This document shows positions 1-64,000 of a stretch of 64,000 bases of DNA, piece by piece; positions within the stretch are counted from its first letter, which is position 1, and each line of letters opens with the position of its first letter. The stretch comes from Flavobacterium celericrescens (GTDB lineage: Bacteria > Bacteroidota > Bacteroidia > Flavobacteriales > Flavobacteriaceae), in contig NZ_JAAJBV010000001.1 in assembly GCF_011392075.1 (NCBI RefSeq), positions 62,001 to 126,000 of the forward strand. Reading direction: 5' to 3'. The notes under the pieces were generated by a model. It was given only the letters and a program-made list of their open reading frames with translations. It did not search any database and was not told the origin of the DNA. The translations under genes were made by a program, and so were the position numbers.

Positions 1-533
1 ATGGCCCAATTCTTGAAGTAACCGAATGGGTTCTAGACCTTTTAAAATCCGAAGAAATTAAAGCCACATTCTTTTGTATTGGCGACAACATTCAAAAACA
101 TCCTGAAGTTTATAAAAGAATCCTCGTTGAAGGACACCAAACCGGAAATCACACTTTCAATCACTTAAACGGTTGGAAAACCAATACAAATTATTACATT
201 GATAATTTCAAGTTGTGCGAAACTGAACACTTAAAACTAAACACTGAAAACTCTTTTTTATTTCGTCCTCCTTACGGAAAAATCAAATCAAGTCAATCAA
301 AGATAATTAGACAATTAGGCTACAAAATAATTATGTGGGATGTATTGAGTTATGATTTCGACGCAACCATTTCTGTAGAAAAATGTTTAGAAAACGTAAT
401 TTCAAATACAGAACAAGGAAGCATTATCGTATTTCACGATAGCTTAAAAGCAGAAAAAAATCTGAAATATGCATTACCAAAAGCAATACAAATTTTAAAA
501 AATAAGGGGTTTGTTTTTGATGTAATTTCCTAG
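1..533 (+). CDS. Polysaccharide deacetylase (NodB family), 5' truncated by window edge
   Basis: C-terminal part of a NodB/CE4-type deacetylase, which removes acetyl groups from cell-wall or capsule N-acetyl sugars. The frame is open from base 3. Bases 1-5 fit the end of an Asp codon followed by Gly-Pro, so the window begins inside the first metal-binding motif (DDGP). Also visible are ATFFCIGDN, the metal-binding NHTFNH (H-T-x-x-H), RPPYGK (motif 3) and IVFHDS with the late His. An internal TTG at 213 is not the start. The stop shares the palindrome CTAG with the stop of the convergent next gene. Family assignment is secure; the substrate is not known. Confidence 0.9.
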   Translation, partial: GPILEVTEWVLDLLKSEEIKATFFCIGDNIQKHPEVYKRILVEGHQTGNHTFNHLNGWKTNTNYYIDNFKLCETEHLKLNTENSFLFRPPYGKIKSSQSKIIRQLGYKIIMWDVLSYDFDATISVEKCLENVISNTEQGSIIVFHDSLKAEKNLKYALPKAIQILKNKGFVFDVIS

Positions 534-826
534 GCTTGTTCTTGCACTAATGAAATCAAAGTGTTTGCATCAAGTTCACCACTTTGTCTCCATACCATTT
601 GACCTTCTTTGTAAATCATTAAAGTAGGCAAACCTTTAATACGAAGCGCCTCAGCTAATTCCTGATTTTTATCCACATCAATTTTAATTACACGCGCTTT
701 GTCTCCTAATGCAGCTGCTACATGACGAATTACTTCATTCATAGCTACTGAAGGTTCATTCCACTCTGTAAAAAAATCGATTAGTACAGGTACTTGAGCA
801 TCGATAAGTTCTCCAAATTTTGACAT
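530..826 (-). CDS. Thioredoxin-fold protein lacking both active-site cysteines
   Basis: 98-residue single-domain thioredoxin-like protein. It aligns along its whole length with thioredoxin: strand VPVLIDFFTEW, then the place of the WCGPC motif, then KIDVDKNQELAEALRIKGLPTLMIYKEGQ with the cis-proline (GLPT) kept. At the redox site residues 22-26 read WNEPS, so both cysteines are replaced (Asn23, Ser26) and no dithiol chemistry is possible. There is no signal peptide, so it is probably cytosolic. A true thioredoxin is encoded at 44157-44474. A role in binding or as a scaffold is inferred. A -7-like CAAATGTA lies at 879-886 on this strand. Confidence 0.8.
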   Translation of the reverse strand: MSKFGELIDAQVPVLIDFFTEWNEPSVAMNEVIRHVAAALGDKARVIKIDVDKNQELAEALRIKGLPTLMIYKEGQMVWRQSGELDANTLISLVQEQA

Positions 827-900
827 AAATTGAATTTATTAGTATCAAAAAAATTATTTTTCACACGAAAATAATATACAAATGTAGCATTTTTACTGAA

Positions 901-2127
901 TTACGCTACTTTTTCTCCTTTTTTTAGTTCAATTACTGTTATTTCGGGCATAATTCCTACTCTACCAGGGTAAGCATGAAAGCCAAAACCACGATTTACA
1001 TAAATATATCTCCCCGCATTTTCATACAATCCAGCCCATTGTTTGTACACATATTGCACAGGACTCCATTTTATCCATCCTGGAATTTCGATTCCAAATT
1101 GAAATCCGTGTGTATGACCCGAAAGCGTTAAATGATAATGATTGTCGTCGTGCTGAATTTTCTCATCCCAATGACTTGGATCGTGACTCATTACAATTTT
1201 GAAATCTTCTTTTGTTAAACCTTTTGAAGCCAAATTCAAATCGCCTCGTTCACCAAATTTTCTTCCCCAGTTTTCAACACCAACGATTGCCAATTCTTGA
1301 TTGTCTTTTTTAATTTTAACGTGTTCATTCAACAATAATTTGAAATCAATTTTATTATGAATCGCTTTTATTTCTTCAAAATTGGCTTGTTTTGCAGTTT
1401 GCGATTTCCAATCTACATATTCTCCATAATCATGATTTCCTAAGATGGAAAATTTGCCAAATTTAGGGTTATGAATTCCTTTAAATGTATCAATCCAAGG
1501 ATCCATTTCAGTTGCATGCGTATTTACAATATCACCCGTAAACAAAACCATATCCGAATTTTGTTCATTAATCAAATCAATCGCATATTGAATTTTCTCC
1601 GCATCATCAAAACTTCCACTATGAACATCCGAAATATGCGTAATCGTTGTTCCGTCAAAAGCATCAGGTAAATCAGGAAAAAACAAAGTCTGTTTGATTA
1701 CTTTGTAATTGTATTTTCCAATGGTAATTCCGTATAAAAAAGAAGCAAACGGAATTGCAGCAACTCCCAATGCGACTTGACTCACAAATCGTCTTCGCTC
1801 TGGCAAAAAACCTTCTGAATCGCTGTTAACTAATGAAAATAATCCGTAAAAAAAACGAATAATATCCTCTCCAAATAATATTATGGCCAACAATAATTTT
1901 GGCACATAAAGCAACAACAATAGCCCCATCGTAATCATTGTTTTTGGAGTTTGCCCAACACTTCTATCAAAATGATATAATTGGTAAACAATATAGGCCA
2001 GTGCAATTGCTGATGTTATATAATAGAAAACAAAAAACCACTTCGATTTTATCAAAGTCTTAAACGCCTGAAAAGCATAGATTTCCAAAACAAGAACAAA
2101 TACTAAAAAAACAATCCAACGAATCAT
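901..2127 (-). CDS. Membrane-anchored calcineurin-like metallophosphoesterase
   Basis: 408 residues. The first ~135 hold about four hydrophobic segments (near 3-20, 31-52, 63-86 and 115-133), with an ERRRFV stretch before the last. The catalytic domain follows with all the dinuclear-metal motifs: HISDVHSG (164-171), GDIVN, GNHDYG, SHDPSHW and LSGHTHGFQ. This is the YkuE/YaeI-like group of membrane phosphoesterases, some of which act on lipid-linked pyrophosphates; the substrate here cannot be told. Transcribed alone, divergently from polA. Confidence 0.88.
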   Translation of the reverse strand: MIRWIVFLVFVLVLEIYAFQAFKTLIKSKWFFVFYYITSAIALAYIVYQLYHFDRSVGQTPKTMITMGLLLLLYVPKLLLAIILFGEDIIRFFYGLFSLVNSDSEGFLPERRRFVSQVALGVAAIPFASFLYGITIGKYNYKVIKQTLFFPDLPDAFDGTTITHISDVHSGSFDDAEKIQYAIDLINEQNSDMVLFTGDIVNTHATEMDPWIDTFKGIHNPKFGKFSILGNHDYGEYVDWKSQTAKQANFEEIKAIHNKIDFKLLLNEHVKIKKDNQELAIVGVENWGRKFGERGDLNLASKGLTKEDFKIVMSHDPSHWDEKIQHDDNHYHLTLSGHTHGFQFGIEIPGWIKWSPVQYVYKQWAGLYENAGRYIYVNRGFGFHAYPGRVGIMPEITVIELKKGEKVA

Positions 2128-2251
2128 TAGCTCTTTTTTTTTGCAAAGTAAGTAACAAGTTGTACAAATTGATGCTGCATTAAATGAATTTTAACAAAGT
2201 TTTTTTAAGCAAAGAATTGTACTTTTACATTTTTAATGAAATTTCTGAACA

Positions 2252-5104
2252 ATGTCACAAAAACGTCTTTTCCTTCTTGATGCTTACGCGCTTATCTTTC
2301 GTGGGTATTATGCTTTTATAAAAAATCCTCGTATCAATTCTAAAGGAATGGATACATCTGCAATTATGGGATTCATGAATTCTTTGATGGATGTAATTAA
2401 GCGCGAAAAACCAGATCATTTAGCGGTAGCATTTGATAAAGGCGGAAGTGATTACCGTTTCGAAATGTATCAAGAATACAAAGCACACCGTGACGAAACT
2501 CCTGAAGCGATTAAAATTGCAGTTCCTTATATTCAAGAATTATTGCGCGCTATGCATATTCCAATTATCGAAAAAGCAGGTTTTGAAGCCGATGATTTAA
2601 TTGGAACTTTAGCTAAACAAGCCGAAAAAGAAGGTTTTCAAGTGTTCATGGTAACGCCAGATAAGGATTTTGCGCAATTGGTTTCGGAAAATATTTTCAT
2701 GTACAAACCTGCTCGAATGGGTAACGATATTGAGATTTGGGGAATTCCCGAAGTCTTAGAAAAATTTGAAATTGAACGTCCAGAACAAGTAATTGACTTC
2801 TTAGGAATGATGGGCGATTCTGCCGATAATATTCCAGGATTGCCTGGTGTGGGTGAAAAAACAGCTAAAAAATTCTTAGCGGAATATGGCACTTTAGAAA
2901 ACTTGTTAGCTAATACGCATCAATTGAAAGGTGCGATGAAAGATAAAATTGAAGCCAACAAAGAATTAGGGATTTTATCCAAAAAATTAGCCACTATCCT
3001 ACTCGATTGTCCAGTGACATTTGATGCTGACGATTACGAATTATCAAAACCTGATGTAGAAAAAACCGATGCTTTGTTTCAGGAATTAGAATTCCGCCAA
3101 ATGAAAGCGCAATTTGATAAATTATTTGGTTCTGGAAAAGAGTATGACGAAATTGACGGTAATGGAAATACTTCTGAAATTCCGCAACCAACAAAAAAAG
3201 CGCCAGCAAAAAAATCAAACGAAGACCAATTTGATTTGTTCGGATTTAGTGACGAATCGGATGAACCAACTGCGAATCATTCCTATTATGCGACTTTAGA
3301 AAACACGACTCATTTTTACCAAATAGTTCAAGGCGATTTACCAGTAAAATTGTTAATGCAGAATTTATTGAATCAAACCTCAGTTTGTTTTGATACGGAA
3401 ACTACTGGAATTGACGCTTTGAATGCCGAGTTAGTAGGAATGTCGTTCTCTTTCGAAAAAGGAAAAGGATTTTATGTTCCGTTTCCCGAAAATCAGGAAG
3501 AAGCCCAAACTTTAATTGAAAAATTCCGACCATTTTTCGAAAATGAAAGCATCGAAAAAATTGGTCAGAACATGAAATACGACTTGAAAATTCTTTCGAA
3601 TTACAACATACAAGTAAAAGGAAAATTATTCGACACCATGATTGCACATTATCTGATTAATCCAGATATGCGTCATAATATGGATGTGCTGTCGGAAACC
3701 TATTTGAAATATGCGCCAAAATCAATTGAAACATTAATTGGGAAAAAAGGGAAAAATCAATTGTCAATACGAGATGTTCCTTTGGAAGACATCAAAGAAT
3801 ATGCAACCGAAGATGCTGATATTACCTTCCAATTAAAAGAACATTTCCAACCGATTTTAGAAAAAGTAGGGACAAAAAAATTGTTTGACGAAATCGAAAT
3901 TCCGCTAGTTCCTGTTTTAGCAGATATGGAAAAAGAAGGCATTCGTTTGGATGTGGAATTTCTAAAAAGTATGTCGGTTGATATGCAAAAAGAAATCGAT
4001 GCGTTCGAACAACAAATCTATGAAACTGCTGGCGAGAAATTCAATTTGGCTTCTCCAAAACAATTGGGTGATATTCTATTCGACAAACTAAAAATTGGTG
4101 GTGACAAACAAAAGAAAACCAAAACCGGTCAATACGCTACAGGTGAAGAAGTGTTGAGTTATTTGGCAAACGAACATCAAATTGTACGCGATATTTTAGA
4201 ATGGCGTCAAATGGTGAAATTACAAAGCACGTATATTGATGCTTTACCAAATCAAGTCGATAAAAAAACGGGGAGAGTTCATACCGATTATATGCAAACG
4301 GTTGCTGCAACTGGTCGATTGAGTTCAAATAATCCAAATTTACAAAACATTCCTATTCGTACCGAAAGAGGAAGACAAATTAGAAAAGCCTTCATTGCAC
4401 GCGATGAAAATTACACCTTACTTTCTGCCGATTATTCTCAAATTGAATTGCGAATCATTGCTGCTTTATGTGGTGAAGAAAACATGATTAAAGCGTTTCA
4501 AAATCACGAAGACATTCACAAAAGTACAGCTGCAAAAGTGTTCAATGTGCCTTTAGAAGAAGTAACAAAAGAACAAAGAAGTCATGCAAAAACCGTAAAC
4601 TTCGGAATTATCTATGGCGTTTCGGCTTTTGGATTGAGCAACCAAACCAACTTATCAAGAAAAGAAAGTGCTGATTTAATTGAAGCATATTATCAAACGT
4701 ATCCGAAATTGAAATCGTTTATGACTTCTCAAGTGGATTTTGCAAGAGAAAACGGTTATGTAGAAACCATTTCAGGAAGAAGACGTTATTTAAAAGACAT
4801 CAACTCAGCCAACGCGATTGTTCGTGGCGGTGCGGAACGAAATGCGGTGAACGCTCCAATTCAAGGTTCAGCTGCTGATATCATTAAAATTGCTATGATT
4901 AACATTCATAAAAAACTGACGGCTGAAAATTGGAAATCAAAAATGCTATTGCAAGTACATGACGAATTAGTATTTGACGTGCACAACTCCGAATTAGAAA
5001 AAATACAACCGATGATTAAACACGAAATGGAAAACGCTTTCAAAATGGCAGTTCCGTTAGATGTGGAAATTGGATTGGGTAAAAATTGGTTAGAAGCGCA
5101 TTAG
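2252..5104 (+). CDS. polA: DNA polymerase I
   Basis: 950 residues, full length for the family, with three domains: 5'-3' exonuclease/FEN (about 1-300), 3'-5' proofreading exonuclease and family A polymerase. Proofreading appears active: DTETTG near 380, NMKYD and YATEDAD supply the DEDD carboxylates. Polymerase motif A is DYSQIELR near 726. Motif B is KTVNFGIIYG, with Phe at the position that discriminates against dideoxynucleotides. Motif C is QVHDEL near 902. A Lys/Ser/Asp-rich linker (about residues 300-345) joins the first two domains. Acts in Okazaki fragment maturation and repair. Confidence 0.97.
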   Translation: MSQKRLFLLDAYALIFRGYYAFIKNPRINSKGMDTSAIMGFMNSLMDVIKREKPDHLAVAFDKGGSDYRFEMYQEYKAHRDETPEAIKIAVPYIQELLRAMHIPIIEKAGFEADDLIGTLAKQAEKEGFQVFMVTPDKDFAQLVSENIFMYKPARMGNDIEIWGIPEVLEKFEIERPEQVIDFLGMMGDSADNIPGLPGVGEKTAKKFLAEYGTLENLLANTHQLKGAMKDKIEANKELGILSKKLATILLDCPVTFDADDYELSKPDVEKTDALFQELEFRQMKAQFDKLFGSGKEYDEIDGNGNTSEIPQPTKKAPAKKSNEDQFDLFGFSDESDEPTANHSYYATLENTTHFYQIVQGDLPVKLLMQNLLNQTSVCFDTETTGIDALNAELVGMSFSFEKGKGFYVPFPENQEEAQTLIEKFRPFFENESIEKIGQNMKYDLKILSNYNIQVKGKLFDTMIAHYLINPDMRHNMDVLSETYLKYAPKSIETLIGKKGKNQLSIRDVPLEDIKEYATEDADITFQLKEHFQPILEKVGTKKLFDEIEIPLVPVLADMEKEGIRLDVEFLKSMSVDMQKEIDAFEQQIYETAGEKFNLASPKQLGDILFDKLKIGGDKQKKTKTGQYATGEEVLSYLANEHQIVRDILEWRQMVKLQSTYIDALPNQVDKKTGRVHTDYMQTVAATGRLSSNNPNLQNIPIRTERGRQIRKAFIARDENYTLLSADYSQIELRIIAALCGEENMIKAFQNHEDIHKSTAAKVFNVPLEEVTKEQRSHAKTVNFGIIYGVSAFGLSNQTNLSRKESADLIEAYYQTYPKLKSFMTSQVDFARENGYVETISGRRRYLKDINSANAIVRGGAERNAVNAPIQGSAADIIKIAMINIHKKLTAENWKSKMLLQVHDELVFDVHNSELEKIQPMIKHEMENAFKMAVPLDVEIGLGKNWLEAH

Positions 5105-5113
5105 GAAAGTGGT

Positions 5114-5182
5114 CAGTGTTCAGTAGCAGTTGGCAGTTGGATTAGTTTTGTCATTTCGACGAAGGAGAAATCTCATAAGAGT
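5114..5182. repeat. Heptamer micro-array CAGTnnn plus a second intergenic repeat
   Basis: Between polA and the next gene. Bases 5114-5140 read as units CAGTGTT, CAGTAG, CAGTTGG and CAGTTGG. The 11-mer CAGTGTTCAGT also occurs twice inside the glycosyltransferase gene near 40081. Directly after it (about 5151-5177) is a motif of the form GTCATTTCGACGAAGGAGAA, which I recall as common between genes in Bacteroidota (memory, not checked). Confidence 0.7.
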
Positions 5183-5188
5183 TAAAAT

Positions 5189-5578
5189 ATGATGAATAAA
5201 ATAAAATTTCTTTTCGAAACTAAAATGTATTTGATTAGTATATTACCTTATGTTTTTACCTTTAGACCTTATGATGGAAGTGAAACATATGGAATTAATA
5301 AAACTGTTGGTTGGGCATTTGACATTACTGGAATTAGTTTTTATATTCTCTATTTTTTGCTAACTTTTTTCTTAGGATTTAGTCTCTTAGCAATCATTAA
5401 AACCAAAACAAACTTTATTTTATCAATTTTGTTCTTTTTAGGAATTTCATATTGTTGTTTATTTCAAAATAGTTATAAGAATATAGATTTGATTGATAAT
5501 CTTCTTTTAATTTCAACTTTTCTTTATATATTGATTTTTATTAACTCAATTTATTTAAAATTCAAATCTCCAAAATAA
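5189..5578 (+). CDS. Small membrane protein of unknown function
   Basis: 129 residues, not recognised. It has about four hydrophobic segments (near 10-26, 47-72, 80-96 and 104-122) and no catalytic motif I can name. Codons are very AT-rich compared with the neighbouring polA, which fits an accessory gene. Two ATGs in tandem open the frame. It lies between a repeat patch and a strong intrinsic terminator, so it is probably its own transcription unit or read through from polA. Confidence 0.6.
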   Translation: MMNKIKFLFETKMYLISILPYVFTFRPYDGSETYGINKTVGWAFDITGISFYILYFLLTFFLGFSLLAIIKTKTNFILSILFFLGISYCCLFQNSYKNIDLIDNLLLISTFLYILIFINSIYLKFKSPK

Positions 5579-5584
5579 AACCTC

Positions 5585-5625
5585 AAACCCGATACGTTTC
5601 AAAACCTATCGGGTTTATTTTTTTA
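5585..5625 (+). terminator. Intrinsic terminator after 5189-5578
   Basis: Perfect 10-bp stem AAACCCGATA / TATCGGGTTT (5585-5594 and 5607-5616) with a 12-base loop, followed by a T-rich run. It separates the small membrane gene from the sdpR-like promoter that begins at 5632. Confidence 0.85.
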
Positions 5626-5631
5626 AAACAT

Positions 5632-5671
5632 TTTGCCATTTCAAATAATATTTAGATATTTGTCTAAATAT
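5632..5671 (+). promoter_or_regulatory. Promoter with overlapping palindromic operator for the sdpR-sdpI-like pair
   Basis: A -33 element TTTG (5632-5635) lies exactly 19 bases before GATATTTG (5655-5662), one mismatch from the Bacteroidota -7 consensus TAnnTTTG. Overlapping the -7 is a perfect inverted repeat with 9-base arms, ATATTTAGA (5648-5656) and TCTAAATAT (5663-5671), spaced by 6. An ArsR-type dimer bound here would block RNA polymerase. The start codon follows at 5682. Confidence 0.75.
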
Positions 5672-5681
5672 ATAAATCAAT

Positions 5682-5936
5682 ATGAACGCAATTTTCAAAG
5701 CCTTAAACGACGAAACCAGAAGAGATATTCTGGAATTGCTGCGCAAACAGGAGATGACGGCTGGCGATATTGCGGACCAATTTCATATTTCAAAACCTAG
5801 TATTTCGCATCATTTGGATATTTTAAAACGTGCCGATTTAGTCACGAGCGAGAAAAAAGGGCAATTTGTAGTCTATTCTTTAAACACTACAATTGTTGAC
5901 GACATTTTAAAATGGATTATTACCCTAAAAAAATAA
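5682..5936 (+). CDS. ArsR-family repressor, SdpR-like
   Basis: 84-residue winged-helix protein with the ArsR/SdpR pattern: LNDETRRDILELLRK, then AGDIADQFHISKPSISHHL (recognition helix), then a wing around KKGQFVVYSL. No metal-binding cysteines, which fits the SdpR-type autorepressors rather than metal sensors. The gene for an SdpI-like membrane protein starts 3 bases after its stop. In Bacillus subtilis SdpR represses its own operon and is held at the membrane by SdpI when the SdpC toxin is bound. The palindrome over the promoter at 5648-5671 is the probable operator. Confidence 0.85.
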   Translation: MNAIFKALNDETRRDILELLRKQEMTAGDIADQFHISKPSISHHLDILKRADLVTSEKKGQFVVYSLNTTIVDDILKWIITLKK

Positions 5937-5939
5937 AGT

Positions 5940-6581
5940 ATGGAGAAGTTTAAAAAAGAAATTTCGTTTTTAGCAATTGCTTTAATTCCTTTTGTTTATC
6001 TAATTTACATTTGGAATCGTTTACCAGAAAAAGTTCCAATGCACTGGAATGGTGCTGGAGAAATTGATCGTTATGGCGATAAAAAAGAACTTGTTGCAAT
6101 GTTATTTATGCTAGTTGGCATTACTTATCTTGTCTTTTTGGTAATTCCGTACATAGACCCAAAACAAAAACTACAAAGTATGGGCAACAAACTAAATAGT
6201 TTACGAATGATTCTTACTTTATTTATGTCAGGTTTAGCAGTTTTTATACTTTACAGCACACAACAAAAAAGTAGCAATCCAGGATTTGTGTTTGCAATCA
6301 TTGGATTATTATTCACTTTTTTAGGCAATTATTTCAAAACTATAAAGCCTAATTATTTCATTGGAATTAGAACACCTTGGACGTTAGAAAATGAAGAAGT
6401 TTGGAAAAAAACACATTTAATAGGTGGAAAATTATGGTTTGTTGGTGGATTATTAATGACATTGACTTTTTTGATGCCAAATGAAATGCAACTGTATACT
6501 TTTTTAGGAATTACGGCCGTTATTACCATTATTCCAATTGTATATTCTTATTTGGAATTTAAAAAAATCAAAAATCAGTAA
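5940..6581 (+). CDS. SdpI-family membrane protein (DUF1648 + SdpI)
   Basis: 213 residues with about six membrane segments. The N-terminal DUF1648 signature LPEKVPMHWNGAGEID follows the first segment. The C-terminal SdpI domain contains YFIGIRTPWTLENEEVWKKT. In the characterised B. subtilis system SdpI gives immunity to the SdpC cannibalism toxin and senses it. No toxin gene is adjacent here, so a role in sensing an external peptide or envelope state is inferred only. Co-transcribed with the ArsR gene (3-base gap). Confidence 0.88.
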   Translation: MEKFKKEISFLAIALIPFVYLIYIWNRLPEKVPMHWNGAGEIDRYGDKKELVAMLFMLVGITYLVFLVIPYIDPKQKLQSMGNKLNSLRMILTLFMSGLAVFILYSTQQKSSNPGFVFAIIGLLFTFLGNYFKTIKPNYFIGIRTPWTLENEEVWKKTHLIGGKLWFVGGLLMTLTFLMPNEMQLYTFLGITAVITIIPIVYSYLEFKKIKNQ

Positions 6582-6623
6582 CAATAAACTTTTTATTACC
6601 ACTAATAGGATAAATCGATAATC

Positions 6624-7931
6624 ATGAAAAAAATACTTTTCCTTTTTGTATTGACATTTTCGTTGGCTTCAATTGCTCAAGAGCGTTTTGAAAAAATTGA
6701 CAGCTTGTTGACTTATTTGAATCAAAACAACAAATTCATGGGTTCACTTTGTATTCGTGAAGGCGAAAATGTAGTATTTAACAAAGCATATGGTTATGCA
6801 GATGGCGAAAAAAACATTCTAGCCAATAGAGAAACCAAATATAAAATTGGATCGGTTACTAAAACCTTTACTGCAGTAATGATTATGCAATTGATTGAAG
6901 AGAAAAAATTGACTCTTCAAACCAAATTGAATCGTTTTTATCCAAAAATTCCAAATGCAGAAAAAATTTCGATTTATGATTTATTACATCACAGAACTGG
7001 AATTGTAGATTATATAAATGGCGACACCATTACTGCTAAAAATATTTATCGATTCCATTCAAAAGAAGAAATGATTCAAAAAATAACGGATTACAAACCA
7101 TTATTTGAACCTGGAACAAAACACCAATATAGCAATTCGAACTATAATTTATTAGGCTATATTATTGAAACACTTACTAAAAAATCTTACGCTGAAAATA
7201 TTCAAACAAGAATTGTTAAAAAGGCCAACCTAACAAATACTTATTTCCCACAAGGAAAAATCAATACTTCAGTTGGAGAAAGTTATTCTTATTCATTCAA
7301 TGGATCTGAATGGGAAAAAGTAGAAGAATGGGAAAACTCTATTGCTTATTCTGCTGGAGCCATGATTTCAACACCTGCCGATTTAACACGTTTTATGCAT
7401 GCGCTTTTTGAAGGAAAATTAGTTAAGCCAACTTCATTAGAACAAATGAAAGAAATTAAAGACGGCTATGGAAAAGCATTAGTACAATTCCCTTTTGGTG
7501 AGCGTCGTTTTTATGGTCATACTGGAGGAATTGAAAATTTTAGAGCAGTTGTAGGCTATTATCCTGCTGAAAAATTAGGTGTTTCATTAATTGTTAACGG
7601 CGATAACTTCAATAGAAATGATATTATGATAGGTGTATTGAGCATTTATTATAAAATGCCTTTCCCTTTTCCTGTATTTACTAAAATAGACGCCGCAGAA
7701 TTAGCAAAGTTTACAGGAACTTACACATCAAAAGAGTTGCCTTTAAAAATTACGATTTCTGAAAAAAATGGTGAATTATTTGCACAAGCAACAGGACAAA
7801 GTGCTTTCCCTTTAACTTTTAAAGCAGAAAAAACATTTATCTTTGCATCCGCTGGAATAGAAATGGTATTCGGCGAAAACACTTTTGTTTTAAAACAAAG
7901 TGGCATGAGTTTTAACTTCACCAAAGAATAA
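6624..7931 (+). CDS. Secreted serine hydrolase (class C beta-lactamase / PBP-like)
   Basis: 435 residues with a signal peptide (residues 1-19, cleavage after IAQ). The beta-lactamase/transpeptidase-like fold is marked by SVTK (nucleophile Ser77, Lys80), YSN near 169-171 and HTGG near 298 replacing the KTG box. A C-terminal beta-rich domain of about 80 residues follows, as in many Bacteroidota PBP4*-like hydrolases. Likely a periplasmic D-aminopeptidase or esterase; beta-lactam resistance should not be assumed. Starts 42 bases after sdpI and may belong to the same transcript. Confidence 0.85.
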   Translation: MKKILFLFVLTFSLASIAQERFEKIDSLLTYLNQNNKFMGSLCIREGENVVFNKAYGYADGEKNILANRETKYKIGSVTKTFTAVMIMQLIEEKKLTLQTKLNRFYPKIPNAEKISIYDLLHHRTGIVDYINGDTITAKNIYRFHSKEEMIQKITDYKPLFEPGTKHQYSNSNYNLLGYIIETLTKKSYAENIQTRIVKKANLTNTYFPQGKINTSVGESYSYSFNGSEWEKVEEWENSIAYSAGAMISTPADLTRFMHALFEGKLVKPTSLEQMKEIKDGYGKALVQFPFGERRFYGHTGGIENFRAVVGYYPAEKLGVSLIVNGDNFNRNDIMIGVLSIYYKMPFPFPVFTKIDAAELAKFTGTYTSKELPLKITISEKNGELFAQATGQSAFPLTFKAEKTFIFASAGIEMVFGENTFVLKQSGMSFNFTKE

Positions 7932-8660
7932 ATGACAATAAACATATTATCGGGAAATCAAATTGCTCTAATAAAGAAAATCACAAACGGAAGAAATCTT
8001 GATTTAATAGGATTATTGATTGTTATTTCTGGTTCTATTTTTTTAGATTATCACAAAACCAGATATTATTTTTCAATGGATAATATTTCCTATTATTTTC
8101 CACTGGGTTTCTTCTCTATAATAAATGTAGGATTTTCAATGATTGCGACTAGATTAGTCACAAAGAAAAACAATTTAGGCAATTTAATTCACACCTTTAA
8201 TACTACACTAAGTGGTACAATTGATTATCTATTAGGAAACATTGGCGCTATTTTAACCTATCCTATTTCAATCGTTGCCAATTACTTATCATACAATCAT
8301 TGGAAAAAAGACAATCGATTAAATGATATTGATTTTGCATTCTACCGCAATTTAGTTGTGGGAATGGTCACTTCTTTAACTTTGAATTTTATTGCTTTTT
8401 ACTATTTATCCCCTAAAAAAATAGATTGGCTACTTTTCATGTCAATTGCATTTCCAGCTGGATTAACCTTTGGCGGAACATTTAACAACATCAAGCGCTA
8501 TCCAGACAACTGGTTTCTTTGGCAAGTGTATAATTTATCTAAAATTATTCAAAGCATTTTTATTTTAAATATTGCAAATACTATTAAATATTCATTCTAT
8601 ATGATTAATGCAATTTTAGGCTATATTACTTGGAATGATGATAAGATCAAACAATTATAG
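7932..8660 (+). CDS. PnuC-like membrane transporter
   Basis: 242 residues, about seven hydrophobic segments. The pattern resembles the PnuC vitamin/nucleoside transporters: NIGAILTYPISIVANYLSY in the middle, NWFLWQVYNLSKIIQSIF, and the ending INAILGYITWND. It is more diverged than the copy at 28734-29354. The ATG follows the stop of the serine hydrolase with no gap, so translation is probably coupled. No riboswitch was found in front, so the substrate is unknown. It overlaps the convergent LacI gene by 6 bases. Confidence 0.6.
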   Translation: MTINILSGNQIALIKKITNGRNLDLIGLLIVISGSIFLDYHKTRYYFSMDNISYYFPLGFFSIINVGFSMIATRLVTKKNNLGNLIHTFNTTLSGTIDYLLGNIGAILTYPISIVANYLSYNHWKKDNRLNDIDFAFYRNLVVGMVTSLTLNFIAFYYLSPKKIDWLLFMSIAFPAGLTFGGTFNNIKRYPDNWFLWQVYNLSKIIQSIFILNIANTIKYSFYMINAILGYITWNDDKIKQL

Positions 8661-9677
8661 TTTTCTAGTAGATTCTCTCTGACGCAACTCTGTTTTTATC
8701 ACAACTGTTTGGTGCTGATAGAATTCGTCTTTCGTGTTTAACTTATTGATAAGTAACTCTGCCGCTTTGGCTCCAATTTCGGGTGCATGTTGACTCACAG
8801 TAGATAAACTTGGCGTTAATCTTTTAGACCAAACGCCATCAGCAAAACCAATAATGTTTAATTGCTCAGGAATTTTTATTCCTTTTTTTATTGCCAATTT
8901 CATTGCCATTGTAGAAGCATGCTCATCTAAAGCAAAAATAGCGTCTACTTTCTCCTTTAAAAACAAGTTAGTTAATTTTTTATCAAATAAATCAATCTCA
9001 TTTTCGACAACTAATAATTTATCGTTCAATTTAATATTATTTTCTTCCAATGCTTTTTGGTAACCATCAAATCGTAATTTACCAACACTTAAATTACCAA
9101 TGGTTGATAACAATGCTATTTTTTTGCTTCCTAATTTCAATAAATGCTGAGTGGCATCATAAGAAGATTCAAAATCATCAACAATTACTTTATCGCAAAC
9201 AATAGTTTCAGCAACTCTATCAAACATTACGATAGGAGTTCCACTATTAATAATATCTTTAAAATGCTGATATTCTTTCACAGATTGCGTTTCTTCGGCT
9301 ACAGAAACAATAAAACCATCAATAGTTCCATTATTCAACATATCCATTACTTGCATTTCCTTTTCATAAGATTCATTAGAAATGCCGGTAATAACATTAT
9401 ATCCTTTAGCTAAAGCTGCTTTTTCAATACCACTAAATACTTTCGCAAAAAAAGGATTTAGGATATTAGGAATAATTACACCAATAGTATTAGTACGTTG
9501 GTTTTTTAAGTTTTTAGCAATACTATTTGGTTTATAGTTTTGCAATTTAGCATACTCCTGAATTTTTATTTTAGTCGCTTCACTAATTTCAGGGCTATCA
9601 CTTAAGGCTTTAGAAACAGTAGAAATAGACACTTCAAACTCCTTCGCAATTTGTTTTAAGGTTGCTTTTGCTTTCAT
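8655..9677 (-). CDS. LacI-family transcriptional regulator
   Basis: 340 residues: an N-terminal helix-turn-helix (LKQIAKEFEVSISTVSKAL) and hinge helix, then a periplasmic-binding-protein-like effector domain starting TIGVIIPNILNPFFAKVFSG. Such regulators normally repress sugar-use genes until a carbohydrate binds. No sugar operon is next to it: the neighbours are a PnuC-like gene (convergent) and the ribosomal rplM operon (divergent). Its target is therefore likely elsewhere. Confidence 0.92.
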   Translation of the reverse strand: MKAKATLKQIAKEFEVSISTVSKALSDSPEISEATKIKIQEYAKLQNYKPNSIAKNLKNQRTNTIGVIIPNILNPFFAKVFSGIEKAALAKGYNVITGISNESYEKEMQVMDMLNNGTIDGFIVSVAEETQSVKEYQHFKDIINSGTPIVMFDRVAETIVCDKVIVDDFESSYDATQHLLKLGSKKIALLSTIGNLSVGKLRFDGYQKALEENNIKLNDKLLVVENEIDLFDKKLTNLFLKEKVDAIFALDEHASTMAMKLAIKKGIKIPEQLNIIGFADGVWSKRLTPSLSTVSQHAPEIGAKAAELLINKLNTKDEFYQHQTVVIKTELRQRESTRKL

Positions 9678-9786
9678 TCTTAAAATTTAAAAAGTAAAAA
9701 TACACTATTTTTTGCAATTATACAGCTAAAAAAAATCAATAATAACAGATGGTTAGCTACTTCAAAACAATATTTTGCATTCCCTA

Positions 9787-9817
9787 TTTGCAAATCTAAT
9801 AATTAATTGTACTTTTG
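9787..9817 (+). promoter_or_regulatory. Consensus Bacteroidota promoter for rplM-rpsI
   Basis: TTTG (9787-9790), a 19-base spacer, then TACTTTTG (9810-9817): an exact match to TTTG-N19-TAnnTTTG. The leader to the GTG start is about 40 bases and holds a short TCCC/GGGA inverted repeat. Confidence 0.88.
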
Positions 9818-9862
9818 CACTCCCTTTATTGGGAATGGAATGTTTAATTTAAATTAATTATT

Positions 9863-10318
9863 GTGAACACATTAAGCTACAAAACAGTATCAGCAAACAA
9901 AACAACTGCAGACAAGCAGTGGATTGTTGTGGACGCTGAAGGGCATAACTTAGGTCGTTTATCTACAAAAGTAGCAATGCTTTTAAGAGGTAAATACAAA
10001 CCAAGTTATACACCGCACGTTGATTGTGGAGATAACGTAATTGTTATCAACGCAGAAAAAATCAACCTTACTGGTAACAAGTTAGATGACAAAACGTACA
10101 TCAGACACACAGGTTATCCAGGAGGTCAAAGAACTTTAACTGCTAAAGTAATGCAACAAAAAAACCCTGCATTATTAGTAGAAAAAGCTGTAAAAGGAAT
10201 GTTACCTAAAAACAAATTAGGAGCACAACTTTTCAGAAATTTAAATGTAAATGTTGGTTCTGAGCACAAACATGCAGCTCAACAACCAAAAACAGTTAAC
10301 CTAAACGATCTTAAGTAA
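9863..10318 (+). CDS. rplM: 50S ribosomal protein L13
   Basis: 151 residues, the usual length. Family signatures include WIVVDAEGHNLGRLSTKVA, LRGKYKPSYTPHVDCGD and KAVKGMLPKNKLG. The start is GTG at 9863. The stop overlaps the next start by one base (TAATG), so L13 and S9 are translationally coupled, the conserved bacterial order. Driven by the consensus promoter at 9787-9817. Confidence 0.97.
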   Translation: MNTLSYKTVSANKTTADKQWIVVDAEGHNLGRLSTKVAMLLRGKYKPSYTPHVDCGDNVIVINAEKINLTGNKLDDKTYIRHTGYPGGQRTLTAKVMQQKNPALLVEKAVKGMLPKNKLGAQLFRNLNVNVGSEHKHAAQQPKTVNLNDLK

Positions 10319-10704
10319 TGGGAGTTATTCACAAAATCGGTAGAAGAAAATGCGCTGTTGCACGTGTTTATGTTTCAGAAGGAACAGGAAAAATCACTGT
10401 AAACAAAAGAGAATTTAGTAACTACTTCCCAACTGCTACTTTACAGTACAAAGTAATGCAACCTCTTTCTATGACTGAGAACGCATCAAACTTTGACGTT
10501 AAAGTAAACGTTTATGGTGGTGGTTCAACAGGACAAGCAGAAGCTGTAAGAATGGCTATTGCTAGAGCAATGTGTGAAGTTGAGGCTGAAAACAGAGCTA
10601 TCCTTAAACCAGAAGGATTACTAACAAGAGATCCAAGAATGGTAGAACGTAAAAAATTCGGTCAGAAAAAAGCACGTAAGAGATTCCAATTCTCAAAACG
10701 TTAA
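10318..10704 (+). CDS. rpsI: 30S ribosomal protein S9
   Basis: 128 residues, full length. Begins GVIHKIGRRKCAVARVYVSEG and ends with the basic tail GQKKARKRFQFSKR that reaches the ribosomal P site. Second gene of the rplM-rpsI pair. The 173-base gap to rpsB holds only weak hairpins and no clear promoter. Confidence 0.97.
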   Translation: MGVIHKIGRRKCAVARVYVSEGTGKITVNKREFSNYFPTATLQYKVMQPLSMTENASNFDVKVNVYGGGSTGQAEAVRMAIARAMCEVEAENRAILKPEGLLTRDPRMVERKKFGQKKARKRFQFSKR

Positions 10705-10877
10705 TATTCGATATTTATCAGAATATATTTTCAGATTTATTTTTACAATTAAAATTGAATTAAAAACAAAGTTGTCGATATTCCTTGTAAAAAGGGAATT
10801 AGTTTAGCATCTAAATGAAGCCTAAAGCCAAAAGCCCAACGGAACATTGCTAATCACGGAACGTAAACTATTACACA

Positions 10878-11639
10878 ATGGCAAACAAAATTGACGTTAA
10901 AGAGTTATTAGAAGCAGGTGTACATTTCGGACACATGACTCGTAAATGGGATCCAAATATGGCTCCTTACATTTATATGGAGCGTAATGGTATTCATATC
11001 ATTAACTTATATAAAACTGCAGCTAAAATTGAAGAAGCTAATGAAGCTTTGAAAAAAATTGCTGCATCTGGTAGAAAAGTATTATTCGTTGCTACCAAAA
11101 AACAAGCGAAAGATATCGTTGCTGAAAAAGCAGCAGCTTGTAACATGCCTTACATCACAGAAAGATGGCCTGGTGGTATGTTAACAAACTTCGTTACTAT
11201 CCGTAAAGCTGTTAAAAAAATGGCTTCTATTGATAGAATGAAAAAAGACGGTACTTTCTTAACTTTATCTAAAAAAGAAAGATTACAAGTAGATCGTTTA
11301 CGTGCAAAATTAGAGAAAAACTTAGGTTCTATTGCTGACATGTCTAGACTTCCAGCAGCTCTATTTGTAGTAGACGTTAAAGCTGAGCACATCGCGATTA
11401 AAGAAGCTCAAAAATTAAACATTCCAGTTTTCGCAATGGTTGATACGAATTCGGACCCACGTCCAATTGATTTCGTTATCCCTGCAAATGACGATGCTTC
11501 TAAATCAATCGATAAAATTTTATCTTTAGTATCTGCTGCATTAGTAGAAGGTCTTTCTGATAGAAAAGTTGAAAAAGATGAATTACCAGCTAAAGAAGTA
11601 GAAGCTACTGAAGCTCCTGCAACTGAAACTGAAGCATAA
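10878..11639 (+). CDS. rpsB: 30S ribosomal protein S2
   Basis: 253 residues. Begins with the S2 pattern KELLEAGVHFGHMTRKWDP; ITERWPGGMLTN and NSDPRPIDFVIPANDDA are diagnostic. An acidic, Ala/Glu/Thr-rich tail of about 25 residues follows the domain, as in other flavobacterial S2 and in the S16 of this window. Followed by tsf, the conserved order, but with a 93-base inverted repeat between them. Confidence 0.97.
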   Translation: MANKIDVKELLEAGVHFGHMTRKWDPNMAPYIYMERNGIHIINLYKTAAKIEEANEALKKIAASGRKVLFVATKKQAKDIVAEKAAACNMPYITERWPGGMLTNFVTIRKAVKKMASIDRMKKDGTFLTLSKKERLQVDRLRAKLEKNLGSIADMSRLPAALFVVDVKAEHIAIKEAQKLNIPVFAMVDTNSDPRPIDFVIPANDDASKSIDKILSLVSAALVEGLSDRKVEKDELPAKEVEATEAPATETEA

Positions 11640-11646
11640 ATCAATT

Positions 11647-11739
11647 AATTCCAAGAATTAAATTCCAAATTCCAAACTTGTTCTAACTTTTAGTTAGCAA
11701 TTTAGTAAAATTGGAATTTGGGATTTAGTAATTGGAATT
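11647..11739. repeat. Large imperfect inverted repeat between rpsB and tsf, built from heptamers
   Basis: Arms 11647-11675 and 11711-11739 (29 bases each) are reverse complements at 25 of 29 positions. The left arm includes AAATTCC twice in tandem (11660-11673). In the loop is a second perfect hairpin, CTAACT-TTT-AGTTAG (11683-11697). As RNA this would fold into one long stem and could tune S2 to EF-Ts read-through. Confidence 0.8.
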
Positions 11740-11776
11740 TTTACTTTTATAAACAACAAATAAAAAAACATACAAA

Positions 11777-12598
11777 ATGGCAAATATTACTGCTGCAGAC
11801 GTAAATAAATTAAGAACTATCACTGGTGCCGGAATGATGGATTGCAAGAAAGCATTAGTGGAAGCAGAAGGAGATTTCGATTTAGCAATCGAAAACTTAA
11901 GAAAAAAAGGTCAAAAAGTTGCTGCTAATCGTTCAGATAGAGAATCTACTGAAGGTGCTGCTGTTGCTGTGGTTAACGCAGACAAAACAGCTGCTGTTGC
12001 AATCACATTAAACTGTGAAACTGACTTCGTAGGTAAAAACGAAGCTTTCGTAAAATTAGCAAACGATTTAGCTAATCAAGCTTTAAACTACACTACTAAA
12101 GACGAATTATTAGCTTCAGATTTTAACGGAATTACAGTTGCTGAAAAATTAATTGAGCAAACTGGAGTTATCGGTGAAAAAATTGAAATTGGTGCTTTTG
12201 AGCGTTTAGAAGGTGCATTCATTGGATCTTATATCCACGCTGGTAAAATTGCTACTTTAGTTGCTTTATCTGCAAATGTTGCTGGAGCTGATGAGGCTGC
12301 TAAAAACGTTGCAATGCAAGCTGCTGCAATGAACCCAATTGCTTTAAACGAAGCTGGTGTTGATGCTGCAATCATTGAAAAAGAAATTGAAATCGCTAAA
12401 GAGCAATTAAGAGCTGAAGGTAAACCAGAAGCAATGTTAGACAACATTTCTAAAGGAAAAATCCAACGTTTTTACAAAGACAATACTTTAGTAAATCAAG
12501 ATTATATCAAAGATGGTTCTATGAGCGTTGCTGCTTATATAAAATCTGTTGATGCTAACTTAACTGTTACTGGATTTAGTAGAGTTGCTTTAGGATAA
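11777..12598 (+). CDS. tsf: Translation elongation factor Ts
   Basis: 273 residues. N-terminal UBA-like domain with the signature VNKLRTITGAGMMDCKKAL, then the EF-Tu-binding core with TLNCETDFVGKNEAF. It catalyses GDP release from EF-Tu. Last gene of the ribosomal-protein cluster, closed by a strong terminator at 12621-12658. Confidence 0.97.
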   Translation: MANITAADVNKLRTITGAGMMDCKKALVEAEGDFDLAIENLRKKGQKVAANRSDRESTEGAAVAVVNADKTAAVAITLNCETDFVGKNEAFVKLANDLANQALNYTTKDELLASDFNGITVAEKLIEQTGVIGEKIEIGAFERLEGAFIGSYIHAGKIATLVALSANVAGADEAAKNVAMQAAAMNPIALNEAGVDAAIIEKEIEIAKEQLRAEGKPEAMLDNISKGKIQRFYKDNTLVNQDYIKDGSMSVAAYIKSVDANLTVTGFSRVALG

Positions 12599-12620
12599 TC
12601 TCTTTCTAAACAAAACATAT

Positions 12621-12658
12621 AAACCTTAATTCTTTAACAGGAATTAAGGTTTTTTTAT
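12621..12658 (+). terminator. Intrinsic terminator after tsf
   Basis: Stem AAACCTTAATTC / GAATTAAGGTTT (12 bp) with an 8-base loop TTTAACAG, followed by a T run. Confidence 0.9.
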
Positions 12659-12704
12659 TTGCAAAAAAATGTATATTTGAAACAACTAAACAAAAATATT
12701 TACT

Positions 12705-15700
12705 TTGAAAAAAATTGCTCTTCTTTTAGTCCTGATTAGTTCATCTTTTTTTGCTCAAGAAAAAAAATACCAAAGTCTTCTGTGGGAAATTAGCGGAAAT
12801 GGCTTACAAAAAAAATCATATGTTTATGGTTCAATGCACGTAAGCGATAAAGTTTCATATCACTTATCTGACGCATTTTTTACTCATTTACAAAATGCAG
12901 ATATTATTGCCAATGAAAGCGAACCTAGAACTTGGACAGAACTATTTGACTTGTTTAGTTTCTATAGTAATTACGCAAATAGAGGTTCTTTTTACACAAA
13001 TTTTTATATCAATCCATTAGAGAAAGATGATTTATATTCGTTGTTTAGAAGCACTAACTATAATTTAGAAAGCTTACTTACTCGAACAAATGAAATGAAT
13101 AAAGAGTATCAAGAAGAAACCTATCTTGACATGTTTATTTATCGTACAGGAAGAAAATACAACAAAAAAACTGTTGGATTAGAAGACGTTAAAACATCTA
13201 CGCTTAATATCATGAAAGCGCAAGCTAACATGGACCAAACAGAAGTTGATAAAAACCGTCAAGCAATTTTAAAACTTTTAAAAAATAAATCTTACGACGA
13301 AGCACTAACTGATTTCTACAGAGAAAAAGATTTAGATATGATTGACTCATTATCTAATTTAAGTTCTCCTCAAGCTTATTTAAAAGCTATGCTTTTTGAC
13401 CGTAATATAGTGATGGTAAAAAGCATGGATTCAATCATGAAAACAGGAAGTTTATTTAGCGCAATTGGAGCGGCTCACCTTCCAGGTCAAAATGGTGTAA
13501 TTGAATTACTTAGAAAAAAAGGATACACCGTAACACCAATTTTTGATGCATATACTGATAAAGGAAAAAACAGCAAAAAACAAATTGAAGAATATTTCAC
13601 TAAACCTGAATTAAAAACCAAAACCACAGCTGATAAAACAATTTCAATTCCACTTTTTGAAGTTGTACTTGAAACTGGCGAGGATTTAGAATCTCCTGAT
13701 TTAGTAAATGGTGGTTTTATAAATGTAAAAAGAAATGTTTTAAAAGATTTCTTAAACAAAAACAACAAAGCATTCAATCCAAAGACTTTAGATAGTTTAT
13801 TTTATGAAAATATTCCAGGCGATATTTTAGAAAAAAAAGCGTATAAAGAAAAAAATTATTGGGTTTACGATATTAAGAACAAAACAAAAACTGGTAACGC
13901 TCAACACTATCGCTACTACATTACTCCACTAGAAATAATTGCAGTAATTATGGGTGGTGAAGGTGATTATGTGAGAAAATATGAGGAAGAAGTTTATTCA
14001 AAAATTATCATCAAATCTGGCAGTGAAAACTGGGAAACAATTACACCAAGAAAAGGAAACTTTGAAGTACAATTTCCAAGCTATTTATCATACAGTGGCA
14101 ACAAAGAAAACCTAAAAGACAATACCGACATGTCTATCTTTGGCTATGAAGAAAAAGACAACTCTCATTATTTTTTACTAGAAAAAACATTACAAGAAAA
14201 TGACAATTTAGAAGATTCTGAATTTGAATTAAAACGTATTCACTATGAATTTTATACACAACACGAAATAGATTCAACCGAAACAAAGTTTAATAAAGAA
14301 CATTTTATCTTTACCTCTAAATCAAAATTAGGTGATAAAAAAATCGCGTTACAATCATTGCTTAAAGGAAACAAATATTATCTACTTGGTACAGTAAATG
14401 CGTCTGAAGCAAATACTTCGAAATTTTTCAATTCGTTCCAATTAAAACCTTCGATTGCAACCGAAGAATACAAAACTTATAGCGATTCTATAGCACATTT
14501 TTCTATAGAAATACCAAAAAAACAAAACGAACACTTAGACTTCTTAATTGAACGCGATTATAATATTGGCGCAAAGAAAAAGAATCACTTTGTTTCAAAA
14601 AATAAAAATTATCAATTTTTAGGTGCCAATGGATCAATCGTGGAATTGTCGTTTTATCAATACCACAAATATGAAACTGAAAAAAGCATAGATTCAATTT
14701 GGAAAGGTTATAAAAAACAAATCACAAAAGATTACAAAAACAATTATCTTGATGCAGGTCTAGATGATGTTGCTATTTCTGTAATAGATGCGGACATTTC
14801 ATTAGACAAAGAAAATGACGCTTTAGATTATGCAATTTCTGATTGGGATGAAACTCTATTTGGAAAACAAGATGAAAAATTAACCATTTTATCTGAAAAA
14901 AAATCTGAAGACAAAAACAAAAAAACATACACTTTTGAGGCTTTAGTATCTAAAAAAGATTCTAAACAAGCTATCAAACACAAAGCTGTTTTTAAAGATG
15001 GTACATTTTATACCTTAAAAACACTAGTTGATAAAAACTACAATAACGATGATGCTTTTGTAGAAAAAACATTCAATTCTCTTACCCTTAAGGACACAAC
15101 ATTTACAGAAAGTGTATTTGATAATAAATTAGATTTATTTCTAACAGATGTAAGAAGCAAGCACGATAGTATTCGATATTCTGCTTTAAAATCTATTCAC
15201 TATTTATCTGTTGAAAAAGAAGATTTACCAAAGTTTAAAACGTTCTTATCAACATTCAAATTTAAAGATGATGAAACAGAAATTTTAGGTGAATTATATG
15301 AGAAAATTGGTCGTATAAAATCTCCTGAAATCATCCCATATTTAGAAAGCATTTACAAAAAAGAAAATGTAAATACCGTAATTCAATTTGCTGTTTTAAG
15401 AGCATTAACATTCCAAGAGAGTAAAGAAGGTTACAAAAAAATTCAGGAATTATTAGAATATGATTTACCTATTTCGGACGACGAATACGAAATCACAAGC
15501 CTATTCCGCTATTTTGAAGATGATTTAGAAAACAGCCAAGTGTTATTTCCAGATATTTTTCAATTTTACAGCATCAAAGAATACCACACTCCAATTGTAG
15601 ATTTTACAGATAATCTTTTAAAAGAAAATCTTGGAAATTCTAAAAAGCTTAAATCATTCAAAAAAATGATTTTAACCAATGCAAAACTAGAATATAAACG

Positions 15701-16430
15701 TTTATCAAGTTGGAAAAACAAACAAGACATAAAAGATGAAGATGAGGAAGATTATTATGAAGACATGTATGCGCCTTCTAGTGATTTTATAAGTTACATT
15801 CATATTTTGTATCCTTTTAAAAACGAAAAAGACATTGCTCAACTTTTTGAAAAAGCTGGAAAATTAGACATTGAAGAAGTAAATATAGCTTTCGCAAAAG
15901 TTCAATTAGAAAAAACGCACAATTTAGACGAAGCAACTGCAAACAGTATGATTGGCAATGAAAAAACAAAATTTGCCGCTTTTCAGATGCTATATCACAC
16001 AAAACAGAATAGTTATTTAGAAAAATTTGACAATAATGCAATTGCTGAAGCGGCTATAATTTATTTTGAAAATATTGATGCGAAAAAAGATTCTATCTCA
16101 TTTTATCAAACAAAAGATGTAGTTTATAACGGTAAAAAAATAACCTATTATTTCTTCAAAAAATTAAAAATTGACGAAGATGATTACAACACCAAGCAAG
16201 AAAAAGTCACTGGAATTGCATTTATAAATGATGGAAACAAATTAAATTTAAAAGGTTATTACAAACTTACACCAAAAACATTTTTAGAAGAAAAAGACAT
16301 TAATCCAATCATAAATGCTGCTATTGACGAAAGTTTAAACAACAATCATTCAAGAGCTTTTCATGGAAAAATAAAAGACGCATTCCAGATGTATGATGAA
16401 GAAATGTACATGGAAGAAGGCGATTACTAA
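12705..16430 (+). CDS. Very large secreted TraB/GumN-family protein with HEAT-like region
   Basis: 1241 residues with a signal peptide (1-18, ending FFAQ). The start is TTG at 12705; a -7-like TATATTTG lies at 12672-12679. Residues ~25-290 are a TraB/GumN domain (SYVYGSMHVSD near 40; GAAHLPGQNGVIELL near 255), usually the whole protein at about 290 residues. The next ~500 residues are not recognised. Residues ~800-950 look like helical HEAT-type repeats (RYSALKSIHYLS, IIPYLESIYKKENV). The C-terminus is acidic. GumN-like domains are thought to be metal-dependent proteases, which is unproven here. Confidence 0.8.
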   Translation: MKKIALLLVLISSSFFAQEKKYQSLLWEISGNGLQKKSYVYGSMHVSDKVSYHLSDAFFTHLQNADIIANESEPRTWTELFDLFSFYSNYANRGSFYTNFYINPLEKDDLYSLFRSTNYNLESLLTRTNEMNKEYQEETYLDMFIYRTGRKYNKKTVGLEDVKTSTLNIMKAQANMDQTEVDKNRQAILKLLKNKSYDEALTDFYREKDLDMIDSLSNLSSPQAYLKAMLFDRNIVMVKSMDSIMKTGSLFSAIGAAHLPGQNGVIELLRKKGYTVTPIFDAYTDKGKNSKKQIEEYFTKPELKTKTTADKTISIPLFEVVLETGEDLESPDLVNGGFINVKRNVLKDFLNKNNKAFNPKTLDSLFYENIPGDILEKKAYKEKNYWVYDIKNKTKTGNAQHYRYYITPLEIIAVIMGGEGDYVRKYEEEVYSKIIIKSGSENWETITPRKGNFEVQFPSYLSYSGNKENLKDNTDMSIFGYEEKDNSHYFLLEKTLQENDNLEDSEFELKRIHYEFYTQHEIDSTETKFNKEHFIFTSKSKLGDKKIALQSLLKGNKYYLLGTVNASEANTSKFFNSFQLKPSIATEEYKTYSDSIAHFSIEIPKKQNEHLDFLIERDYNIGAKKKNHFVSKNKNYQFLGANGSIVELSFYQYHKYETEKSIDSIWKGYKKQITKDYKNNYLDAGLDDVAISVIDADISLDKENDALDYAISDWDETLFGKQDEKLTILSEKKSEDKNKKTYTFEALVSKKDSKQAIKHKAVFKDGTFYTLKTLVDKNYNNDDAFVEKTFNSLTLKDTTFTESVFDNKLDLFLTDVRSKHDSIRYSALKSIHYLSVEKEDLPKFKTFLSTFKFKDDETEILGELYEKIGRIKSPEIIPYLESIYKKENVNTVIQFAVLRALTFQESKEGYKKIQELLEYDLPISDDEYEITSLFRYFEDDLENSQVLFPDIFQFYSIKEYHTPIVDFTDNLLKENLGNSKKLKSFKKMILTNAKLEYKRLSSWKNKQDIKDEDEEDYYEDMYAPSSDFISYIHILYPFKNEKDIAQLFEKAGKLDIEEVNIAFAKVQLEKTHNLDEATANSMIGNEKTKFAAFQMLYHTKQNSYLEKFDNNAIAEAAIIYFENIDAKKDSISFYQTKDVVYNGKKITYYFFKKLKIDEDDYNTKQEKVTGIAFINDGNKLNLKGYYKLTPKTFLEEKDINPIINAAIDESLNNNHSRAFHGKIKDAFQMYDEEMYMEEGDY

Positions 16431-16436
16431 AAACAA

Positions 16437-17096
16437 ATGTTTCAAAGAAAAAAAGACATCATTTACGTTGTATTAGCTGGTATTTTCATCACCAACGCAT
16501 TAGTTGCGGAATTGATTGGCGGAAAATTAATTCATGTAGGTAACACCGTTATGAGCTTAGGCATTTTACCTTGGCCAATTGTTTTTATTACCACTGATTT
16601 AATCAATGAGTATTTTGGTGAAAAAGGAGTAAAAAAGCTGTCATTTATAACCGCTGGTCTAATTGCATATACTTTTTTTCTATTACTAATTGGACTTCAA
16701 ATTCCTGCTGTAAAAGGCGATGGATTAATTTCAGACGAACAATTTAATGCCGTTTTTGGACAAAGCATGTGGATTATAGTGGGAAGTATAACCGCCTTTT
16801 TAGTTTCACAATTAATTGACGTTACTATTTTTCATTTTGTAAAAAATAGAACTGGAAAAAAAATGCTGTGGTTGAGAAGTACAGGTTCAACAATAATTTC
16901 TCAATTATTTGATAGTTTCATTGTATTAGGAATTGCCTTTTGGTTACCTGGGAAAATAAACGGAGAAACATTTGTAGCTTCTGCTTTCACAGGATATTCT
17001 GTTAAACTAGGAATTGCCATTTGTTTAACACCCTTTATTTACCTCGGACATTATTTAATTGACAATTATTTAGCTAAAGAAAAACATGGCAACTAA
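16437..17096 (+). CDS. Queuosine precursor transporter family (YhhQ/VUT)
   Basis: 219 residues, six membrane segments. Signature of the VUT_1 family: GIFITNALVAELIGGKLI, LPWPIVFITTDLINEYFGEK and STGSTIISQLFDSF. E. coli YhhQ takes up the queuine precursors preQ0/preQ1. Starts 6 bases after the TraB/GumN gene and overlaps tag by 11 bases, so the three likely share a transcript. Confidence 0.88.
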   Translation: MFQRKKDIIYVVLAGIFITNALVAELIGGKLIHVGNTVMSLGILPWPIVFITTDLINEYFGEKGVKKLSFITAGLIAYTFFLLLIGLQIPAVKGDGLISDEQFNAVFGQSMWIIVGSITAFLVSQLIDVTIFHFVKNRTGKKMLWLRSTGSTIISQLFDSFIVLGIAFWLPGKINGETFVASAFTGYSVKLGIAICLTPFIYLGHYLIDNYLAKEKHGN

Positions 17097-17646
17097 ACAT
17101 AGATGCGCTTGGTGCGAAAAAGACGATTTATACCGCGATTATCATGATAACGAATGGGGGAAACCAGTTTATGATGACGAAACTATTTTTGAATTTTTGA
17201 TTTTAGAAACGTTTCAAGCTGGATTGAGTTGGTACACTGTTTTAGCTAAGAGAGAAAATTTTAGAAAAGCATTTGATGATTTCGACTTACTTAAAGTGGC
17301 TAATTATTCGGAAGAAAAAATGGCAACATTAGCAGAAAATGCAGGAATTATTAGAAACAAATTAAAGATTAAAGCAACGGTTTCCAATGCACAAGCATTT
17401 ATAAAAGTGCAAGAAGAATTTGGAAGTTTCTCAAAATATATTTGGGGTTTTGTTGATGGAAAACCAATTGACAACCAACCAAAAAACTTAAGCGAGGTAA
17501 AAGCCACAAACCCAATTTCTGACGCTTTGAGTAAAGACATGAAAAAACGTGGATTCAAATTTGTAGGCTCAACTGTAATATATGCTCACATGCAAGCCAC
17601 TGGCATGGTCAATGATCATGTGATAGATTGTTTCACAAGAAAATAA
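17086..17646 (+). CDS. tag: DNA-3-methyladenine glycosylase I
   Basis: 186 residues. Begins with RCAWCEKDDLYRDYHDNEWG (two zinc-binding Cys and the conserved His), then LETFQAGLSWYTVLAKRENF, the active-site helix. It ends NDHVIDCF with the other His/Cys zinc ligands. Removes 3-methyladenine from alkylated DNA by base excision. Overlaps the upstream transporter gene by 11 bases. Confidence 0.95.
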   Translation: MATKHRCAWCEKDDLYRDYHDNEWGKPVYDDETIFEFLILETFQAGLSWYTVLAKRENFRKAFDDFDLLKVANYSEEKMATLAENAGIIRNKLKIKATVSNAQAFIKVQEEFGSFSKYIWGFVDGKPIDNQPKNLSEVKATNPISDALSKDMKKRGFKFVGSTVIYAHMQATGMVNDHVIDCFTRK

Positions 17647-17649
17647 AAA

Positions 17650-17862
17650 ATGAACAACGATCCACTTCACGGAAAAACCTTAAAAACAATTGTAGAACAA
17701 TTAGTAGATTTCTATGGCTTCGATACGTTAGCCGAATTAATCAACATCAACTGTTTTAAAGAAAATCCATCCATAAATTCTAGTCTAAAATTTTTAAGAA
17801 AAACAGATTGGGCAAGAAAAAAAGTGGAGGAATTGTATGTAAGAACGTTGCCTAGGTTTTAA
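17650..17862 (+). CDS. VF530-family DNA-binding protein
   Basis: 70 residues, full length for the VF530 (DUF2132) family: [20 protein letters not shown], then [20 protein letters not shown] and [10 protein letters not shown]. The family is a small helical fold with predicted DNA-binding activity and unknown role. It starts 3 bases after tag. Its stop overlaps that of the convergent aat gene in the palindrome TTAA. Confidence 0.88.
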
Positions 17863-18494
17863 GCCTTCAACACCATCAAAAAATCTTCTCTATCAATTTC
17901 TACACATCCCAAACTCGCTAAATGATCATTATAAACTTGGCAATCTAACAAACGATAATTTGCCATCTCCAACTGTTTTGCTAAAGCAATAAAAGCCATT
18001 TTACTGGCATTTGACACTTTTGAAAACATACTTTCACCACAAAAAACATGACCTAAATCAATACCATACAAACCGCCAACTAGTTCCTCATTTTCCCAAA
18101 CTTCAACACTTTTTGCAATACCTAATTTGTGTAAATTACAATACGCTTCCACCATATCATCTGTGATCCAAGTGCCTGGTTGGTCTTTTCTAGCTATTTT
18201 TTTACAATTAAGAATTACCTCTCTAAATGCGGTATTAAAAGTTACTTTAAATTTTTTCTGATTGATAACATTTCGCATGCTTTTCGAAATTTTTAAATCT
18301 TCAAAAAACAAAACCATTCGTTCTGACGGACTCCACCACAAAATAGGTTCGTCATCTTCAAACCATGGAAATATTCCTGAATTATATGCCAATACAAGTC
18401 TTTCTGGAGACAAATCGCCTCCAACCGCAACAATCCCTTCAGGCGAAGCTGTTTCTACTGATGGGAAATATAATTCTTGGGTTAAATAATACAT
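17859..18494 (-). CDS. aat: Leucyl/phenylalanyl-tRNA--protein transferase
   Basis: 211 residues. Signature regions are [25 protein letters not shown], here split by position as GGDLSPERL and SGIFPW, then [21 protein letters not shown] and [18 protein letters not shown]. It adds Leu or Phe to N-terminal Arg/Lys of proteins, the entry step of the bacterial N-degron pathway to ClpSAP. Convergent with VF530; a heptamer inverted repeat lies upstream. Confidence 0.95.
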
Positions 18495-18503
18495 CTCTTT
18501 AAA

Positions 18504-18593
18504 TTTAGAATTCAGAAATTAGAATTTAGAAAAAGAAAAAGTCAGAAATTATAAAACTTCTGACTTCTAAATTCAAAATTCTAAATTTTAGAA
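18504..18593. repeat. Inverted pair of heptamer micro-arrays
   Basis: Left array (18504-18531): TTTAGAA, TTCAGAA, ATTAGAA, TTTAGAA. Right array (18558-18585): TTCTGAC, TTCTAAA, TTCAAAA, TTCTAAA, the same unit reversed. A perfect 7-bp hairpin GTCAGAA / TTCTGAC (18541-18547, 18558-18564) lies at the centre. It sits between the DUF3127 stop and the aat start (both minus) and may act as a terminator. Confidence 0.8.
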
Positions 18594-18965
18594 AGGTAAA
18601 TCGTCGTGTTCTTCTTCTTTGAAGTTTGTCGCAGGTTCAAAAGCTTCTGAAGCAGGCATTGGTGGCATTTGAGGTGCACTTGGTGCTTCTGCTTGTACTT
18701 TTTCAATTCTCCAACCTTGGATAGAGTTAAAAAACTTGGTTTCTCCTTGTGGATTAACCCATTCTCTTCCTCTCAAATTGATAGAAACTTTTACTTGTTC
18801 ACCAACATTATAATTGTTTAACAAATCGGTTTTGTCTTGTGCAAACTCAATCAAAATGTGTTGAGGATATTGCTCTTCTGTAGTTACTACAAGCTCTCTT
18901 TTTTTGAAAGAAGCACTAACTTGTTGTACAGGATTAATTAATCTTACTCTTCCTAAAACTTCCAT
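18588..18965 (-). CDS. DUF3127 OB-fold-like protein with an SSB-type C-terminal tail
   Basis: 125 residues from the ATG at 18965; a longer frame would run into the upstream gene. MEVLGRVRLINP, then an alternating beta pattern (FKKRELVVTTEEQYPQ, VSINLRGREWVNPQG) as in DUF3127, a Bacteroidota family resembling single-strand-binding OB folds. A Pro/Ala/Met-rich linker leads to the end EEEHDDLPF. DDLPF is the same kind of acidic-hydrophobic tip that SSB uses to recruit repair enzymes. Eleven bases after the flavin-reductase-like gene, so co-transcribed. Confidence 0.85.
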   Translation of the reverse strand: MEVLGRVRLINPVQQVSASFKKRELVVTTEEQYPQHILIEFAQDKTDLLNNYNVGEQVKVSINLRGREWVNPQGETKFFNSIQGWRIEKVQAEAPSAPQMPPMPASEAFEPATNFKEEEHDDLPF

Positions 18966-18976
18966 AATACTTAAAT

Positions 18977-19852
18977 TTATTTTTTTGCTAATAATAATTT
19001 CCAAGCGTCAATAGCTCTTCCATTATCTACATATTCTTTTGCTTTTTGAAATTTTGTATCCATATCATCCGCACTTAAAACCGCTTTGACTTCAAAATTT
19101 TCTTTTACAAATATAGCAATTTCTTCTTCGGTTGGAATATTTTCTATGTTACCTAATTTCCCTAAATCATTTCCATCAAAATATGAACTTTCCTTAATGA
19201 AATCAGGAATCATATCCACTCCTATTCCTAAAGTCGTCAATGGTTTTTCAACTTCAAACATACCTAGATTGGAACGACTGTACCAATTGCCTCCCATTCG
19301 GGCAACCAAATCAATTTTGTATTGGTCAATCATTCCGTTTGCATCTAAAATAGCTTCGTTGATATGAATTTTTACTACTTCACAAATTACCAAATTTCCT
19401 GCTCCGCCTTGGTCACCTAATGCAATTACATCATTAATCTTACACTCAAATTGCACCGGACTTTCAGCTACACGAAATGGTTTTACTTTATCTGATTTTA
19501 GCATTGTAAATCCAGCCTTTTCAAACTCATTTACACCATTTGGATATTCTGTACTTGATAACGACATTTGTTGCACAATGTCATAATTCACTACATTAAT
19601 CACTACTTCTTTTGTGTTTTGAGCATTAATTAATGTGTGCTTTGTAGTATTATCACGCACACGTCTTGCTGGTGAAAAAATCAAAATCGGTGGATTTGAA
19701 CTGAATACATTAAAGAAACTAAAAGGCGATAAATTTGGATTTCCATTACTATCCATAGTACTGGCAAAAGCGATGGGTCTTGGCGCAACTGCACTTTGTA
19801 AATATCCTTGTAATTTTGCTGGTGCTATTTCTTTTGGATCGATGCTTAACAT
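18977..19852 (-). CDS. Flavin reductase-like FMN-binding protein
   Basis: 291 residues from the ATG at 19852, which fits family starts (MLSIDPKEIAP) better than the in-frame codon further upstream. YLQSAVAPRPIAFASTMD and NLSPFSFFNVFSSNPPILIF are typical of the flavin-reductase-like domain that binds FMN in a split beta barrel. The last ~80 residues form a helical C-terminal extension. Probably a cytosolic NAD(P)H:flavin oxidoreductase; the partner is unknown. First gene of a pair with DUF3127. Confidence 0.85.
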   Translation of the reverse strand: MLSIDPKEIAPAKLQGYLQSAVAPRPIAFASTMDSNGNPNLSPFSFFNVFSSNPPILIFSPARRVRDNTTKHTLINAQNTKEVVINVVNYDIVQQMSLSSTEYPNGVNEFEKAGFTMLKSDKVKPFRVAESPVQFECKINDVIALGDQGGAGNLVICEVVKIHINEAILDANGMIDQYKIDLVARMGGNWYSRSNLGMFEVEKPLTTLGIGVDMIPDFIKESSYFDGNDLGKLGNIENIPTEEEIAIFVKENFEVKAVLSADDMDTKFQKAKEYVDNGRAIDAWKLLLAKK

Positions 19853-19869
19853 ACTGAAACTATTTTTTA

Positions 19870-19897
19870 CAAAGATAACAAACAATTACAAGTTCAA
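19870..19897 (-). promoter_or_regulatory. Promoter for the flavin-reductase/DUF3127 pair
   Basis: On the minus strand the -7 is TATCTTTG (19870-19877), an exact TAnnTTTG, with a TTG 17 bases upstream (19895-19897). The TTG falls inside the CAAnnn hexamer array. Confidence 0.65.
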
Positions 19898-19919
19898 TTA
19901 CAAGAACAAGTATCAAATT
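19883..19919. repeat. Hexamer micro-array CAAnnn
   Basis: Units CAATTA, CAAGTT, CAATTA, CAAGAA, CAAGTAT and CAAATT follow one another with CAA fixed every six bases (one unit of seven). It lies in the divergent promoter region between the flavin reductase and the histidine kinase. Confidence 0.75.
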
Positions 19920-19958
19920 TAAAATGGTTTTTAGTATTTTTACATCAAATCTTGATAC

Positions 19959-21116
19959 ATGCAGTTTTCAGAAAGGCGAAATATTACCCGTTGGTTTATC
20001 ATTATTGCTTCCTTTTTCATTGTAATCTTAATACTTTGGAATACCTATAACTTTTTCCAGATTTTTAAAACCGAAGAGCGAGCTAAAATGGAATTTTGGG
20101 CTACAGCTCAAAAAACACTAGCCAACGCAAACGAGAATACGGACATTGAATTGCCATTTCAAATAATCAGCAACAACACTTCTATACCGATGATTGTTAC
20201 TGATAGTAATGAAAAAATCATCAGTCACAATAACATTGCAGAAACAATCACAAAAGATAGTATTGCTTTAAAAAACTATTTTAATTCAATAAAAAACGAC
20301 AATCAACCTATAAAAATGGAGCTTTCCAACAAGAACTATCAATTAGTTTATTATGGAAATTCACCTTTATTAAACAAGTTGAAATATTATCCTGTTGCAT
20401 TATTATTGATTATTATTTTGTTTGGTGCTGTGGTTTATAATTTTTATAAAGCCACCAAAATGGCTACACAAAATAAACTTTGGGCTGGAATGGCAAAGGA
20501 AACAGCACATCAGATTGGCACACCTTTATCTTCATTAATTGGTTGGTTAGAAATTTTAAAATTAGAAAATATTGAAGAAAGTACTGTTACCGAAATCGAA
20601 AAAGACATCAACAGATTACAAACCATAACCGATCGTTTTTCAAAAATTGGAAGCGAACCAGCATTAGAAAATCGAAACATTATTGAAGACACGAAACATA
20701 CGGTCGATTACTTACAATCTAGGGTTTCAAAGCAAGTTGTTTTTAGCTTTTCGGCACCTGATCATCCTATTCTTGTAGCAATAAACCCTGCGCTACATAG
20801 CTGGACTATTGAAAATTTGGTCAAAAATGCTATTGACGCTATGAAAGGCAAGGGACATTTAGATATCAATATTGCGGAGTTAGAAAATGTAGTTAAAATT
20901 AAAATTACCGATACCGGCAAAGGAATTCCGAAGAATCAATTTAGTAAAGTTTTTGAGCCTGGATTTACCACTAAAAAACGAGGTTGGGGATTAGGACTAT
21001 CGTTAACAAAACGAATTGTTCAAGAGTATCACAAAGGAAGGATAAAAGTAGCTCATTCTGAAATAGGCAAAGGAACTACCATGCAAATGAGTTTTAAGAA
21101 AGTCAAAATTATTTAA
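19959..21116 (+). CDS. Membrane sensor histidine kinase
   Basis: 385 residues. Two membrane segments (about 12-31 and 144-163) flank a ~110-residue extracytoplasmic sensor region. The dimerisation/phosphoacceptor helix reads AKETAHQIGTPLSSLIGWLE with His in HQIGTP. The ATPase domain has all boxes: ENLVKNAIDAM (N), DTGKGIP (G1), FEPGFTTK (F) and GWGLGLSLTKRI (G2). No response regulator lies beside it, so it is an orphan kinase in this window. Overlaps the convergent transglutaminase gene by 8 bases. Confidence 0.93.
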   Translation: MQFSERRNITRWFIIIASFFIVILILWNTYNFFQIFKTEERAKMEFWATAQKTLANANENTDIELPFQIISNNTSIPMIVTDSNEKIISHNNIAETITKDSIALKNYFNSIKNDNQPIKMELSNKNYQLVYYGNSPLLNKLKYYPVALLLIIILFGAVVYNFYKATKMATQNKLWAGMAKETAHQIGTPLSSLIGWLEILKLENIEESTVTEIEKDINRLQTITDRFSKIGSEPALENRNIIEDTKHTVDYLQSRVSKQVVFSFSAPDHPILVAINPALHSWTIENLVKNAIDAMKGKGHLDINIAELENVVKIKITDTGKGIPKNQFSKVFEPGFTTKKRGWGLGLSLTKRIVQEYHKGRIKVAHSEIGKGTTMQMSFKKVKII

Positions 21117-22278
21117 TTGGAAGTCCAAACCAAGTAACGGTTCTAAACATTTTTTTTCTTTCTTTTTTGCTTTTTGATATATATTCTTTTACAAAATTAT
21201 ATTGCTCTTGTGCTTGTTTAACTGTTTCGGAAATTGAACCTCTTAATGAATTATAAGTTGATGCGTTTTCTTTCCCTATGCTTCCTAAAACAAAAAACTC
21301 TTTCTGAACATTTTCTAAACGTTCTTTTGGAGTTTGAATCATTTCTAAAAGAATTGTGTCTGAATACAATGGTGTAAATTCTTTATTTCTGTAAATTATA
21401 AAATCGTTCAATAACACAATGGCTACGTTGTATTCTTCAACAATTTCATTGAATTTTTCAACGTTATTATTCATTCTTGAAACATTAAATACACTTTTCA
21501 TGTAATTATATTGTTCCAAAATTAAATCGTTTAAAATCTCATTTTCTTGAATTCTTTCTGAACTTTCAAATGCTTTATCAACTTCTGATAATTTTAAGTA
21601 GTTGTCAATTTCTAGCTGATAATCAAAATTTATTTTGGGTTTTCCATCAAAAGATTTTCCGTTATAAAATTCGCGATTAGTAATAGGCTCTTTTGTGAAT
21701 TGCCACAAATAATCAAAAGGCATGTGCGATAAAATTGCTATTGAAGGTAACATTTTAAAATGCTTAGAAACTATATTTCGGACAAACTTTTCGTTTTTTA
21801 CATAACCTGAATCCCAAGTTGGATCAAACACATACCAATTTTTATCTTGCATCTTAATAGCACACCAAGCATGTGATAATTTACCAATCTGATTATTTTG
21901 CTTTGTATAACCTGTTACTATTTGGCATTGATAACCTAATTTATCTATTATAGCTTTAAAAAATTTAGCATAATGAATACAAACCCCTTTCTTTGTTGAA
22001 ATGGTTTTTGTAACGAAATCTTCATCGCTACTAAATAATTCTGTAGAAAAATTGTGAGTAACGTCATAAGAAACAGTTGAAATCACATAAAAATAAGCTG
22101 CTTTTATTTGCAGTTCTTCGCCTTTAAAATTTGCTTGAATATAACTTGCAATTTCCTGCGCTGAATTTGTTTGCAGTTCAGGTATTAGGCGCATTTGCTT
22201 TTCAACGGATGCGTAAATACTTTTAACTTGTGAAAAAAGAATGGTTTGAAAAAATAAAAGACTAATTATGTATTTCAT
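21109..22278 (-). CDS. Secreted transglutaminase-like protein
   Basis: 389 residues from the ATG at 22278, which places a clear signal peptide (MKYIISLLFFQTILFSQ) at the N-terminus. A transglutaminase-like papain fold is shown by the catalytic triad: Cys in KKGVCIHYAKFF, His in KLSHAWCAIK and Asp in WYVFDPTWDSGY. The C-terminal half is helical and not recognised. Probably a periplasmic cysteine protease or amidase. Confidence 0.85.
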   Translation of the reverse strand: MKYIISLLFFQTILFSQVKSIYASVEKQMRLIPELQTNSAQEIASYIQANFKGEELQIKAAYFYVISTVSYDVTHNFSTELFSSDEDFVTKTISTKKGVCIHYAKFFKAIIDKLGYQCQIVTGYTKQNNQIGKLSHAWCAIKMQDKNWYVFDPTWDSGYVKNEKFVRNIVSKHFKMLPSIAILSHMPFDYLWQFTKEPITNREFYNGKSFDGKPKINFDYQLEIDNYLKLSEVDKAFESSERIQENEILNDLILEQYNYMKSVFNVSRMNNNVEKFNEIVEEYNVAIVLLNDFIIYRNKEFTPLYSDTILLEMIQTPKERLENVQKEFFVLGSIGKENASTYNSLRGSISETVKQAQEQYNFVKEYISKSKKERKKMFRTVTWFGLPIK

Positions 22279-22293
22279 GGCTATGTTTAAACA

Positions 22294-22318
22294 AAAAAAC
22301 ACCGAAAAGGTGCTTTTT
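22294..22318 (-). terminator. Terminator after the greA-HIT operon
   Basis: On the minus strand, GCACC-TTTTC-GGTGT followed by TTTTTT. Placed directly after the HIT stop codon and before the transglutaminase gene. Confidence 0.75.
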
Positions 22319-22319
22319 A

Positions 22320-22709
22320 TTATAAATTAGAAGCAATTTGCTTCGCTAATTCTTGAAACTCTTCAGCTGATAAACTTGTTTTTCGTTGAAAACGCATATC
22401 ATCCATATCTTGAAGCGGAATTAAATGTACATGAACATGAGGCACTTCTAATCCTACAACTGCCATACCAATACGTTTGCACTCAACCGATTTTTCAACT
22501 GCTTTTGCAATTTTTCTTGAAAACCTCATCAATCCTAAATAATGCTCTTCTTCCATATCAAAGATTTTATTAATCTCTTGTTTTGGAATACAAAGTGTAT
22601 GTCCTTTTGCATTTGGATTTACATCTAAAAAAGCTAAATAATTATCATCTTCAGCTATTTTATAACATGGAATTTCTCCATTCACTATTTTAGTAAAAAT
22701 ACTAGACAT
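22320..22709 (-). CDS. HIT-family nucleotide hydrolase
   Basis: 129 residues with the HIT motif HVHVHLIP (H-x-H-x-H) near the C-terminus and the N-terminal FTKIVNGEIPCYKIAEDD. It is an Hint-like purine nucleoside phosphoramidase or dinucleotide hydrolase. Starts 3 bases after greA, so it is in the same operon. Confidence 0.93.
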   Translation of the reverse strand: MSSIFTKIVNGEIPCYKIAEDDNYLAFLDVNPNAKGHTLCIPKQEINKIFDMEEEHYLGLMRFSRKIAKAVEKSVECKRIGMAVVGLEVPHVHVHLIPLQDMDDMRFQRKTSLSAEEFQELAKQIASNL

Positions 22710-22712
22710 AAT

Positions 22713-23189
22713 TTAGTCTCTTGTAATTTCTAATACTTCAAATTTTAACACACCGTTTGGCACATTAATTTCGGCAATTTCTCCAACAGATTTACCAAGT
22801 AAACCTTTTCCGATAGGAGACGTTACTGAAATTTTACCAGTTTTTAAATCTGCTTCACTTTCTGCAACCAAAGTATAAGTCATTTCCATACCATTGGTTT
22901 GGTTTTTAATTTTCACTTTAGACAAAACCAAAGCTTTCGATAAATCTAATTGTGATTCATCAATTAAACGTGCATTAGAAACAATTTCTTCCATTTTAGA
23001 AATTCTCATTTCAAGTAAACCTTGTGCTTCTTTTGCTGCATCATATTCAGCATTTTCAGACAAATCACCTTTGTCTCTTGCATCTGCAATGGCTTGTGAT
23101 GCTTTTGGACGTTCTATACTTTTAAGTTGTTCTAATTCTTCTCTTAATTTTTTTAATCCTTCAGCGGTGTAATAAGATACTGTACTCAT
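22713..23189 (-). CDS. greA: Transcription elongation factor GreA
   Basis: 158 residues, the normal length. N-terminal coiled coil (GLKKLREELEQLKSIERPK, ARDKGDLSENAEYDAAKE) carries the acidic tip that triggers RNA cleavage in stalled polymerase. The C-terminal FKBP-like domain has SPIGKGLLGKSVGE. The leader holds a -7 element and a strong hairpin (23216-23251). Confidence 0.96.
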   Translation of the reverse strand: MSTVSYYTAEGLKKLREELEQLKSIERPKASQAIADARDKGDLSENAEYDAAKEAQGLLEMRISKMEEIVSNARLIDESQLDLSKALVLSKVKIKNQTNGMEMTYTLVAESEADLKTGKISVTSPIGKGLLGKSVGEIAEINVPNGVLKFEVLEITRD

Positions 23190-23215
23190 AACTTCATCGT
23201 TTATATAAATAGAAA

Positions 23216-23251
23216 AAATCCCACCTGATGGGATTCCTTTTCACAAAGATA
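23216..23251 (-). promoter_or_regulatory. greA -7 element and leader hairpin
   Basis: On the minus strand TATCTTTG (23244-23251) matches TAnnTTTG. Just downstream is AATCCCA-TCAGG-TGGGATT followed by TTTTTCT, a terminator-like stem at the very start of the predicted transcript. No good -33 was found. Confidence 0.55.
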
Positions 23252-23344
23252 GTAATTTATTTTTAATATTAATTTATGACATTGTTTAATGTATGTCAAA
23301 AGTAATTAATTAAATTTGTTTTACAATTGATATCTAATAATTCT

Positions 23345-23767
23345 ATGAAAAAATATATTTTACTGGTTTTAGTCGCCGTTTTTTTTAGTTGTGATAAGGA
23401 GAATTTCAACAACAAAAACCCTTATTTGCCAAATTATGCTTTTACATATAACATTAACATGAACTTGCCGCAATACAACAGTTTAAAATTTCCAAGTAAT
23501 GCTGTTTATATTAATGCTGGAAATACAGGGGTGAGAGGTGTTTTTGTTTTTAATACAGGTAGTGGCTATGTTGCTTTTGATGCCGCTTGCCCTAATCAAG
23601 CCTTAAGCAGTTGTTCTACCATGACTTTGAATGGAATTAATGCTATTTGTCCTTGTGATGATGTTTCTTATAGTTTGTTTTCTGGTCAAGCATCAGGCAT
23701 GGAATATCCTATGAAGCAATATAGAGTAGAACAGTTAGACGATTTTAATTTACGTGTTTACAATTAA
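23345..23767 (+). CDS. Lipoprotein with a degenerate Rieske-like domain
   Basis: 140 residues from the ATG at 23345. Lipoprotein signal peptide with FFSC (Cys16). The remainder resembles a Rieske fold: VAFDAACPNQALSSC and INAICPCDDVSYSLFSGQ, ending in YPMKQYRV. In a Rieske centre the ligands are C-x-H and C-x2-H. Here the Cys of each pair remains (82, 102), but the histidines are Asn84 and Asp105, so a normal [2Fe-2S] centre cannot form. Function unknown. Ends at a bidirectional terminator. Confidence 0.7.
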   Translation: MKKYILLVLVAVFFSCDKENFNNKNPYLPNYAFTYNINMNLPQYNSLKFPSNAVYINAGNTGVRGVFVFNTGSGYVAFDAACPNQALSSCSTMTLNGINAICPCDDVSYSLFSGQASGMEYPMKQYRVEQLDDFNLRVYN

Positions 23768-23803
23768 AAAAAAGCCTGAAAGCATAACTTTCAGGCTTTT
23801 TTT
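23767..23803. terminator. Bidirectional terminator
   Basis: Stem GCCTGAAAG / CTTTCAGGC with loop CATAA, eight A before and seven T after. It serves the lipoprotein (+) and the convergent TonB-dependent receptor (-). Confidence 0.92.
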
Positions 23804-23815
23804 ATTGTTTATTTT

Positions 23816-26002
23816 CTAAAAATTTAAGCTAGCTCCTACAAGAAAATTAATTCCTGCTTGTGGATAATATCCTGTTCCTTCTATTGTGGTTGGTGTTGGT
23901 CCAGACCAAGTATCATCATAGGTATAGAAATAACCATTTGATTCATACTCTAAATCGAAAATATTATTCACTAATCCTGAAAAAACAATTGACTTGATTG
24001 TTTTATTAAGTTTCCATTCATAGTTTATATTCAAATCGCTAACAAAATAAGCATCTAATTTTGATTTTTCTGAATCGATATTTCCCATGTATTGCTCGCT
24101 TACAAATTTGGATAAAACCGAAATCTGAAAATTGTTAATTGGTATGAAAGTCAGACGATTTCCTAGAATTAAATTTGGAGAAAAAGCAATATCTGTATCA
24201 CCTAAGTTTTGCAAAATTCCATCTCGTTGAAAGTAGAAATCTTGATTTTTATTTTGACTAACCGTTACATTTGGATTCAAAATTAATTGCTTTGTAATGA
24301 CAATAGAAGATTCAACTTCCAATCCTACTCTATAACTTTTTCCACTATTGGTAAAAACTGGCGAGCCTACATCGTTCAAAGCTCCTGTTAAAACCAATTG
24401 GTCTTTGTAGTTCATATAAAATGCATTTGCATTCACTTTTAATTTCTTAGAATTATATTTCCAGCCTAATTCATAATCCAACAAACGTTCAGGTTTTACG
24501 CTTCCGTTTTCATAATCATCACGTCTTGGCTCTTTGTTTGCTATTCCAAAATAACCATAAAATGAATTTTTATTATTCAATTGATAGCTTAAACCCGCTT
24601 TTGGATTAAAGAATCGAAATGTATCATTTACATCAGAAAACTTAACACTTGTTGCTTCATAAAACACCATTCGGTATTGTAAATCTGTAAATAAATTCAG
24701 CTTGTTTATAATATTGTATGATGCTTTGGTATAGAAATTTATATCGTCTTTATTTCCAAAATTATCATAATATGTATTTGCATTTGGCACGTAATATTGC
24801 GTCCAAATTACTTCTCCAAAATGTTTTCCTAAATAACGATTTGCTGCTCCACCAAATAAAAAATCTGTTTTCAAAGTTTTATAATTTAATGAAAAAGTAG
24901 TTCCAAAAAAATCATTGTCTAACCAACGTTTTCTAACTAAATCTGAAATTGAATTTCCTCCAAAATCGGGTAAATCATAATCGGCTAATGTTTCATCTTC
25001 TTTATATTGCTCAAAATATCCTTTCCCAATGGTGTAATGCAATGCCGCATTTGAAATCCAGTTTTCCGACCATTTTTCTGTCCAATGCAACTGAAAATGA
25101 TTTTGCCAATAATTATCGGTTTCATTATCATAGAATTGTACATTCCCAAATTCGTCTGTATACATTCCTGCCGGATTGAATGTGCGGTCGTTTTCTAATT
25201 TATCAACATCTTCAATACCATACCATGCTTGATAGGTTTTTTCTTTTCCTCCAAAAGCTAAAAATTTTATTTGTGATTTCTCGGTAATATAATTTGCATT
25301 AAAAAAATAGCCAAACATATTAGATGAAGCTCTATCAATAAATCCTTCGGATACAATATTTGAAATACGTGCGTTCATTTCAAAATGATTATGCAAACCT
25401 GTTCCAAAAGCTAAAGTATGTTTTCGGGTTCCAAAACTTCCTACAGAATTTGAAACCTCAGCATAGGCTTTTTCTTGAAACGATTTAGTTTGCATGTTTA
25501 AACTCGCACCAAAAGCTCCGGCTCCGTTTGTTGAAGTTCCTACTCCACGCTGTAACTGAACACTTTCTAATGAAGAAGCAAAATCGGGTAGATTCACAAA
25601 AAATGTCCCTTGACTTTCACTATCATTAAAAGGAACTCCATTCAAAGTAACGTTGATTCGAGAACCATCTGAACCACGAACCCTCATGTAAGTATACCCT
25701 ACCCCATTTCCAGCATCCGTTGTGGTAACTACTGAAGGCAAATATTGCAATAAAACAGGAATATCTTGACCTAGATTTCTTGGTGAAATTTCTTTTACAG
25801 AAACATTAGAATGTGTAATTGGGTTTTGGCCTTTTGCCCTAACAGAAGAAACCATGACTTCCTTCAATTCGGTTGTTTTTGTAGTGTCTTTTTGAATTTC
25901 TTGAGAAAAAGAAAATAGAAAATAGAAAATAAATGATAGACTTAAATAAGTCTTTGTACTTCGCACTTTGTGCCTTGTACTTTTTTGAGATAAAGTTTTC
26001 AT
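23816..26002 (-). CDS. TonB-dependent receptor under TPP riboswitch control
   Basis: 728 residues from the ATG at 26002. Signal peptide, then a plug domain (LKEVMVSSVRAKGQNP, YTYMRVRGSDGSRINVTLNG, VQLQRGVGTSTNGAGAFG) and a 22-strand barrel ending NFLVGASLNF with the C-terminal Phe. Imports a scarce nutrient across the outer membrane using TonB energy. The TPP riboswitch in its leader makes thiamine or a precursor the likely substrate. Its n-region (KSTRHKVRSTKT) is encoded by a heptamer micro-array. Confidence 0.93.
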   Translation of the reverse strand: MKTLSQKSTRHKVRSTKTYLSLSFIFYFLFSFSQEIQKDTTKTTELKEVMVSSVRAKGQNPITHSNVSVKEISPRNLGQDIPVLLQYLPSVVTTTDAGNGVGYTYMRVRGSDGSRINVTLNGVPFNDSESQGTFFVNLPDFASSLESVQLQRGVGTSTNGAGAFGASLNMQTKSFQEKAYAEVSNSVGSFGTRKHTLAFGTGLHNHFEMNARISNIVSEGFIDRASSNMFGYFFNANYITEKSQIKFLAFGGKEKTYQAWYGIEDVDKLENDRTFNPAGMYTDEFGNVQFYDNETDNYWQNHFQLHWTEKWSENWISNAALHYTIGKGYFEQYKEDETLADYDLPDFGGNSISDLVRKRWLDNDFFGTTFSLNYKTLKTDFLFGGAANRYLGKHFGEVIWTQYYVPNANTYYDNFGNKDDINFYTKASYNIINKLNLFTDLQYRMVFYEATSVKFSDVNDTFRFFNPKAGLSYQLNNKNSFYGYFGIANKEPRRDDYENGSVKPERLLDYELGWKYNSKKLKVNANAFYMNYKDQLVLTGALNDVGSPVFTNSGKSYRVGLEVESSIVITKQLILNPNVTVSQNKNQDFYFQRDGILQNLGDTDIAFSPNLILGNRLTFIPINNFQISVLSKFVSEQYMGNIDSEKSKLDAYFVSDLNINYEWKLNKTIKSIVFSGLVNNIFDLEYESNGYFYTYDDTWSGPTPTTIEGTGYYPQAGINFLVGASLNF
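25954..25981. repeat. Heptamer micro-array inside the receptor signal peptide
   Basis: On the + strand the units are TTGTACT, TCGCACT, TTGTGCC and TTGTACT, exactly every seven bases. They lie within the coding sequence of the receptor and supply a basic n-region. Confidence 0.75.
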
Positions 26003-26094
26003 TCGTAAAATAGTTACGAATAAAAGGGGCAATTACTCTTGGTTAAAAATTAAATTTGATACTCTTTGACACTAATAAACGTGCACTTTTATTA

Positions 26095-26178
26095 CTGTCA
26101 ATTCCCTAAACAGCATTACCTGTTCTAGGTTCTATGGGTATGATCTCAGCTCGATATTTTGAGCACCCCTTTGAGACG
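26095..26178 (-). promoter_or_regulatory. TPP (THI-box) riboswitch
   Basis: On the minus strand, in order: AAAGGGGTGCTC (ending near 26161), GCTGAGAT (CTGAGA at 26144-26149), ATACCCATAGAACCT (GAACCT at 26127-26132), GGTAATGC (AATGC at 26113-26117) and AGGGAA (26102-26107). This is the conserved THI-box order. The ends pair as GTC..AA / TTGAC (P1). The start codon region downstream forms a hairpin (26001-26021), and CCCCTTTT (26022-26029) can pair with AAAGGGG, so translational control is plausible. Confidence 0.9.
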
Positions 26179-26181
26179 TCG

Positions 26182-26211
26182 CAAAGATATTAAATAAAAA
26201 ATCAATTTCAA
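26182..26211 (-). promoter_or_regulatory. Promoter of the riboswitch-receptor transcript
   Basis: Minus-strand TATCTTTG (26182-26189) matches TAnnTTTG, with TTG (26209-26211) 19 bases upstream. Transcription would start at about 26175, just before the riboswitch. The -33 TTG is part of a CAAnnn micro-array. Confidence 0.75.
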
Positions 26212-26278
26212 GTACAAAATCAATTTCAAACATTTTTCTTTACACTGATTATTTTTTGAATTTGAAATTGTTCTTGTC
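26203..26278. repeat. Inverted pair of hexamer micro-arrays
   Basis: Left: CAATTT, CAAGTA, CAAAAT, CAATTT, CAAACA (from 26203), CAA every six bases. Right: TTTGAA, TTTGAA, ATTGTT, CTTGTC (26255-26278), the reverse pattern. It lies between arfB and the riboswitch. Confidence 0.8.
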
Positions 26279-26282
26279 TTTT

Positions 26283-26684
26283 TTAAAAATTAGGTTTCTT
26301 TCTGTTTTCTTTAATAGAAGCGGTCGACTTTTTTTGTTGTAAACGTTTTTCTTTAACTGCTTTCGGAATTTTAGTTTCTTTTCGCTCTTTAGAAATTTTT
26401 AAACCGTTTTCAATGACTTTCAAGAATTTTTTAACCGCTACTTCTTTATTCTTGAGTTGGCTTCTATCTTCTTCGCTTGTAAGAATAAGAATATTTTCTT
26501 GCGTTAATTTAGTTGAAATTTTAGCTAGTAAAAGTTCTTTTTCTTCTTGAGTTAAACCCAAAGAGTTGACTAAATCAAAACTCAAAACCACTTTAGAAGA
26601 CACTTTATTTACGTTTTGACCACCTGCTCCACTACTTCTAACGGCTTTAAATTTCAGTTCAGAAAGTAAAACTTCTTTATCCAT
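26283..26684 (-). CDS. arfB: Ribosome rescue peptidyl-tRNA hydrolase ArfB
   Basis: 133 residues. GGQ-containing release-factor domain (KAVRSSGAGGQNVNKVSSKVVL, here the core is GAGGQNVNK) and a basic C-terminal tail (KRLQQKKSTASIKENRKKPNF) that enters the empty mRNA channel. It frees stalled ribosomes without a codon. Overlaps the upstream kinase gene by 8 bases, so co-translated. Confidence 0.93.
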   Translation of the reverse strand: MDKEVLLSELKFKAVRSSGAGGQNVNKVSSKVVLSFDLVNSLGLTQEEKELLLAKISTKLTQENILILTSEEDRSQLKNKEVAVKKFLKVIENGLKISKERKETKIPKAVKEKRLQQKKSTASIKENRKKPNF

Positions 26685-28773
26685 TATTTTCGGGTTGATG
26701 CGCTGGCTTTAATAAATCATTTACAGTTTTAACAGGGTTAAAAGTAACCAATGGAACTTCAACAAAAAGCGTTAACCATTTTGCCATAGCACCATTCCAC
26801 AGCCCAGGCAATTCGTAGGCTTTATATGGTTTCCCATTTTTGTTTTTTGAAACAATGAAGCCTGCATTTTCATCTACAAATTGTGTCAAATCAAACTTCT
26901 CACCTTTGTAATTCTTAACACCACAGACTAAATCAACCGGATTAAAATGTGTGGCCTCATTTACAATTTGTATTTGTTTTTCGTTATTTAAATCAATCTG
27001 AGATGTTTCAACAATTTGCAAGGAAATTTTTCCGTTTTCATCTTTTATCCAAAAAGGGCCTCCTCCAGGTTCTCCTTCATTTTTAACCATTCCACACACG
27101 CGAATTGGTCGATTTAATTCGTTAAATAAATACTGAATTTGAAACGATTTTTTATACATTTCAAAATCATTTGAAAAAATAATATGCAACTGTTTTTGTG
27201 CAAACAATTTAATTTCGTTTACTTTTTCAATTGAAACAGATTCGTTTTCTAATTCGTGCAAAAAAGTAAAAATTTGCTGTTGTAATTTGAATAAAATTCC
27301 ACCTAAAAGTTTTTTATATTTTACAATATCAACTATATGATTTTGAGACACATTATCAATATTTTTTATAAAAATCATATCTGATGAAAGTTGGTTCAAA
27401 TTTTCAATCAAAGCTCCATGACCACCTGGACGAAAAACCAACTCACCTCTATCGTTTCTAAAAGGAGTATTGTCGTTATTAACTGCTAAAGTATCTGTTG
27501 TTTCTTGTTGAAATGAAAAGGTAACTTCGACATTTTCGTGTAGTTTTGTAATTTCCTCAAATGAAGATTGATGTTCTGGTGAAACGGTAAAATGAATTTT
27601 TGATTTTCTATTAGGTACTTCATAGAAAATCGATTCTTTTATATGCTCTTCAATGGGAGAAACTATTTTATCTTCTTTTTGATGAAAAGGTAAGATTCCT
27701 TTTGGCTTGTTTGCAAAATCAAAATGCTCTTTTGAAAGCAATGTTTTTATTAAAAGATAGTTTCGTTCTTCACGTTCTTTTTGAAAATAATCTGGGTAAA
27801 ATTCTATCGTTTTTAGTTTTAACTCTGGATAAAATGGAAAACTTTTTAATCCTACTAAAAAAACCGATAATTCAGTACACTTATTATGATTTATGTATGA
27901 ATTGATTGTATCATTTTCTACATCAAATTCATTGATAAATTCTGACAAAAACTTAAACATTCGGCTCGCAGCTCCAGAAGCGGGAACAAACTTTTGAATG
28001 TCTAAATTTTGTTTATTTTCGTCGAAAAAATGAATATAATTTTTAATTTCTTCTTCAGAATATGTCGAAATTCCATCGTTTTTTACTGCAGAACGCACTA
28101 AATTTACTTTAGCAATTCCGTCTTTAAAAAACTGTAATTGTTTTTGAATCGTTTCTACGGGTATTTTCTTTTGGTATATTGCCACATAATCCGATGGAGT
28201 AAAGCCCAATTGTTTAGCAAGAACCAATTCATCTATAATTTTTACTGCTTTTTCAAATCTTGATGCAACATCACCCTTAAGTTTAATATACGGATTTCTA
28301 TTAGCAATTATTGCTTTTTTGAATGTTCCAAATGTAATTTCTCTATCATCTGGGCTATCGCGTAAATCGTCTGCTTCCCAGGGCACATCGATATTAGTAA
28401 GAAAGATTAAATCATACTCATGTTCTCGTGCTGCTTGTTCTAAATTTGCATCACATCTATTGTAATAAATGTCTGAAAAAACTTTGGTAACCAATAAATT
28501 CGTATCGCAAAACAAGAATTTTTTGGCTTTTAAAACCGCCTCATTTTCTAATTTTACTTGACCAATTGCGATAGGAATTAAATCTTCTTCTGTACAAATT
28601 TCTTTGTTTTTATCCCATTTTTCTTGTAAAAAGTCGCGAGCAAATTCTGGAATCCACTCGTCATTGTAATGTGCGGCTAATTGTTTTGAAAGTGTAGTTT
28701 TACCCGTGCTTTCTGGGCCATACATTGCAATTTTTATGATGCTTGTAGGTAGCTGTTTAAAGTTTTCTTCCAT
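26677..28773 (-). CDS. NadR-like P-loop kinase fused to DUF4301
   Basis: 698 residues. Residues ~12-185 are a NadR-type kinase domain: Walker A GPESTGKTTL, EFARDFLQ, FCDTNLLVTKVF, and DSPDDREITFG. From ~195 to the end is a complete DUF4301 domain (FVPASGAASRMFK, FRPGGHGALIENLN, EGEPGGGPFW, ELPGLWNGAMAKW), which I know mainly as a separate protein. The FRPGGHGALIENL stretch recalls nucleotidyltransferase glycine-rich motifs, which is inference. It overlaps pnuC by 40 bases. With a TPP riboswitch nearby, a salvage kinase for thiamine or a nucleoside is plausible. Confidence 0.8.
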   Translation of the reverse strand: MEENFKQLPTSIIKIAMYGPESTGKTTLSKQLAAHYNDEWIPEFARDFLQEKWDKNKEICTEEDLIPIAIGQVKLENEAVLKAKKFLFCDTNLLVTKVFSDIYYNRCDANLEQAAREHEYDLIFLTNIDVPWEADDLRDSPDDREITFGTFKKAIIANRNPYIKLKGDVASRFEKAVKIIDELVLAKQLGFTPSDYVAIYQKKIPVETIQKQLQFFKDGIAKVNLVRSAVKNDGISTYSEEEIKNYIHFFDENKQNLDIQKFVPASGAASRMFKFLSEFINEFDVENDTINSYINHNKCTELSVFLVGLKSFPFYPELKLKTIEFYPDYFQKEREERNYLLIKTLLSKEHFDFANKPKGILPFHQKEDKIVSPIEEHIKESIFYEVPNRKSKIHFTVSPEHQSSFEEITKLHENVEVTFSFQQETTDTLAVNNDNTPFRNDRGELVFRPGGHGALIENLNQLSSDMIFIKNIDNVSQNHIVDIVKYKKLLGGILFKLQQQIFTFLHELENESVSIEKVNEIKLFAQKQLHIIFSNDFEMYKKSFQIQYLFNELNRPIRVCGMVKNEGEPGGGPFWIKDENGKISLQIVETSQIDLNNEKQIQIVNEATHFNPVDLVCGVKNYKGEKFDLTQFVDENAGFIVSKNKNGKPYKAYELPGLWNGAMAKWLTLFVEVPLVTFNPVKTVNDLLKPAHQPENNG

Positions 28774-29354
28774 TGTAAATAAGCCATAACGGCTAAAATT
28801 GTAAAAATCAAGTATTGCAACGACAGCATTCCTAAGCCTCTATGAGCAAATAAAGGAACTGCGATACAATCTCCTATAATCCATAATGTCCAACTCTCTA
28901 ATTTTTTCAAAGCCATATACCACATGGCTGTAAAAAATATTCCAGATGTAAAAATATCAATATAATTAGGAATTTCAAGTTTGTAATCAAAAAAAACATA
29001 GACTAAATACGTGACAATCATTGTAAATACAAACAATCCAAAACCTATTACCTTTTCTTTGGTCGTTGTTCTTGAAATTAACAAATCGGGTTCGGTTGAT
29101 TTTGTTGTCCATTTATACCACCCATAAATGCTCATTATCGAATAATAAAAATTCATAGTCATATCACCAAAATATTTTGCTTGATACAACAAATAAACTG
29201 TAATAACAGTTGAAATCAAACCCGTTGGATACACCCAAATATTTTCTTTTTTAGCAAAATAAACACTCAAAATCCCAAATACAAAAGCCACAAACTCTAA
29301 TGAAATTTGCATATATGAAGCTTCTTTATATTGATTGATTAAAAAATCGAGCAT
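28734..29354 (-). CDS. PnuC/PnuT-family vitamin transporter
   Basis: 206 residues, about seven membrane segments, with the family patterns WVYPTGLISTVITVYLLYQ, YYSIMSIYGWYKW and WTLWIIGDCIAVPLF. PnuC imports nicotinamide riboside. In Bacteroidota relatives linked to TPP riboswitches are called PnuT and predicted to carry thiamine. Its position beside a NadR-like kinase (phosphorylation traps the substrate) and 2.5 kb from a TPP riboswitch/receptor fits either, and I favour thiamine at moderate confidence. Two bases after GGGP synthase. Confidence 0.88.
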   Translation of the reverse strand: MLDFLINQYKEASYMQISLEFVAFVFGILSVYFAKKENIWVYPTGLISTVITVYLLYQAKYFGDMTMNFYYSIMSIYGWYKWTTKSTEPDLLISRTTTKEKVIGFGLFVFTMIVTYLVYVFFDYKLEIPNYIDIFTSGIFFTAMWYMALKKLESWTLWIIGDCIAVPLFAHRGLGMLSLQYLIFTILAVMAYLQWKKTLNSYLQAS

Positions 29355-29356
29355 GA

Positions 29357-30070
29357 TTATAAATTAAAAAAGTTGGTGTCATTTTCAAAAGCAGTTCCAA
29401 TCACAACCAAATCAGCTCCAGCATTATACACTTCTTGAATGGTTTTCATTGAACGAATTCCACCACCTACAATCAATGGAATTTTTATATTTTGAGCTAC
29501 GTAGCGAATCATTTCTAACGAAACATGCTGATTAGCGCCACTTCCAGCTTCTAAATATATTAACTTTTTACCTAAAAACTCACCTGCTTTTGCGGTTTTG
29601 TATGCCAAATCAACATTATCTTGCTCAATAGGTAAGGTTTGACTTACGCGTTGAACAGCAGTTTCTTTTCCTCCGTCTATTAGCAAATAACCTGTTGGAA
29701 TAATTTCTAAATTAGATTTTGCCAATATATCTACCGAATTGATGTGATGTTCAATCAAGTATTCTGGATTTCTGCCTGAAAGCAAACTTAAAAATAGAAT
29801 GCCGTCAGCTTCATTAGAAATTTGGGAAGGATGTCCAGGAAAAATTAGAATCGGTAACTTAGTTGTGGTTTTAATAATTGAAATGAGTTCGTCTAAATGC
29901 GCTCCGCTAAAAGTACTTCCACCCACAAAAACATGTGTGGCTGGTGATTTTATTATTTTTTTTGACAAATCAAAACATTCTTTAATTGTAACCTTTTCAG
30001 GATCAATTAAAATAGCCAATAATTTTTTATTTTCTTTTTTGGCTTGAACTATATCTTGATAAATTGCCAT
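29357..30070 (-). CDS. Geranylgeranylglyceryl phosphate synthase family (PcrB/GGGPS)
   Basis: 237 residues from the ATG at 30070. TIM-barrel prenyltransferase joining a long isoprenyl diphosphate to glycerol-1-phosphate: LAILIDPEKV, HVFVGGSTFSG, LPILIFPGHPSQIS, IYLEAGSGAN and LIVGGGIRSMKTIQE. The family is archaeal but also present in Bacteroidota (group II). What it makes in this host is unknown. Lies between a phosphopantetheinyl transferase gene and pnuC with gaps of 4 and 2 bases. Confidence 0.92.
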   Translation of the reverse strand: MAIYQDIVQAKKENKKLLAILIDPEKVTIKECFDLSKKIIKSPATHVFVGGSTFSGAHLDELISIIKTTTKLPILIFPGHPSQISNEADGILFLSLLSGRNPEYLIEHHINSVDILAKSNLEIIPTGYLLIDGGKETAVQRVSQTLPIEQDNVDLAYKTAKAGEFLGKKLIYLEAGSGANQHVSLEMIRYVAQNIKIPLIVGGGIRSMKTIQEVYNAGADLVVIGTAFENDTNFFNL

Positions 30071-30074
30071 TTTT

Positions 30075-30701
30075 TCAATTAGGGATTGCGCAGACAAAGA
30101 TATAATCTTCTACAGAATAAAAATGAATATTAAACTTTTCTATTTGCTTATTAAATTTTAACTCAGCAGCACATGTAGCATCAGATAAGTCAAATTCATC
30201 TTCGAAAATATGATTAGGAAAACTTATTCCTTTTTCGTTTTTTATTTTAAATATTGCTTCTTTTATTCCCCAAACAACTGTTGCTTTTTGTAATTGTTGT
30301 TCTTTAGAAATATTTGCTAAATGTTTAATATTCATAAATCTAGGTGCGATTTTCAAAGTTTTTTCTTTGAGTTTTTCTAAATCAATTCCCATCAATTCAT
30401 CACTAATACAAATACATGAAAATTCATGCGAATGCGAAATAGAGATGTTTTTTTCATCACTCAAATGCGGTTTTCCGGCTTCATCATATGTTAAATCATA
30501 ATCGGTATAACCCAAATGTTGTAGTAACATTCGAACGGCTAAAAATCCTCTTTGATGGGCTGATGATTTCATCCCTTCTAAACGAAAAAGTGATGTATCT
30601 TTTAACGAAACGGCTCTAAATAACGAAGTTACGTCTTCGGTGATATGCCAAAAGTACGCCGTTGTGGTTTCGGTAATATGAATAATTTTATGTAAAGGCA
30701 T
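30075..30701 (-). CDS. 4'-phosphopantetheinyl transferase (Sfp-like)
   Basis: 208 residues. Sfp-type motifs: KPHLSDEKNISISHSHEF, MGIDLEKL (Mg2+-binding GIDLE) and VVWGIKEAIFKIK (WxxKEA). It transfers phosphopantetheine from CoA to carrier proteins. First gene of the minus-strand operon that continues with GGGPS, pnuC, the kinase and arfB. Divergent from ahcY. Confidence 0.9.
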   Translation of the reverse strand: MPLHKIIHITETTTAYFWHITEDVTSLFRAVSLKDTSLFRLEGMKSSAHQRGFLAVRMLLQHLGYTDYDLTYDEAGKPHLSDEKNISISHSHEFSCICISDELMGIDLEKLKEKTLKIAPRFMNIKHLANISKEQQLQKATVVWGIKEAIFKIKNEKGISFPNHIFEDEFDLSDATCAAELKFNKQIEKFNIHFYSVEDYIFVCAIPN

Positions 30702-30762
30702 TTATATTTTGTTGTTTTTCAAACCATTAGAAAGCTAAACAATTCACAAATTAATAGAATTC

Positions 30763-30795
30763 TTTGAAAAAATAAAAAGTTATTTTGTAATTTTG
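30763..30795 (+). promoter_or_regulatory. Probable ahcY promoter
   Basis: TTTG (30763-30766), 21 bases, then TAATTTTG (30788-30795), an exact -7 element. The start codon follows 37 bases later. Confidence 0.6.
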
Positions 30796-30832
30796 CGCTC
30801 TAATTTTTAGAATATACAAATATACATAATAG

Positions 30833-32149
30833 ATGAGTACACAAACATTACCTTATGTAGCTTATAAAGTGAAAGATATTTCACTTGCAGCTTGGGGAAG
30901 AAAAGAGATTGAATTAGCTGAAGCTGAAATGCCAGGATTAATGGCATTAAGAGAAGAATATGGAACTAGCCAACCTTTAAAAGGCGCTAGAATTGCTGGA
31001 TGCCTTCACATGACGATTCAAACTGCTGTTTTAATCGAAACTTTAATTGCTTTAGGTGCAGAAGTTACTTGGTCTTCTTGTAACATTTTCTCAACTCAAG
31101 ATCAAGCTGCTGCTGCTATTGCTGCTGCTGGAATTCAGGTTTATGCATGGAAAGGTTTGAATGAAGAAGATTTCGATTGGTGTATTGAGCAAACTTTATT
31201 CTTTGGTGAAGACAGAAAACCATTGAACATGATTTTAGATGATGGTGGAGATTTAACTAATATGGTTATCGACCGTTACCCAGAATTAGTGGCTGGAATC
31301 AAAGGTTTATCGGAAGAAACAACAACTGGAGTTCACCGTTTATATGAAAGAGTAAAAGCTGGAACTTTACCAATGCCTGCAATTAACGTAAATGATTCAG
31401 TTACAAAATCTAAATTTGATAACAAATACGGATGTAAAGAATCTGCAGTTGATGCTATTCGTCGTGCAACTGATGTTATGTTAGCTGGAAAAAGAGTTGT
31501 GGTTTGTGGATATGGTGACGTTGGAAAAGGAACTGCGGCTTCTTTCCGTGGAGCTGGTTCTATTGTAACTGTTACTGAAATTGATCCAATTTGTGCTTTA
31601 CAAGCAGCTATGGACGGTTTTGAAGTGAAAAAATTAGATACAGTTATCAAAACTGCTGATATCATTATTACTACAACTGGAAATAAAGACATCGTTTTAG
31701 GTTCTCACTTTGAGCAAATGAAAGATAAAACTATCGTTTGTAACATTGGACACTTCGATAACGAAATTGACATGGCTTGGTTAAATAAAAACTTTGGTCA
31801 CACTAAAAACGAAGTTAAACCACAAGTTGATATTTACAACGTAAACGGTAAAGACATCATCATTTTGGCAGAAGGTCGTTTAGTAAACTTAGGTTGTGCA
31901 ACAGGTCACCCAAGTTTTGTAATGTCAAATTCATTTACTAACCAAACGTTAGCTCAAATAGAATTATGGAATAACAGTGCTGCATACAACAATGACGTTT
32001 ATATGTTACCAAAACATTTAGATGAAAAAGTAGCGATGTTACATTTAGCTAAATTAGGAGTTGAATTAGAAACGTTACGTCCAGACCAAGCAGAATACAT
32101 TGGTGTAGAAGTACAAGGCCCATTCAAACCTGAGTATTACAGATATTAA
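30833..32149 (+). CDS. ahcY: Adenosylhomocysteinase
   Basis: 438 residues, full length. [15 protein letters not shown], the NAD-binding [17 protein letters not shown] and the ending [20 protein letters not shown] (C-terminal Lys-Tyr-rich NAD clamp) identify S-adenosylhomocysteine hydrolase. It splits SAH into adenosine and homocysteine to sustain methylation. This is relevant to the AdoMet-using genes at 54-60 kb. Single gene with its own promoter and terminator. Confidence 0.97.
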
Positions 32150-32191
32150 TCTTTAGTGAAAATCGATTAGTGAATAGTCACTTAATCATAT

Positions 32192-32222
32192 AGAACCCTT
32201 GCAGAAATGTGAGGGTTTTTTC
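32192..32222 (+). terminator. Terminator after ahcY
   Basis: AACCCT (32194-32199) pairs with AGGGTT (32212-32217), followed by a T run. Just upstream (32152-32172) TTTAGTG and ATTAGTG stand 14 bases apart, another possible heptamer array. Confidence 0.75.
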
Positions 32223-32312
32223 TTTTACCAACTATTTTTCAACAAATTAACACTAACCTGAAACTTTTGGCGTTAAATTTGTACTAATCATCATCAATCA
32301 AAATCAATCATC

Positions 32313-33413
32313 ATGTTAAAACGTTTTTTTATGTTATGCTCGGGCGTAGATTCCGACATAATTAATGGTTGTTCTAATGGCGAGCAAAACAAATATGCCG
32401 GAATTGGAGCTACCGTTTTCTTCACCGCCGTAATGGCTTTTATTGCTAGTGCTTATGCGCTTTTTACTGTTTTCGACAATGCTTTTATTGCTGTAGCCTT
32501 CGGACTAGTTTGGGGTTTGCTTATTTTTAATTTGGATCGATTTATTGTTTCTACCATTAAAAAAAGAGATAGTTTCTTAGACGAATTCATTCAAGCCACT
32601 CCTCGAATTGCTTTGGCGATTATTATTGCTATCGTAATTTCAAAACCATTGGAAATTAAAATTTTCGAAAAAGAAATCAATACTGTTTTACTAAAAGAAA
32701 AAAACGAAATGATGTTGGCCAACAAAAAACAAGTAGCCAATTATTTCCAATCCGATTTAGATAAAAACAAAGCGCAAATTGATAGTTTAAAATCGGATAT
32801 TCTTAAAAAAGAGAAAGAAGTAAATGATTTATATTCGGTTTACATCACCGAAGCCGAAGGAACTGCAGGAACTAAAAAGTTAGGTAAAGGTCCGGTTTAT
32901 AAAGAAAAACGTGAAAAACACGATTCGGCTTTGCAAGATTTAGCGACATTAAAAGCTTCAAACCAAACCAAAATCACTGATTTAGAAGCAAAAAACAAAA
33001 CTCTTGAAGCCGATTTAGACAAAAAAGTAACCGAAACCCAACCTATTATCGAAGGTTTCGACGGATTAATGGCTCGAATTAACGCCTTGAATAAATTACC
33101 CTTCTTGCCTTCGCTTTTCATTATGCTATTGTTCTTAGCGATTGAAACTTCGCCAATTATTGCGAAATTATTATCGCCAAAAAGCGAATACGATTTCAAA
33201 CAAGAAGATAACGAAATGGGTATCAAAAATATGTTAGCACAAAATCGTTACCAAAGCGAATTACAAAAGAAAACCGATGCAGAAATCTACGATAAAGTGT
33301 ATACTGACATCAAAGAAGACAAAGAACTCTATAACTACAAAAAGAAAAGCGCGTTGGAATTATTAAAACTCCAAGCTGATGGATTTGTAGAGAAACAAAA
33401 GAAATCAATGTAA
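32313..33413 (+). CDS. DUF4407 membrane protein with coiled coil
   Basis: 366 residues. MLKRFFMLCSGVD start, two close membrane segments (about 28-75), another near 95-112, then a long charged coiled coil (about 130-245), and a last segment LPSLFIMLLFLAIETSPI. This is the DUF4407 pattern. The topology suggests a membrane complex with a large helical domain on one side; function unknown. -7-like TAAATTTG at 32274-32281. Ends at a perfect palindromic terminator. Confidence 0.85.
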   Translation: MLKRFFMLCSGVDSDIINGCSNGEQNKYAGIGATVFFTAVMAFIASAYALFTVFDNAFIAVAFGLVWGLLIFNLDRFIVSTIKKRDSFLDEFIQATPRIALAIIIAIVISKPLEIKIFEKEINTVLLKEKNEMMLANKKQVANYFQSDLDKNKAQIDSLKSDILKKEKEVNDLYSVYITEAEGTAGTKKLGKGPVYKEKREKHDSALQDLATLKASNQTKITDLEAKNKTLEADLDKKVTETQPIIEGFDGLMARINALNKLPFLPSLFIMLLFLAIETSPIIAKLLSPKSEYDFKQEDNEMGIKNMLAQNRYQSELQKKTDAEIYDKVYTDIKEDKELYNYKKKSALELLKLQADGFVEKQKKSM

Positions 33414-33420
33414 AAAGAAA

Positions 33421-33453
33421 AAACCCGATAATTAATTATCGGGTTTCTTTTTT
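33421..33453. terminator. Bidirectional terminator, perfect 26-base palindrome
   Basis: AAACCCGATAATT followed at once by its reverse complement (33421-33446), flanked by A-rich and T-rich runs. Serves DUF4407 (+) and the SQR-like gene (-). Confidence 0.9.
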
Positions 33454-33456
33454 TAA

Positions 33457-34659
33457 CTATGGTAGATAAGAATAACCGTTTTTAGTTTTCCAAAGGAAAT
33501 ATTTTTCTAGAATTAATTTATTAAAATCATAAATCACATTTGGAATCATAACAGCAAAATTTCTTGGTTTAAACAAATGGTCTGAAAAAATAATCACTTC
33601 TTTTTTTCCGCAATCCATAATACACAATCCCATTATTTTTCCCCAAGCTTTTTCTTTTAATTTGGTTTTCCCTTCAGTGACTCTAATAATATTTTCTGCC
33701 ACAATTTTGCCTGTTTCATCACTTGGATAACCTGTTTTAGGCGATGCGAAAGGAACTTTACTTGGTGTAAATGGTAGCGGAACATTTACTGCAATTCCAG
33801 CAGCCCATACATTTGAATAATCAACATGTTGGTAACTATCTTTAACCGAAATATAGCCAGTTGGTGTTGCGTGTAAATCTGGAGAATTTGTCACAAAATC
33901 AACCCCAATAAAAGGTGGCATCAACATAGAAAATTTGAATGGCAATTCTTCGTCACTTGTTAAAAGGATTTTGTTTTCGGTTACTTCTTTGACACCTACT
34001 TGCGTTCTATAATGAATATTAAACATTTTCATAAAAGATTTTAGCATACTTTCTCCCATTGGCATTCCATCAATACCAAAATGTCCTAAATAATCTTCTG
34101 GTGTTATCCAATATAAATCTACTTTTTTACGAATATTTTGTTCGCGAAGCCATTTTTCTACATTAAATAAAAATTCATAAGCAGCGCCCATACAACCAGC
34201 ATTTTGAGTCGCGCCAATTACAATTGGTCCTGGGTTTTTCTTAAATTCTTCTAATGCAGTTCTAGCTTTCATCGCTCCATTTGGAGTTCCGATATAATGT
34301 GTATGTTCAGCAACGCCAGGAGCAATATCATACTTTACTTTTGGACCTGTAGCCACAACAAGATGATCATATTTATAATCGCCTTTATCTGTGGTTACAA
34401 TTTGATTTTTCACATCAACATTAAGCGCCTCAGCATTAACAAAATCAACCCCCTTTTTAGCTAAAATAGTATCTTTTCTAAATGAAATATCTTTAATATC
34501 TCTTCTTCTAAAAGGCACCCAAATTAATGACGGAATAAATAAAAATAACGGTGATTTATCTATCAAGATTACTTTATGCTTGTCTTTGCCTTTTCTTTTA
34601 ATTTCAAGTGCCGCAGTCATCCCTGCAAAACTTCCTCCTATAACTACTGTTGTTGTCAT
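33457..34659 (-). CDS. Sulfide:quinone reductase-like FAD oxidoreductase
   Basis: 400 residues. N-terminal FAD-binding VVIGGSFAGMTAALEIKRKG, a second dinucleotide-binding region, and VWAAGIAVNVPLPFTPSKVP near the end. Cys in NAGCMGAAYE (near 160) and Cys347/Cys352 in LCIMDCGKKE match the positions of redox cysteines in SQR-type enzymes. Likely a membrane-peripheral quinone reductase; sulfide as substrate is inferred. The promoter carries a 15-base site shared with the ferredoxin reductase gene at 61 kb. Confidence 0.8.
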   Translation of the reverse strand: MTTTVVIGGSFAGMTAALEIKRKGKDKHKVILIDKSPLFLFIPSLIWVPFRRRDIKDISFRKDTILAKKGVDFVNAEALNVDVKNQIVTTDKGDYKYDHLVVATGPKVKYDIAPGVAEHTHYIGTPNGAMKARTALEEFKKNPGPIVIGATQNAGCMGAAYEFLFNVEKWLREQNIRKKVDLYWITPEDYLGHFGIDGMPMGESMLKSFMKMFNIHYRTQVGVKEVTENKILLTSDEELPFKFSMLMPPFIGVDFVTNSPDLHATPTGYISVKDSYQHVDYSNVWAAGIAVNVPLPFTPSKVPFASPKTGYPSDETGKIVAENIIRVTEGKTKLKEKAWGKIMGLCIMDCGKKEVIIFSDHLFKPRNFAVMIPNVIYDFNKLILEKYFLWKTKNGYSYLP

Positions 34660-34679
34660 TTTATTTCGATTTTATGAAG

Positions 34680-34724
34680 TAAAGTTACCTCATATTCAAA
34701 ACATTATCTGTTACATAAGTTACA
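34680..34724 (-). promoter_or_regulatory. Candidate Crp/Fnr-type operator and -7 of the SQR-like gene
   Basis: GTTACATAAGTTACA (34710-34724; TGTAACTTATGTAAC on the coding strand) lies 22 bases upstream of TAACTTTA (34680-34687), one mismatch from TAnnTTTG. The same 15-mer, the same 22-base gap and the same TAACTTT occur at 61666-61710. The site is a near-palindrome of the TGTwAC-N4-GTwACA type. Confidence 0.7.
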
Positions 34725-34730
34725 CAAACA

Positions 34731-34760
34731 AAAAAGCCTGAAACATAAATTTCAGGCTTT
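34731..34760 (-). terminator. Terminator after the PH-domain gene
   Basis: AAAGCCTGAAA / TTTCAGGCTTT (34733-34743 and 34750-34760) with a 6-base loop; the T run is on the minus strand. Confidence 0.85.
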
Positions 34761-34778
34761 GAATGACAATAGTATATG

Positions 34779-35474
34779 TTATAAATATTTTAAAATATCG
34801 GACTTTAATCGGTCATATTCTCCTTGAAGGATTAATCCGTTGTCCAATAATTTTTTATAATTCTGAAGTTTCGCAAATAATTCGTCTTGCGATAAATGTG
34901 CCAAACCTTTTTCCTCCGAAATTGGAGCTTCAACTTCTGTGTCGCGAATAACTTCGTTTGGAGTTGGCATTAACTCCGCAAAATGAGTTACTTCTTCCGC
35001 TTGAATTTCTTCAACTACTTCTTCTACAACAGGAATATCGGCTTTAACTTCTTCTACAACCGGAGTAGCAACTTTTGGATTTTTCAATAAATCTAATTGC
35101 TCTTTTGCATAAGTATATAATTTTCGTGCTTGATTTTTTGGTAAATAATCAACCGTATGTGTTAAATCGGAATTGGTTGTAAAGGTAAAATCAGCCCCTA
35201 AAATTCCTTCTTTTACAAACGAACCTGCGATATCATCCCAATCATAATCAATGAATTCCATTGATAATCCTAAATTTTTAGGCTTGCATAAAATGATGCG
35301 TTTATTTGTTACCACAATGCTATCTGGAAAAATAGTTACCGCTGGTTTTTTCTGAACAGCAATATACCCTACTTCTTCATTCGACATCAAAAGATTCTCC
35401 AATTTAGCCGTGATTTTCTCAATTGCTTTTGGATCTTGATCTTCGTTTAATATTTTTTTTAAGTTGTCTATCAT
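34779..35474 (-). CDS. PH-domain protein with C-terminal SHOCT motif
   Basis: 231 residues. Residues ~35-120 form a bacterial PH-like domain (VTNKRIILCKPKNLGLSMEF, YDWDDIAGSFVKEGILGADF). An acidic Val/Glu-rich linker follows. The end, FAKLQNYKKLLDNGLILQGEYDRLKSDI, is a SHOCT oligomerisation motif (core KLLDNGLI, EYDRLKSDIL). Cytosolic; role unknown, possibly membrane or stress related by analogy. Confidence 0.8.
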   Translation of the reverse strand: MIDNLKKILNEDQDPKAIEKITAKLENLLMSNEEVGYIAVQKKPAVTIFPDSIVVTNKRIILCKPKNLGLSMEFIDYDWDDIAGSFVKEGILGADFTFTTNSDLTHTVDYLPKNQARKLYTYAKEQLDLLKNPKVATPVVEEVKADIPVVEEVVEEIQAEEVTHFAELMPTPNEVIRDTEVEAPISEEKGLAHLSQDELFAKLQNYKKLLDNGLILQGEYDRLKSDILKYL

Positions 35475-35518
35475 GATAGTTACTTTGAATTTTCTTTTTT
35501 ATAGCACAAAAGTAATGC

Positions 35519-35890
35519 CTAATTTTCTAATTCTTGAATTTCTTGTTGGACTTTTTTCGTTAAACTTTTGAAAACAAGTTCATAGGAATGATTAATCAAT
35601 TCGCACATCATTTTATCGGAAACATCACCATGAAAACGAACGGTATTCCAATGTACTTTACTCATGTGATAGCCAGGCTCAATAGCTTCATATTCCGCTC
35701 GAAATTCTAAAGCTCGCTCTGGATCGCATTTTAAATTTAACGATGGTGTTCCTTTTTCCCACTCGGATAAAGAAGTTAGGCAAAACATTTTTCCTCCTAC
35801 TTTAAACACCAACGTATCTTCATCAAACGGAAAATGTTCGGTGACGCCTTTTTTAGATTGACAGAATTCGTAGAGTTGTTGAATGTTCAT
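35519..35890 (-). CDS. MmcQ/YjbR-family protein
   Basis: 123 residues of the YjbR/CyaY-like fold: KKGVTEHFPFDEDTLVFKVGGKMFCL, SLNLKCDPERALEFR, and GYHMSKVHWNTV. Families of this type are annotated as DNA-binding; the true role is unclear. Eleven bases after the VOC gene. Confidence 0.88.
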   Translation of the reverse strand: MNIQQLYEFCQSKKGVTEHFPFDEDTLVFKVGGKMFCLTSLSEWEKGTPSLNLKCDPERALEFRAEYEAIEPGYHMSKVHWNTVRFHGDVSDKMMCELINHSYELVFKSLTKKVQQEIQELEN

Positions 35891-35901
35891 TTTATAATTA
35901 T

Positions 35902-36252
35902 TTAAATGAATTGACCAAAAGTTAAAAGTGTTCCATTCGGATCAATAATTGAAAACTCAATTTGATTCCAAGGTTTTTTCTCTAACGTTCCATTTGGATG
36001 TATTGCTATCTCTTTTTCTATTAACGTATTGTAAAACAATTCTATTTCTGCATTCACCCTCAAATAAATCATAAAATTTGATTTTTTTGGATCTAAATCC
36101 TGATATGAGAAAAAATGAAGTTCTGTTTGCTCAAAATTTAAAATAAGATACTCGCCATAATCTGCATCTAGATGAAATCCTAATTTTTGATAAAAATCAA
36201 TTGTTTCTCGTTTATCAATGAAAGGCAATTTTGGAATAATAGTAACTATCAT
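35902..36252 (-). CDS. Glyoxalase/bleomycin-resistance (VOC) family protein
   Basis: 116 residues from the ATG at 36252. The upstream in-frame extension would overlap the next gene and lacks family similarity. FIDKRETIDFYQKLGFHLD and the end FSIIDPNGTLLTFGQF are typical of the VOC fold; Glu and His metal ligands are possible at QTELHFF. It resembles bleomycin-binding proteins; no drug phenotype should be inferred. Confidence 0.82.
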   Translation of the reverse strand: MIVTIIPKLPFIDKRETIDFYQKLGFHLDADYGEYLILNFEQTELHFFSYQDLDPKKSNFMIYLRVNAEIELFYNTLIEKEIAIHPNGTLEKKPWNQIEFSIIDPNGTLLTFGQFI

Positions 36253-36256
36253 ATTT

Positions 36257-37012
36257 TTAAAACATTTTGTACAAAACAGGTTTACTTGGACTTGCATCAT
36301 TTTCAAACGAAGCAAATTGCAAATTCAAGAAATAACTCCCATCTTGAATTTCTTCGTTTACATAAATCATTTCGGTAATTGTGCAATTAAAACGAGCATC
36401 TTCATTCACTTGATTCACATCTTTTACATTCCAAAACGCTTTATGTGCTAATAATTTTCCTTCGTCGTGTTCTTTGTCGACACTTGGTAAATCGATTAGT
36501 AGATGTTGAATGCCTTTTTCTCTGATGTAAATCGCGGCAGCTTCTTCTAAATAAGGTGGATTTGTATTGGAATAATTCAGATGTTTTTTACTTTCTGGAT
36601 TAGGTAATGTTCTGATGACAATGGCTTCTGGTGAATTTTCTCCCAAAGCAATTTCTATTTGTTCTTTTGTAATAATTAAATCTTCTCCAACTACTTTTGG
36701 TTCCACCGAAATCAATTCAGCAGTAAAGAAAAATTGTTTTAAACATTGATTAATCGAATAAAAATCGCGGGTAATATGTCCTAAACATTCCGTATGCGTG
36801 CCATGTGCATGCGGATTGAAGAAAATATTATTGAAATTCGTAGATGATTTTCCTTCAGAAACTTTTCCTATCCAATCTCCCATTGTTACAGGTTCAATTT
36901 CAGGTCTATTTTGATACCAAGCAATCGGATTTTGTTCATTGTTGGTTAGTGGAATCGAAATATCAAGTGGTTTTGATAAGTCGATTTGTATGTTGTTGAT
37001 GGTTGCTTTCAT
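36257..37012 (-). CDS. Cyclase family protein (kynurenine formamidase-like)
   Basis: 251 residues. The metal-binding signature H-x-G-T-H appears as NPHAHGTHTECLGH, with Glu in place of the usual Asp after the second His. DLSKPLDISIPL and DLPSVDKEHDEGKLLAHKAF are conserved family regions. Probably a metal-dependent hydrolase of an N-formyl or cyclic amide. Four bases before the VOC gene start, so co-transcribed. Confidence 0.85.
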   Translation of the reverse strand: MKATINNIQIDLSKPLDISIPLTNNEQNPIAWYQNRPEIEPVTMGDWIGKVSEGKSSTNFNNIFFNPHAHGTHTECLGHITRDFYSINQCLKQFFFTAELISVEPKVVGEDLIITKEQIEIALGENSPEAIVIRTLPNPESKKHLNYSNTNPPYLEEAAAIYIREKGIQHLLIDLPSVDKEHDEGKLLAHKAFWNVKDVNQVNEDARFNCTITEMIYVNEEIQDGSYFLNLQFASFENDASPSKPVLYKMF

Positions 37013-37019
37013 ATTTTTT

Positions 37020-37087
37020 ACCGCAAAGAGCGCAAGGGTTTCACTAAGTTCACAAAGCTTTTAGCTTTCTTTGTGTTCTTAGTGGTT
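37020..37087. repeat. Low-complexity inverted repeat CGCAAAG / CACTAAG type
   Basis: CACTAAGTTCACAAAG pairs imperfectly with CTTTGTGTTCTTAGTG (14 of 16). The left part has GCAAAGAGC and GCAAGGG units every 9-10 bases. From memory, similar sequence occurs between genes in many Bacteroidota. Confidence 0.7.
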
Positions 37088-37090
37088 AAA

Positions 37091-38224
37091 CTATTCCAAA
37101 TTTAGTAAAAACAAATCACTTGCAATTCCGTCACTCAAAAACTTTCCTTTTTTTGTAGTTCGCAAGATATTATCATCCACAAATAACAAATGATCTTCGA
37201 TGAATTTTGCCGCTTGTTGGTTCAAATAATCCAAATAGGTTTTCCCAAATTCTTGTTCGATTCTTTCTAATGAAACACCCCAAATCGTTCGTAAACCCGT
37301 CATAATATATTCGTTATAACGATCGGTTTTGGTTAAGATTTCTATTTCAATTGGTAATTTATTTTCTTGAATCGATTTTATATAAAGCGAATTGTTTGAA
37401 ACATTCCAACCTCTATTTTTCCCATCATAACTGTGAGCTGACGGACCAATTCCGATGTATTTTTTACCTAACCAATAACTCGAATTGTTTTTGGAAAAAT
37501 AATTCTCTTTTCCAAAATTTGATAATTCATAATGAATGAATCCGTTTTCCGAAAGTTTGTCGACTAAAATATGAAAATGTTCCTGTGCGACTTCATCATC
37601 TGGTTGTGGAATAATTCCTTTTTGTATGAACGAATGCAAAGCGGTTTTGGGTTCAACCGTTAAAGCATAACTAGAAATATGCGGCACGTCAAAAGACAAA
37701 GCCGTTTCGATGTCTTGTAACCATTTTTCATTGGACATTTCGGGAACTCCGTAAATCAAATCAATGGAAATATTATCAAAATATTGAGTGGCAATTTCCA
37801 AACATTTTTTAGCTTCTTCCACATTATGCGCACGATTCATCATCTTCAAATCGTCTTCAAAAAACGATTGAATGCCGATTGATAATCGGTTGACTTTATT
37901 TTTTGAGAGTTCAATTATTCGATTCTCTGTCAAATCATCTGGATTGGCTTCTACTGTGATTTCTGGATTTTCGACTACTTTGTAGTTTAGATACACTTCA
38001 TCAATCAAAAATCTTAAATCTGCAATCTGCAATATAGAAGGCGTTCCGCCACCAAAATAAATGGTTTGAACAATCTCATCTTGAAATTCGCTTTTACGCA
38101 TTTCAATTTCTTTAGCCAATGCCAAAACCATCTCCTCTTTCTTCTTCAAATTAGTTGAAAAATGAAAATCGCAGTAGTGACAAGCTTGTTTGCAAAAAGG
38201 GATATGGATGTAGATTCCTGACAT
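37091..38224 (-). CDS. hemW: Radical SAM heme chaperone HemW
   Basis: 377 residues. GIYIHIPFCKQACHYCDFHF holds the CX3CX2C cluster motif and the following Phe. YFGGGTPSIL and NRLSIGIQSFFEDDLKMMNR are typical of HemW/HemN. HemW delivers heme; it is often mislabelled as coproporphyrinogen III oxidase, and the lack of the HemN N-terminal extension supports HemW. Lies between a hairpin repeat and the cyclase gene. Confidence 0.93.
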   Translation of the reverse strand: MSGIYIHIPFCKQACHYCDFHFSTNLKKKEEMVLALAKEIEMRKSEFQDEIVQTIYFGGGTPSILQIADLRFLIDEVYLNYKVVENPEITVEANPDDLTENRIIELSKNKVNRLSIGIQSFFEDDLKMMNRAHNVEEAKKCLEIATQYFDNISIDLIYGVPEMSNEKWLQDIETALSFDVPHISSYALTVEPKTALHSFIQKGIIPQPDDEVAQEHFHILVDKLSENGFIHYELSNFGKENYFSKNNSSYWLGKKYIGIGPSAHSYDGKNRGWNVSNNSLYIKSIQENKLPIEIEILTKTDRYNEYIMTGLRTIWGVSLERIEQEFGKTYLDYLNQQAAKFIEDHLLFVDDNILRTTKKGKFLSDGIASDLFLLNLE

Positions 38225-38236
38225 TTTATTAGTATT

Positions 38237-38282
38237 CAGTCGCAGTCGCAGTTTACAGTGCTGAGACTGAAAACTGCGACTG
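38237..38282. repeat. CAGTCG micro-array forming a hairpin
   Basis: CAGTCG occurs twice in tandem (38237-38248), then CAGTTTA and CAGT. Arm 38243-38259 pairs with 38266-38282 with one mismatch over 17 and a loop of 6. Between hemW and ruvC. Confidence 0.8.
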
Positions 38283-38286
38283 AAAA

Positions 38287-38841
38287 CTATTTTTTAACTC
38301 TCGATTCATTTTGTTTTACAAAAGCATCCCAACCTGAATAACTTTTCCCCACTTCCACTCTTCCCGAATTGAAAAAATGGCAAACTGCTGCTGCCAAACC
38401 ATCGGTTGAATCGAGATTTTTTGGTAATTCTTTTAAACCTAATAGCTGTTGGAGCATTTTGGCAACTTGTTCTTTGCTGGCGTTTCCGTTTCCAGTAATC
38501 GCCATTTTGATTTTCTTGGGCTCGTATTCTGTAATGGGAATATCTCTGGAAAGTCCGGCTGCCATGGCAACGCCTTGTGCTCTTCCTAATTTCAGCATCG
38601 ACTGCACATTCTTTCCAAAGAAAGGCGCTTCAATAGCAATTTCATCTGGATTATGTGTGTCGATTAATTCTATGGTACGTTCAAAAATGACTCTTAATTT
38701 CTGATAATGGTTGTCGTATTTGGATAAAATGAGTTCGTTCAACTGCAGAAATTCCATTTTCTTGTTGACTACTTTAATTAATCCAAAACCCATAATCGTC
38801 GTTCCTGGGTCGATTCCTAATATGATGCGTTCGTTTGCCAA
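38287..38841 (-). CDS. ruvC: Holliday junction resolvase RuvC
   Basis: 184 residues. IILGIDPGTTIMGFGLI carries the first catalytic Asp. AIEAPFFGKNVQSMLKLGRAQGV and the late STDGLAAAVCHF supply the other acidic residues. It cuts Holliday junctions with RuvAB. Transcribed toward hemW, divergent from the flippase-like gene across a TTTCAAG array. Confidence 0.95.
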   Translation of the reverse strand: MANERIILGIDPGTTIMGFGLIKVVNKKMEFLQLNELILSKYDNHYQKLRVIFERTIELIDTHNPDEIAIEAPFFGKNVQSMLKLGRAQGVAMAAGLSRDIPITEYEPKKIKMAITGNGNASKEQVAKMLQQLLGLKELPKNLDSTDGLAAAVCHFFNSGRVEVGKSYSGWDAFVKQNESRVKK

Positions 38842-38849
38842 TTATTTTG

Positions 38850-38877
38850 TTTCAAGTTTCAAGTTTCAAGTTCAAAG
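38850..38877. repeat. TTTCAAG heptamer array
   Basis: TTTCAAG three times exactly (38850-38870), then TTCAAAG. Lies in the divergent gap between ruvC and the flippase-like gene. Confidence 0.88.
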
Positions 38878-38895
38878 TTTTCGTTTCTTTGCAAC

Positions 38896-39822
38896 ATGAT
38901 TTCAATTCCTCACAAAGCTAAACAATTCCTTGTTTTTACCATCAAACTTTTGATCGTAATTGGTGCGTTTTATTTTATTTACGACCAAATTGCTGGAAAT
39001 TCGAAATTAGAATGGAGTAAATTCCAGACTTTAGTTTTGGAAAAAACTTCAATAATAACTATCATTTTCATTTTATTGTTTAGTGTTGCCAATCGTTATT
39101 TCGAAATTTTAAAATGGCAGAATTTAGTTGATTTCATCAAACCGATATCTGTTGGTGAAGCGAGTAAACAAGTTTTAGGCGCTTTAACATTGGGTGTGTT
39201 TACCCCAGTTGGAATTGGAGAATATGCTGGAAAAGCTTTGTATTTCCCAAAAAGCCAAACTAAAAAAATTATTTTTTTAAATTTGGTTTGCAATGGAATT
39301 CAAAGTTTTTCAACTGTAATCTTTGGAATAATTGGCTTAATCTATCTGAAATATTATTTTTTGGCATCAGGATCTATTCTATTAGCAGTAATTCTAACAT
39401 TATTTCTATATTTTTCAAGAGAGATAAAAATCAAAAACTATACTTTTCAAGATTTAATGCATCGTCTTAATGAAATTCCAAAATATATTCATCGCAAAAA
39501 TTTTGTTTTGGCTTTTTGTAGATATGTGATTTTTTCTCATCAATATTATGTTCTATTTTTAGTATTTGATGTTGATTTACCATATTTAACTTTAATATCA
39601 ACAATTTCAATCGTTTACTTTTTATCATCAGTCGTTCCGAGTTTTCAATTTTTAGATTTTGCTGTAAAAGGAAGCGTGGCGATGTTTTTCTTTGGAAAAT
39701 TAGACGTTAACGAATGGATTGTAATTTTCATTAGTACGTTAATGTGGTTTTTAAACGTAGTTTTACCCGTGGCGATTGGAAGTTATTATGTAATGCGATT
39801 TAAGTTGAATACTTCAAAATAA
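38896..39822 (+). CDS. LPG-synthase-TM/flippase-like membrane protein
   Basis: 308 residues, about eight membrane segments. The family feature is GEASKQVLGALTLGVFTPVGIGEYAGKALYF near residue 95-125 (core TPVGIGEYAGKA). Relatives include the membrane part of lysylphosphatidylglycerol synthase and predicted glycolipid flippases. Its stop lies 7 bases before a membrane glycosyltransferase, suggesting a joint glycolipid role. Confidence 0.78.
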   Translation: MISIPHKAKQFLVFTIKLLIVIGAFYFIYDQIAGNSKLEWSKFQTLVLEKTSIITIIFILLFSVANRYFEILKWQNLVDFIKPISVGEASKQVLGALTLGVFTPVGIGEYAGKALYFPKSQTKKIIFLNLVCNGIQSFSTVIFGIIGLIYLKYYFLASGSILLAVILTLFLYFSREIKIKNYTFQDLMHRLNEIPKYIHRKNFVLAFCRYVIFSHQYYVLFLVFDVDLPYLTLISTISIVYFLSSVVPSFQFLDFAVKGSVAMFFFGKLDVNEWIVIFISTLMWFLNVVLPVAIGSYYVMRFKLNTSK

Positions 39823-39829
39823 ATTCTTT

Positions 39830-40933
39830 ATGCTGGAATTAATTCTTGGAACCTTTTTTATCATTTACATCCTATTCATTGGACAACTGATTTATGGTTT
39901 TAACCGAATGAAGCGTTTTTCTAAAAAGGAATTCACTCCAAAAACATCTTTTTCCATTGTGGTTCCGTTTCGAAATGAAAAAGAGAATCTTCCGAATTTA
40001 TTGCATTCGATTTCTATGTTGAATTATCCGAAAGAATTGGTTGAAATTATTTTAGTGGATGATGACTCTGAAGAAGTATCCAGTGTTCAGTATTCAGTGT
40101 TCAGTTTGAAAGTAATTAAGAACATTCGTAAATCAAATTCACCAAAGAAAGATGCCATAGAAACGGCGATTCAAATTGCCAAAAATGATTGGATTATTAC
40201 TACCGATTCGGATTGTTTGGTTCAGAAAGATTGGTTGTCAATTTATGATCAATATATTCAGGAAAATGAAGTGAAAATGGTAGCTTCAGACGTTTGTTAT
40301 ATTCCAAAAAGTGGGTTTTTATCGGCTTTCCAGAATTTAGATTTTCTAAGTTTACAAGGCGCCACGATTGGAAGTTTTGGAATCAATCAACCTTTTATGT
40401 GTAATGGTGCTAATTTTGCCTATTCCAAAGCTTTTTTCAAAGAACTAAATGGGTTTCAAGGAAATAATTCAATTGCAAGTGGTGATGATGTTTTTCTACT
40501 TCAGAAAGCAGTTTCAGTTACTCCGAAGAAAGTTGGGTTTTTATTGTCCAAAGAAAGTATTGTCGCAACAAAACCAGTAGATACTTGGACTGAATTATTT
40601 CAACAACGGGTTCGCTGGGCATCGAAAAGTACTGGTTATTCTTCAAGTTACGGAAAAACTTTAGCACTTGTTGTTTTTGGCGGGAATTTGGTTTGGATTT
40701 TAAGTTTTTTTCTTTGGTTGTTAGGCATTTTAGACCAAAACATTTTCATGCTTTTTGTCGCTTTAAAATTCCTAATCGATTTTAATTTACTTTTCAAAAC
40801 CGCTAATTTCTTCGAATCGAAATTGCAGTATGTGTTGGCGAGTAGTTTGTTGTATCCGTTTTTTAGTGTTTCGGTAGTGGTGTATTCTTTTTTTGGAAAA
40901 TATAGTTGGAAAGGAAGAAATTTTAAAAAATAA
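39830..40933 (+). CDS. Family 2 membrane glycosyltransferase
   Basis: 367 residues. N-terminal membrane segment, then a GT-A domain: FSIVVPFRNEKENLPNLL, IILVDDDSEE, TTDSDCL (DxD metal site) and QQRVRWASKS (QxxRW, typical of processive GT2 enzymes). Two or three membrane segments end the protein. Residues 84-92 (SSVQYSVFS) come from an in-frame heptamer array directly after the VDDDS loop. Follows the flippase-like gene by 7 bases. Confidence 0.9.
   Translation: MLELILGTFFIIYILFIGQLIYGFNRMKRFSKKEFTPKTSFSIVVPFRNEKENLPNLLHSISMLNYPKELVEIILVDDDSEEVSSVQYSVFSLKVIKNIRKSNSPKKDAIETAIQIAKNDWIITTDSDCLVQKDWLSIYDQYIQENEVKMVASDVCYIPKSGFLSAFQNLDFLSLQGATIGSFGINQPFMCNGANFAYSKAFFKELNGFQGNNSIASGDDVFLLQKAVSVTPKKVGFLLSKESIVATKPVDTWTELFQQRVRWASKSTGYSSSYGKTLALVVFGGNLVWILSFFLWLLGILDQNIFMLFVALKFLIDFNLLFKTANFFESKLQYVLASSLLYPFFSVSVVVYSFFGKYSWKGRNFKK
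40081..40108. repeat. CAGTnTT heptamer array inside the glycosyltransferase gene
   Basis: CAGTGTT, CAGTATT, CAGTGTT, CAGTTTG, exactly every seven bases. It includes the 11-mer CAGTGTTCAGT twice, which also occurs at 5114-5124 after polA. Confidence 0.85.
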
Positions 40934-40940
40934 TTTTAAA

Positions 40941-40968
40941 CACTAATTTCACTAATTAGCACGGATTA
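40941..40968. repeat. CACTAATT direct repeat
   Basis: CACTAATTT, CACTAATTAG, CACGGATTA. Start of a 181-base gap with no gene that otherwise holds AT-rich repeats, such as TAAGTCATGTAAG and TTAAGTTCATATAAG. Confidence 0.65.
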
Positions 40969-41073
40969 TTTATAACATATAAGTCATGTAAGTTTTTGAA
41001 GTGAACATTTTTACAAATTAAGTTCATATAAGATTTTGAAAATTATTGAAATTTCTTAAATCAGTGTTCTTAA

Positions 41074-41115
41074 TTTGAAATTGTACTTGAATTTGCTCTT
41101 GATTTTGTCTTTGAT
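41074..41115. repeat. Seven-unit hexamer array nTTGnn
   Basis: TTTGAA, ATTGTA, CTTGAA, TTTGCT, CTTGAT, TTTGTC, TTTGAT: seven consecutive units with TTG fixed. It runs to the stop codon of the minus-strand lipoprotein gene. Confidence 0.88.
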
Positions 41116-41597
41116 TACTTTTCAACTTTAATAATAACCGGAAGTATAAATTGGGTTTTTACTTTAATCCCTCTTTTGATGGCTGGTTCTACTTTTGGAA
41201 AATCAGATAAACGAGCAGTCAAAATACTATCAATTTTTACTTTATCATATGCGACACTATCTTTTGGGAATTGTGGCTCAAATTGCAAAGTTGCATCTGG
41301 ATTAATGGTAACTTTTACTTCGATAGTATCCATTTCAGGGTACAAAATTCGCAAGGTATCTATTCCTATTCGTTCTTGGATAGTTTGTGTTAAATAATCA
41401 AAAAAACATTGCTTCTTAATCTCAACATCTTTTATAGTATCACACTGTAAAACCGATGGAAATTCATCAACTTCATTCCAATTGATTTTTTTTAATTCTT
41501 GTTGCAACAATACATTTTCATCGGGTACTTTTTTATCAAAGTACTGACAAGATTGGATTGCTAAAAGTAAAAAAAGGAGTTGAATTAATTTTTTCAT
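41115..41597 (-). CDS. Lipoprotein with TonB C-terminal-like domain
   Basis: 160 residues. Signal peptide with lipobox IQSC (Cys17). The second half (VKVTINPDATLQFEPQFPKD, DFPKVEPAIKRGIKVKTQF) has the spacing of a TonB C-terminal domain (KVTxNxDG..., PAxxxGxxVxxxFxLPI). There is no transmembrane anchor and no proline-rich spacer. Starts 1 base after the next gene upstream, so it is in a pair with another TonB-domain protein. Confidence 0.65.
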   Translation of the reverse strand: MKKLIQLLFLLLAIQSCQYFDKKVPDENVLLQQELKKINWNEVDEFPSVLQCDTIKDVEIKKQCFFDYLTQTIQERIGIDTLRILYPEMDTIEVKVTINPDATLQFEPQFPKDSVAYDKVKIDSILTARLSDFPKVEPAIKRGIKVKTQFILPVIIKVEK

Positions 41598-41598
41598 A

Positions 41599-42213
41599 TT
41601 ATTCTTCCATTTGAAATATTATAGGTATTGCAAACGAGATATTAACTGGCTTTCCATCACAATTAGCAGGGATAGCTGTAGGTAACGATTTAATAATTCG
41701 AATAGCTTCTTCTTCTAAAATCAGTCCATATTCTGGACCTGTAGTTTCTTTAATTTGTGGATTTCCCTCTTTGTCAATTATAAAATAAACTGTTACTCTA
41801 CCTTGTAAATCATGTTCTTCTGCAAATTCAGGGTAACTAAATTTATTGATAATATGTTTTTTTATATAATCTGTGAATGCTATCTCTTCTTCTAAACCAG
41901 TTGTAATATTTTTCCTCTTGTAATAAGGCAATTTTTCATTGCTACATTTAGTAAAACCATCAACATCGTCTTTAACATTATCTGTTAGCTTAGATTTTTC
42001 AATTGAGTCAGCTACTTTTCTTTGTTTTTTTGCTAATTTATCAGCTTCAACACGAACTAAATAAGCATCCCATTCTTTCTTTTTTTGTTCCTCTAATTCT
42101 TTTTTAACTCTAGCTAATTCTTTCAATTTTTCCTGCGTTGACATTTTTTTCTCTTGAGCAATTGAAGTCACTGAAAATAGAATTGAAATAAAAAACAAAA
42201 AAGCAAATCTCAT
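41599..42213 (-). CDS. Secreted protein with TonB C-terminal domain
   Basis: 204 residues. Cleavable signal peptide (ends SIAQ), a charged helical region (about 22-75, Lys/Glu-rich), and a TonB C-terminal domain with FSYPEFAEEHDLQGRVTVYF, IDKEGNPQIKETTG and VNISFAIPIIF. The anchor and Pro-rich linker of energy-coupling TonB are missing, so energy transduction is doubtful. First of two genes. Confidence 0.8.
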   Translation of the reverse strand: MRFAFLFFISILFSVTSIAQEKKMSTQEKLKELARVKKELEEQKKKEWDAYLVRVEADKLAKKQRKVADSIEKSKLTDNVKDDVDGFTKCSNEKLPYYKRKNITTGLEEEIAFTDYIKKHIINKFSYPEFAEEHDLQGRVTVYFIIDKEGNPQIKETTGPEYGLILEEEAIRIIKSLPTAIPANCDGKPVNISFAIPIIFQMEE

Positions 42214-42284
42214 CGGTATAATTAATTTATTTTAAATTGTATGAAAACAAAGTTATAAATTTGTTAGACAATAACTAAAATCTT

Positions 42285-42785
42285 ATGGATTACTTTTTAT
42301 TACTTATTGGATTATTATGTGTAATTATAGGAATCATCGGTAGCATACTTCCTGCTTTACCTGGTCCACCTGTGAGCTGGATTGGCATTTTGATGTTATA
42401 CTTATGCAAAGATATTGCAACAAATTATTGGGTTTTAATAATTACTTTACTAATTGCTATTGTAATTGGGATTTTAGACTATATAATTCCGGCAAAAGGC
42501 ACAAAATACTTTGGAGGAAGTAAATATGGAATTTGGGGAACGAATATAGGTTTAGTTGTCGGAATTTTTATCCCTATACCATTTGGATTTTTAATTGGTC
42601 CTTTTATTGGTGCACTTGTGGGAGAACTTATTTATAATTCGCAAGAAAAAGGAAGAGCCTTAAAAGCTGCTACAGGATCATTTATTGGGTTTTTAGCTGG
42701 TACCTTTATGAAAGTATTGGTGAGTTTGCTTTTTTTCGGATTGTTTTTAGTTTTAGTATGGCAAAATAGAGCTGTTTGGTTTTAA
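42285..42785 (+). CDS. DUF456 membrane protein
   Basis: 166 residues with about five membrane segments and glycine-rich helices: GIIGSILPALPGPPVSWIG, AKGTKYFGGSKYGIWGTNIG and FLIGPFIGALVGELI. This matches DUF456. Function unknown. Followed by the candidate small RNA on the opposite strand. Confidence 0.88.
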   Translation: MDYFLLLIGLLCVIIGIIGSILPALPGPPVSWIGILMLYLCKDIATNYWVLIITLLIAIVIGILDYIIPAKGTKYFGGSKYGIWGTNIGLVVGIFIPIPFGFLIGPFIGALVGELIYNSQEKGRALKAATGSFIGFLAGTFMKVLVSLLFFGLFLVLVWQNRAVWF

Positions 42786-42802
42786 TGAAAAGTATAAAAA
42801 TC

Positions 42803-42875
42803 AAAAAAGCTCTGCATAAATGCAAAGCTTTCCATTGGTCTAACTACTAAACCTTTTGGTACTTTCGTACCTAAA
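42803..42875 (-). ncRNA. Candidate structured small RNA behind tRNA-Asp
   Basis: On the minus strand three hairpins follow in 70 bases. GGTAC-GAAA-GTACC (42858-42871) has a GNRA tetraloop. GGTTTA-GTAGT-TAGACC spans 42837-42853. A 12-bp stem with one mismatch (42806-42831) ends in six T, an intrinsic terminator. A weak promoter (TTTG near 42907, GATAGTTG at 42881-42888) could start it near 42875. No open frame of note. Confidence 0.5.
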
Positions 42876-42906
42876 CAACACAACTATCTTAAATATTTTA
42901 AGAGGG

Positions 42907-42934
42907 CAAAAAAGCCTTTCTTTTACGAAAGGCT
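42907..42934 (-). terminator. Terminator of tRNA-Asp
   Basis: AAGCCTTTC / GAAAGGCTT, loop of 6, with TTTTTTG on the minus strand, directly behind the tRNA. Confidence 0.85.
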
Positions 42935-42944
42935 TCCTCTTTAC

Positions 42945-43021
42945 TGGCGGTCTGGACGGGACTCGAACCCGCGACCCCATGCGTGACAGGCATGTATTCT
43001 AACCAACTGAACTACCAAACC
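42945..43021 (-). tRNA. tRNA-Asp(GTC), CCA encoded
   Basis: 77 bases with CCA. The acceptor stem pairs GGTTTGG with CCAGACC. The anticodon loop is TGTCACG (anticodon GTC) between ATGCC and the matching 3' strand. The T arm is GCGGG-TTCGAGT-CCCGT. The D arm contains AGTTGGTTAGA. Confidence 0.95.
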
Positions 43022-43107
43022 AGTGCTTGATTGCGAGTGCAAATATACTACGCTTTTTCATTCCTGCAAATATTTTTTTAAAAAAAATTAAACTTTTTTT
43101 AAGCTAT

Positions 43108-44034
43108 TTAGCCAAACTTTTGTTTTTCAACCAAATACGTAGTCATAATTTTTTCGAATTTTTCATCTACCGAAACCGGAACATACTTAATTTGGTACTG
43201 CATACAGGTTGTTTCAACAGATTTGAAATATCCCTGAACCTCTTTTTGATACATTTCTTGCGTATTTTCGGCAAATAAATTTATTTCTTCGCCAGTTTCA
43301 ACGTCGATAAACTTTCTTGGCGTATTGTCAAAACTGAAATTTAATTCTGTTTTTTTGTCATAAACATGAAAAACAACTACTTTATGCTTGTTGTGTTTTA
43401 AGTGCTGAAGAGCTTTGAAAATTTTCTCGCTGTCTTCGTTCTGAAACATGTCGGTAAACAAAATCACCATGGAACGACGATGAATATTTTCAGCAATTTG
43501 ATGCAAAAAAGTGACTGTATCCGTTTTTTTTGTTTGATTATTATTCTCCAAAATACCTTCCAGCTTATTTAAAATCATACGATGATGACGATCACTTCCT
43601 TTTTCTGGTGAATAATATTCGTATGTATCTGAATAAATACTCAATCCAACCGCATCGCGTTGTTTTTTAAGCAAATTCATTAAAACAGCAGAAGCTAATA
43701 CCGAAAATCCTATTTTATTCTCATAAAAAAGTTGATTATCTTTCAATTTTGGATAATGCATCGAAGACGAATTATCGATGATTAAATGACAACGTAAATT
43801 GGTTTCTTCTTCGTAGCGTTTAGTGTATAATCTATCGGTTTTTGCGAATAATTTCCAATCGATATGTTTAGTGCTTTCGCCTGGATTGTAAATTTTATGC
43901 TCAGCAAACTCTGCTGAAAATCCATGAAAAGGTGACTTGTGCATACCTGAAATAAAACCTTCAACTATTTGATTGGCCAAAAGTTCTAAATGTTCAAAAC
44001 TAGAAATTTTTTCTATTTGCTGTTCTAAATTCAT
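43108..44034 (-). CDS. DUF58 / vWA-like protein
   Basis: 308 residues. The DUF58 signature YNPGESTKHIDWKLFAKTDRLYTKRYEEE precedes a vWA-like domain with a near-MIDAS DNSSSMH (D-x-S-x-S). Such proteins usually sit with MoxR ATPases and help assemble or regulate complexes, but no MoxR gene is next to this one. A perfect 14-base tandem repeat lies just upstream. Confidence 0.9.
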   Translation of the reverse strand: MNLEQQIEKISSFEHLELLANQIVEGFISGMHKSPFHGFSAEFAEHKIYNPGESTKHIDWKLFAKTDRLYTKRYEEETNLRCHLIIDNSSSMHYPKLKDNQLFYENKIGFSVLASAVLMNLLKKQRDAVGLSIYSDTYEYYSPEKGSDRHHRMILNKLEGILENNNQTKKTDTVTFLHQIAENIHRRSMVILFTDMFQNEDSEKIFKALQHLKHNKHKVVVFHVYDKKTELNFSFDNTPRKFIDVETGEEINLFAENTQEMYQKEVQGYFKSVETTCMQYQIKYVPVSVDEKFEKIMTTYLVEKQKFG

Positions 44035-44062
44035 ATTCTCAAAGATAGAAAAAGATTTTTTA

Positions 44063-44097
44063 TTTTAGGCAAAAGGTTTTAGGCAAAAGGATAAAAG
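44063..44097. repeat. TTTTAGGCAAAAGG tandem repeat
   Basis: The 14-mer occurs twice exactly (44063-44076 and 44077-44090), readable as heptamers TTTTAGG and CAAAAGG, then ATAAAAGG. Between trxA and the DUF58 gene. Confidence 0.85.
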
Positions 44098-44110
44098 GTT
44101 ATTTATAAAA

Positions 44111-44136
44111 AAAGGCTCAACTTTCGCTGAACCTTT
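44111..44136 (-). terminator. Terminator after trxA
   Basis: Minus-strand AAAGGTTCA / TGAGCCTTT (one G-T pair) with a long T run. Confidence 0.8.
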
Positions 44137-44156
44137 AAAATATTTTTTTTCAAATA

Positions 44157-44474
44157 TTATAGTAATGCGTCGATTGCATCAGTATAAGTTTTCTTTGGAG
44201 CAACCCCAACTTGTCTTCCCACAACTTCTCCGTTCTGGAAAATTAATACTGTTGGAATGTTTCTAACACCGTATTTTGCAGCAAATTCTTGGTTTGCATC
44301 TACGTCTACTTTTCCAACTACAGCTTTTCCTTCGTATTCACCATGAATTTCGTCGATAACTGGTCCAACCATTCTACACGGACCACACCAAGCTGCCCAA
44401 AAATCTACTACTACTGGTTTGTCTGATTTTAATACTACTTCGTCGAAAGTAGCATCTGTTATTGCTAATGCCAT
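44157..44474 (-). CDS. trxA: Thioredoxin
   Basis: 105 residues with the active site WAAWCGPCRM (Cys30, Cys33) and cis-proline in RNIPTVLIF. Cytosolic disulfide reductase. A -7-like TAAATTTG (44509-44516 on the minus strand) lies upstream. The intact counterpart of the cysteine-less paralogue at 530-826. Confidence 0.97.
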   Translation of the reverse strand: MALAITDATFDEVVLKSDKPVVVDFWAAWCGPCRMVGPVIDEIHGEYEGKAVVGKVDVDANQEFAAKYGVRNIPTVLIFQNGEVVGRQVGVAPKKTYTDAIDALL

Positions 44475-44587
44475 ATTATTTTTTTTAGTTTTATACTTAT
44501 TTGAATTGCAAATTTAGAAATTAAATTGGAATGAAAGTGTGTTTTGAAATTAGTTTTGATTATACTCTCATTTACAGAATTTATACT

Positions 44588-47500
44588 TTAATTCAGCTTA
44601 AAATTCACTTGCATCCGTTCTAATTCTTGAAGCAACTCTGACGAAATCTTAACTTTCAATTTTCGGCTTGGCATGGAAAGTTTTGTTTTTACGATGATTT
44701 CTTCTTTTTCTACTGGAACTTCAATATTCATTTCCATTTCTTCATTAGAATCTTCCGAAATTTCTTCTTCAATATCTACAGGAGCTGAAACAGGAATATC
44801 TTCCATAATTTTTTTGATTCGCTCCAATTCCATTACTTCAAAAGTCACTGAATTATCCCCTTTGTTTTCAGAAAATATTCGATTTAACTCTGTTATCACC
44901 TGCTCTTTTACATCGTTTATTGGAAACATTAAAATCAATTTCTTAGCGAATGTTGGCAATACATCGGCTAACATTTTAGCATCTAAAAACTGAATTCTTG
45001 GATCGGATTTTTTCCCAGTTTCGCGATTTACCCAACCTTCTTTCACATTTATTTTGAAATACACAAATTGATTTTGCAGCAAGAAATGACGGTATTTTAA
45101 ATACTCTTCATCAAAAATTCGGAATTCATAACTTTCGTCATAACCTTCTAACACAAAGGTTGCCCAGCCTTTTCCGTTTTTAGCCGTTCTGTGTTGCACA
45201 TTAGTAACAATTCCTCCGAAAGAAAGATTTTTACCCAAATGTTGCTCCAAATTTTTAAGCGATTCCAATTTAGCCGTACAGAAATATTTCATCTCAAATT
45301 TATAATCATCCAAAGGATGTCCAGAAATATAAATTCCAACTACTTCTTTTTCTTTGGCTAATTTTTCCATTGTGCTCCATTCTTCACATGGTGGCACTTG
45401 AGGTTCGGCAATTTGAACTTCCGAAGCATCACCAAACAAGCTAACTTGTGATGAATTTTCGTTTTCTTGGAATTTCGAACCATAACGAATCGCCTTTTCT
45501 AAAAACGTAATTCCGTCGCCATCATGATGAAAATATTGGGCACGATGGGTTTCTGAAAAACCATCAAAACCACCTGCCAATGCTAAGTTTTCGAATGCTT
45601 TTTTGTTGGCAGCACGCAAATCAATTCGTTTTGCTAAATCGAAGATGGATTTGTAATTTCCGTCTTTTCTGTTCTCCACAATAGTTTGAACCGCTCCTGC
45701 TCCAACACCTTTAATCGCTCCCATTCCGAAACGAACGGCGTAGTTTTCGTTAACCGTAAATTTATAGTACGATTCATTCACATCTGGACCCAAAACGGCT
45801 AATCCCATGCGTTTACATTCTTCCATAAAGAACGAAACTTGTTTGATATCGTTCATGTTATTCGAAAGCACCGCAGCCATATATTCCGCAGGATAATGCG
45901 CTTTTAAATATGCGGTTTGATACGCAATCCAAGCGTAACAAGTAGAATGCGATTTATTGAAGGCATAACTCGCAAACGCTTCCCAGTCCGTCCAAATTTT
46001 ATCTAATTTTTGTTCGTCGTGACCATTGGCTTTTGCTTGATCTATGAACTTAGATTTCATTTTATCCAAGACATCTTTCTGCTTTTTACCCATGGCTTTA
46101 CGAAGTACGTCAGCATCACCTTTAGAGAAATTAGCTAATTTTTGCGACAAAAGCATCACCTGCTCTTGATAAACGGTAATTCCGTAGGTTTCTCCTAAAT
46201 ATTCTTCGCAAGCATCTAAATCGTAGGTGATAGGTTCTTCGCCATTTTTTCTACGAACGAAAGAAGGAATGTATTCCAATGGCCCTGGACGATATAATGC
46301 ATTCATGGCAATTAAATCGGCAAAAACTGTTGGCTTTAAGTCCTTCATGTATTTTTGCATTCCAGGCGATTCGTATTGGAAAACCCCAACCGTTTCACCT
46401 CTTTGGAATAACTCGTATGTTTTAGTATCGTCAATTGGAAATTCGTCAGGATTCAAATCGATTCCTAAACGATATTTTACCAATTTCACGGTATCTTTAA
46501 TTAAGGTAAGGGTTTTTAATCCCAAGAAGTCCATCTTCAACAAACCAGCACTTTCCGCTACCGAGTTATCAAATTGGGTTACATATAAATCCGAATCTTT
46601 TGCTGTGGTTACGGGAACGAAATTCGTAATATCATCTGGTGTAATAATCACACCACAAGCGTGAATTCCGGTATTTCGCATCGAACCTTCTAAGACTTTT
46701 GCTTGCTGAATGGTTTCTCCTGCTAAATCTTCTGAATTCGCAATTTCGATTAATTCTTTAACTCGGTCGAATTCTTCCGAGCGCAATGCTTTTTTGACTT
46801 CGGATTCGTCTTCGGCTAAAAATCTTGCTAAATTCCATTTAGATGGCATCATACCTGGAATCAATTTCGCAATTCTATCTGCTTCAAAAAGTGGTAAATC
46901 TAGTACACGAGCGGTATCTCGAATAGCCGATTTCGTAGCCATTTTACCATAAGTAATAATTTGCGCCACCTGATTAGAACCGTATTTATTGATTACATAA
47001 TCCATAACGCGACCACGACCTTCATCATCAAAGTCGATATCAATATCGGGCATGGAAACACGATCGGGATTTAAGAAACGCTCAAAAAGCAAATCATATT
47101 TAATTGGGTCGATGTTCGTAATTCCTAAACAATACGCTACAGCAGAACCTGCAGCCGAACCACGACCTGGCCCAACGGAAACATCCATTTTTCTGGCTTC
47201 GGCGATAAAATCTTGTACAATTAAGAAATATCCAGGATAACCTGAATTGGAAATCGTAAGCAATTCAAAATCTAAACGTTCTTGAATGTCTGGTGTGATT
47301 TCGCCATAGCGTTTTTTTGCACCTTCCATCGTAAGATGTTTCAAATACGCATTTTCACCACGAACTCCACCATCTAATTTGTCTTCCTCTACTTCAAATT
47401 CATCAGGAATTTTGAATTTTGGAAGTAATACATCTCTATATAAAGAATAGGGTTCTGTTTTATCGATAATTTCTTGAATATTGATAATTGCTTCGGGTAA

Positions 47501-49111
47501 ATCGGCAAAAAGCTGCTTCATTTCGTCACCCGATTTGAAATAATATTCTTGATTTGGTAATCCGTAACGATAACCACGTCCGCGACCAATTGGTGTTGCT
47601 TGTTTTTCACCATCTTTTACACACAATAAAATATCGTGTGCATTGGCATCTTCTTTATTAACGTAATACGTATTGTTTGTCGCAATTAACTTTATATTGT
47701 GCTTTTTTGCAAAGGCTATCAACGTTTGATTAACACGATTTTCGTCTTCTTGTTTGTGGCGCATTAATTCCAAATAGAAATCGAAACCGAATTGGTCTTT
47801 CCACCAAATCAAAGCTTCTTCGGCTTGACTTTCTCCAACATTTAGAATTTTACTTGGAATTTCACCATATAAATTTCCAGAAAGTACGATAATATCTTCT
47901 TTGTATTGCTCCACAATTTTTCTATCGATACGAGGAACGTAATAGAAACCATCGGTGTAAGCAATGGATGACATTTTGGCTAAATTGTGATAGCCTTTTT
48001 TATTTTTTGCCAACAAAACTACTTGATAACCATTGTCTTTTTTGGTCTTATCTTTATGATCGTCACAGATATTGAACTCGCATCCTACAATCGGTTTGAT
48101 AACGGTTTCGGTTGGTTCTTCTCCGTTTTCGACTAATTCTTTGTTTTTAGATTCAGCTGTTTTGTTGTGATTTAAAACGGCACTTACAAAATGAAACGCA
48201 CCCATCATGTTTCCAGTATCGGTCATTGCAACCGCTGGCATTTTGAATTTTGCCGAAGCTTTTACTAAATCATTAATTGCTATAGTCGATTGTAGTACCG
48301 AAAACTGCGTATGATTGTGCAAATGTGCAAAAGCAGCGTCTTTTAAATCGGATTTTACTTCTTCTGAAATCGTGGTTTGAACTTCCTCTTGTTCGATTTT
48401 TTTCAAACGAGTTCTAATTTCATCCGAAGCTTGTTTCAGATTGATATGCTTTAATCCGATTAGCTGGATTTCGCCAAGATTTTTTTCTCGAAAACTTCTG
48501 AAATATTCTGGTGTTACATCTAATTCTTCTTTTGTAAAAACTTCTCTTTTAATTAACTCAAGAAAACAACGTGTTGTTGCTTCCACATCGGCAGTTGCAT
48601 TGTGAGCTTCTGCGAAAGGTTGATTGAAAAGATATTGATGTAATTCGGTTAATGTTGGTAATTTGAATCTTCCACCACGACCACCGGGTAATTTCAATAA
48701 ATTAGCAGTGATTTCGGTACAAGTATCCAAAACCGGCATTTTAGTCATATCAGAACCTATGTTCATACGATGGAATTCACATCCCATAATATTGACATCA
48801 AATCCTACATTTTGACCAACGATGAATTTTGTTTTTGAAAGTGCAATATTGAATTTCTCTAAAACTTCAGATAGTAGAATTCCTTGCTCCATTGCTAACT
48901 CGGTAGAAATACCATGAATTCGTTCCGCATCATACGGAATATTGAAACCTTCGGGCTTAACCAAGTAATCTTGGTGCTCGATTAAATTTCCCATTTCGTC
49001 GTGTAATTGCCATGCAATTTGAATGCAACGAGGCCAGTTATCGGTATCGGTAATGGGTGCCGACCAACTGCGCGGTAATCCTGTGGTTTCTGTATCGAAA
49101 ATTAAGTACAT
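44588..49111 (-). CDS. dnaE: DNA polymerase III alpha subunit with fused N-terminal exonuclease
   Basis: 1507 residues. Residues ~1-190 are a DnaQ-like DEDDh exonuclease: FDTETTGLP (5-13), IVGQNVGFDVNI and AEAHNATADVEAT. A linker leads to the PHP domain near 263 (HLHNHTQFSVL). The polymerase core has PDIDIDFDDEGRG near 688. HhH and OB domains follow, then an acidic Glu-rich stretch and a short C-terminus. In the PHP the usual TDHGN is TDTGN, losing a metal ligand, so proofreading probably rests on the fused exonuclease. Main replicative polymerase. Confidence 0.95.
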   Translation of the reverse strand: MYLIFDTETTGLPRSWSAPITDTDNWPRCIQIAWQLHDEMGNLIEHQDYLVKPEGFNIPYDAERIHGISTELAMEQGILLSEVLEKFNIALSKTKFIVGQNVGFDVNIMGCEFHRMNIGSDMTKMPVLDTCTEITANLLKLPGGRGGRFKLPTLTELHQYLFNQPFAEAHNATADVEATTRCFLELIKREVFTKEELDVTPEYFRSFREKNLGEIQLIGLKHINLKQASDEIRTRLKKIEQEEVQTTISEEVKSDLKDAAFAHLHNHTQFSVLQSTIAINDLVKASAKFKMPAVAMTDTGNMMGAFHFVSAVLNHNKTAESKNKELVENGEEPTETVIKPIVGCEFNICDDHKDKTKKDNGYQVVLLAKNKKGYHNLAKMSSIAYTDGFYYVPRIDRKIVEQYKEDIIVLSGNLYGEIPSKILNVGESQAEEALIWWKDQFGFDFYLELMRHKQEDENRVNQTLIAFAKKHNIKLIATNNTYYVNKEDANAHDILLCVKDGEKQATPIGRGRGYRYGLPNQEYYFKSGDEMKQLFADLPEAIINIQEIIDKTEPYSLYRDVLLPKFKIPDEFEVEEDKLDGGVRGENAYLKHLTMEGAKKRYGEITPDIQERLDFELLTISNSGYPGYFLIVQDFIAEARKMDVSVGPGRGSAAGSAVAYCLGITNIDPIKYDLLFERFLNPDRVSMPDIDIDFDDEGRGRVMDYVINKYGSNQVAQIITYGKMATKSAIRDTARVLDLPLFEADRIAKLIPGMMPSKWNLARFLAEDESEVKKALRSEEFDRVKELIEIANSEDLAGETIQQAKVLEGSMRNTGIHACGVIITPDDITNFVPVTTAKDSDLYVTQFDNSVAESAGLLKMDFLGLKTLTLIKDTVKLVKYRLGIDLNPDEFPIDDTKTYELFQRGETVGVFQYESPGMQKYMKDLKPTVFADLIAMNALYRPGPLEYIPSFVRRKNGEEPITYDLDACEEYLGETYGITVYQEQVMLLSQKLANFSKGDADVLRKAMGKKQKDVLDKMKSKFIDQAKANGHDEQKLDKIWTDWEAFASYAFNKSHSTCYAWIAYQTAYLKAHYPAEYMAAVLSNNMNDIKQVSFFMEECKRMGLAVLGPDVNESYYKFTVNENYAVRFGMGAIKGVGAGAVQTIVENRKDGNYKSIFDLAKRIDLRAANKKAFENLALAGGFDGFSETHRAQYFHHDGDGITFLEKAIRYGSKFQENENSSQVSLFGDASEVQIAEPQVPPCEEWSTMEKLAKEKEVVGIYISGHPLDDYKFEMKYFCTAKLESLKNLEQHLGKNLSFGGIVTNVQHRTAKNGKGWATFVLEGYDESYEFRIFDEEYLKYRHFLLQNQFVYFKINVKEGWVNRETGKKSDPRIQFLDAKMLADVLPTFAKKLILMFPINDVKEQVITELNRIFSENKGDNSVTFEVMELERIKKIMEDIPVSAPVDIEEEISEDSNEEMEMNIEVPVEKEEIIVKTKLSMPSRKLKVKISSELLQELERMQVNFKLN

Positions 49112-49210
49112 CTATCTGATAATTAAGCTAAAGACAAAATACAAAACTGATTTTGAATAAAAACAAAAATACATTTTAAGTTAATGAATGCCAATTTAAG
49201 TTATCAACAA

Positions 49211-49245
49211 AAAAACCACCTGAATTACTCCAAGTGGTTTTAATT
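49211..49245 (-). terminator. Terminator after the 49263-49952 lipoprotein gene
   Basis: AAACCAC / GTGGTTT arms around a partly paired loop, with TTTTTTT on the minus strand. Confidence 0.75.
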
Positions 49246-49262
49246 ATATTTTGTCTTTATAT

Positions 49263-49952
49263 TTATTGCAATGGTACTTTGTAAAAATGACCTTCAGAGA
49301 AGGTAACTACATCGCCTTCGCTATTTACCGCATTAAGTTTGAATGTTCCAGTGAATAATCCGTTTGAAACTTCTTCAATTGTAACTTCTCCATTACTTTG
49401 TTGTACATTTTCAATTCTTACAGTTGCATTGTTATTTCCACCAACAATTGTAACAACATCTCCCGCAACATAACCTTCACCTCTAGCTACAACTGTTAAT
49501 TTTGTTATAGTTCCAGAAAGTGTTGTCAAAGCAACTTTTAATCCTGTTCCTGAACCACCAGTAGTTTGCGCACCTGGCAAATTAGTATAACCAGTTCCAG
49601 CAGTTAACATTCCTGAAAGCTTGTATGCTGGCCCTTCAACTACACTTGTATCATAAAAATCTGCAAAATCATTTGCATCAAAAGAATATGAAGCATGATT
49701 TCCTAAATAATCTTGTGTTCCTAATAAATAAGTTCCAACGTTCATAGCGTTAGTTTTCAACACAACAGTTTCATATGCAGTATAAGCAGTAATAGTCATT
49801 CCTCCATCTCCATCAACAGAAACCCTAGCTTCATTTGCTCTCCATTGAACATCATTAAGTTTTGCTTGAAATGCTGGTGTATTAGTTTGAATATCTTGCT
49901 GACATGAGTTAAATAATGCCACAATAGCTAACAAAGAAAATATTTTTTTCAT
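49263..49952 (-). CDS. Lipoprotein with an inserted glycine-rich beta repeat
   Basis: 229 residues, lipobox FNSC (Cys17). The two ends (FQAKLNDVQWRANEA; GLFTGTFKLNAVNSEGD..FSEGHF) look like the flavobacterial DUF6252 lipoproteins. Between them, about residues 115-185, is a Gly/Thr-rich segment (GTGYTNLPGAQTTGGSGTG, ARGEGYVAGDVVTIVGGNN) that recalls the repeats of phage tail-fibre and baseplate proteins. The insertion is inferred from the change in composition. Function unknown. Confidence 0.65.
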   Translation of the reverse strand: MKKIFSLLAIVALFNSCQQDIQTNTPAFQAKLNDVQWRANEARVSVDGDGGMTITAYTAYETVVLKTNAMNVGTYLLGTQDYLGNHASYSFDANDFADFYDTSVVEGPAYKLSGMLTAGTGYTNLPGAQTTGGSGTGLKVALTTLSGTITKLTVVARGEGYVAGDVVTIVGGNNNATVRIENVQQSNGEVTIEEVSNGLFTGTFKLNAVNSEGDVVTFSEGHFYKVPLQ

Positions 49953-50049
49953 TTTTAATAGTTCTAATTATATGTAGGAAACAAAAATAACTTTTTTATC
50001 TAAATAAACACAAATTCAAGGTGAAAATATTTTTTCTGCACTTAATATG

Positions 50050-50077
50050 TTTGTATTACAAAGTTTTACTATATTTG
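50050..50077 (+). promoter_or_regulatory. Probable rpsP promoter
   Basis: TATATTTG (50070-50077) matches TAnnTTTG; TTTG at 50050-50053 is 16 bases upstream. The leader has a small hairpin GAGGT-CGAGA-ACCTC (50093-50107). Confidence 0.6.
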
Positions 50078-50124
50078 CACCCTTAAATAACCGAGGTCGA
50101 GAACCTCAAATTAATCACAAGATT

Positions 50125-50691
50125 ATGTCAGTAAAAATTAGATTACAAAGACACGGAAAAAAAGGGAAACCTTTTTATTGGGTTGTTGCAGCAGATGCAA
50201 GATCAAAAAGAGATGGTAAATTCTTAGAAAAAATTGGAACTTACAATCCAAACACAAATCCAGCAACTATTGATTTAAACTTGGACAAAGCTGTTCAATG
50301 GTTACACAATGGTGCTCAACCAACTGATACTGCTAGAGCAATTCTTTCTTACAAAGGTGCTTTATTAAAACATCATTTAGATGGAGGTGTTAGAAAAGGT
50401 GCTTTAACTCAAGAGCAAGCAGATGCTAAATTAGCAGCTTGGTTAGATGAAAAAGCAGGAAAAGTTGACGCTAAAAAAGCTGGTTTATCTAAAGCTGAGG
50501 CAGATGCTAAAGCTAAAGCTTTAAAAGCTGAAAAAGAAGCAAACGAAAAACGTATTGCTGCTCAAGCTGAAGCTGCGAAAGTAGAAGAAGTAGCTGAAGA
50601 AGCTGCAGCAGAAGCAACTGAAGAAGTAGTAGAAGCTGCTACTGAAGAAACTCCAGCTGTTGAAGAAAACAACGAAGAAACAGAAGCTTAA
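50125..50691 (+). CDS. rpsP: 30S ribosomal protein S16 with long acidic tail
   Basis: 188 residues from the ATG at 50125; the longer frame from 50047 runs through the promoter. S16 core: VKIRLQRHGKKGKPFYWVV, ARSKRDGKFLEKIGTYNP, and HNGAQPTDTARAIL. About 100 residues beyond the usual ~85 form Lys/Ala-rich helices ending in a Glu/Ala-rich tail (AAEATEEVVEAATEET). Tails like this occur in other Bacteroidota S16. Followed by rimM after 15 bases. Confidence 0.95.
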   Translation: MSVKIRLQRHGKKGKPFYWVVAADARSKRDGKFLEKIGTYNPNTNPATIDLNLDKAVQWLHNGAQPTDTARAILSYKGALLKHHLDGGVRKGALTQEQADAKLAAWLDEKAGKVDAKKAGLSKAEADAKAKALKAEKEANEKRIAAQAEAAKVEEVAEEAAAEATEEVVEAATEETPAVEENNEETEA

Positions 50692-50706
50692 TAATAAAGC
50701 GATTTC

Positions 50707-51234
50707 ATGCGTAAACAAGATTGTTTCTATTTAGGTAAAATCGCGAAAAAATTTAGTTTCAAAGGGGAAGTATTGGCGTATTTAGACACCGACGAACCCG
50801 AATTGTATCAAAATTTGGAATCAGTTTTTGTTGAAATCAACAAAAGTCTGGTTCCATTTTTTATTGAAAGTAGTTCGCTTCACAAAGAAAAATTCTTACG
50901 TATTCGTTTTGAAGACATTCAAACCGAAGAAGAAGCAGACGAAATTATGGGAAGTGAAATCTATCTTCCACTTTCTATGTTGCCAAAATTAGAAGGCACT
51001 CAATTTTATTACCACGAAGTAATCGGGTTTGATGTATTGGATACTCGTTTAGGTAATATTGGAAAAATTGCCTCTATTAATGACAGTGGCGCTCAACCAC
51101 TTTTTGAAATTGATAAAAACGGAACTGAAATTTTAATTCCGCTTATTGATGATTTCATCATTGCACTTGACAGAGCAAACAAAACCATTACTTTAGAAAC
51201 TCCTGAAGGATTGGTTGATTTATATCTTGGATAA
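50707..51234 (+). CDS. rimM: 16S rRNA processing protein RimM
   Basis: 175 residues. N-terminal RimM barrel (CFYLGKIAKKFSFKGEVLAY) and PRC-barrel C-terminus (YYHEVIGFDVLDTRLGNIG, LIPLIDDFIIALD). Helps mature the 30S head. The usual trmD-rplS do not follow; trmN6 does. Confidence 0.94.
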   Translation: MRKQDCFYLGKIAKKFSFKGEVLAYLDTDEPELYQNLESVFVEINKSLVPFFIESSSLHKEKFLRIRFEDIQTEEEADEIMGSEIYLPLSMLPKLEGTQFYYHEVIGFDVLDTRLGNIGKIASINDSGAQPLFEIDKNGTEILIPLIDDFIIALDRANKTITLETPEGLVDLYLG

Positions 51235-51239
51235 TTCCA

Positions 51240-51950
51240 ATGACTACTTTTACATTCAAACAATTTTCCGTTAATCAAGATCGTTGTGCTATGAAAATTG
51301 GCACGGATGGTGTTTTACTTGGCGCTTGGACTCCATTAATCAACAATCCGTATAATGTTTTAGATATTGGCGCTGGAACTGGAATTTTGTCTTTAATGTT
51401 AGCCCAAAGAAGCAGCGCCGAACAAATTGATGCCATCGAAATTGACGAAGATGCTTACGAACAATGTGTCGAAAATTTTGAAGCTTCGCCTTGGGGTGAT
51501 AAATTATTCTGCTTTCATGCAGGATTGGATGAATTTGTAGACGAACCTGAAGACGAGTATGATTTAATTATTTCCAATCCACCTTTTTACACCGATGATT
51601 ATAAATCAGATAACAGTTCGAGAGATTTAGCACGTTTTGAAGACGCTTTGCCTTTTGAAGAATTGATTGAAGCAGCAGCTTTATTACTTTCTGATAACGG
51701 AATTTTCTCTGTAATTATTCCTTATAAAGAAGAAGAACGTTTTGTTGCTATGTGTAAAGAATTGGATTTATTTCCATTAAAAATTACTCGTGTAAAAGGC
51801 ACACCAACATCGGAAATTAAAAGAAGTTTATTGGCTTTTTGCAGAATGGAACAAGCTCCGTTAGTCGATGAATTAATCATCGAAATTTCTAGACACAACT
51901 ATACTTCCGAATACATTGAGTTGACGAAGGATTTTTATTTGAAAATGTAA
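51240..51950 (+). CDS. trmN6: tRNA1(Val) (adenine37-N6)-methyltransferase
   Basis: 236 residues. MKIGTDGVLLGAWTP, AdoMet-binding VLDIGAGTGILSLMLAQRS, and the catalytic NPPF in LIISNPPFYTDDY typical of N6-adenine methyltransferases of the YfiC type. Starts 5 bases after rimM, so co-transcribed with rpsP and rimM. Confidence 0.9.
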   Translation: MTTFTFKQFSVNQDRCAMKIGTDGVLLGAWTPLINNPYNVLDIGAGTGILSLMLAQRSSAEQIDAIEIDEDAYEQCVENFEASPWGDKLFCFHAGLDEFVDEPEDEYDLIISNPPFYTDDYKSDNSSRDLARFEDALPFEELIEAAALLLSDNGIFSVIIPYKEEERFVAMCKELDLFPLKITRVKGTPTSEIKRSLLAFCRMEQAPLVDELIIEISRHNYTSEYIELTKDFYLKM

Positions 51951-51974
51951 TTTAAAAATTATAACATTTGTTCG

Positions 51975-52005
51975 TTGATTTGTTAAAAATCTTTACTTAC
52001 TTTTG
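51975..52005 (+). promoter_or_regulatory. Promoter of the acyl-CoA dehydrogenase gene
   Basis: TTG (51975-51977), 20 bases, then TACTTTTG (51998-52005), an exact -7 element. The start codon is at 52026, giving a very short leader. Confidence 0.65.
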
Positions 52006-52025
52006 TGACTTTCAAATCAAAAACT

Positions 52026-53204
52026 ATGAGACCAGACTTATTTCAATCTCCAGATTATTATTTATTAGACGAATTATTATCTGACGAACATAAAATGGTG
52101 CGTGATGCTGCACGTGCTTGGGTAAAAAAAGAAGTTTCTCCGATTATTGAAGACTTCGCACAAAGAGCAGAATTTCCTCATCAAATCGTAAAAGGTTTAG
52201 GAGAAATTGGTGGATTTGGTCCATACATTCCTGTGGAATATGGTGGTGCTGGATTAGATCAAATTTCTTATGGATTAATCATGCAAGAAATTGAAAGAGG
52301 AGATTCGGGTGTACGTTCGACTTCTTCGGTTCAGTCTTCATTGGTTATGTATCCTATTTGGAAATACGGAAACGAAGAACAAAGAATGAAATATTTACCA
52401 AAATTAGCCACTGGAGAATTCATTGGTTGTTTTGGTTTAACTGAGCCAGATTACGGTTCAAATCCAGGTGGAATGGTAACTAATTTTAAAGATATGGGTG
52501 ATCATTATCTTTTAAATGGTGCTAAAATGTGGATTTCAAATGCACCTTTTGCTGACATTGCAGTAGTTTGGGCTAAAAACGAAGAAGGAAGAATTCACGG
52601 ATTAATCGTGGAAAGAGGAATGGAAGGTTTTTCAACTCCTGAAACACACAATAAATGGTCGTTAAGAGCTTCTGCCACTGGAGAGCTTATTTTTGACAAT
52701 GTAAAAGTTCCAAAAGAAAACTTATTGCCAAACAAATCTGGATTAGGAGCACCACTAGGATGTTTAGATTCGGCACGTTATGGTATTGCTTGGGGAGCGA
52801 TTGGAGCAGCAATGGATTGTTATGATACTGCTTTGAGATATTCAAAAGAACGTATTCAATTTGACAAACCAATTGGAGCGACACAATTACAACAAAAGAA
52901 ATTAGCTGAAATGATTACTGAAATCACGAAAGCGCAATTACTAACTTGGAGATTAGGCGTTTTACGTAACGATGGAAAAGCAACTACAGCTCAAATTTCG
53001 ATGGCAAAAAGAAACAACGTTGATATGGCGTTAACTATTGCTCGCGATGCACGTCAAATGCTTGGTGGAATGGGAATTACAGGTGAATATTCTATCATGA
53101 GACACATGATGAATTTAGAATCTGTAGTTACTTACGAAGGAACACACGACATTCACTTGTTAATTACAGGTATGGATGTTACAGGTTTCCCTGCATTCAA
53201 ATAA
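52026..53204 (+). CDS. Acyl-CoA dehydrogenase, glutaryl-CoA dehydrogenase-like
   Basis: 392 residues from the ATG at 52026. ACAD signatures: GCFGLTEPDYGSNPGGM, KMWISNAPFADIAVVWA and RQMLGGMGITGEYS. The catalytic Glu is in TYEGTHDIH. The Arg in GVRSTSSVQSSLVMYP matches the residue that binds the second carboxylate in glutaryl-CoA dehydrogenase, so Lys/Trp degradation is likely. The upstream GTG at 52005 lies in the -7 element and is not the start. Confidence 0.9.
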   Translation: MRPDLFQSPDYYLLDELLSDEHKMVRDAARAWVKKEVSPIIEDFAQRAEFPHQIVKGLGEIGGFGPYIPVEYGGAGLDQISYGLIMQEIERGDSGVRSTSSVQSSLVMYPIWKYGNEEQRMKYLPKLATGEFIGCFGLTEPDYGSNPGGMVTNFKDMGDHYLLNGAKMWISNAPFADIAVVWAKNEEGRIHGLIVERGMEGFSTPETHNKWSLRASATGELIFDNVKVPKENLLPNKSGLGAPLGCLDSARYGIAWGAIGAAMDCYDTALRYSKERIQFDKPIGATQLQQKKLAEMITEITKAQLLTWRLGVLRNDGKATTAQISMAKRNNVDMALTIARDARQMLGGMGITGEYSIMRHMMNLESVVTYEGTHDIHLLITGMDVTGFPAFK

Positions 53205-53229
53205 TTAAACAATAGATAAAATTGATATA

Positions 53230-53257
53230 AAAAGCTTCTCAAATTTGGGAAGCTTTT
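53230..53257 (+). terminator. Terminator after the acyl-CoA dehydrogenase gene
   Basis: AAAAGCTTCTC / GGGAAGCTTTT with loop AAATTT, followed by an AT-rich stretch. Confidence 0.8.
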
Positions 53258-53280
53258 ATAATTTTACAAAAAAATCAAAA

Positions 53281-54063
53281 ATGAGAATTGAACAAATCAA
53301 TCATTCCATACAACATCAAAAAGATCAATTATTAAATCATTCGCTATACAATAAAGTAAAAACGATTGACGATTTACATTGTTTCTTAGAAAACCACATT
53401 TATGCGGTTTGGGATTTTATGTCGTTACTAAAAGCCTTACAAAATAAATTGACTTGCACTACAACGCCTTGGTTGCCAATTGGTAATCCTGAAATTCGCT
53501 ATTTAATTAATGAAATTGTTGTAGCCGAAGAAACCGATTTAACATTGGACGGAACGCGTCAAAGTCATTTTGAGATGTATTTGGATGCGATGACACAATG
53601 TGGTGCTTCAACAACTCAAATTAATGCGTTTTTGAAGAATGTGGAAGAAACGAAAAACATTTTTGTATCTATTAAACAAAGTGATTTACACGAAAATGTG
53701 AAAGCGTTTTTAGATTTTACTTTCCGTGTGATTGAACAAGGAAAACCGCATGAAATTGCTGCAGCTTTTACTTTTGGAAGAGAAGATTTGATTCCGAATA
53801 TGTTTACTGAAATCTTAAAAAACTTTCAGCAAAACTTCCCAGAAACCAATTTATCGAAACTAATTTATTATTTCGAAAGACATATTGAATTAGACGCTGA
53901 CGAACACGGACCAATGGCAATGCAAATGATTGCAGAACTTTGTGGTGATTCTGAACAAAAATGGAATGAAGTACAAGAAGTTTCTATTGCAGCTTTAGAA
54001 AAGAGAATCGGACTTTGGAATGCCATTGAAGAACAAGTGGAACATAAGCACGAATTAGTATAG
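53281..54063 (+). CDS. DUF3050 protein
   Basis: 260 residues from the ATG at 53281; a longer frame would pass through the terminator. DUF3050 signatures: FLENHIYAVWDFMSLLKALQ, YLINEIVVAEETD, and YYFERHIELDADEHGPMAMQ. Predicted all-helical, similar to heme-oxygenase/TENA folds, with several conserved His and Glu that could bind metal. Function unknown. Its stop is 1 base from that of the convergent gene. Confidence 0.9.
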   Translation: MRIEQINHSIQHQKDQLLNHSLYNKVKTIDDLHCFLENHIYAVWDFMSLLKALQNKLTCTTTPWLPIGNPEIRYLINEIVVAEETDLTLDGTRQSHFEMYLDAMTQCGASTTQINAFLKNVEETKNIFVSIKQSDLHENVKAFLDFTFRVIEQGKPHEIAAAFTFGREDLIPNMFTEILKNFQQNFPETNLSKLIYYFERHIELDADEHGPMAMQMIAELCGDSEQKWNEVQEVSIAALEKRIGLWNAIEEQVEHKHELV

Positions 54064-54064
54064 T

Positions 54065-55081
54065 TTATTTGTTGTTTTTCCAAATAAAACCGTCTAATAA
54101 ATAGTGCGTAAATTGTGGAACCGTAAGTAATGGAACTAAAAAGAATTGCCATTTGAAAGCATCGATTCCAAGGTTAAAATTCTCGTTCCAAACAAAAATT
54201 TCCCACAAATATTCTTCAGTAAAAGCAATTCCGAGTAGAATTAAAACGAAGAAAATAGCTCCTTTACTGTTTTTAAAATGAAATAATTCGCCCATTTCTT
54301 CTTTGGGTTTTGAATCGATTTCTTTTAAATATATTAATGCCATGTATGGAATTCCGTGAGAAACCACATTTAAGAGTGTAAAAACTAAATCATTATTAAA
54401 ATATACAATTCCAAAAAACCATGATAGTAAAGTTCCAACAATTATCAGGTTTTTTGGAATATTAAAATAGCTGGTTTTCAAATAAAGATAAAGTGTTCGA
54501 CATAAATAATATGCCACGATAAGAACATAAATTACAGTTGAAACTTGAATTAAAAACTGGCTTTCGTATCTAAAAAACTCTTTTTCTACAAACCAATTAA
54601 AAGCTCTTGGCGAAGAAAAAAACCAATACAACATTGGATAAATAGTTGCGGTGTAGATTATTAAAGCATCTGAATATCTATTTATTTTTGTTTTTTCTTC
54701 CTTCCTTGCATATAATCTAACAAAACCATACTGCTGTCTAATAAAATGAAAAACAGCTACATAAGCCAAAACTGACCAAAATACAGAGCTCCCAAAACCA
54801 AATAAAAACAAACCAATTATAAAACAAATTATTGGCAATCCAATGTAAAGTTTTTTTCTTCTTTGAAATTCGGATTTTACGAAGTACGTTTTGAAAAGAG
54901 TCGAATAAACGTGCGCTACATCAATAAAAACAATCAAAAACAACCAAGTATAAAAAGAGTAATCTTCTTGAATTTCGGATAACCAATCTTGAAAAACGAA
55001 GACAATTCCCAAAACAAAAAATGCTGGGAAAAGTATCAACCAAAAATCGGTTTTTGATTTATGAATCCAAGGTTGTTCCAT
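54065..55081 (-). CDS. Polytopic membrane protein, last gene of the AdoMetDC-like operon
   Basis: 338 residues, about nine membrane segments, family not recognised. Conserved-looking polar residues in or near the membrane include DVAHVYSTLFKTY, FHFIRQQYGFVRLY, VSHGIPYMALIY and FTHYLLDGFIWK. The repeated His beside helices suggests a metal- or heme-dependent membrane enzyme (inference). Overlaps the Tat flavoprotein gene by 23 bases, so expression is coupled. Confidence 0.75.
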   Translation of the reverse strand: MEQPWIHKSKTDFWLILFPAFFVLGIVFVFQDWLSEIQEDYSFYTWLFLIVFIDVAHVYSTLFKTYFVKSEFQRRKKLYIGLPIICFIIGLFLFGFGSSVFWSVLAYVAVFHFIRQQYGFVRLYARKEEKTKINRYSDALIIYTATIYPMLYWFFSSPRAFNWFVEKEFFRYESQFLIQVSTVIYVLIVAYYLCRTLYLYLKTSYFNIPKNLIIVGTLLSWFFGIVYFNNDLVFTLLNVVSHGIPYMALIYLKEIDSKPKEEMGELFHFKNSKGAIFFVLILLGIAFTEEYLWEIFVWNENFNLGIDAFKWQFFLVPLLTVPQFTHYLLDGFIWKNNK

Positions 55082-56690
55082 CTACAATTTTATTAACCAC
55101 ATTAATTCCTTGATGAAAAGCTTCTTCAAAAATAGAAATTCCAGCTAAATCGCTATGTGCAAAAAAGATTTTATTTTCAATACTTTTTGAAGCTTCTTTG
55201 AGTAATTTACTTTTTAGAAAATTAGGAACGGGACTTATCATTCCGTGACCAATTCTGTGAATTTCAATCGCACTTATATTTTGTTCAATATCTGGATGTG
55301 CTATTTTTAAATCGGATAAAACTAATTCTTTCCAATGTTCGATTGGTTTTTTCAGCAATTCTTTTCTGTCTTTTTTTATGTCATTTGAACTAAAGCTGTA
55401 ATAATACGTAATGACTTTTTTATCAATAATTTGCTCCAAATTTTGATGCTGATTATAAACGTATCCAAGACCTTTTGCTTTGTAAATTACATTATCCCAA
55501 GACAGCGGAAAACTACCATTATCTGAAATATCTGTCAATGTTATAGAAGCCGTAAACCATGGAGCATAATGAAAATTATGGGCTGTAGATTTTCTTTCAG
55601 GCAGTAAAAACTTATTGATGTATTGCGGCGTTGCAAGAATTACTTTTTCGGCTAGAATAGTTACAGATTCATTTGATTCAGCATTAAAAACAGATACATT
55701 AACTCCATTAGAATTGAGTTGAATGTCATATACTAAATGATTCGTCAACACCTTATTTTCAACAGATGATTTCAAATGTTTTACCAATCTACCATTGCCT
55801 TCTGGCCAAGTTAAAACGGTATCGTCATATTTTTTATTCTCGTGTTTTCTTGCTGCAAAATAGTGAATTCCAGCCCAAGCCGAAACAAACTCGATTCCTA
55901 AACCAAAGTCGTCCTTACAACAATAATCAACATATTCTAAAACTTCATCAGCCGTAAAAGTGTTGTCCAATAACCATTTTTTCATGGTTATTTCATCGAG
56001 TGAATTTAGAGATTCATCTGATGAACAGAATGATTTTGGAATATCAAAAAAGTACTTTTTATCATTTCCTTTTTTCTCACGAAATTCGGTCATTCTTTGA
56101 AGAAATAAGTCTATTTGATTATCAACTTCTTTGGAGTTTCCATATCTCGGAATTAAATCCGTTTGCCAAGAATTTCGAATAAATAAACGTTCGTTTGGAT
56201 CAAAACACAATTGTGTTTCATCAAAAACAGGTAAACTATCTTTGTAATCTATTATGATTTTCGATTCTTCTAAAAAGTTTAAAAGCGCTTTATCTCTTAG
56301 ATTAGGTAAAGGCAAATAATGCGCTGCTAAAGGAAATTTAGAATACTGATTTTCTCCATTTGCAGAATTTCCGCCTAATTTGTTTTCTAGTTCTAAAACT
56401 AAAAAATCTTCAATTCCTTTTTTCTTGAATTGGCGCGCTGCCGAAAGTCCAGAAATTCCACCACCGACAATTAAATAAGGTATTTTAATTTCTTTTGTTG
56501 GTTTTGGAAAATTCTTCAACCACAATCGATGTCCTAAAATATGATTAGTTCCAGTAAGCTTTAATGTAATTTCAATTAATTTGTCTTTGCAAGAAACCAA
56601 CAAACTTGGTACGGCAGCTATAATGGATAAAGCTGCTATTCTTTTAACAAAAGTTCTTCGTGAATTATAATTTTCCCCACTCTTCATCAA
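55059..56690 (-). CDS. Tat-exported FAD-dependent amine oxidase-like lipoprotein
   Basis: 543 residues. Twin-arginine motif SRRTFVK (10-16), hydrophobic stretch, and a lipobox-like LLVSC (Cys34), so probably a folded lipoprotein outside the inner membrane. FAD-binding LIVGGGISGLSAARQFKKKG near 73-92, ENKLGGNSANGEN, and a C-terminal HSDLAGISIFEEAFHQG flavin site, as in flavin amine oxidases and phytoene desaturase-like enzymes. Overlaps the aminopropyltransferase gene by 26 bases. The substrate may be a polyamine-derived product. Confidence 0.85.
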   Translation of the reverse strand: MMKSGENYNSRRTFVKRIAALSIIAAVPSLLVSCKDKLIEITLKLTGTNHILGHRLWLKNFPKPTKEIKIPYLIVGGGISGLSAARQFKKKGIEDFLVLELENKLGGNSANGENQYSKFPLAAHYLPLPNLRDKALLNFLEESKIIIDYKDSLPVFDETQLCFDPNERLFIRNSWQTDLIPRYGNSKEVDNQIDLFLQRMTEFREKKGNDKKYFFDIPKSFCSSDESLNSLDEITMKKWLLDNTFTADEVLEYVDYCCKDDFGLGIEFVSAWAGIHYFAARKHENKKYDDTVLTWPEGNGRLVKHLKSSVENKVLTNHLVYDIQLNSNGVNVSVFNAESNESVTILAEKVILATPQYINKFLLPERKSTAHNFHYAPWFTASITLTDISDNGSFPLSWDNVIYKAKGLGYVYNQHQNLEQIIDKKVITYYYSFSSNDIKKDRKELLKKPIEHWKELVLSDLKIAHPDIEQNISAIEIHRIGHGMISPVPNFLKSKLLKEASKSIENKIFFAHSDLAGISIFEEAFHQGINVVNKIVDGTTLDS

Positions 56691-58179
56691 AATAGCGTAC
56701 TAAAATTTGGTTGTCTAATCGATTTACTTCAACATTACTTGCCTTCATATCACTAGTAAATTGATTAAGCGAATTGAATTTGTAATTATAAAATCGAAGA
56801 TTTTGCGCCTTTCTGTTTACAGAGTTAAAATCAAAACTCGGATTGTTTGAAGTAATAGTAAAACCCCATTCGCCAAAAGATGGTACATAAACATGATAAG
56901 CATCTGTATTAGAAAAAGAAGTTTTTACAGTTTTATTGATACACCAAAATGATTTAGGTGCAAAATAAGGCGAAGTTGTTTGAATCACCACAACGGCATT
57001 TGGTGCTAAAATTTTGGAAAGCGATTGGTAAAAATTAACCGAATATAATTTTCCTAAACTATAATTGGACGGGTCAGGAAAATCAATGATAACCACATTA
57101 TACTTTTTTTGAGCTTCCTTTACCCAAAGAAATGCATCTTGATTAAAAACGCTTACTTTCTTATTTTCAAAGGAATTATTATTCAAATTTTTAAGTACGG
57201 GATTGGTTTTAAATAGTTTGGTCATTCCGCCATCTAAATCTACTAATGTTATTTTTTTAACGGAATCGTATTTTAAAATTTCTCTAACTGCCAAACCATC
57301 TCCACCACCAAGAACCAAAACTTCATTAACAGAATTTGCACTTGACATAGCAGGATGTACCAATGCTTCATGATAACGATATTCATCGGCTGAACTGAAT
57401 TGCAAATTGTTATTCAAATACAATTTATAATCATTTTTTAAATGCGTCAACACGATTCGTTGGTAAGAAGTGGTTTTTGTAAAAACGATATTTTCACCAT
57501 ATAATTTCTCTTCTGAAAAAGAGAGAATCTTTTCGGAAAAAATAAAAAAGCCAACTAAAATTAGAAAAGAGATTATCGCTTTAGCTTTCAAAAAATACAC
57601 TTTCTTGATTTCTTTTTCCAATATAAAACAAAGCGCAATGGCAACACTTAGATTAATCATTCCAAAAAACAAGGAAGTTCTAATAATTCCTAATTGCGGA
57701 ATAAAAACCAAAGGAAATAATACTGAAGCAAGTAAAGCACCAATGTAATCAAAAGTAAAAACGTTAGAAACTAAGTCGCTAAACTTTACTTTGTCTTTTA
57801 GAATATTCATTAAAAGCGGAATTTCCAATCCAACTAAACAGCCTGTAATGAATACTAAAAAATAAAGAATAAACTGAAAGTAAGCCACTTTTTCAAAAAG
57901 CAAGAATAATATAACCGAACTTAATCCGCCAACAATTCCAACTACGATTTCAATTTCGATAAAGATATTGAGTTGATTTCTTTTGATAAATTTTGCAAAA
58001 TATGAGCCTATTCCCATAGAAAATAAATATACTCCTATGATGAATGAAAATTGCTTTACAGAATCTCCCAAAAGATAACTCGCTAACGTTCCTGCGACTA
58101 ATTCATAAATTAAGCCACAAGTTGCGATAACAAAAACTGCAAATAGTAATAGGTATTCAAACCTAAAAAATTTACCCAT
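56665..58179 (-). CDS. Membrane-bound polyamine aminopropyltransferase (SpeE-like)
   Basis: 504 residues. Residues 1-~215 form about seven membrane segments (begin FEYLLLFAVFVIATCGLIYE). The rest is a spermidine-synthase-like fold: QFSSADEYRYHEALVHPA, VLVLGGGDGLAVREILKY, ITLVDLDGG and the catalytic VIIDFPDPSNYSLGKLYS. It would move an aminopropyl group from decarboxylated AdoMet to an amine. The source of that donor is the AdoMetDC-like gene of the same operon. Confidence 0.9.
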   Translation of the reverse strand: MGKFFRFEYLLLFAVFVIATCGLIYELVAGTLASYLLGDSVKQFSFIIGVYLFSMGIGSYFAKFIKRNQLNIFIEIEIVVGIVGGLSSVILFLLFEKVAYFQFILYFLVFITGCLVGLEIPLLMNILKDKVKFSDLVSNVFTFDYIGALLASVLFPLVFIPQLGIIRTSLFFGMINLSVAIALCFILEKEIKKVYFLKAKAIISFLILVGFFIFSEKILSFSEEKLYGENIVFTKTTSYQRIVLTHLKNDYKLYLNNNLQFSSADEYRYHEALVHPAMSSANSVNEVLVLGGGDGLAVREILKYDSVKKITLVDLDGGMTKLFKTNPVLKNLNNNSFENKKVSVFNQDAFLWVKEAQKKYNVVIIDFPDPSNYSLGKLYSVNFYQSLSKILAPNAVVVIQTTSPYFAPKSFWCINKTVKTSFSNTDAYHVYVPSFGEWGFTITSNNPSFDFNSVNRKAQNLRFYNYKFNSLNQFTSDMKASNVEVNRLDNQILVRYFDEEWGKL

Positions 58180-58387
58180 GAATTGCTGCGCTAATAATAA
58201 GAGAAATTCCGATAATTAATGCTGCAAAAACGATAGCCAATGCCGTGTTTTTATTTTGAACAATTTCTTTCCAAGTGTTTTCTGGAGTTATTTTTTCAAT
58301 TATATAATAACTGATTATTAAAACAACAACTCCAACAACTGAGAAAATTAACGCATTTATTATGCCTTTTAATGCAATATATTCCAT
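58172..58387 (-). CDS. DUF350 membrane protein
   Basis: 71 residues, two membrane segments (about 8-27 and 47-68) joined by a polar loop (EKITPENTWKEIVQNKNTA). Matches DUF350 (YjfL-like), usually found as one or two repeats beside polyamine or PspA-type genes. Overlaps the aminopropyltransferase start by 8 bases. Confidence 0.85.
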   Translation of the reverse strand: MEYIALKGIINALIFSVVGVVVLIISYYIIEKITPENTWKEIVQNKNTALAIVFAALIIGISLIISAAIHG

Positions 58388-58393
58388 ATTAAA

Positions 58394-58570
58394 TTATTTA
58401 TGATAAAATCGATTTACTGTACTATGTCCTCTAGAACCTCCTGAATTATATTTTTCTGTAGATTCGCAATCACAAATTCTACTTCCTGTGAAGGAATATC
58501 CTAAAAATAGCATGTAAACAAAAAGTCCAAATGCTATAGCCCATTTATTATTAATGATAAACTGCTTCAT
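58394..58570 (-). CDS. 58-residue membrane protein with CDC motif
   Basis: One N-terminal membrane segment (about 11-30), then SRICDCESTEKYNSGGSRGH and the end NRFYHK. Start chosen at 58570; it then leaves 4 bases to the gene before and 6 to the gene after. Not recognised. The small size, the position and the CDC motif suggest a structural or accessory partner of the operon. Confidence 0.6.
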   Translation of the reverse strand: MKQFIINNKWAIAFGLFVYMLFLGYSFTGSRICDCESTEKYNSGGSRGHSTVNRFYHK

Positions 58571-58574
58571 ATTA

Positions 58575-59801
58575 CTACTCGGTATAAGGTGTGAAATCAC
58601 TATTCTCCCATCTTCTTTGTTCGAAGTTTTTCTTTAAAAAGAAAATTATTGCAAAAATTCCACCTAGAAAAACTAAACTTAACATAAAATTCCATACCGA
58701 TGATTCGTTCCAAACGGCTGTTATATTCATAGTTTGGTTAGAAGTGTCCGTATCTTGTTTAGATGGTATTATTACTAAATGATACTTACCTTGAGCAACC
58801 CCACAGAAATTAAAGGTTGTACTTGTACTTCCTTCGGTCCAACTTTCTCCATCGGTATAACCACTGTAGTATTCTATATCTTTTTGAGCGTATTCTTCTT
58901 CGTTGGTTGCTTCATTTACTAATGAAACTTGTGCGTTTGCCCATGAATTATTTACATCTGAACTAGCTGAAACAATTAAAGGTGCAGGACTTCCTTTTAA
59001 TTCAAAAGAAGGTGAAATGAATTCCTTATTTTTATATTCATCAAAATTCAAAGACGTATACAATACATTTTTCTCCGTTCGACCAATATTAAAAAAGATA
59101 TAAGTTGCTAAAATTAATATCGCAAATGATACAAAAACAAGAAGTGTATTGTAAATATTAAATAAAAAAGGTTGCACAAGTCCAACTCCAGATTTAGATG
59201 GTAGTTGACTTACATTAAAAATCTTTTTTACTTCACTTGAAGAAATATGTTTTCCTAAATAAGTTGCATCATCCTTATCAAATTCCTCAATTGAAATAAT
59301 ATATGGTGGATTAATGTACTCAACCATTTTTACTGGTCTACCACTTATTTCAAACTCATAAAAACCATAAACTCTTGCAACAAAAGCATCGGTATATTCA
59401 TAAAGATTATATGATATTTCATCATGTGTGAGTTTCTTATATTTCCGAGAAACATCATACGATACAGGAATTTCTTCAAGTAAAATCCAATGCCCATCTG
59501 TTTCAGAAAGATATTTTACTTTACCTGATTTTGACATTAATGTATACTCACGCCAATAATAAATGGCATGAGCTCTTTTTATAATTAATCCAACAATTTC
59601 ATAGGTTTCTCCATCGATGATTCCTTTTGTTCCAATTTTTAGAGTAGTATCTTTAGGAACATAATCGTATGCTTTTTCGAATTTCAACTTCGAATTATTG
59701 TAAGTAAAGAAACTATTACAATGTGAACAACCAAAGCTTTTTACTTCAAAACTTGATTCAATAGCAGTATTTTGATTACACTTAGGACAAGTTAATTCCA
59801 T
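58575..59801 (-). CDS. DUF4178 protein with N-terminal zinc ribbon
   Basis: 408 residues. CPKCNQ...FGCSHCNSFF is a four-Cys zinc ribbon (residues 4-31). Two DUF4178-like beta regions follow (LKIGTKGIIDGETYEIVG, YWREYTLMSKSGKVKYLSE). A membrane segment near 213-238, an extracytoplasmic beta domain (about 245-370) and a second segment near 375-396 end the protein. DUF4178 recurs beside SpeD/SpeE-like and DUF350 genes. Starts 2 bases after the AdoMetDC-like gene. Confidence 0.85.
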   Translation of the reverse strand: MELTCPKCNQNTAIESSFEVKSFGCSHCNSFFTYNNSKLKFEKAYDYVPKDTTLKIGTKGIIDGETYEIVGLIIKRAHAIYYWREYTLMSKSGKVKYLSETDGHWILLEEIPVSYDVSRKYKKLTHDEISYNLYEYTDAFVARVYGFYEFEISGRPVKMVEYINPPYIISIEEFDKDDATYLGKHISSSEVKKIFNVSQLPSKSGVGLVQPFLFNIYNTLLVFVSFAILILATYIFFNIGRTEKNVLYTSLNFDEYKNKEFISPSFELKGSPAPLIVSASSDVNNSWANAQVSLVNEATNEEEYAQKDIEYYSGYTDGESWTEGSTSTTFNFCGVAQGKYHLVIIPSKQDTDTSNQTMNITAVWNESSVWNFMLSLVFLGGIFAIIFFLKKNFEQRRWENSDFTPYTE

Positions 59802-59803
59802 AT

Positions 59804-60166
59804 TTATCTTTCTACTTCTATTTGTTTAACAATACTTGCTTCAAAATAAGCTATAAAATCTTTTGCAATACTTCTAACTTTACTAGAATTATCTTGGGAA
59901 TAATTACACAGATAAACATCCATCGTTAACGTATTAATTTCTGGCCACGTATGGATACAAATATGGGATTCTTTTAAACAATAAGCAATCGTAAAACTTC
60001 CGTTTTCAAAAACAAATGACGTATTCCCAACTTTTTCTAATTGATTTTCAAGGAGAAGATTGTCGGTAAAAGCAACAAAACCTAATAAATCTATTAATTT
60101 ATTACTATTTGAAACTTCGAGTGTTAATAATTGATGTAATCCTAAAAGATTGCTTTGTTTTTCCAT
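59804..60166 (-). CDS. S-adenosylmethionine decarboxylase-like (SpeD/SpeH type)
   Basis: 120 residues. AYCLKESHICIHTWPE matches the self-processing site: Ser67 would become the pyruvoyl group, His72 assists processing, and Cys87 in MDVYLCNYS is the proton donor. All key residues are present, so it should be active. It makes decarboxylated AdoMet for the SpeE-like enzyme. First gene of the seven-gene operon. Confidence 0.88.
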   Translation of the reverse strand: MEKQSNLLGLHQLLTLEVSNSNKLIDLLGFVAFTDNLLLENQLEKVGNTSFVFENGSFTIAYCLKESHICIHTWPEINTLTMDVYLCNYSQDNSSKVRSIAKDFIAYFEASIVKQIEVER

Positions 60167-60223
60167 TATGTAAAAGTAAACCTATTCCTTATACGTTTCA
60201 TTTCTACAAATGTTACAATAAAA

Positions 60224-60252
60224 AATAAAAAAAGCGAGAAAAATCTCGCTTT
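60224..60252 (-). terminator. Terminator after the ferredoxin gene
   Basis: AAAGCGAGA / TCTCGCTTT with loop AAAA and a T run on the minus strand. The stem overlaps the ferredoxin stop codon. Confidence 0.88.
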
Positions 60253-60583
60253 ATTGTTCTGGTGCTATTTCAATTTCTAAACCTTCTAAATCTTCTGTGA
60301 TTGGAATTTGGCAACCTAATCGTGAATTATCCTTTACATGATAAGCTTCCCAAAGCATAGCTTCTTCGTCTGGGTTGCGTTCTAAAGAAACGACATCATT
60401 TAAAACATAACACTGACAAGATGCACACATCGCCATTCCACCACAAACACCAACAGTTCCTTCTTCTGCTAATTCATAAGAACGAATTAATTCCATAATG
60501 TTCATATTCATGTCGGTTGGGGCTAACACTTCGTGCTTAACTCCGTTTCTATCGGTTATAAAAATGGTTACGTCTTGGCTCAT
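60251..60583 (-). CDS. [2Fe-2S] ferredoxin, adrenodoxin type
   Basis: 110 residues from the ATG at 60583. VGVCGGMAMCASCQCYV supplies CX5CX2C and LGCQIP the fourth Cys. Electron carrier for monooxygenases or Fe-S assembly. One base after the reductase gene, so reductase and ferredoxin are a functional pair. Confidence 0.92.
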   Translation of the reverse strand: MSQDVTIFITDRNGVKHEVLAPTDMNMNIMELIRSYELAEEGTVGVCGGMAMCASCQCYVLNDVVSLERNPDEEAMLWEAYHVKDNSRLGCQIPITEDLEGLEIEIAPEQ

Positions 60584-60584
60584 A

Positions 60585-61643
60585 TTAATCAATTGATTTT
60601 ACAACGGCTTTTTCCGCTTCTTTTCTGGTACCATCAAAACCATCTACTCCTGAAACGGTGGTATATTTCAACACATAACGTTTTCCCGGATTGATTCTAT
60701 TGTATACACTTTGACACATTAATGTTGCTTCGTGGAATCCACATAAAATCAACTTTAATTTTCCTGGATATATATTAACGTCACCGATAGCATAAATTCC
60801 GTCGATGTTGGTTTGATAATCTAAAGCGTTATTTACTTTTATAGCGTTCTTTTCGATTTCTAATCCCCAGTTAGCTATTGGTCCTAACTTTGGTGTTAAT
60901 CCGAAAAGCGGAATAAAATAATCACATTCTGCTTTCATTCTGGCTCCGTTAACTTCAATATCAACAGCGGTTATTCTTTCACTACCATTAAACCCAACAA
61001 CTTCAGCTGGCGTTACTAATTTAATTTTTCCAGCATTCTTCAATTCTTGTACTTTTTCAACTGAATCTAATGCCCCACGGAATTCATTTCTTCTATGAAC
61101 TAAAGTCACGGAATTCGCTACATTCGACAAGAAAATACTCCAATCTAAAGCAGAGTCACCTCCACCAGCGATTACAATGTTTTTTCCACGATATTTTTCT
61201 GGATCTTTTACGAAATAATCTACTCCACGGTCTTCTTTTTCGTAGAATTCGATGTCTTTAAGAACAGGCTTTCTTGGTTCAAAAGTTCCTAATCCACCTG
61301 CAATTGCAATTGCTTTTGCTTGGTGTATTGTTCCTTCGTTAGTGGTTACTATAAAAGTACCGTCTTCTAATTTTTCAATGGTTTCAGCAGTTTCTCCTAA
61401 GGTAAATCCAGGTTGAAATTGTTTGATTTGTTCCATCAAATTCGTTACCAAATCACCAGCTAAAACCGAAGGATAACCTGGAATATCGAAGATTGGTTTT
61501 TTTGGATATAATTCTGCTAATTGCCCTCCTGGTTGAGGCAAAGCGTCAATAATATGACATTTTAATTGTAATAATCCGGCTTCGAAAACGGCAAAAAGCC
61601 CCGTAGGACCTGCACCAATAATTAATATATCCGTTTGAATCAT
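60585..61643 (-). CDS. Ferredoxin-NADP+ reductase, thioredoxin-reductase-like type
   Basis: 352 residues. FAD motif ILIIGAGPTGLFAVFEAGL, NAD(P) motif NIVIAGGGDSALDWSIFL and C-terminal GIYAIGDVNIYPGKLKLI. The CxxC of thioredoxin reductase is absent, which places it in the YumC/FNR group. Passes electrons from NADPH to the ferredoxin encoded next. The promoter holds the shared 15-base operator. Confidence 0.92.
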   Translation of the reverse strand: MIQTDILIIGAGPTGLFAVFEAGLLQLKCHIIDALPQPGGQLAELYPKKPIFDIPGYPSVLAGDLVTNLMEQIKQFQPGFTLGETAETIEKLEDGTFIVTTNEGTIHQAKAIAIAGGLGTFEPRKPVLKDIEFYEKEDRGVDYFVKDPEKYRGKNIVIAGGGDSALDWSIFLSNVANSVTLVHRRNEFRGALDSVEKVQELKNAGKIKLVTPAEVVGFNGSERITAVDIEVNGARMKAECDYFIPLFGLTPKLGPIANWGLEIEKNAIKVNNALDYQTNIDGIYAIGDVNIYPGKLKLILCGFHEATLMCQSVYNRINPGKRYVLKYTTVSGVDGFDGTRKEAEKAVVKSID

Positions 61644-61665
61644 GTTTTAAAATCATTTATATATG

Positions 61666-61710
61666 CAAAGTTACAAATACATTGATTTGCTATACGTTAC
61701 ATAAGTTACA
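61666..61710 (-). promoter_or_regulatory. Candidate Crp/Fnr-type operator and -7 of the ferredoxin reductase operon
   Basis: GTTACATAAGTTACA (61696-61710) lies 22 bases upstream of TAACTTTG (61666-61673 on the minus strand), an exact -7 element. The site centre is about 42 bases before the expected start, the class II activator position. Identical in site and spacing to 34680-34724. Confidence 0.75.
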
Positions 61711-61760
61711 AAGTGGCAAAATTGAATAATTCAAATATAATATAACATGATAATAATCAG

Positions 61761-62000
61761 TTATGCTATATTTTCTACTGTTTCAATTTGAGGTGCATAC
61801 TTTTTAATAGTAGTTTCTACACCAGCTTTCATTGTACTAATACTGAAATTACAACTTGTACAAGCTCCCTCTAATCGTACTTTAACGTGTTTATCATCAA
61901 TGATTTCGATTAATGATATATTTCCTCCATCAGAATTCAAAAACGGGCGAATTTCATCTAATGCTTTTTCAACATTCTCCTTTATTTCTAGTGTAGTCAT
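61761..62000 (-). CDS. NifU C-terminal-domain Fe-S protein
   Basis: 79 residues: IRPFLNSDGGNISLIEI and the CxxC in LEGACTSCNFSISTMKAGVE. Nfu-type scaffold or carrier of Fe-S clusters. Starts 1 base after mrp, so the two are an Fe-S delivery unit. Confidence 0.93.
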   Translation of the reverse strand: MTTLEIKENVEKALDEIRPFLNSDGGNISLIEIIDDKHVKVRLEGACTSCNFSISTMKAGVETTIKKYAPQIETVENIA

Positions 62001-62001
62001 A

Positions 62002-63144
62002 TTATTTTCCTTTAACAGCAGAACAACCTGCCATTGTTGTTATTTTGATAGCTTCTGTTGGTGGTAAAGTTTCATTACGACTTACCGTTTCTTGCACTAC
62101 ATTTCTTGTGATATTTTCGAAAACACTTTCTAGAACTGAAGCTGTTTGCAATGCTGCTGGACGACCATAATCTCCTGCTTCACGGATACTTTGTACTAGT
62201 GGCACTTCACCTAAAAGTGGCACTTGTAAATCTGCTGCCAAGTTTTTAGCCCCTTCTTTACCAAAAATATAATATTTATTTTCAGGTAATTCTTCTGGAG
62301 TAAAATATGCCATGTTTTCTATGATTCCTAAAACTGGAACACTTACTGCATCAGACATAAACATTGCAACTCCTTTTTTAGCATCTGCTAATGCTACAGC
62401 TTGAGGCGTACTGACAACAACTGCTCCTGTAATAGGCAACGATTGCATAATTGACAAATGAATATCGCCTGTTCCAGGTGGTAAATCGATTAGCATAAAA
62501 TCTAATTCGCCCCAGTTGGCATCAAAAATCATTTGATTTAAAGCTTTGGCAGCCATTGGACCTCTCCAAATAACGGCTTGGTCTGGTTTTGTAAAAAATC
62601 CGATGGACAAAATTTCTACACCATAACTTTGTACTGGTTGCATTTTTGATTTCCCATCTACTTCAACTGAAATAGGCTTAGCATTTTCAACATCAAACAT
62701 AATTGGCATTGATGGTCCATAAATATCAGCATCTAAAACCCCAACTTTGAATCCCATTTTTGCTAATGAAACCGCCAAATTTGCTGTAATAGTAGATTTT
62801 CCTACACCACCTTTACCTGATGCAACTGCTATAATATTTGAAATTCCTGGAATAGCTTTTCCTTTTATTAAGTTAGGATTTTCAGCTTTTTCTGGCGCTT
62901 CAACTTTTATGTTTACTTTTACTTTTGCTTTTTCATATACTTTTTCGTGAATAACTTTGATGATATCCACTTCTGCACGTTTTTTTATATGTAAAGCTGG
63001 CGTAGCCAAAAGCACATCAACAACAACCTCGTCTCCAAAAGTGATTACATTTTGAACAGCACCACTTTCTACCATGTTTTTGCCTTCACCTGCAACAGAA
63101 ATAGTTTCTAAAGCCGCAAGTATCTCTTTTCTATCTAGTTTCAT
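62002..63144 (-). CDS. Mrp/NBP35-family Fe-S carrier ATPase
   Basis: 380 residues. N-terminal MIP18/DUF59-like domain (about 1-90), then a deviant Walker A ASGKGGVGKSTITANLA, VLDADIYGPSMPIMF and DLPPGTGDIHLS. It carries Fe-S clusters to apoproteins. A -7-like TATCTTTG lies at 63170-63177 on the minus strand. Confidence 0.94.
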   Translation of the reverse strand: MKLDRKEILAALETISVAGEGKNMVESGAVQNVITFGDEVVVDVLLATPALHIKKRAEVDIIKVIHEKVYEKAKVKVNIKVEAPEKAENPNLIKGKAIPGISNIIAVASGKGGVGKSTITANLAVSLAKMGFKVGVLDADIYGPSMPIMFDVENAKPISVEVDGKSKMQPVQSYGVEILSIGFFTKPDQAVIWRGPMAAKALNQMIFDANWGELDFMLIDLPPGTGDIHLSIMQSLPITGAVVVSTPQAVALADAKKGVAMFMSDAVSVPVLGIIENMAYFTPEELPENKYYIFGKEGAKNLAADLQVPLLGEVPLVQSIREAGDYGRPAALQTASVLESVFENITRNVVQETVSRNETLPPTEAIKITTMAGCSAVKGK

Positions 63145-63191
63145 TTTTATTCAGACTGATTTTAGATTGCAAAGATAGGAAGAAGTTTATG

Positions 63192-63215
63192 AGTTTAAAA
63201 GTTTAGCAGTTTAAA
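63192..63215. repeat. AGTTTAAn octamer array
   Basis: AGTTTAAA, AGTTTAGC, AGTTTAAA in tandem. Upstream of mrp, in a gap of 182 bases that also holds the yceI terminator. Confidence 0.75.
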
Positions 63216-63263
63216 GTTTTTATAATTCAATAAGTATAATTTATACTACTCGAAGCATCATAA

Positions 63264-63300
63264 TAAAAAAGCAATCTCTACTAATATAAAGATTGCTTTC
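63264..63300 (-). terminator. Terminator after the YceI gene
   Basis: AAAGCAATCT / AGATTGCTTT (10 bp), loop of 12, with six T on the minus strand. Confidence 0.88.
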
Positions 63301-63326
63301 TTAAACTAAACATGAAAAAAGATTTA

Positions 63327-63887
63327 TTAATATTGTAAAAAGAGATTAAAATGAATATCAACATTATCATTTACAATAACCATCCCTAATAATTTTTTAG
63401 GTGCTTTCAAGTTAAAGTCTTTAATATTGATTTTTAATTGTCCTTTTACATTATTGCTTTTTGAATCATAAGTAACTGGAATCGTATACTCTTTAGAAAC
63501 CCCTGCAATTTCAACTTTTAATTTTGCCGAAATATGCTCTTTTAAAGTGGTGATTTCTTTTACTTCTAATTTTATATTTGAATACTCGTTGGCTTTTAGG
63601 ATGGTTTTGAAATCTTTGGTTATCATTTTATGCGCACAATCAAAACCAGTACTTTTGATTGATATTTTTGCACCATCTAACACAATTTTAGCATTTTGTT
63701 TAGCTAACGAAACTTGAATTTCGTCTTCAATAAATGCTGAATTGTATTTACATTCAAAAGAATTTACATTTGATTTTCCCTTAATAATAACTTCGCTTTG
63801 ATTAGTTATTTTTACTTTGGTTTTATTTGAAACAAAACCCAGATTAATCAAAATAAAACATCCAATAAACAAACTAATTGTTCTCAT
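63327..63887 (-). CDS. YceI-family periplasmic protein
   Basis: 186 residues from the ATG at 63887, giving a signal peptide (MRTISLFIGCFILINLGF). Lipocalin-like YceI pattern: EVIIKGKSNVNSFEC, the central alternating strands and VKGQLKINIKDFNLKAPKK. Members bind polyisoprenoid or amide lipids. Lies downstream of a probable outer-membrane protein gene. Confidence 0.85.
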   Translation of the reverse strand: MRTISLFIGCFILINLGFVSNKTKVKITNQSEVIIKGKSNVNSFECKYNSAFIEDEIQVSLAKQNAKIVLDGAKISIKSTGFDCAHKMITKDFKTILKANEYSNIKLEVKEITTLKEHISAKLKVEIAGVSKEYTIPVTYDSKSNNVKGQLKINIKDFNLKAPKKLLGMVIVNDNVDIHFNLFLQY

Positions 63888-63943
63888 GATTCTTGAAAAG
63901 AGAAAAGCTTTCACTTTTCTCTTTTTTTAATTATTTATTTTTT

Positions 63944-64000
63944 TTAGAAAGTGATAACAGCTTCAAACATTAATCCACTGAATTTACCACCATATAAGTC
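63944..64000 (-). CDS. C-terminal end of a probable outer-membrane beta-barrel protein
   Basis: Only 18 residues remain: DLYGGKFSGLMFEAVITF before TAA. The alternating hydrophobic pattern and C-terminal Phe are typical of a last barrel strand. The rest lies beyond the window, so the family cannot be named. Confidence 0.5.
   Translation of the reverse strand, partial: DLYGGKFSGLMFEAVITF

Follow-up and report, generated by a model that had tools for sequence, protein, structure and literature searches.

Identity and borders of the gene run

The window analysed in this study, a stretch of 64,000 nucleotides of the Flavobacterium celericrescens genome, carries a run of seven genes in which enzymes of the polyamine type are set among membrane and exported proteins, raising the question of which molecule such a run would modify. 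An earlier note on this DNA had proposed that a molecule of the membrane, or one that is exported, is aminopropylated and then oxidised; the findings below are consistent with that route, with the chemistry as we infer it, and the interpretation given in the note is supported in part.

The seven open reading frames form a single run on the minus strand (54065–60166), separated by gaps of 2, 4 and 6 bases and then by overlaps of 8, 26 and 23 bases as calculated from the ORF coordinates (the 26-base overlap assumes a TTG start and becomes 23 if the next ATG is taken). Their number, order and place, as previously described, were all borne out by these coordinates. A terminator-like hairpin (60231–60252, minus strand) is located 3′ of the ferredoxin gene and just upstream of the SpeD gene, and the run therefore probably begins at SpeD, with the hairpin as its probable upstream border; four terminator-like sites were found versus a shuffle mean of 2.3, a count that is itself not above chance.

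The first gene (59804–60166) encodes a SpeD-like S-adenosylmethionine decarboxylase of 120 aa, which matched PF02675 in a profile search (57.8 bits; cut-off 25) and scored under the TIGR03330 equivalog cut-off (50.9 versus 75.65), its best solved relative being the AdoMetDC 2iii. The motif ESHICIHTWPE contains Ser67, which we take to be the pyruvoyl serine, and His72, presumably in its customary role, with a Cys at position 87; across 59 sequences E66, S67, H68 and H72 are invariant and residue 87 is Cys in 46 and Ser in 12. SpeD was recognised at 45 of the 67 surveyed loci that carry the membrane aminopropyltransferase described below (SpeE-TM), and none was recognised at the remaining loci. 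The possibility that this SpeD is a neofunctionalised ODC or ADC was rejected because the genome carries an ADC-like gene, such neofunctionalised genes being tied, in PMC10407285, to genomes without canonical ADC/ODC.

The second gene (58575–59801) encodes a DUF4178 protein of 408 aa (PF13785, 47.4 bits; cut-off 25), composed of an N-terminal CxxC...CxxC ribbon, the DUF4178 domain, a TM segment (residues 219–237), an acidic outer domain and a second TM segment (residues 371–389), with eight K+R and 18 D+E in the loop between the two. The fourth gene (58172–58387) encodes a YjfL-type DUF350 protein of 71 aa with two TM segments (PF03994, 54.9 bits; cut-off 26).

A membrane-embedded aminopropyltransferase

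SpeE-TM (56665–58179; 504 aa) is a fusion in which a membrane domain of seven predicted TM helices lies N-terminal to the spermidine synthase domain, and it matched the PRK03612 (NF002956) aminopropyltransferase family at 647 bits (cut-off 472). Its AF2 model (pLDDT 78.8, pTM 0.56) places seven long helices, together with one short helix, ahead of the catalytic domain, the Foldseek matches are spermidine synthases, and the aminopropyltransferase residues Y269, H270, E271, D366 and D369 are kept in 85 of 85 sequences. Among 117 sequences, K+R values are 2.1, 2.3, 3.1 and 4.8 for the N-terminus and loops 2, 4 and 6, respectively, and 0.8, 0.2 and 0.4 for loops 1, 3 and 5. Given the seven helices and this N-in charge pattern, the catalytic domain should therefore face outwards, i.e. 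outside the cytosol, a placement based on helix count and charge and not on inspected coordinates. To our knowledge, there is no precedent for the use of an AdoMet-type donor outside the cytosol.

A conserved C-terminal lysine and how it changes with the partner enzyme

The third gene (58394–58570) encodes a protein of 58 aa that had been listed in the earlier note merely as a membrane protein, its likely role as a substrate or docking tail being missed. It matched no family above its cut-off in profile searches, and consists of a single TM segment and a short tail ending in Tyr-His-Lys-COOH (codons at 58397–58405, minus strand, as translated from the window bases). Homologues, picked by whole-protein similarity, are present at 85 of 88 loci seeded with the 9-TM protein (six of the 88 being duplicates); all 85 end in HK, and 84 of them in YHK.

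Early listings of lysine-ended tails were biased, as they had been filtered on a final lysine or on a few residue types preceding it, and two further tests were made against this bias. Lipoproteins of sister operons, found with their last 12 residues removed, end in GK in 19 of 19 cases, 14 of these tails matching the lipobox pattern. Furthermore, ORFs chosen from the gaps without regard to their ends carry a final lysine at 23 of 24 loci, versus 11 of 271 other operon proteins (Fisher 6e-25, ignoring relatedness). Lysine tails were seen in Bacteroidota, Pseudomonadota and Gemmatimonadota, and none was seen at 11 of the 67 SpeE-TM loci. The tail may also be fused to the DUF4178 protein, as in loci L106 (...SGSHK) and L125 (...RGFGK), and the terminal lysine persists where the rest of the tail protein, including its CDC motif, is lost. 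The candidate role of a metal-binding CDC protein was rejected, since the motif is gone in L099–L103 and L114 with the HK end kept. This lysine rule for the 58-aa protein and the sister tails is new here. The topology of the 58-aa protein, taken alone, is ambiguous because its tail is richer in K+R than its N-terminus (five versus two), and the conserved C-terminus could instead be a docking or targeting signal.

The last residue of the tail changes from K to G, S or A with the partner enzyme: of 12 tails encoded next to ATP-grasp ligases homologous to the E. coli peptide-spermidine ligases, all have G, S or A as the final residue and none has K. Escherichia coli YjfM and YgiB both end in GG and adjoin YjfC and YgiC, which are annotated as peptide-spermidine ligases (Pederick 2023). 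The PF03738 ATP-grasp ligase had no match in the whole genome carrying the window, and no paper joining any two of peptide-spermidine ligase, YjfM, YgiB and DUF1190 was found in the open-licence literature, in which DUF4178 is named by a single paper.

A proposed protein-tail aminopropylation system

The reading that we favour, tentatively and at slightly less than an even chance, is that the operon constitutes a protein-tail aminopropylation system acting on the C-terminal lysine of the 58-aa protein, as judged from sequence. Decarboxylated AdoMet would be made in the cytosol by SpeD, and its aminopropyl group would be transferred via SpeE-TM to the C-terminal lysine (...YHK-COOH), where the epsilon amine, which like putrescine is a butylamine, is the most likely acceptor, and the product side chain, -(CH2)4-NH-(CH2)3-NH2, would represent the spermidine skeleton carried at the C-terminus of a protein. 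The DUF4178 protein, which spans the membrane, and DUF350 may act as a scaffold or in donor delivery, and in the branch to which the window belongs the Tat flavoprotein and the His-rich 9-TM protein may oxidise or otherwise tailor the product at the outer face of the inner membrane. The lipoboxes of most sister tails, the Tat signal of the flavoprotein and the orientation of SpeE-TM indicate that these parts would share one compartment. The lack of precedent for an AdoMet-type donor outside the cytosol, the loci with no lysine tail or no recognised SpeD, and the Ser that replaces the usual Cys in some SpeD sequences speak against this reading. A broader proposal, possible though on balance rather unlikely, is that bacteria can place a spermidine-like chain on the C-terminus of a tail protein that is exported and anchored in the membrane by either of two interchangeable routes: an ATP-grasp ligase joining spermidine to a Gly/Ser/Ala end, or an outside-facing membrane aminopropyltransferase building that skeleton on a lysine at the C-terminus, with the exported flavoprotein and the His-rich 9-TM protein processing the capped end in one branch.

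Alternative substrates and products

The aminopropylated molecule may instead be a lipid, an envelope phosphate or another small membrane molecule, with the lysine tail as a docking or regulatory subunit in or near the active site of SpeE-TM, an explanation that we consider unlikely and yet deserving of attention. SpeE-TM sits within the membrane, and sister operons contain proteins named, by size and resemblance, as PspA (e.g. the PspA-like genes of locus L121) and CesT/Tir-type, which are linked to membrane state in Ravi 2024 (PMC11237479), where polyamines or ‘aminopropylation of other substrates’ are also mentioned. In profile searches, PspA and CesT/Tir had no match among the seven genes of the window. 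A small-molecule substrate does not, however, predict the switch of the tail end from K to G/S/A beside an ATP-grasp ligase.

A second alternative, which we hold to be improbable, is that SpeE-TM makes and exports a free polyamine, either ordinary spermidine or a relative of it, the flavoprotein being an outside polyamine oxidase. The SpeD and SpeE folds with their intact motifs agree with this, as does a weak match of the flavoprotein to polyamine oxidases (best E 2e-4). However, an ADC-like gene adjoining a deoxyhypusine/homospermidine-synthase-type gene is found elsewhere in the genome, and the earlier statement that ADC and ODC are absent, which holds for the operon, is to that extent corrected for the genome. 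The genome has a single SpeD copy, and other PRK03612 matches in it are none stronger than E 1e-7, compared with about 1e-36 to 1e-48 for the soluble SpeE of other genomes in the same search; SpeE-TM itself, with seven TM helices, is unlike the soluble canonical spermidine synthase, and the ADC-like and homospermidine-type genes elsewhere indirectly suggest that it does not serve bulk polyamine synthesis. The operon accordingly looks unlike ordinary spermidine synthesis, as had been suggested, and that pathway was rejected as the main reading; a free polyamine leaves the tail, DUF4178 and DUF350 unexplained. Additionally, in the work of Li and colleagues (discussed below), such fusions reportedly gave no spermidine and no complementation.

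The exported flavoprotein and the 9-TM protein

The sixth gene (55059–56690) encodes a Tat-exported FAD lipoprotein of 543 aa of the flavin amine oxidoreductase superfamily (Amino_oxidase PF01593, 50.2 bits; cut-off 19.8), whose N-terminus bears a Tat motif followed by the Cys of a lipobox; among 49 aligned homologues R11 is kept in all 49, the full Tat pattern in 46 and Cys34 in 45. Enzymes of the MAO/PAO/LSD1 type keep an active-site Lys near the flavin N5. Since no Lys is conserved above 67% in the alignment of the 49 homologues, amine oxidation by this protein is doubtful. In Burkholderia (L131), an apparent ‘SpeE-FAD fusion’ of 1027 aa was rejected, being a long GC-rich overlapping frame before a normal Tat FAD gene.

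The last gene (54065–55081) encodes a protein of 338 aa with no named family, for which neither it nor three distant relatives matched a family above cut-off (Pfam in the case of the relatives) and no solved relative was found, a distant relative giving a chance-level match alone. The gene is present as earlier described, but the nine TM helices then assigned to it are not firm: simple hydropathy gives seven segments, and a poor AF2 model (pLDDT 58) lists 12 helices, some too short to cross the membrane. His 57, 112, 242 and 326 are invariant in a nine-sequence alignment and kept across 42 sequences, save H326 in 41 (one gap), and four distant relatives retain all four His together with D54 and D330.

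The FAD gene occurs at 35 and the 9-TM gene at 26 of the 67 SpeE-TM loci, the latter never without the former. The check named in the earlier note, whether these last two genes are conserved with the rest, thus came out in favour of conservation and linkage, but in only about half (FAD) and two fifths (9-TM) of the loci; they represent a conserved yet optional add-on. Their absence from 32 and 41 loci, respectively, including two Flavobacterium loci (L108 and L113) that lack both, would be compatible with a separate redox module that shares only the promoter. We give this explanation little chance, as the strict FAD family (matches under E 1e-25, with three candidates from each genome scored) is found solely beside SpeE-TM (15 of 15, in 395 genomes), all 11 strong 9-TM matches lie within the same operons as SpeE-TM, and both SpeE-FAD-TM9 and SpeE-TM9-FAD orders exist.

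Finally, the terminal lysine is most improbably a peptidoglycan anchor in the style of Braun’s lipoprotein (L,D-transpeptidase substrates being exported small lipoproteins with a Lys end), with the polyamine genes acting on something else: the lipobox fits of the sister tails suit such a role, whereas no L,D-transpeptidase match was found among the seven genes of the run, the lysine accompanies SpeE-TM and was not seen beside the ligase, and the HK/GK endings look narrower than an anchor would require.

Relation to known systems

The core of SpeD, DUF4178, DUF350 and SpeE-TM is a published cluster type, in keeping with the previous remark that such genes are known to cluster. Li, Kurihara, Kim, Liang and Michael (2019, Biochem J 476:2579) are said to have described clusters of AdoMetDC, an MFS-SpdSyn fusion and DUF350, and to have proposed a non-polyamine aminopropylation; SpeD, the membrane-fused SpeE and DUF350 are common to these clusters and the operon of the window, and they are not known to us to contain a lysine tail, a Tat flavoprotein or a 9-TM protein. 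In microcin C, dcAdoMet-dependent aminopropylation of a peptide, as in our proposal, was reportedly described by Kulikovsky in 2014, although by a soluble cytosolic enzyme and on a peptide phosphoramidate. Deoxyhypusine on eIF5A, formed in the cytosol by transfer of an aminobutyl group from spermidine, likewise attaches a chain derived from a polyamine to a lysine of a protein, but the lysine is internal and the group is aminobutyl.

The E. coli sets YgiB-YgiC and YjfK-YjfL-YjfM-YjfC resemble the window in having an exported Ser/Arg/Gly-rich tail protein beside an enzyme of polyamine chemistry, and the YjfC set also shares DUF350 (YjfL); they differ in having an ATP-grasp ligase in place of SpeE-TM and tails that end in GG, not K. 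According to Ravi 2024 (PMC11237479), PspA-CesT/Tir operons contain a 7TM-spermidine synthase, DUF350, a lipoprotein and DUF4178, thereby sharing with the window a tail protein anchored in the membrane as well as SpeE-TM, DUF350 and DUF4178; the window has the 58-aa TM protein instead of the lipoprotein and the FAD and 9-TM proteins in addition. A polyamine oxidase appears there in another operon variant. No product of the published SpeD/SpeE-TM/DUF350 clusters was found in the literature, nor any mention of aminopropyl-lysine in its open-licence part.

The lysine rule singles out one product of the operon itself as a candidate substrate, for which the proposal predicts an addition of +57.06 Da (3-aminopropyl) on the last residue, and the K-versus-G/S/A switch links the SpeD/SpeE-TM/DUF350 clusters to the peptide-spermidine ligases of E. 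coli. The operon thus suggests a spermidine-like chain on the end of an exported protein rather than ordinary spermidine production. If true, Bacteroidota, Pseudomonadota and Gemmatimonadota would possess a further deoxyhypusine-like lysine modification, located at protein C-termini and perhaps outside the cytosol.

Layout and conservation of the seven-gene operon

The seven ORFs lie on the minus strand at 54065–60166, where the earlier note had placed them, and the ORF coordinates bear out their tight joins (gaps of 2, 4 and 6 bases; overlaps of 8, 26 and 23 bases). A terminator-like hairpin (60231–60252) stands between this run and an upstream ferredoxin-like gene, a convergent DUF3050 gene meets its downstream end, and the 9-TM membrane protein is 95–96% identical to its F. 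sasangense and F. cheniae counterparts.

Among 88 loci collected with 9-TM, a set biased by that seed and containing six duplicates (identical SpeE), the exported flavoprotein (FAD) and the membrane-fused aminopropyltransferase (SpeE-TM) were present in 88/88, DUF4178 and DUF350 in 86 each, and SpeD and the 58-aa small protein in 85 each; at one locus (L018) SpeE, 9-TM and FAD occur in a different order. A less biased survey was seeded with SpeE-TM, which was found in 29/395 phylum genomes and 39/395 class genomes; eight of the latter 39 were already in the phylum set and the remaining 31 yielded 32 loci, while six of the 12 full-length plasmid records with SpeE-TM were read, one per genus. 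The resulting 67 loci (the window's own, 28, 32 and the six from plasmids) contained recognisable DUF350 in 56 cases, SpeD in 45 and DUF4178 in 38, the last figure being an underestimate, since PspA-type DUF4178 proteins escaped the profile (the one at locus L121, for example, is recognised by Pfam).

FAD was present in 35/67 loci and 9-TM in 26/67, the latter never without FAD, and two loci of the same genus (L108 and L113) possess the first five genes and lack both. With three candidates scored in each of the 395 phylum genomes, 15 matches passed the strict FAD threshold (E <1e-25), all ≤0.8 kb from SpeE-TM, and all 11 strong 9-TM matches lay inside FAD/SpeE-TM operons; 12 further 9-TM matches comprised 11 distant relatives and one broken 77-aa remnant, and a SpeE-TM neighbour was absent at all six of the 11 distant relatives that were read. 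The expectation that the last two genes are conserved with the rest thus holds for their linkage to SpeE-TM but only in part for their presence, and these genes are therefore a real but optional module.

The C-terminal lysine of the tail protein

In alignments of the 58-aa protein and its homologues the middle varies, whereas the ...YHK end is constant; in the 9-TM-seeded loci, six of them duplicates, 85/85 end in HK and 84/85 in YHK. At distant loci the HK end is kept and the CDC motif is lost, while in PspA-type operons a lipoprotein ending in ...GFGK or similar replaces the small protein. As some tail listings had been filtered on a final lysine, two tests blind to this residue were added. 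In loci with a recognised DUF4178/DUF350 pair and exactly one hydrophobic ORF between them, 23/24 such ORFs end in lysine (21 HK, 2 GK), the sole exception being L144, where the genes are fragmented as if by frameshifts. Additionally, when the final 12 residues were trimmed from both the lipoprotein profile and its targets, 19 proteins matched, of which 19/19 end in GK. The background frequency of a final lysine is 11/271 among other proteins of these operons (Fisher p for 23/24 = 6e-25, ignoring relatedness).

When all listings were pooled, some of them lysine-filtered, a lysine tail was found in 56/67 SpeE-TM loci, that of L116 being uncertain as it overlaps the predicted DUF4178 start. None was found in L118, L119, L144, L148, L149, L151, L153, L154, L160, L161 and L168 (11/67); L118 and L119 have a ligase and a GG tail on the opposite strand, and L160 and L168 are short contigs. 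In L148, L149, L151 and L153, where neither DUF4178, DUF350 nor a lysine tail was recognised, a protein of roughly 715–750 aa with a peptidase-like HExxH motif lies upstream of SpeE-TM.

A switch between lysine and glycine, serine or alanine

PF03738 ligases occur in 25/326 genomes, and the 13 strong loci (11 plus L118 and L119) were read, the other 12 being weaker. In 12/13 the ligase has a gene for an exported tail upstream of it, adjacent or one ORF off (L169), and none was recognised at L176. These tails end in GG (5), SS (4), GS (2) or HA (1), and in lysine in 0/12 (L170 and L172 from the last residues only). Similarly, E. coli YjfM and YgiB end in GG, and their neighbours YjfC and YgiC are annotated as peptide-spermidine ligases. 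While a Ser/Arg/Gly-rich tail is common to many lipoproteins of both systems, the last residue tracks the enzyme, being lysine with SpeE-TM and glycine, serine or alanine with the ligase. Judging from structure formulas, an aminopropylated lysine side chain would have the spermidine skeleton, and either system would therefore leave a protein with a spermidine-like chain at its C-terminus.

In L118 and L119, SpeE-TM adjoins an opposite-strand set of SpeD, an ATP-grasp ligase and a GG-ended tail, bringing both chemistries together. Two further loci (L157 and L158) carry two SpeE-TM genes each, one with a PspA-type set (lipoprotein, DUF350) and the other with 9-TM and FAD, which suggests that there are two acceptors or that aminopropylation takes place in two successive steps. 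An ion channel gene (PF00520) lies within the SpeE-TM operon of L126 (5508–6302).

Predicted sidedness

In 117 SpeE-TM sequences the catalytic domain follows seven hydrophobic segments, with K+R high at the N-terminus (2.1) and in loops 2, 4 and 6 (2.3, 3.1 and 4.8), low in loops 1, 3 and 5 (0.8, 0.2 and 0.4), and 1.4 after helix 7. The AF2 model (pLDDT 78.8, pTM 0.56) has seven long helices and one short one followed by a spermidine-synthase fold, and the 50 Foldseek matches listed all fall within the catalytic domain only. Since there are seven crossings and the N-terminus is predicted inside, helix count and charge would place the catalytic domain outside. In the FAD family the Tat arginine R11 is present in 49/49 homologues, the full pattern in 46/49 and the lipobox cysteine in 45/49, while 14/19 sister lipoproteins have a lipobox pattern near the N-terminus (of the other five, three follow a DUF4178-like start in a fused protein, one is truncated at a contig end and in one the cysteine was missed by the pattern). 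Together with the predicted outward SpeE-TM domain, these signals would put enzyme, flavoprotein and lipoprotein tails on the same side; the charges of the 58-aa protein itself leave its orientation ambiguous. Donor supply is the weak point of catalysis outside, as we know of no route for decarboxylated AdoMet across the membrane.

The FAD and 9-TM proteins

FAD has a profile match to the flavin amine oxidoreductases, and its similarity to polyamine oxidases and LSD1 is weak and mainly confined to the FAD-binding part. Amine-oxidase-type flavoenzymes carry a conserved lysine; none of this type was found in the FAD family (49 homologues). An HK tail end occurs in 27/33 loci with FAD versus 2/23 without it, a Fisher-tested association that is confounded by descent. 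In 9-TM, H57, H112, H242, H326, D54 and D330 are conserved, even in His-richer distant relatives, and this set points to a putative metal or haem site. A natural guess is that FAD and 9-TM would oxidise the aminopropylated tail.

The distant 9-TM relatives at L182–L187 (about 355–436 aa) have conserved His-rich motifs (PHFF, WHVVRQHYG, HDxQYH...HH and HYFxDQ); no Pfam family exceeded the cut-off for the three tried and no solved relative was found for the one tried, and they form an unnamed membrane superfamily that possibly binds metal. A 9-TM gene remnant interrupted by three stops (L188; genome G419, contig C12 near 371098), in a genome with no SpeE-TM match over the cut-off, is a probable case of operon decay.

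Polyamine genes elsewhere in the genome

The source genome has a single SpeD and one strong PRK03612 match, SpeE-TM; two others are weak (one with E 1e-7, one weaker), soluble SpeE proteins of other genomes scoring about 1e-36 to 1e-48 in the same search. Outside the operon there are a diaminopimelate decarboxylase gene and, as direct neighbours (L181; contig C8 near 30080–30808), an arginine-decarboxylase-like gene and a deoxyhypusine/homospermidine-synthase-type gene, both below NCBIfam equivalog cut-offs, which probably constitute a separate route to polyamines in this Flavobacterium. Given this SpeD/SpeE inventory and the decarboxylase and homospermidine-type genes elsewhere, bulk polyamine synthesis probably does not depend on the seven-gene operon. 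In the search for PF03738 ligases, this genome gave none.

Relation to known systems

Clusters of the type to which the operon core belongs were reportedly described by Li in 2019. Ravi 2024 (PMC11237479) likewise covers operons of this core kind. No report of the FAD/9-TM branch, the C-terminal lysine rule or the switch to glycine, serine or alanine was found in open-licence literature. While the core is already known, the novelty therefore lies in the FAD/9-TM branch and, above all, in the lysine rule and the switch, through which a testable substrate, the C-terminal lysine of the tail protein, is proposed for SpeE-TM.
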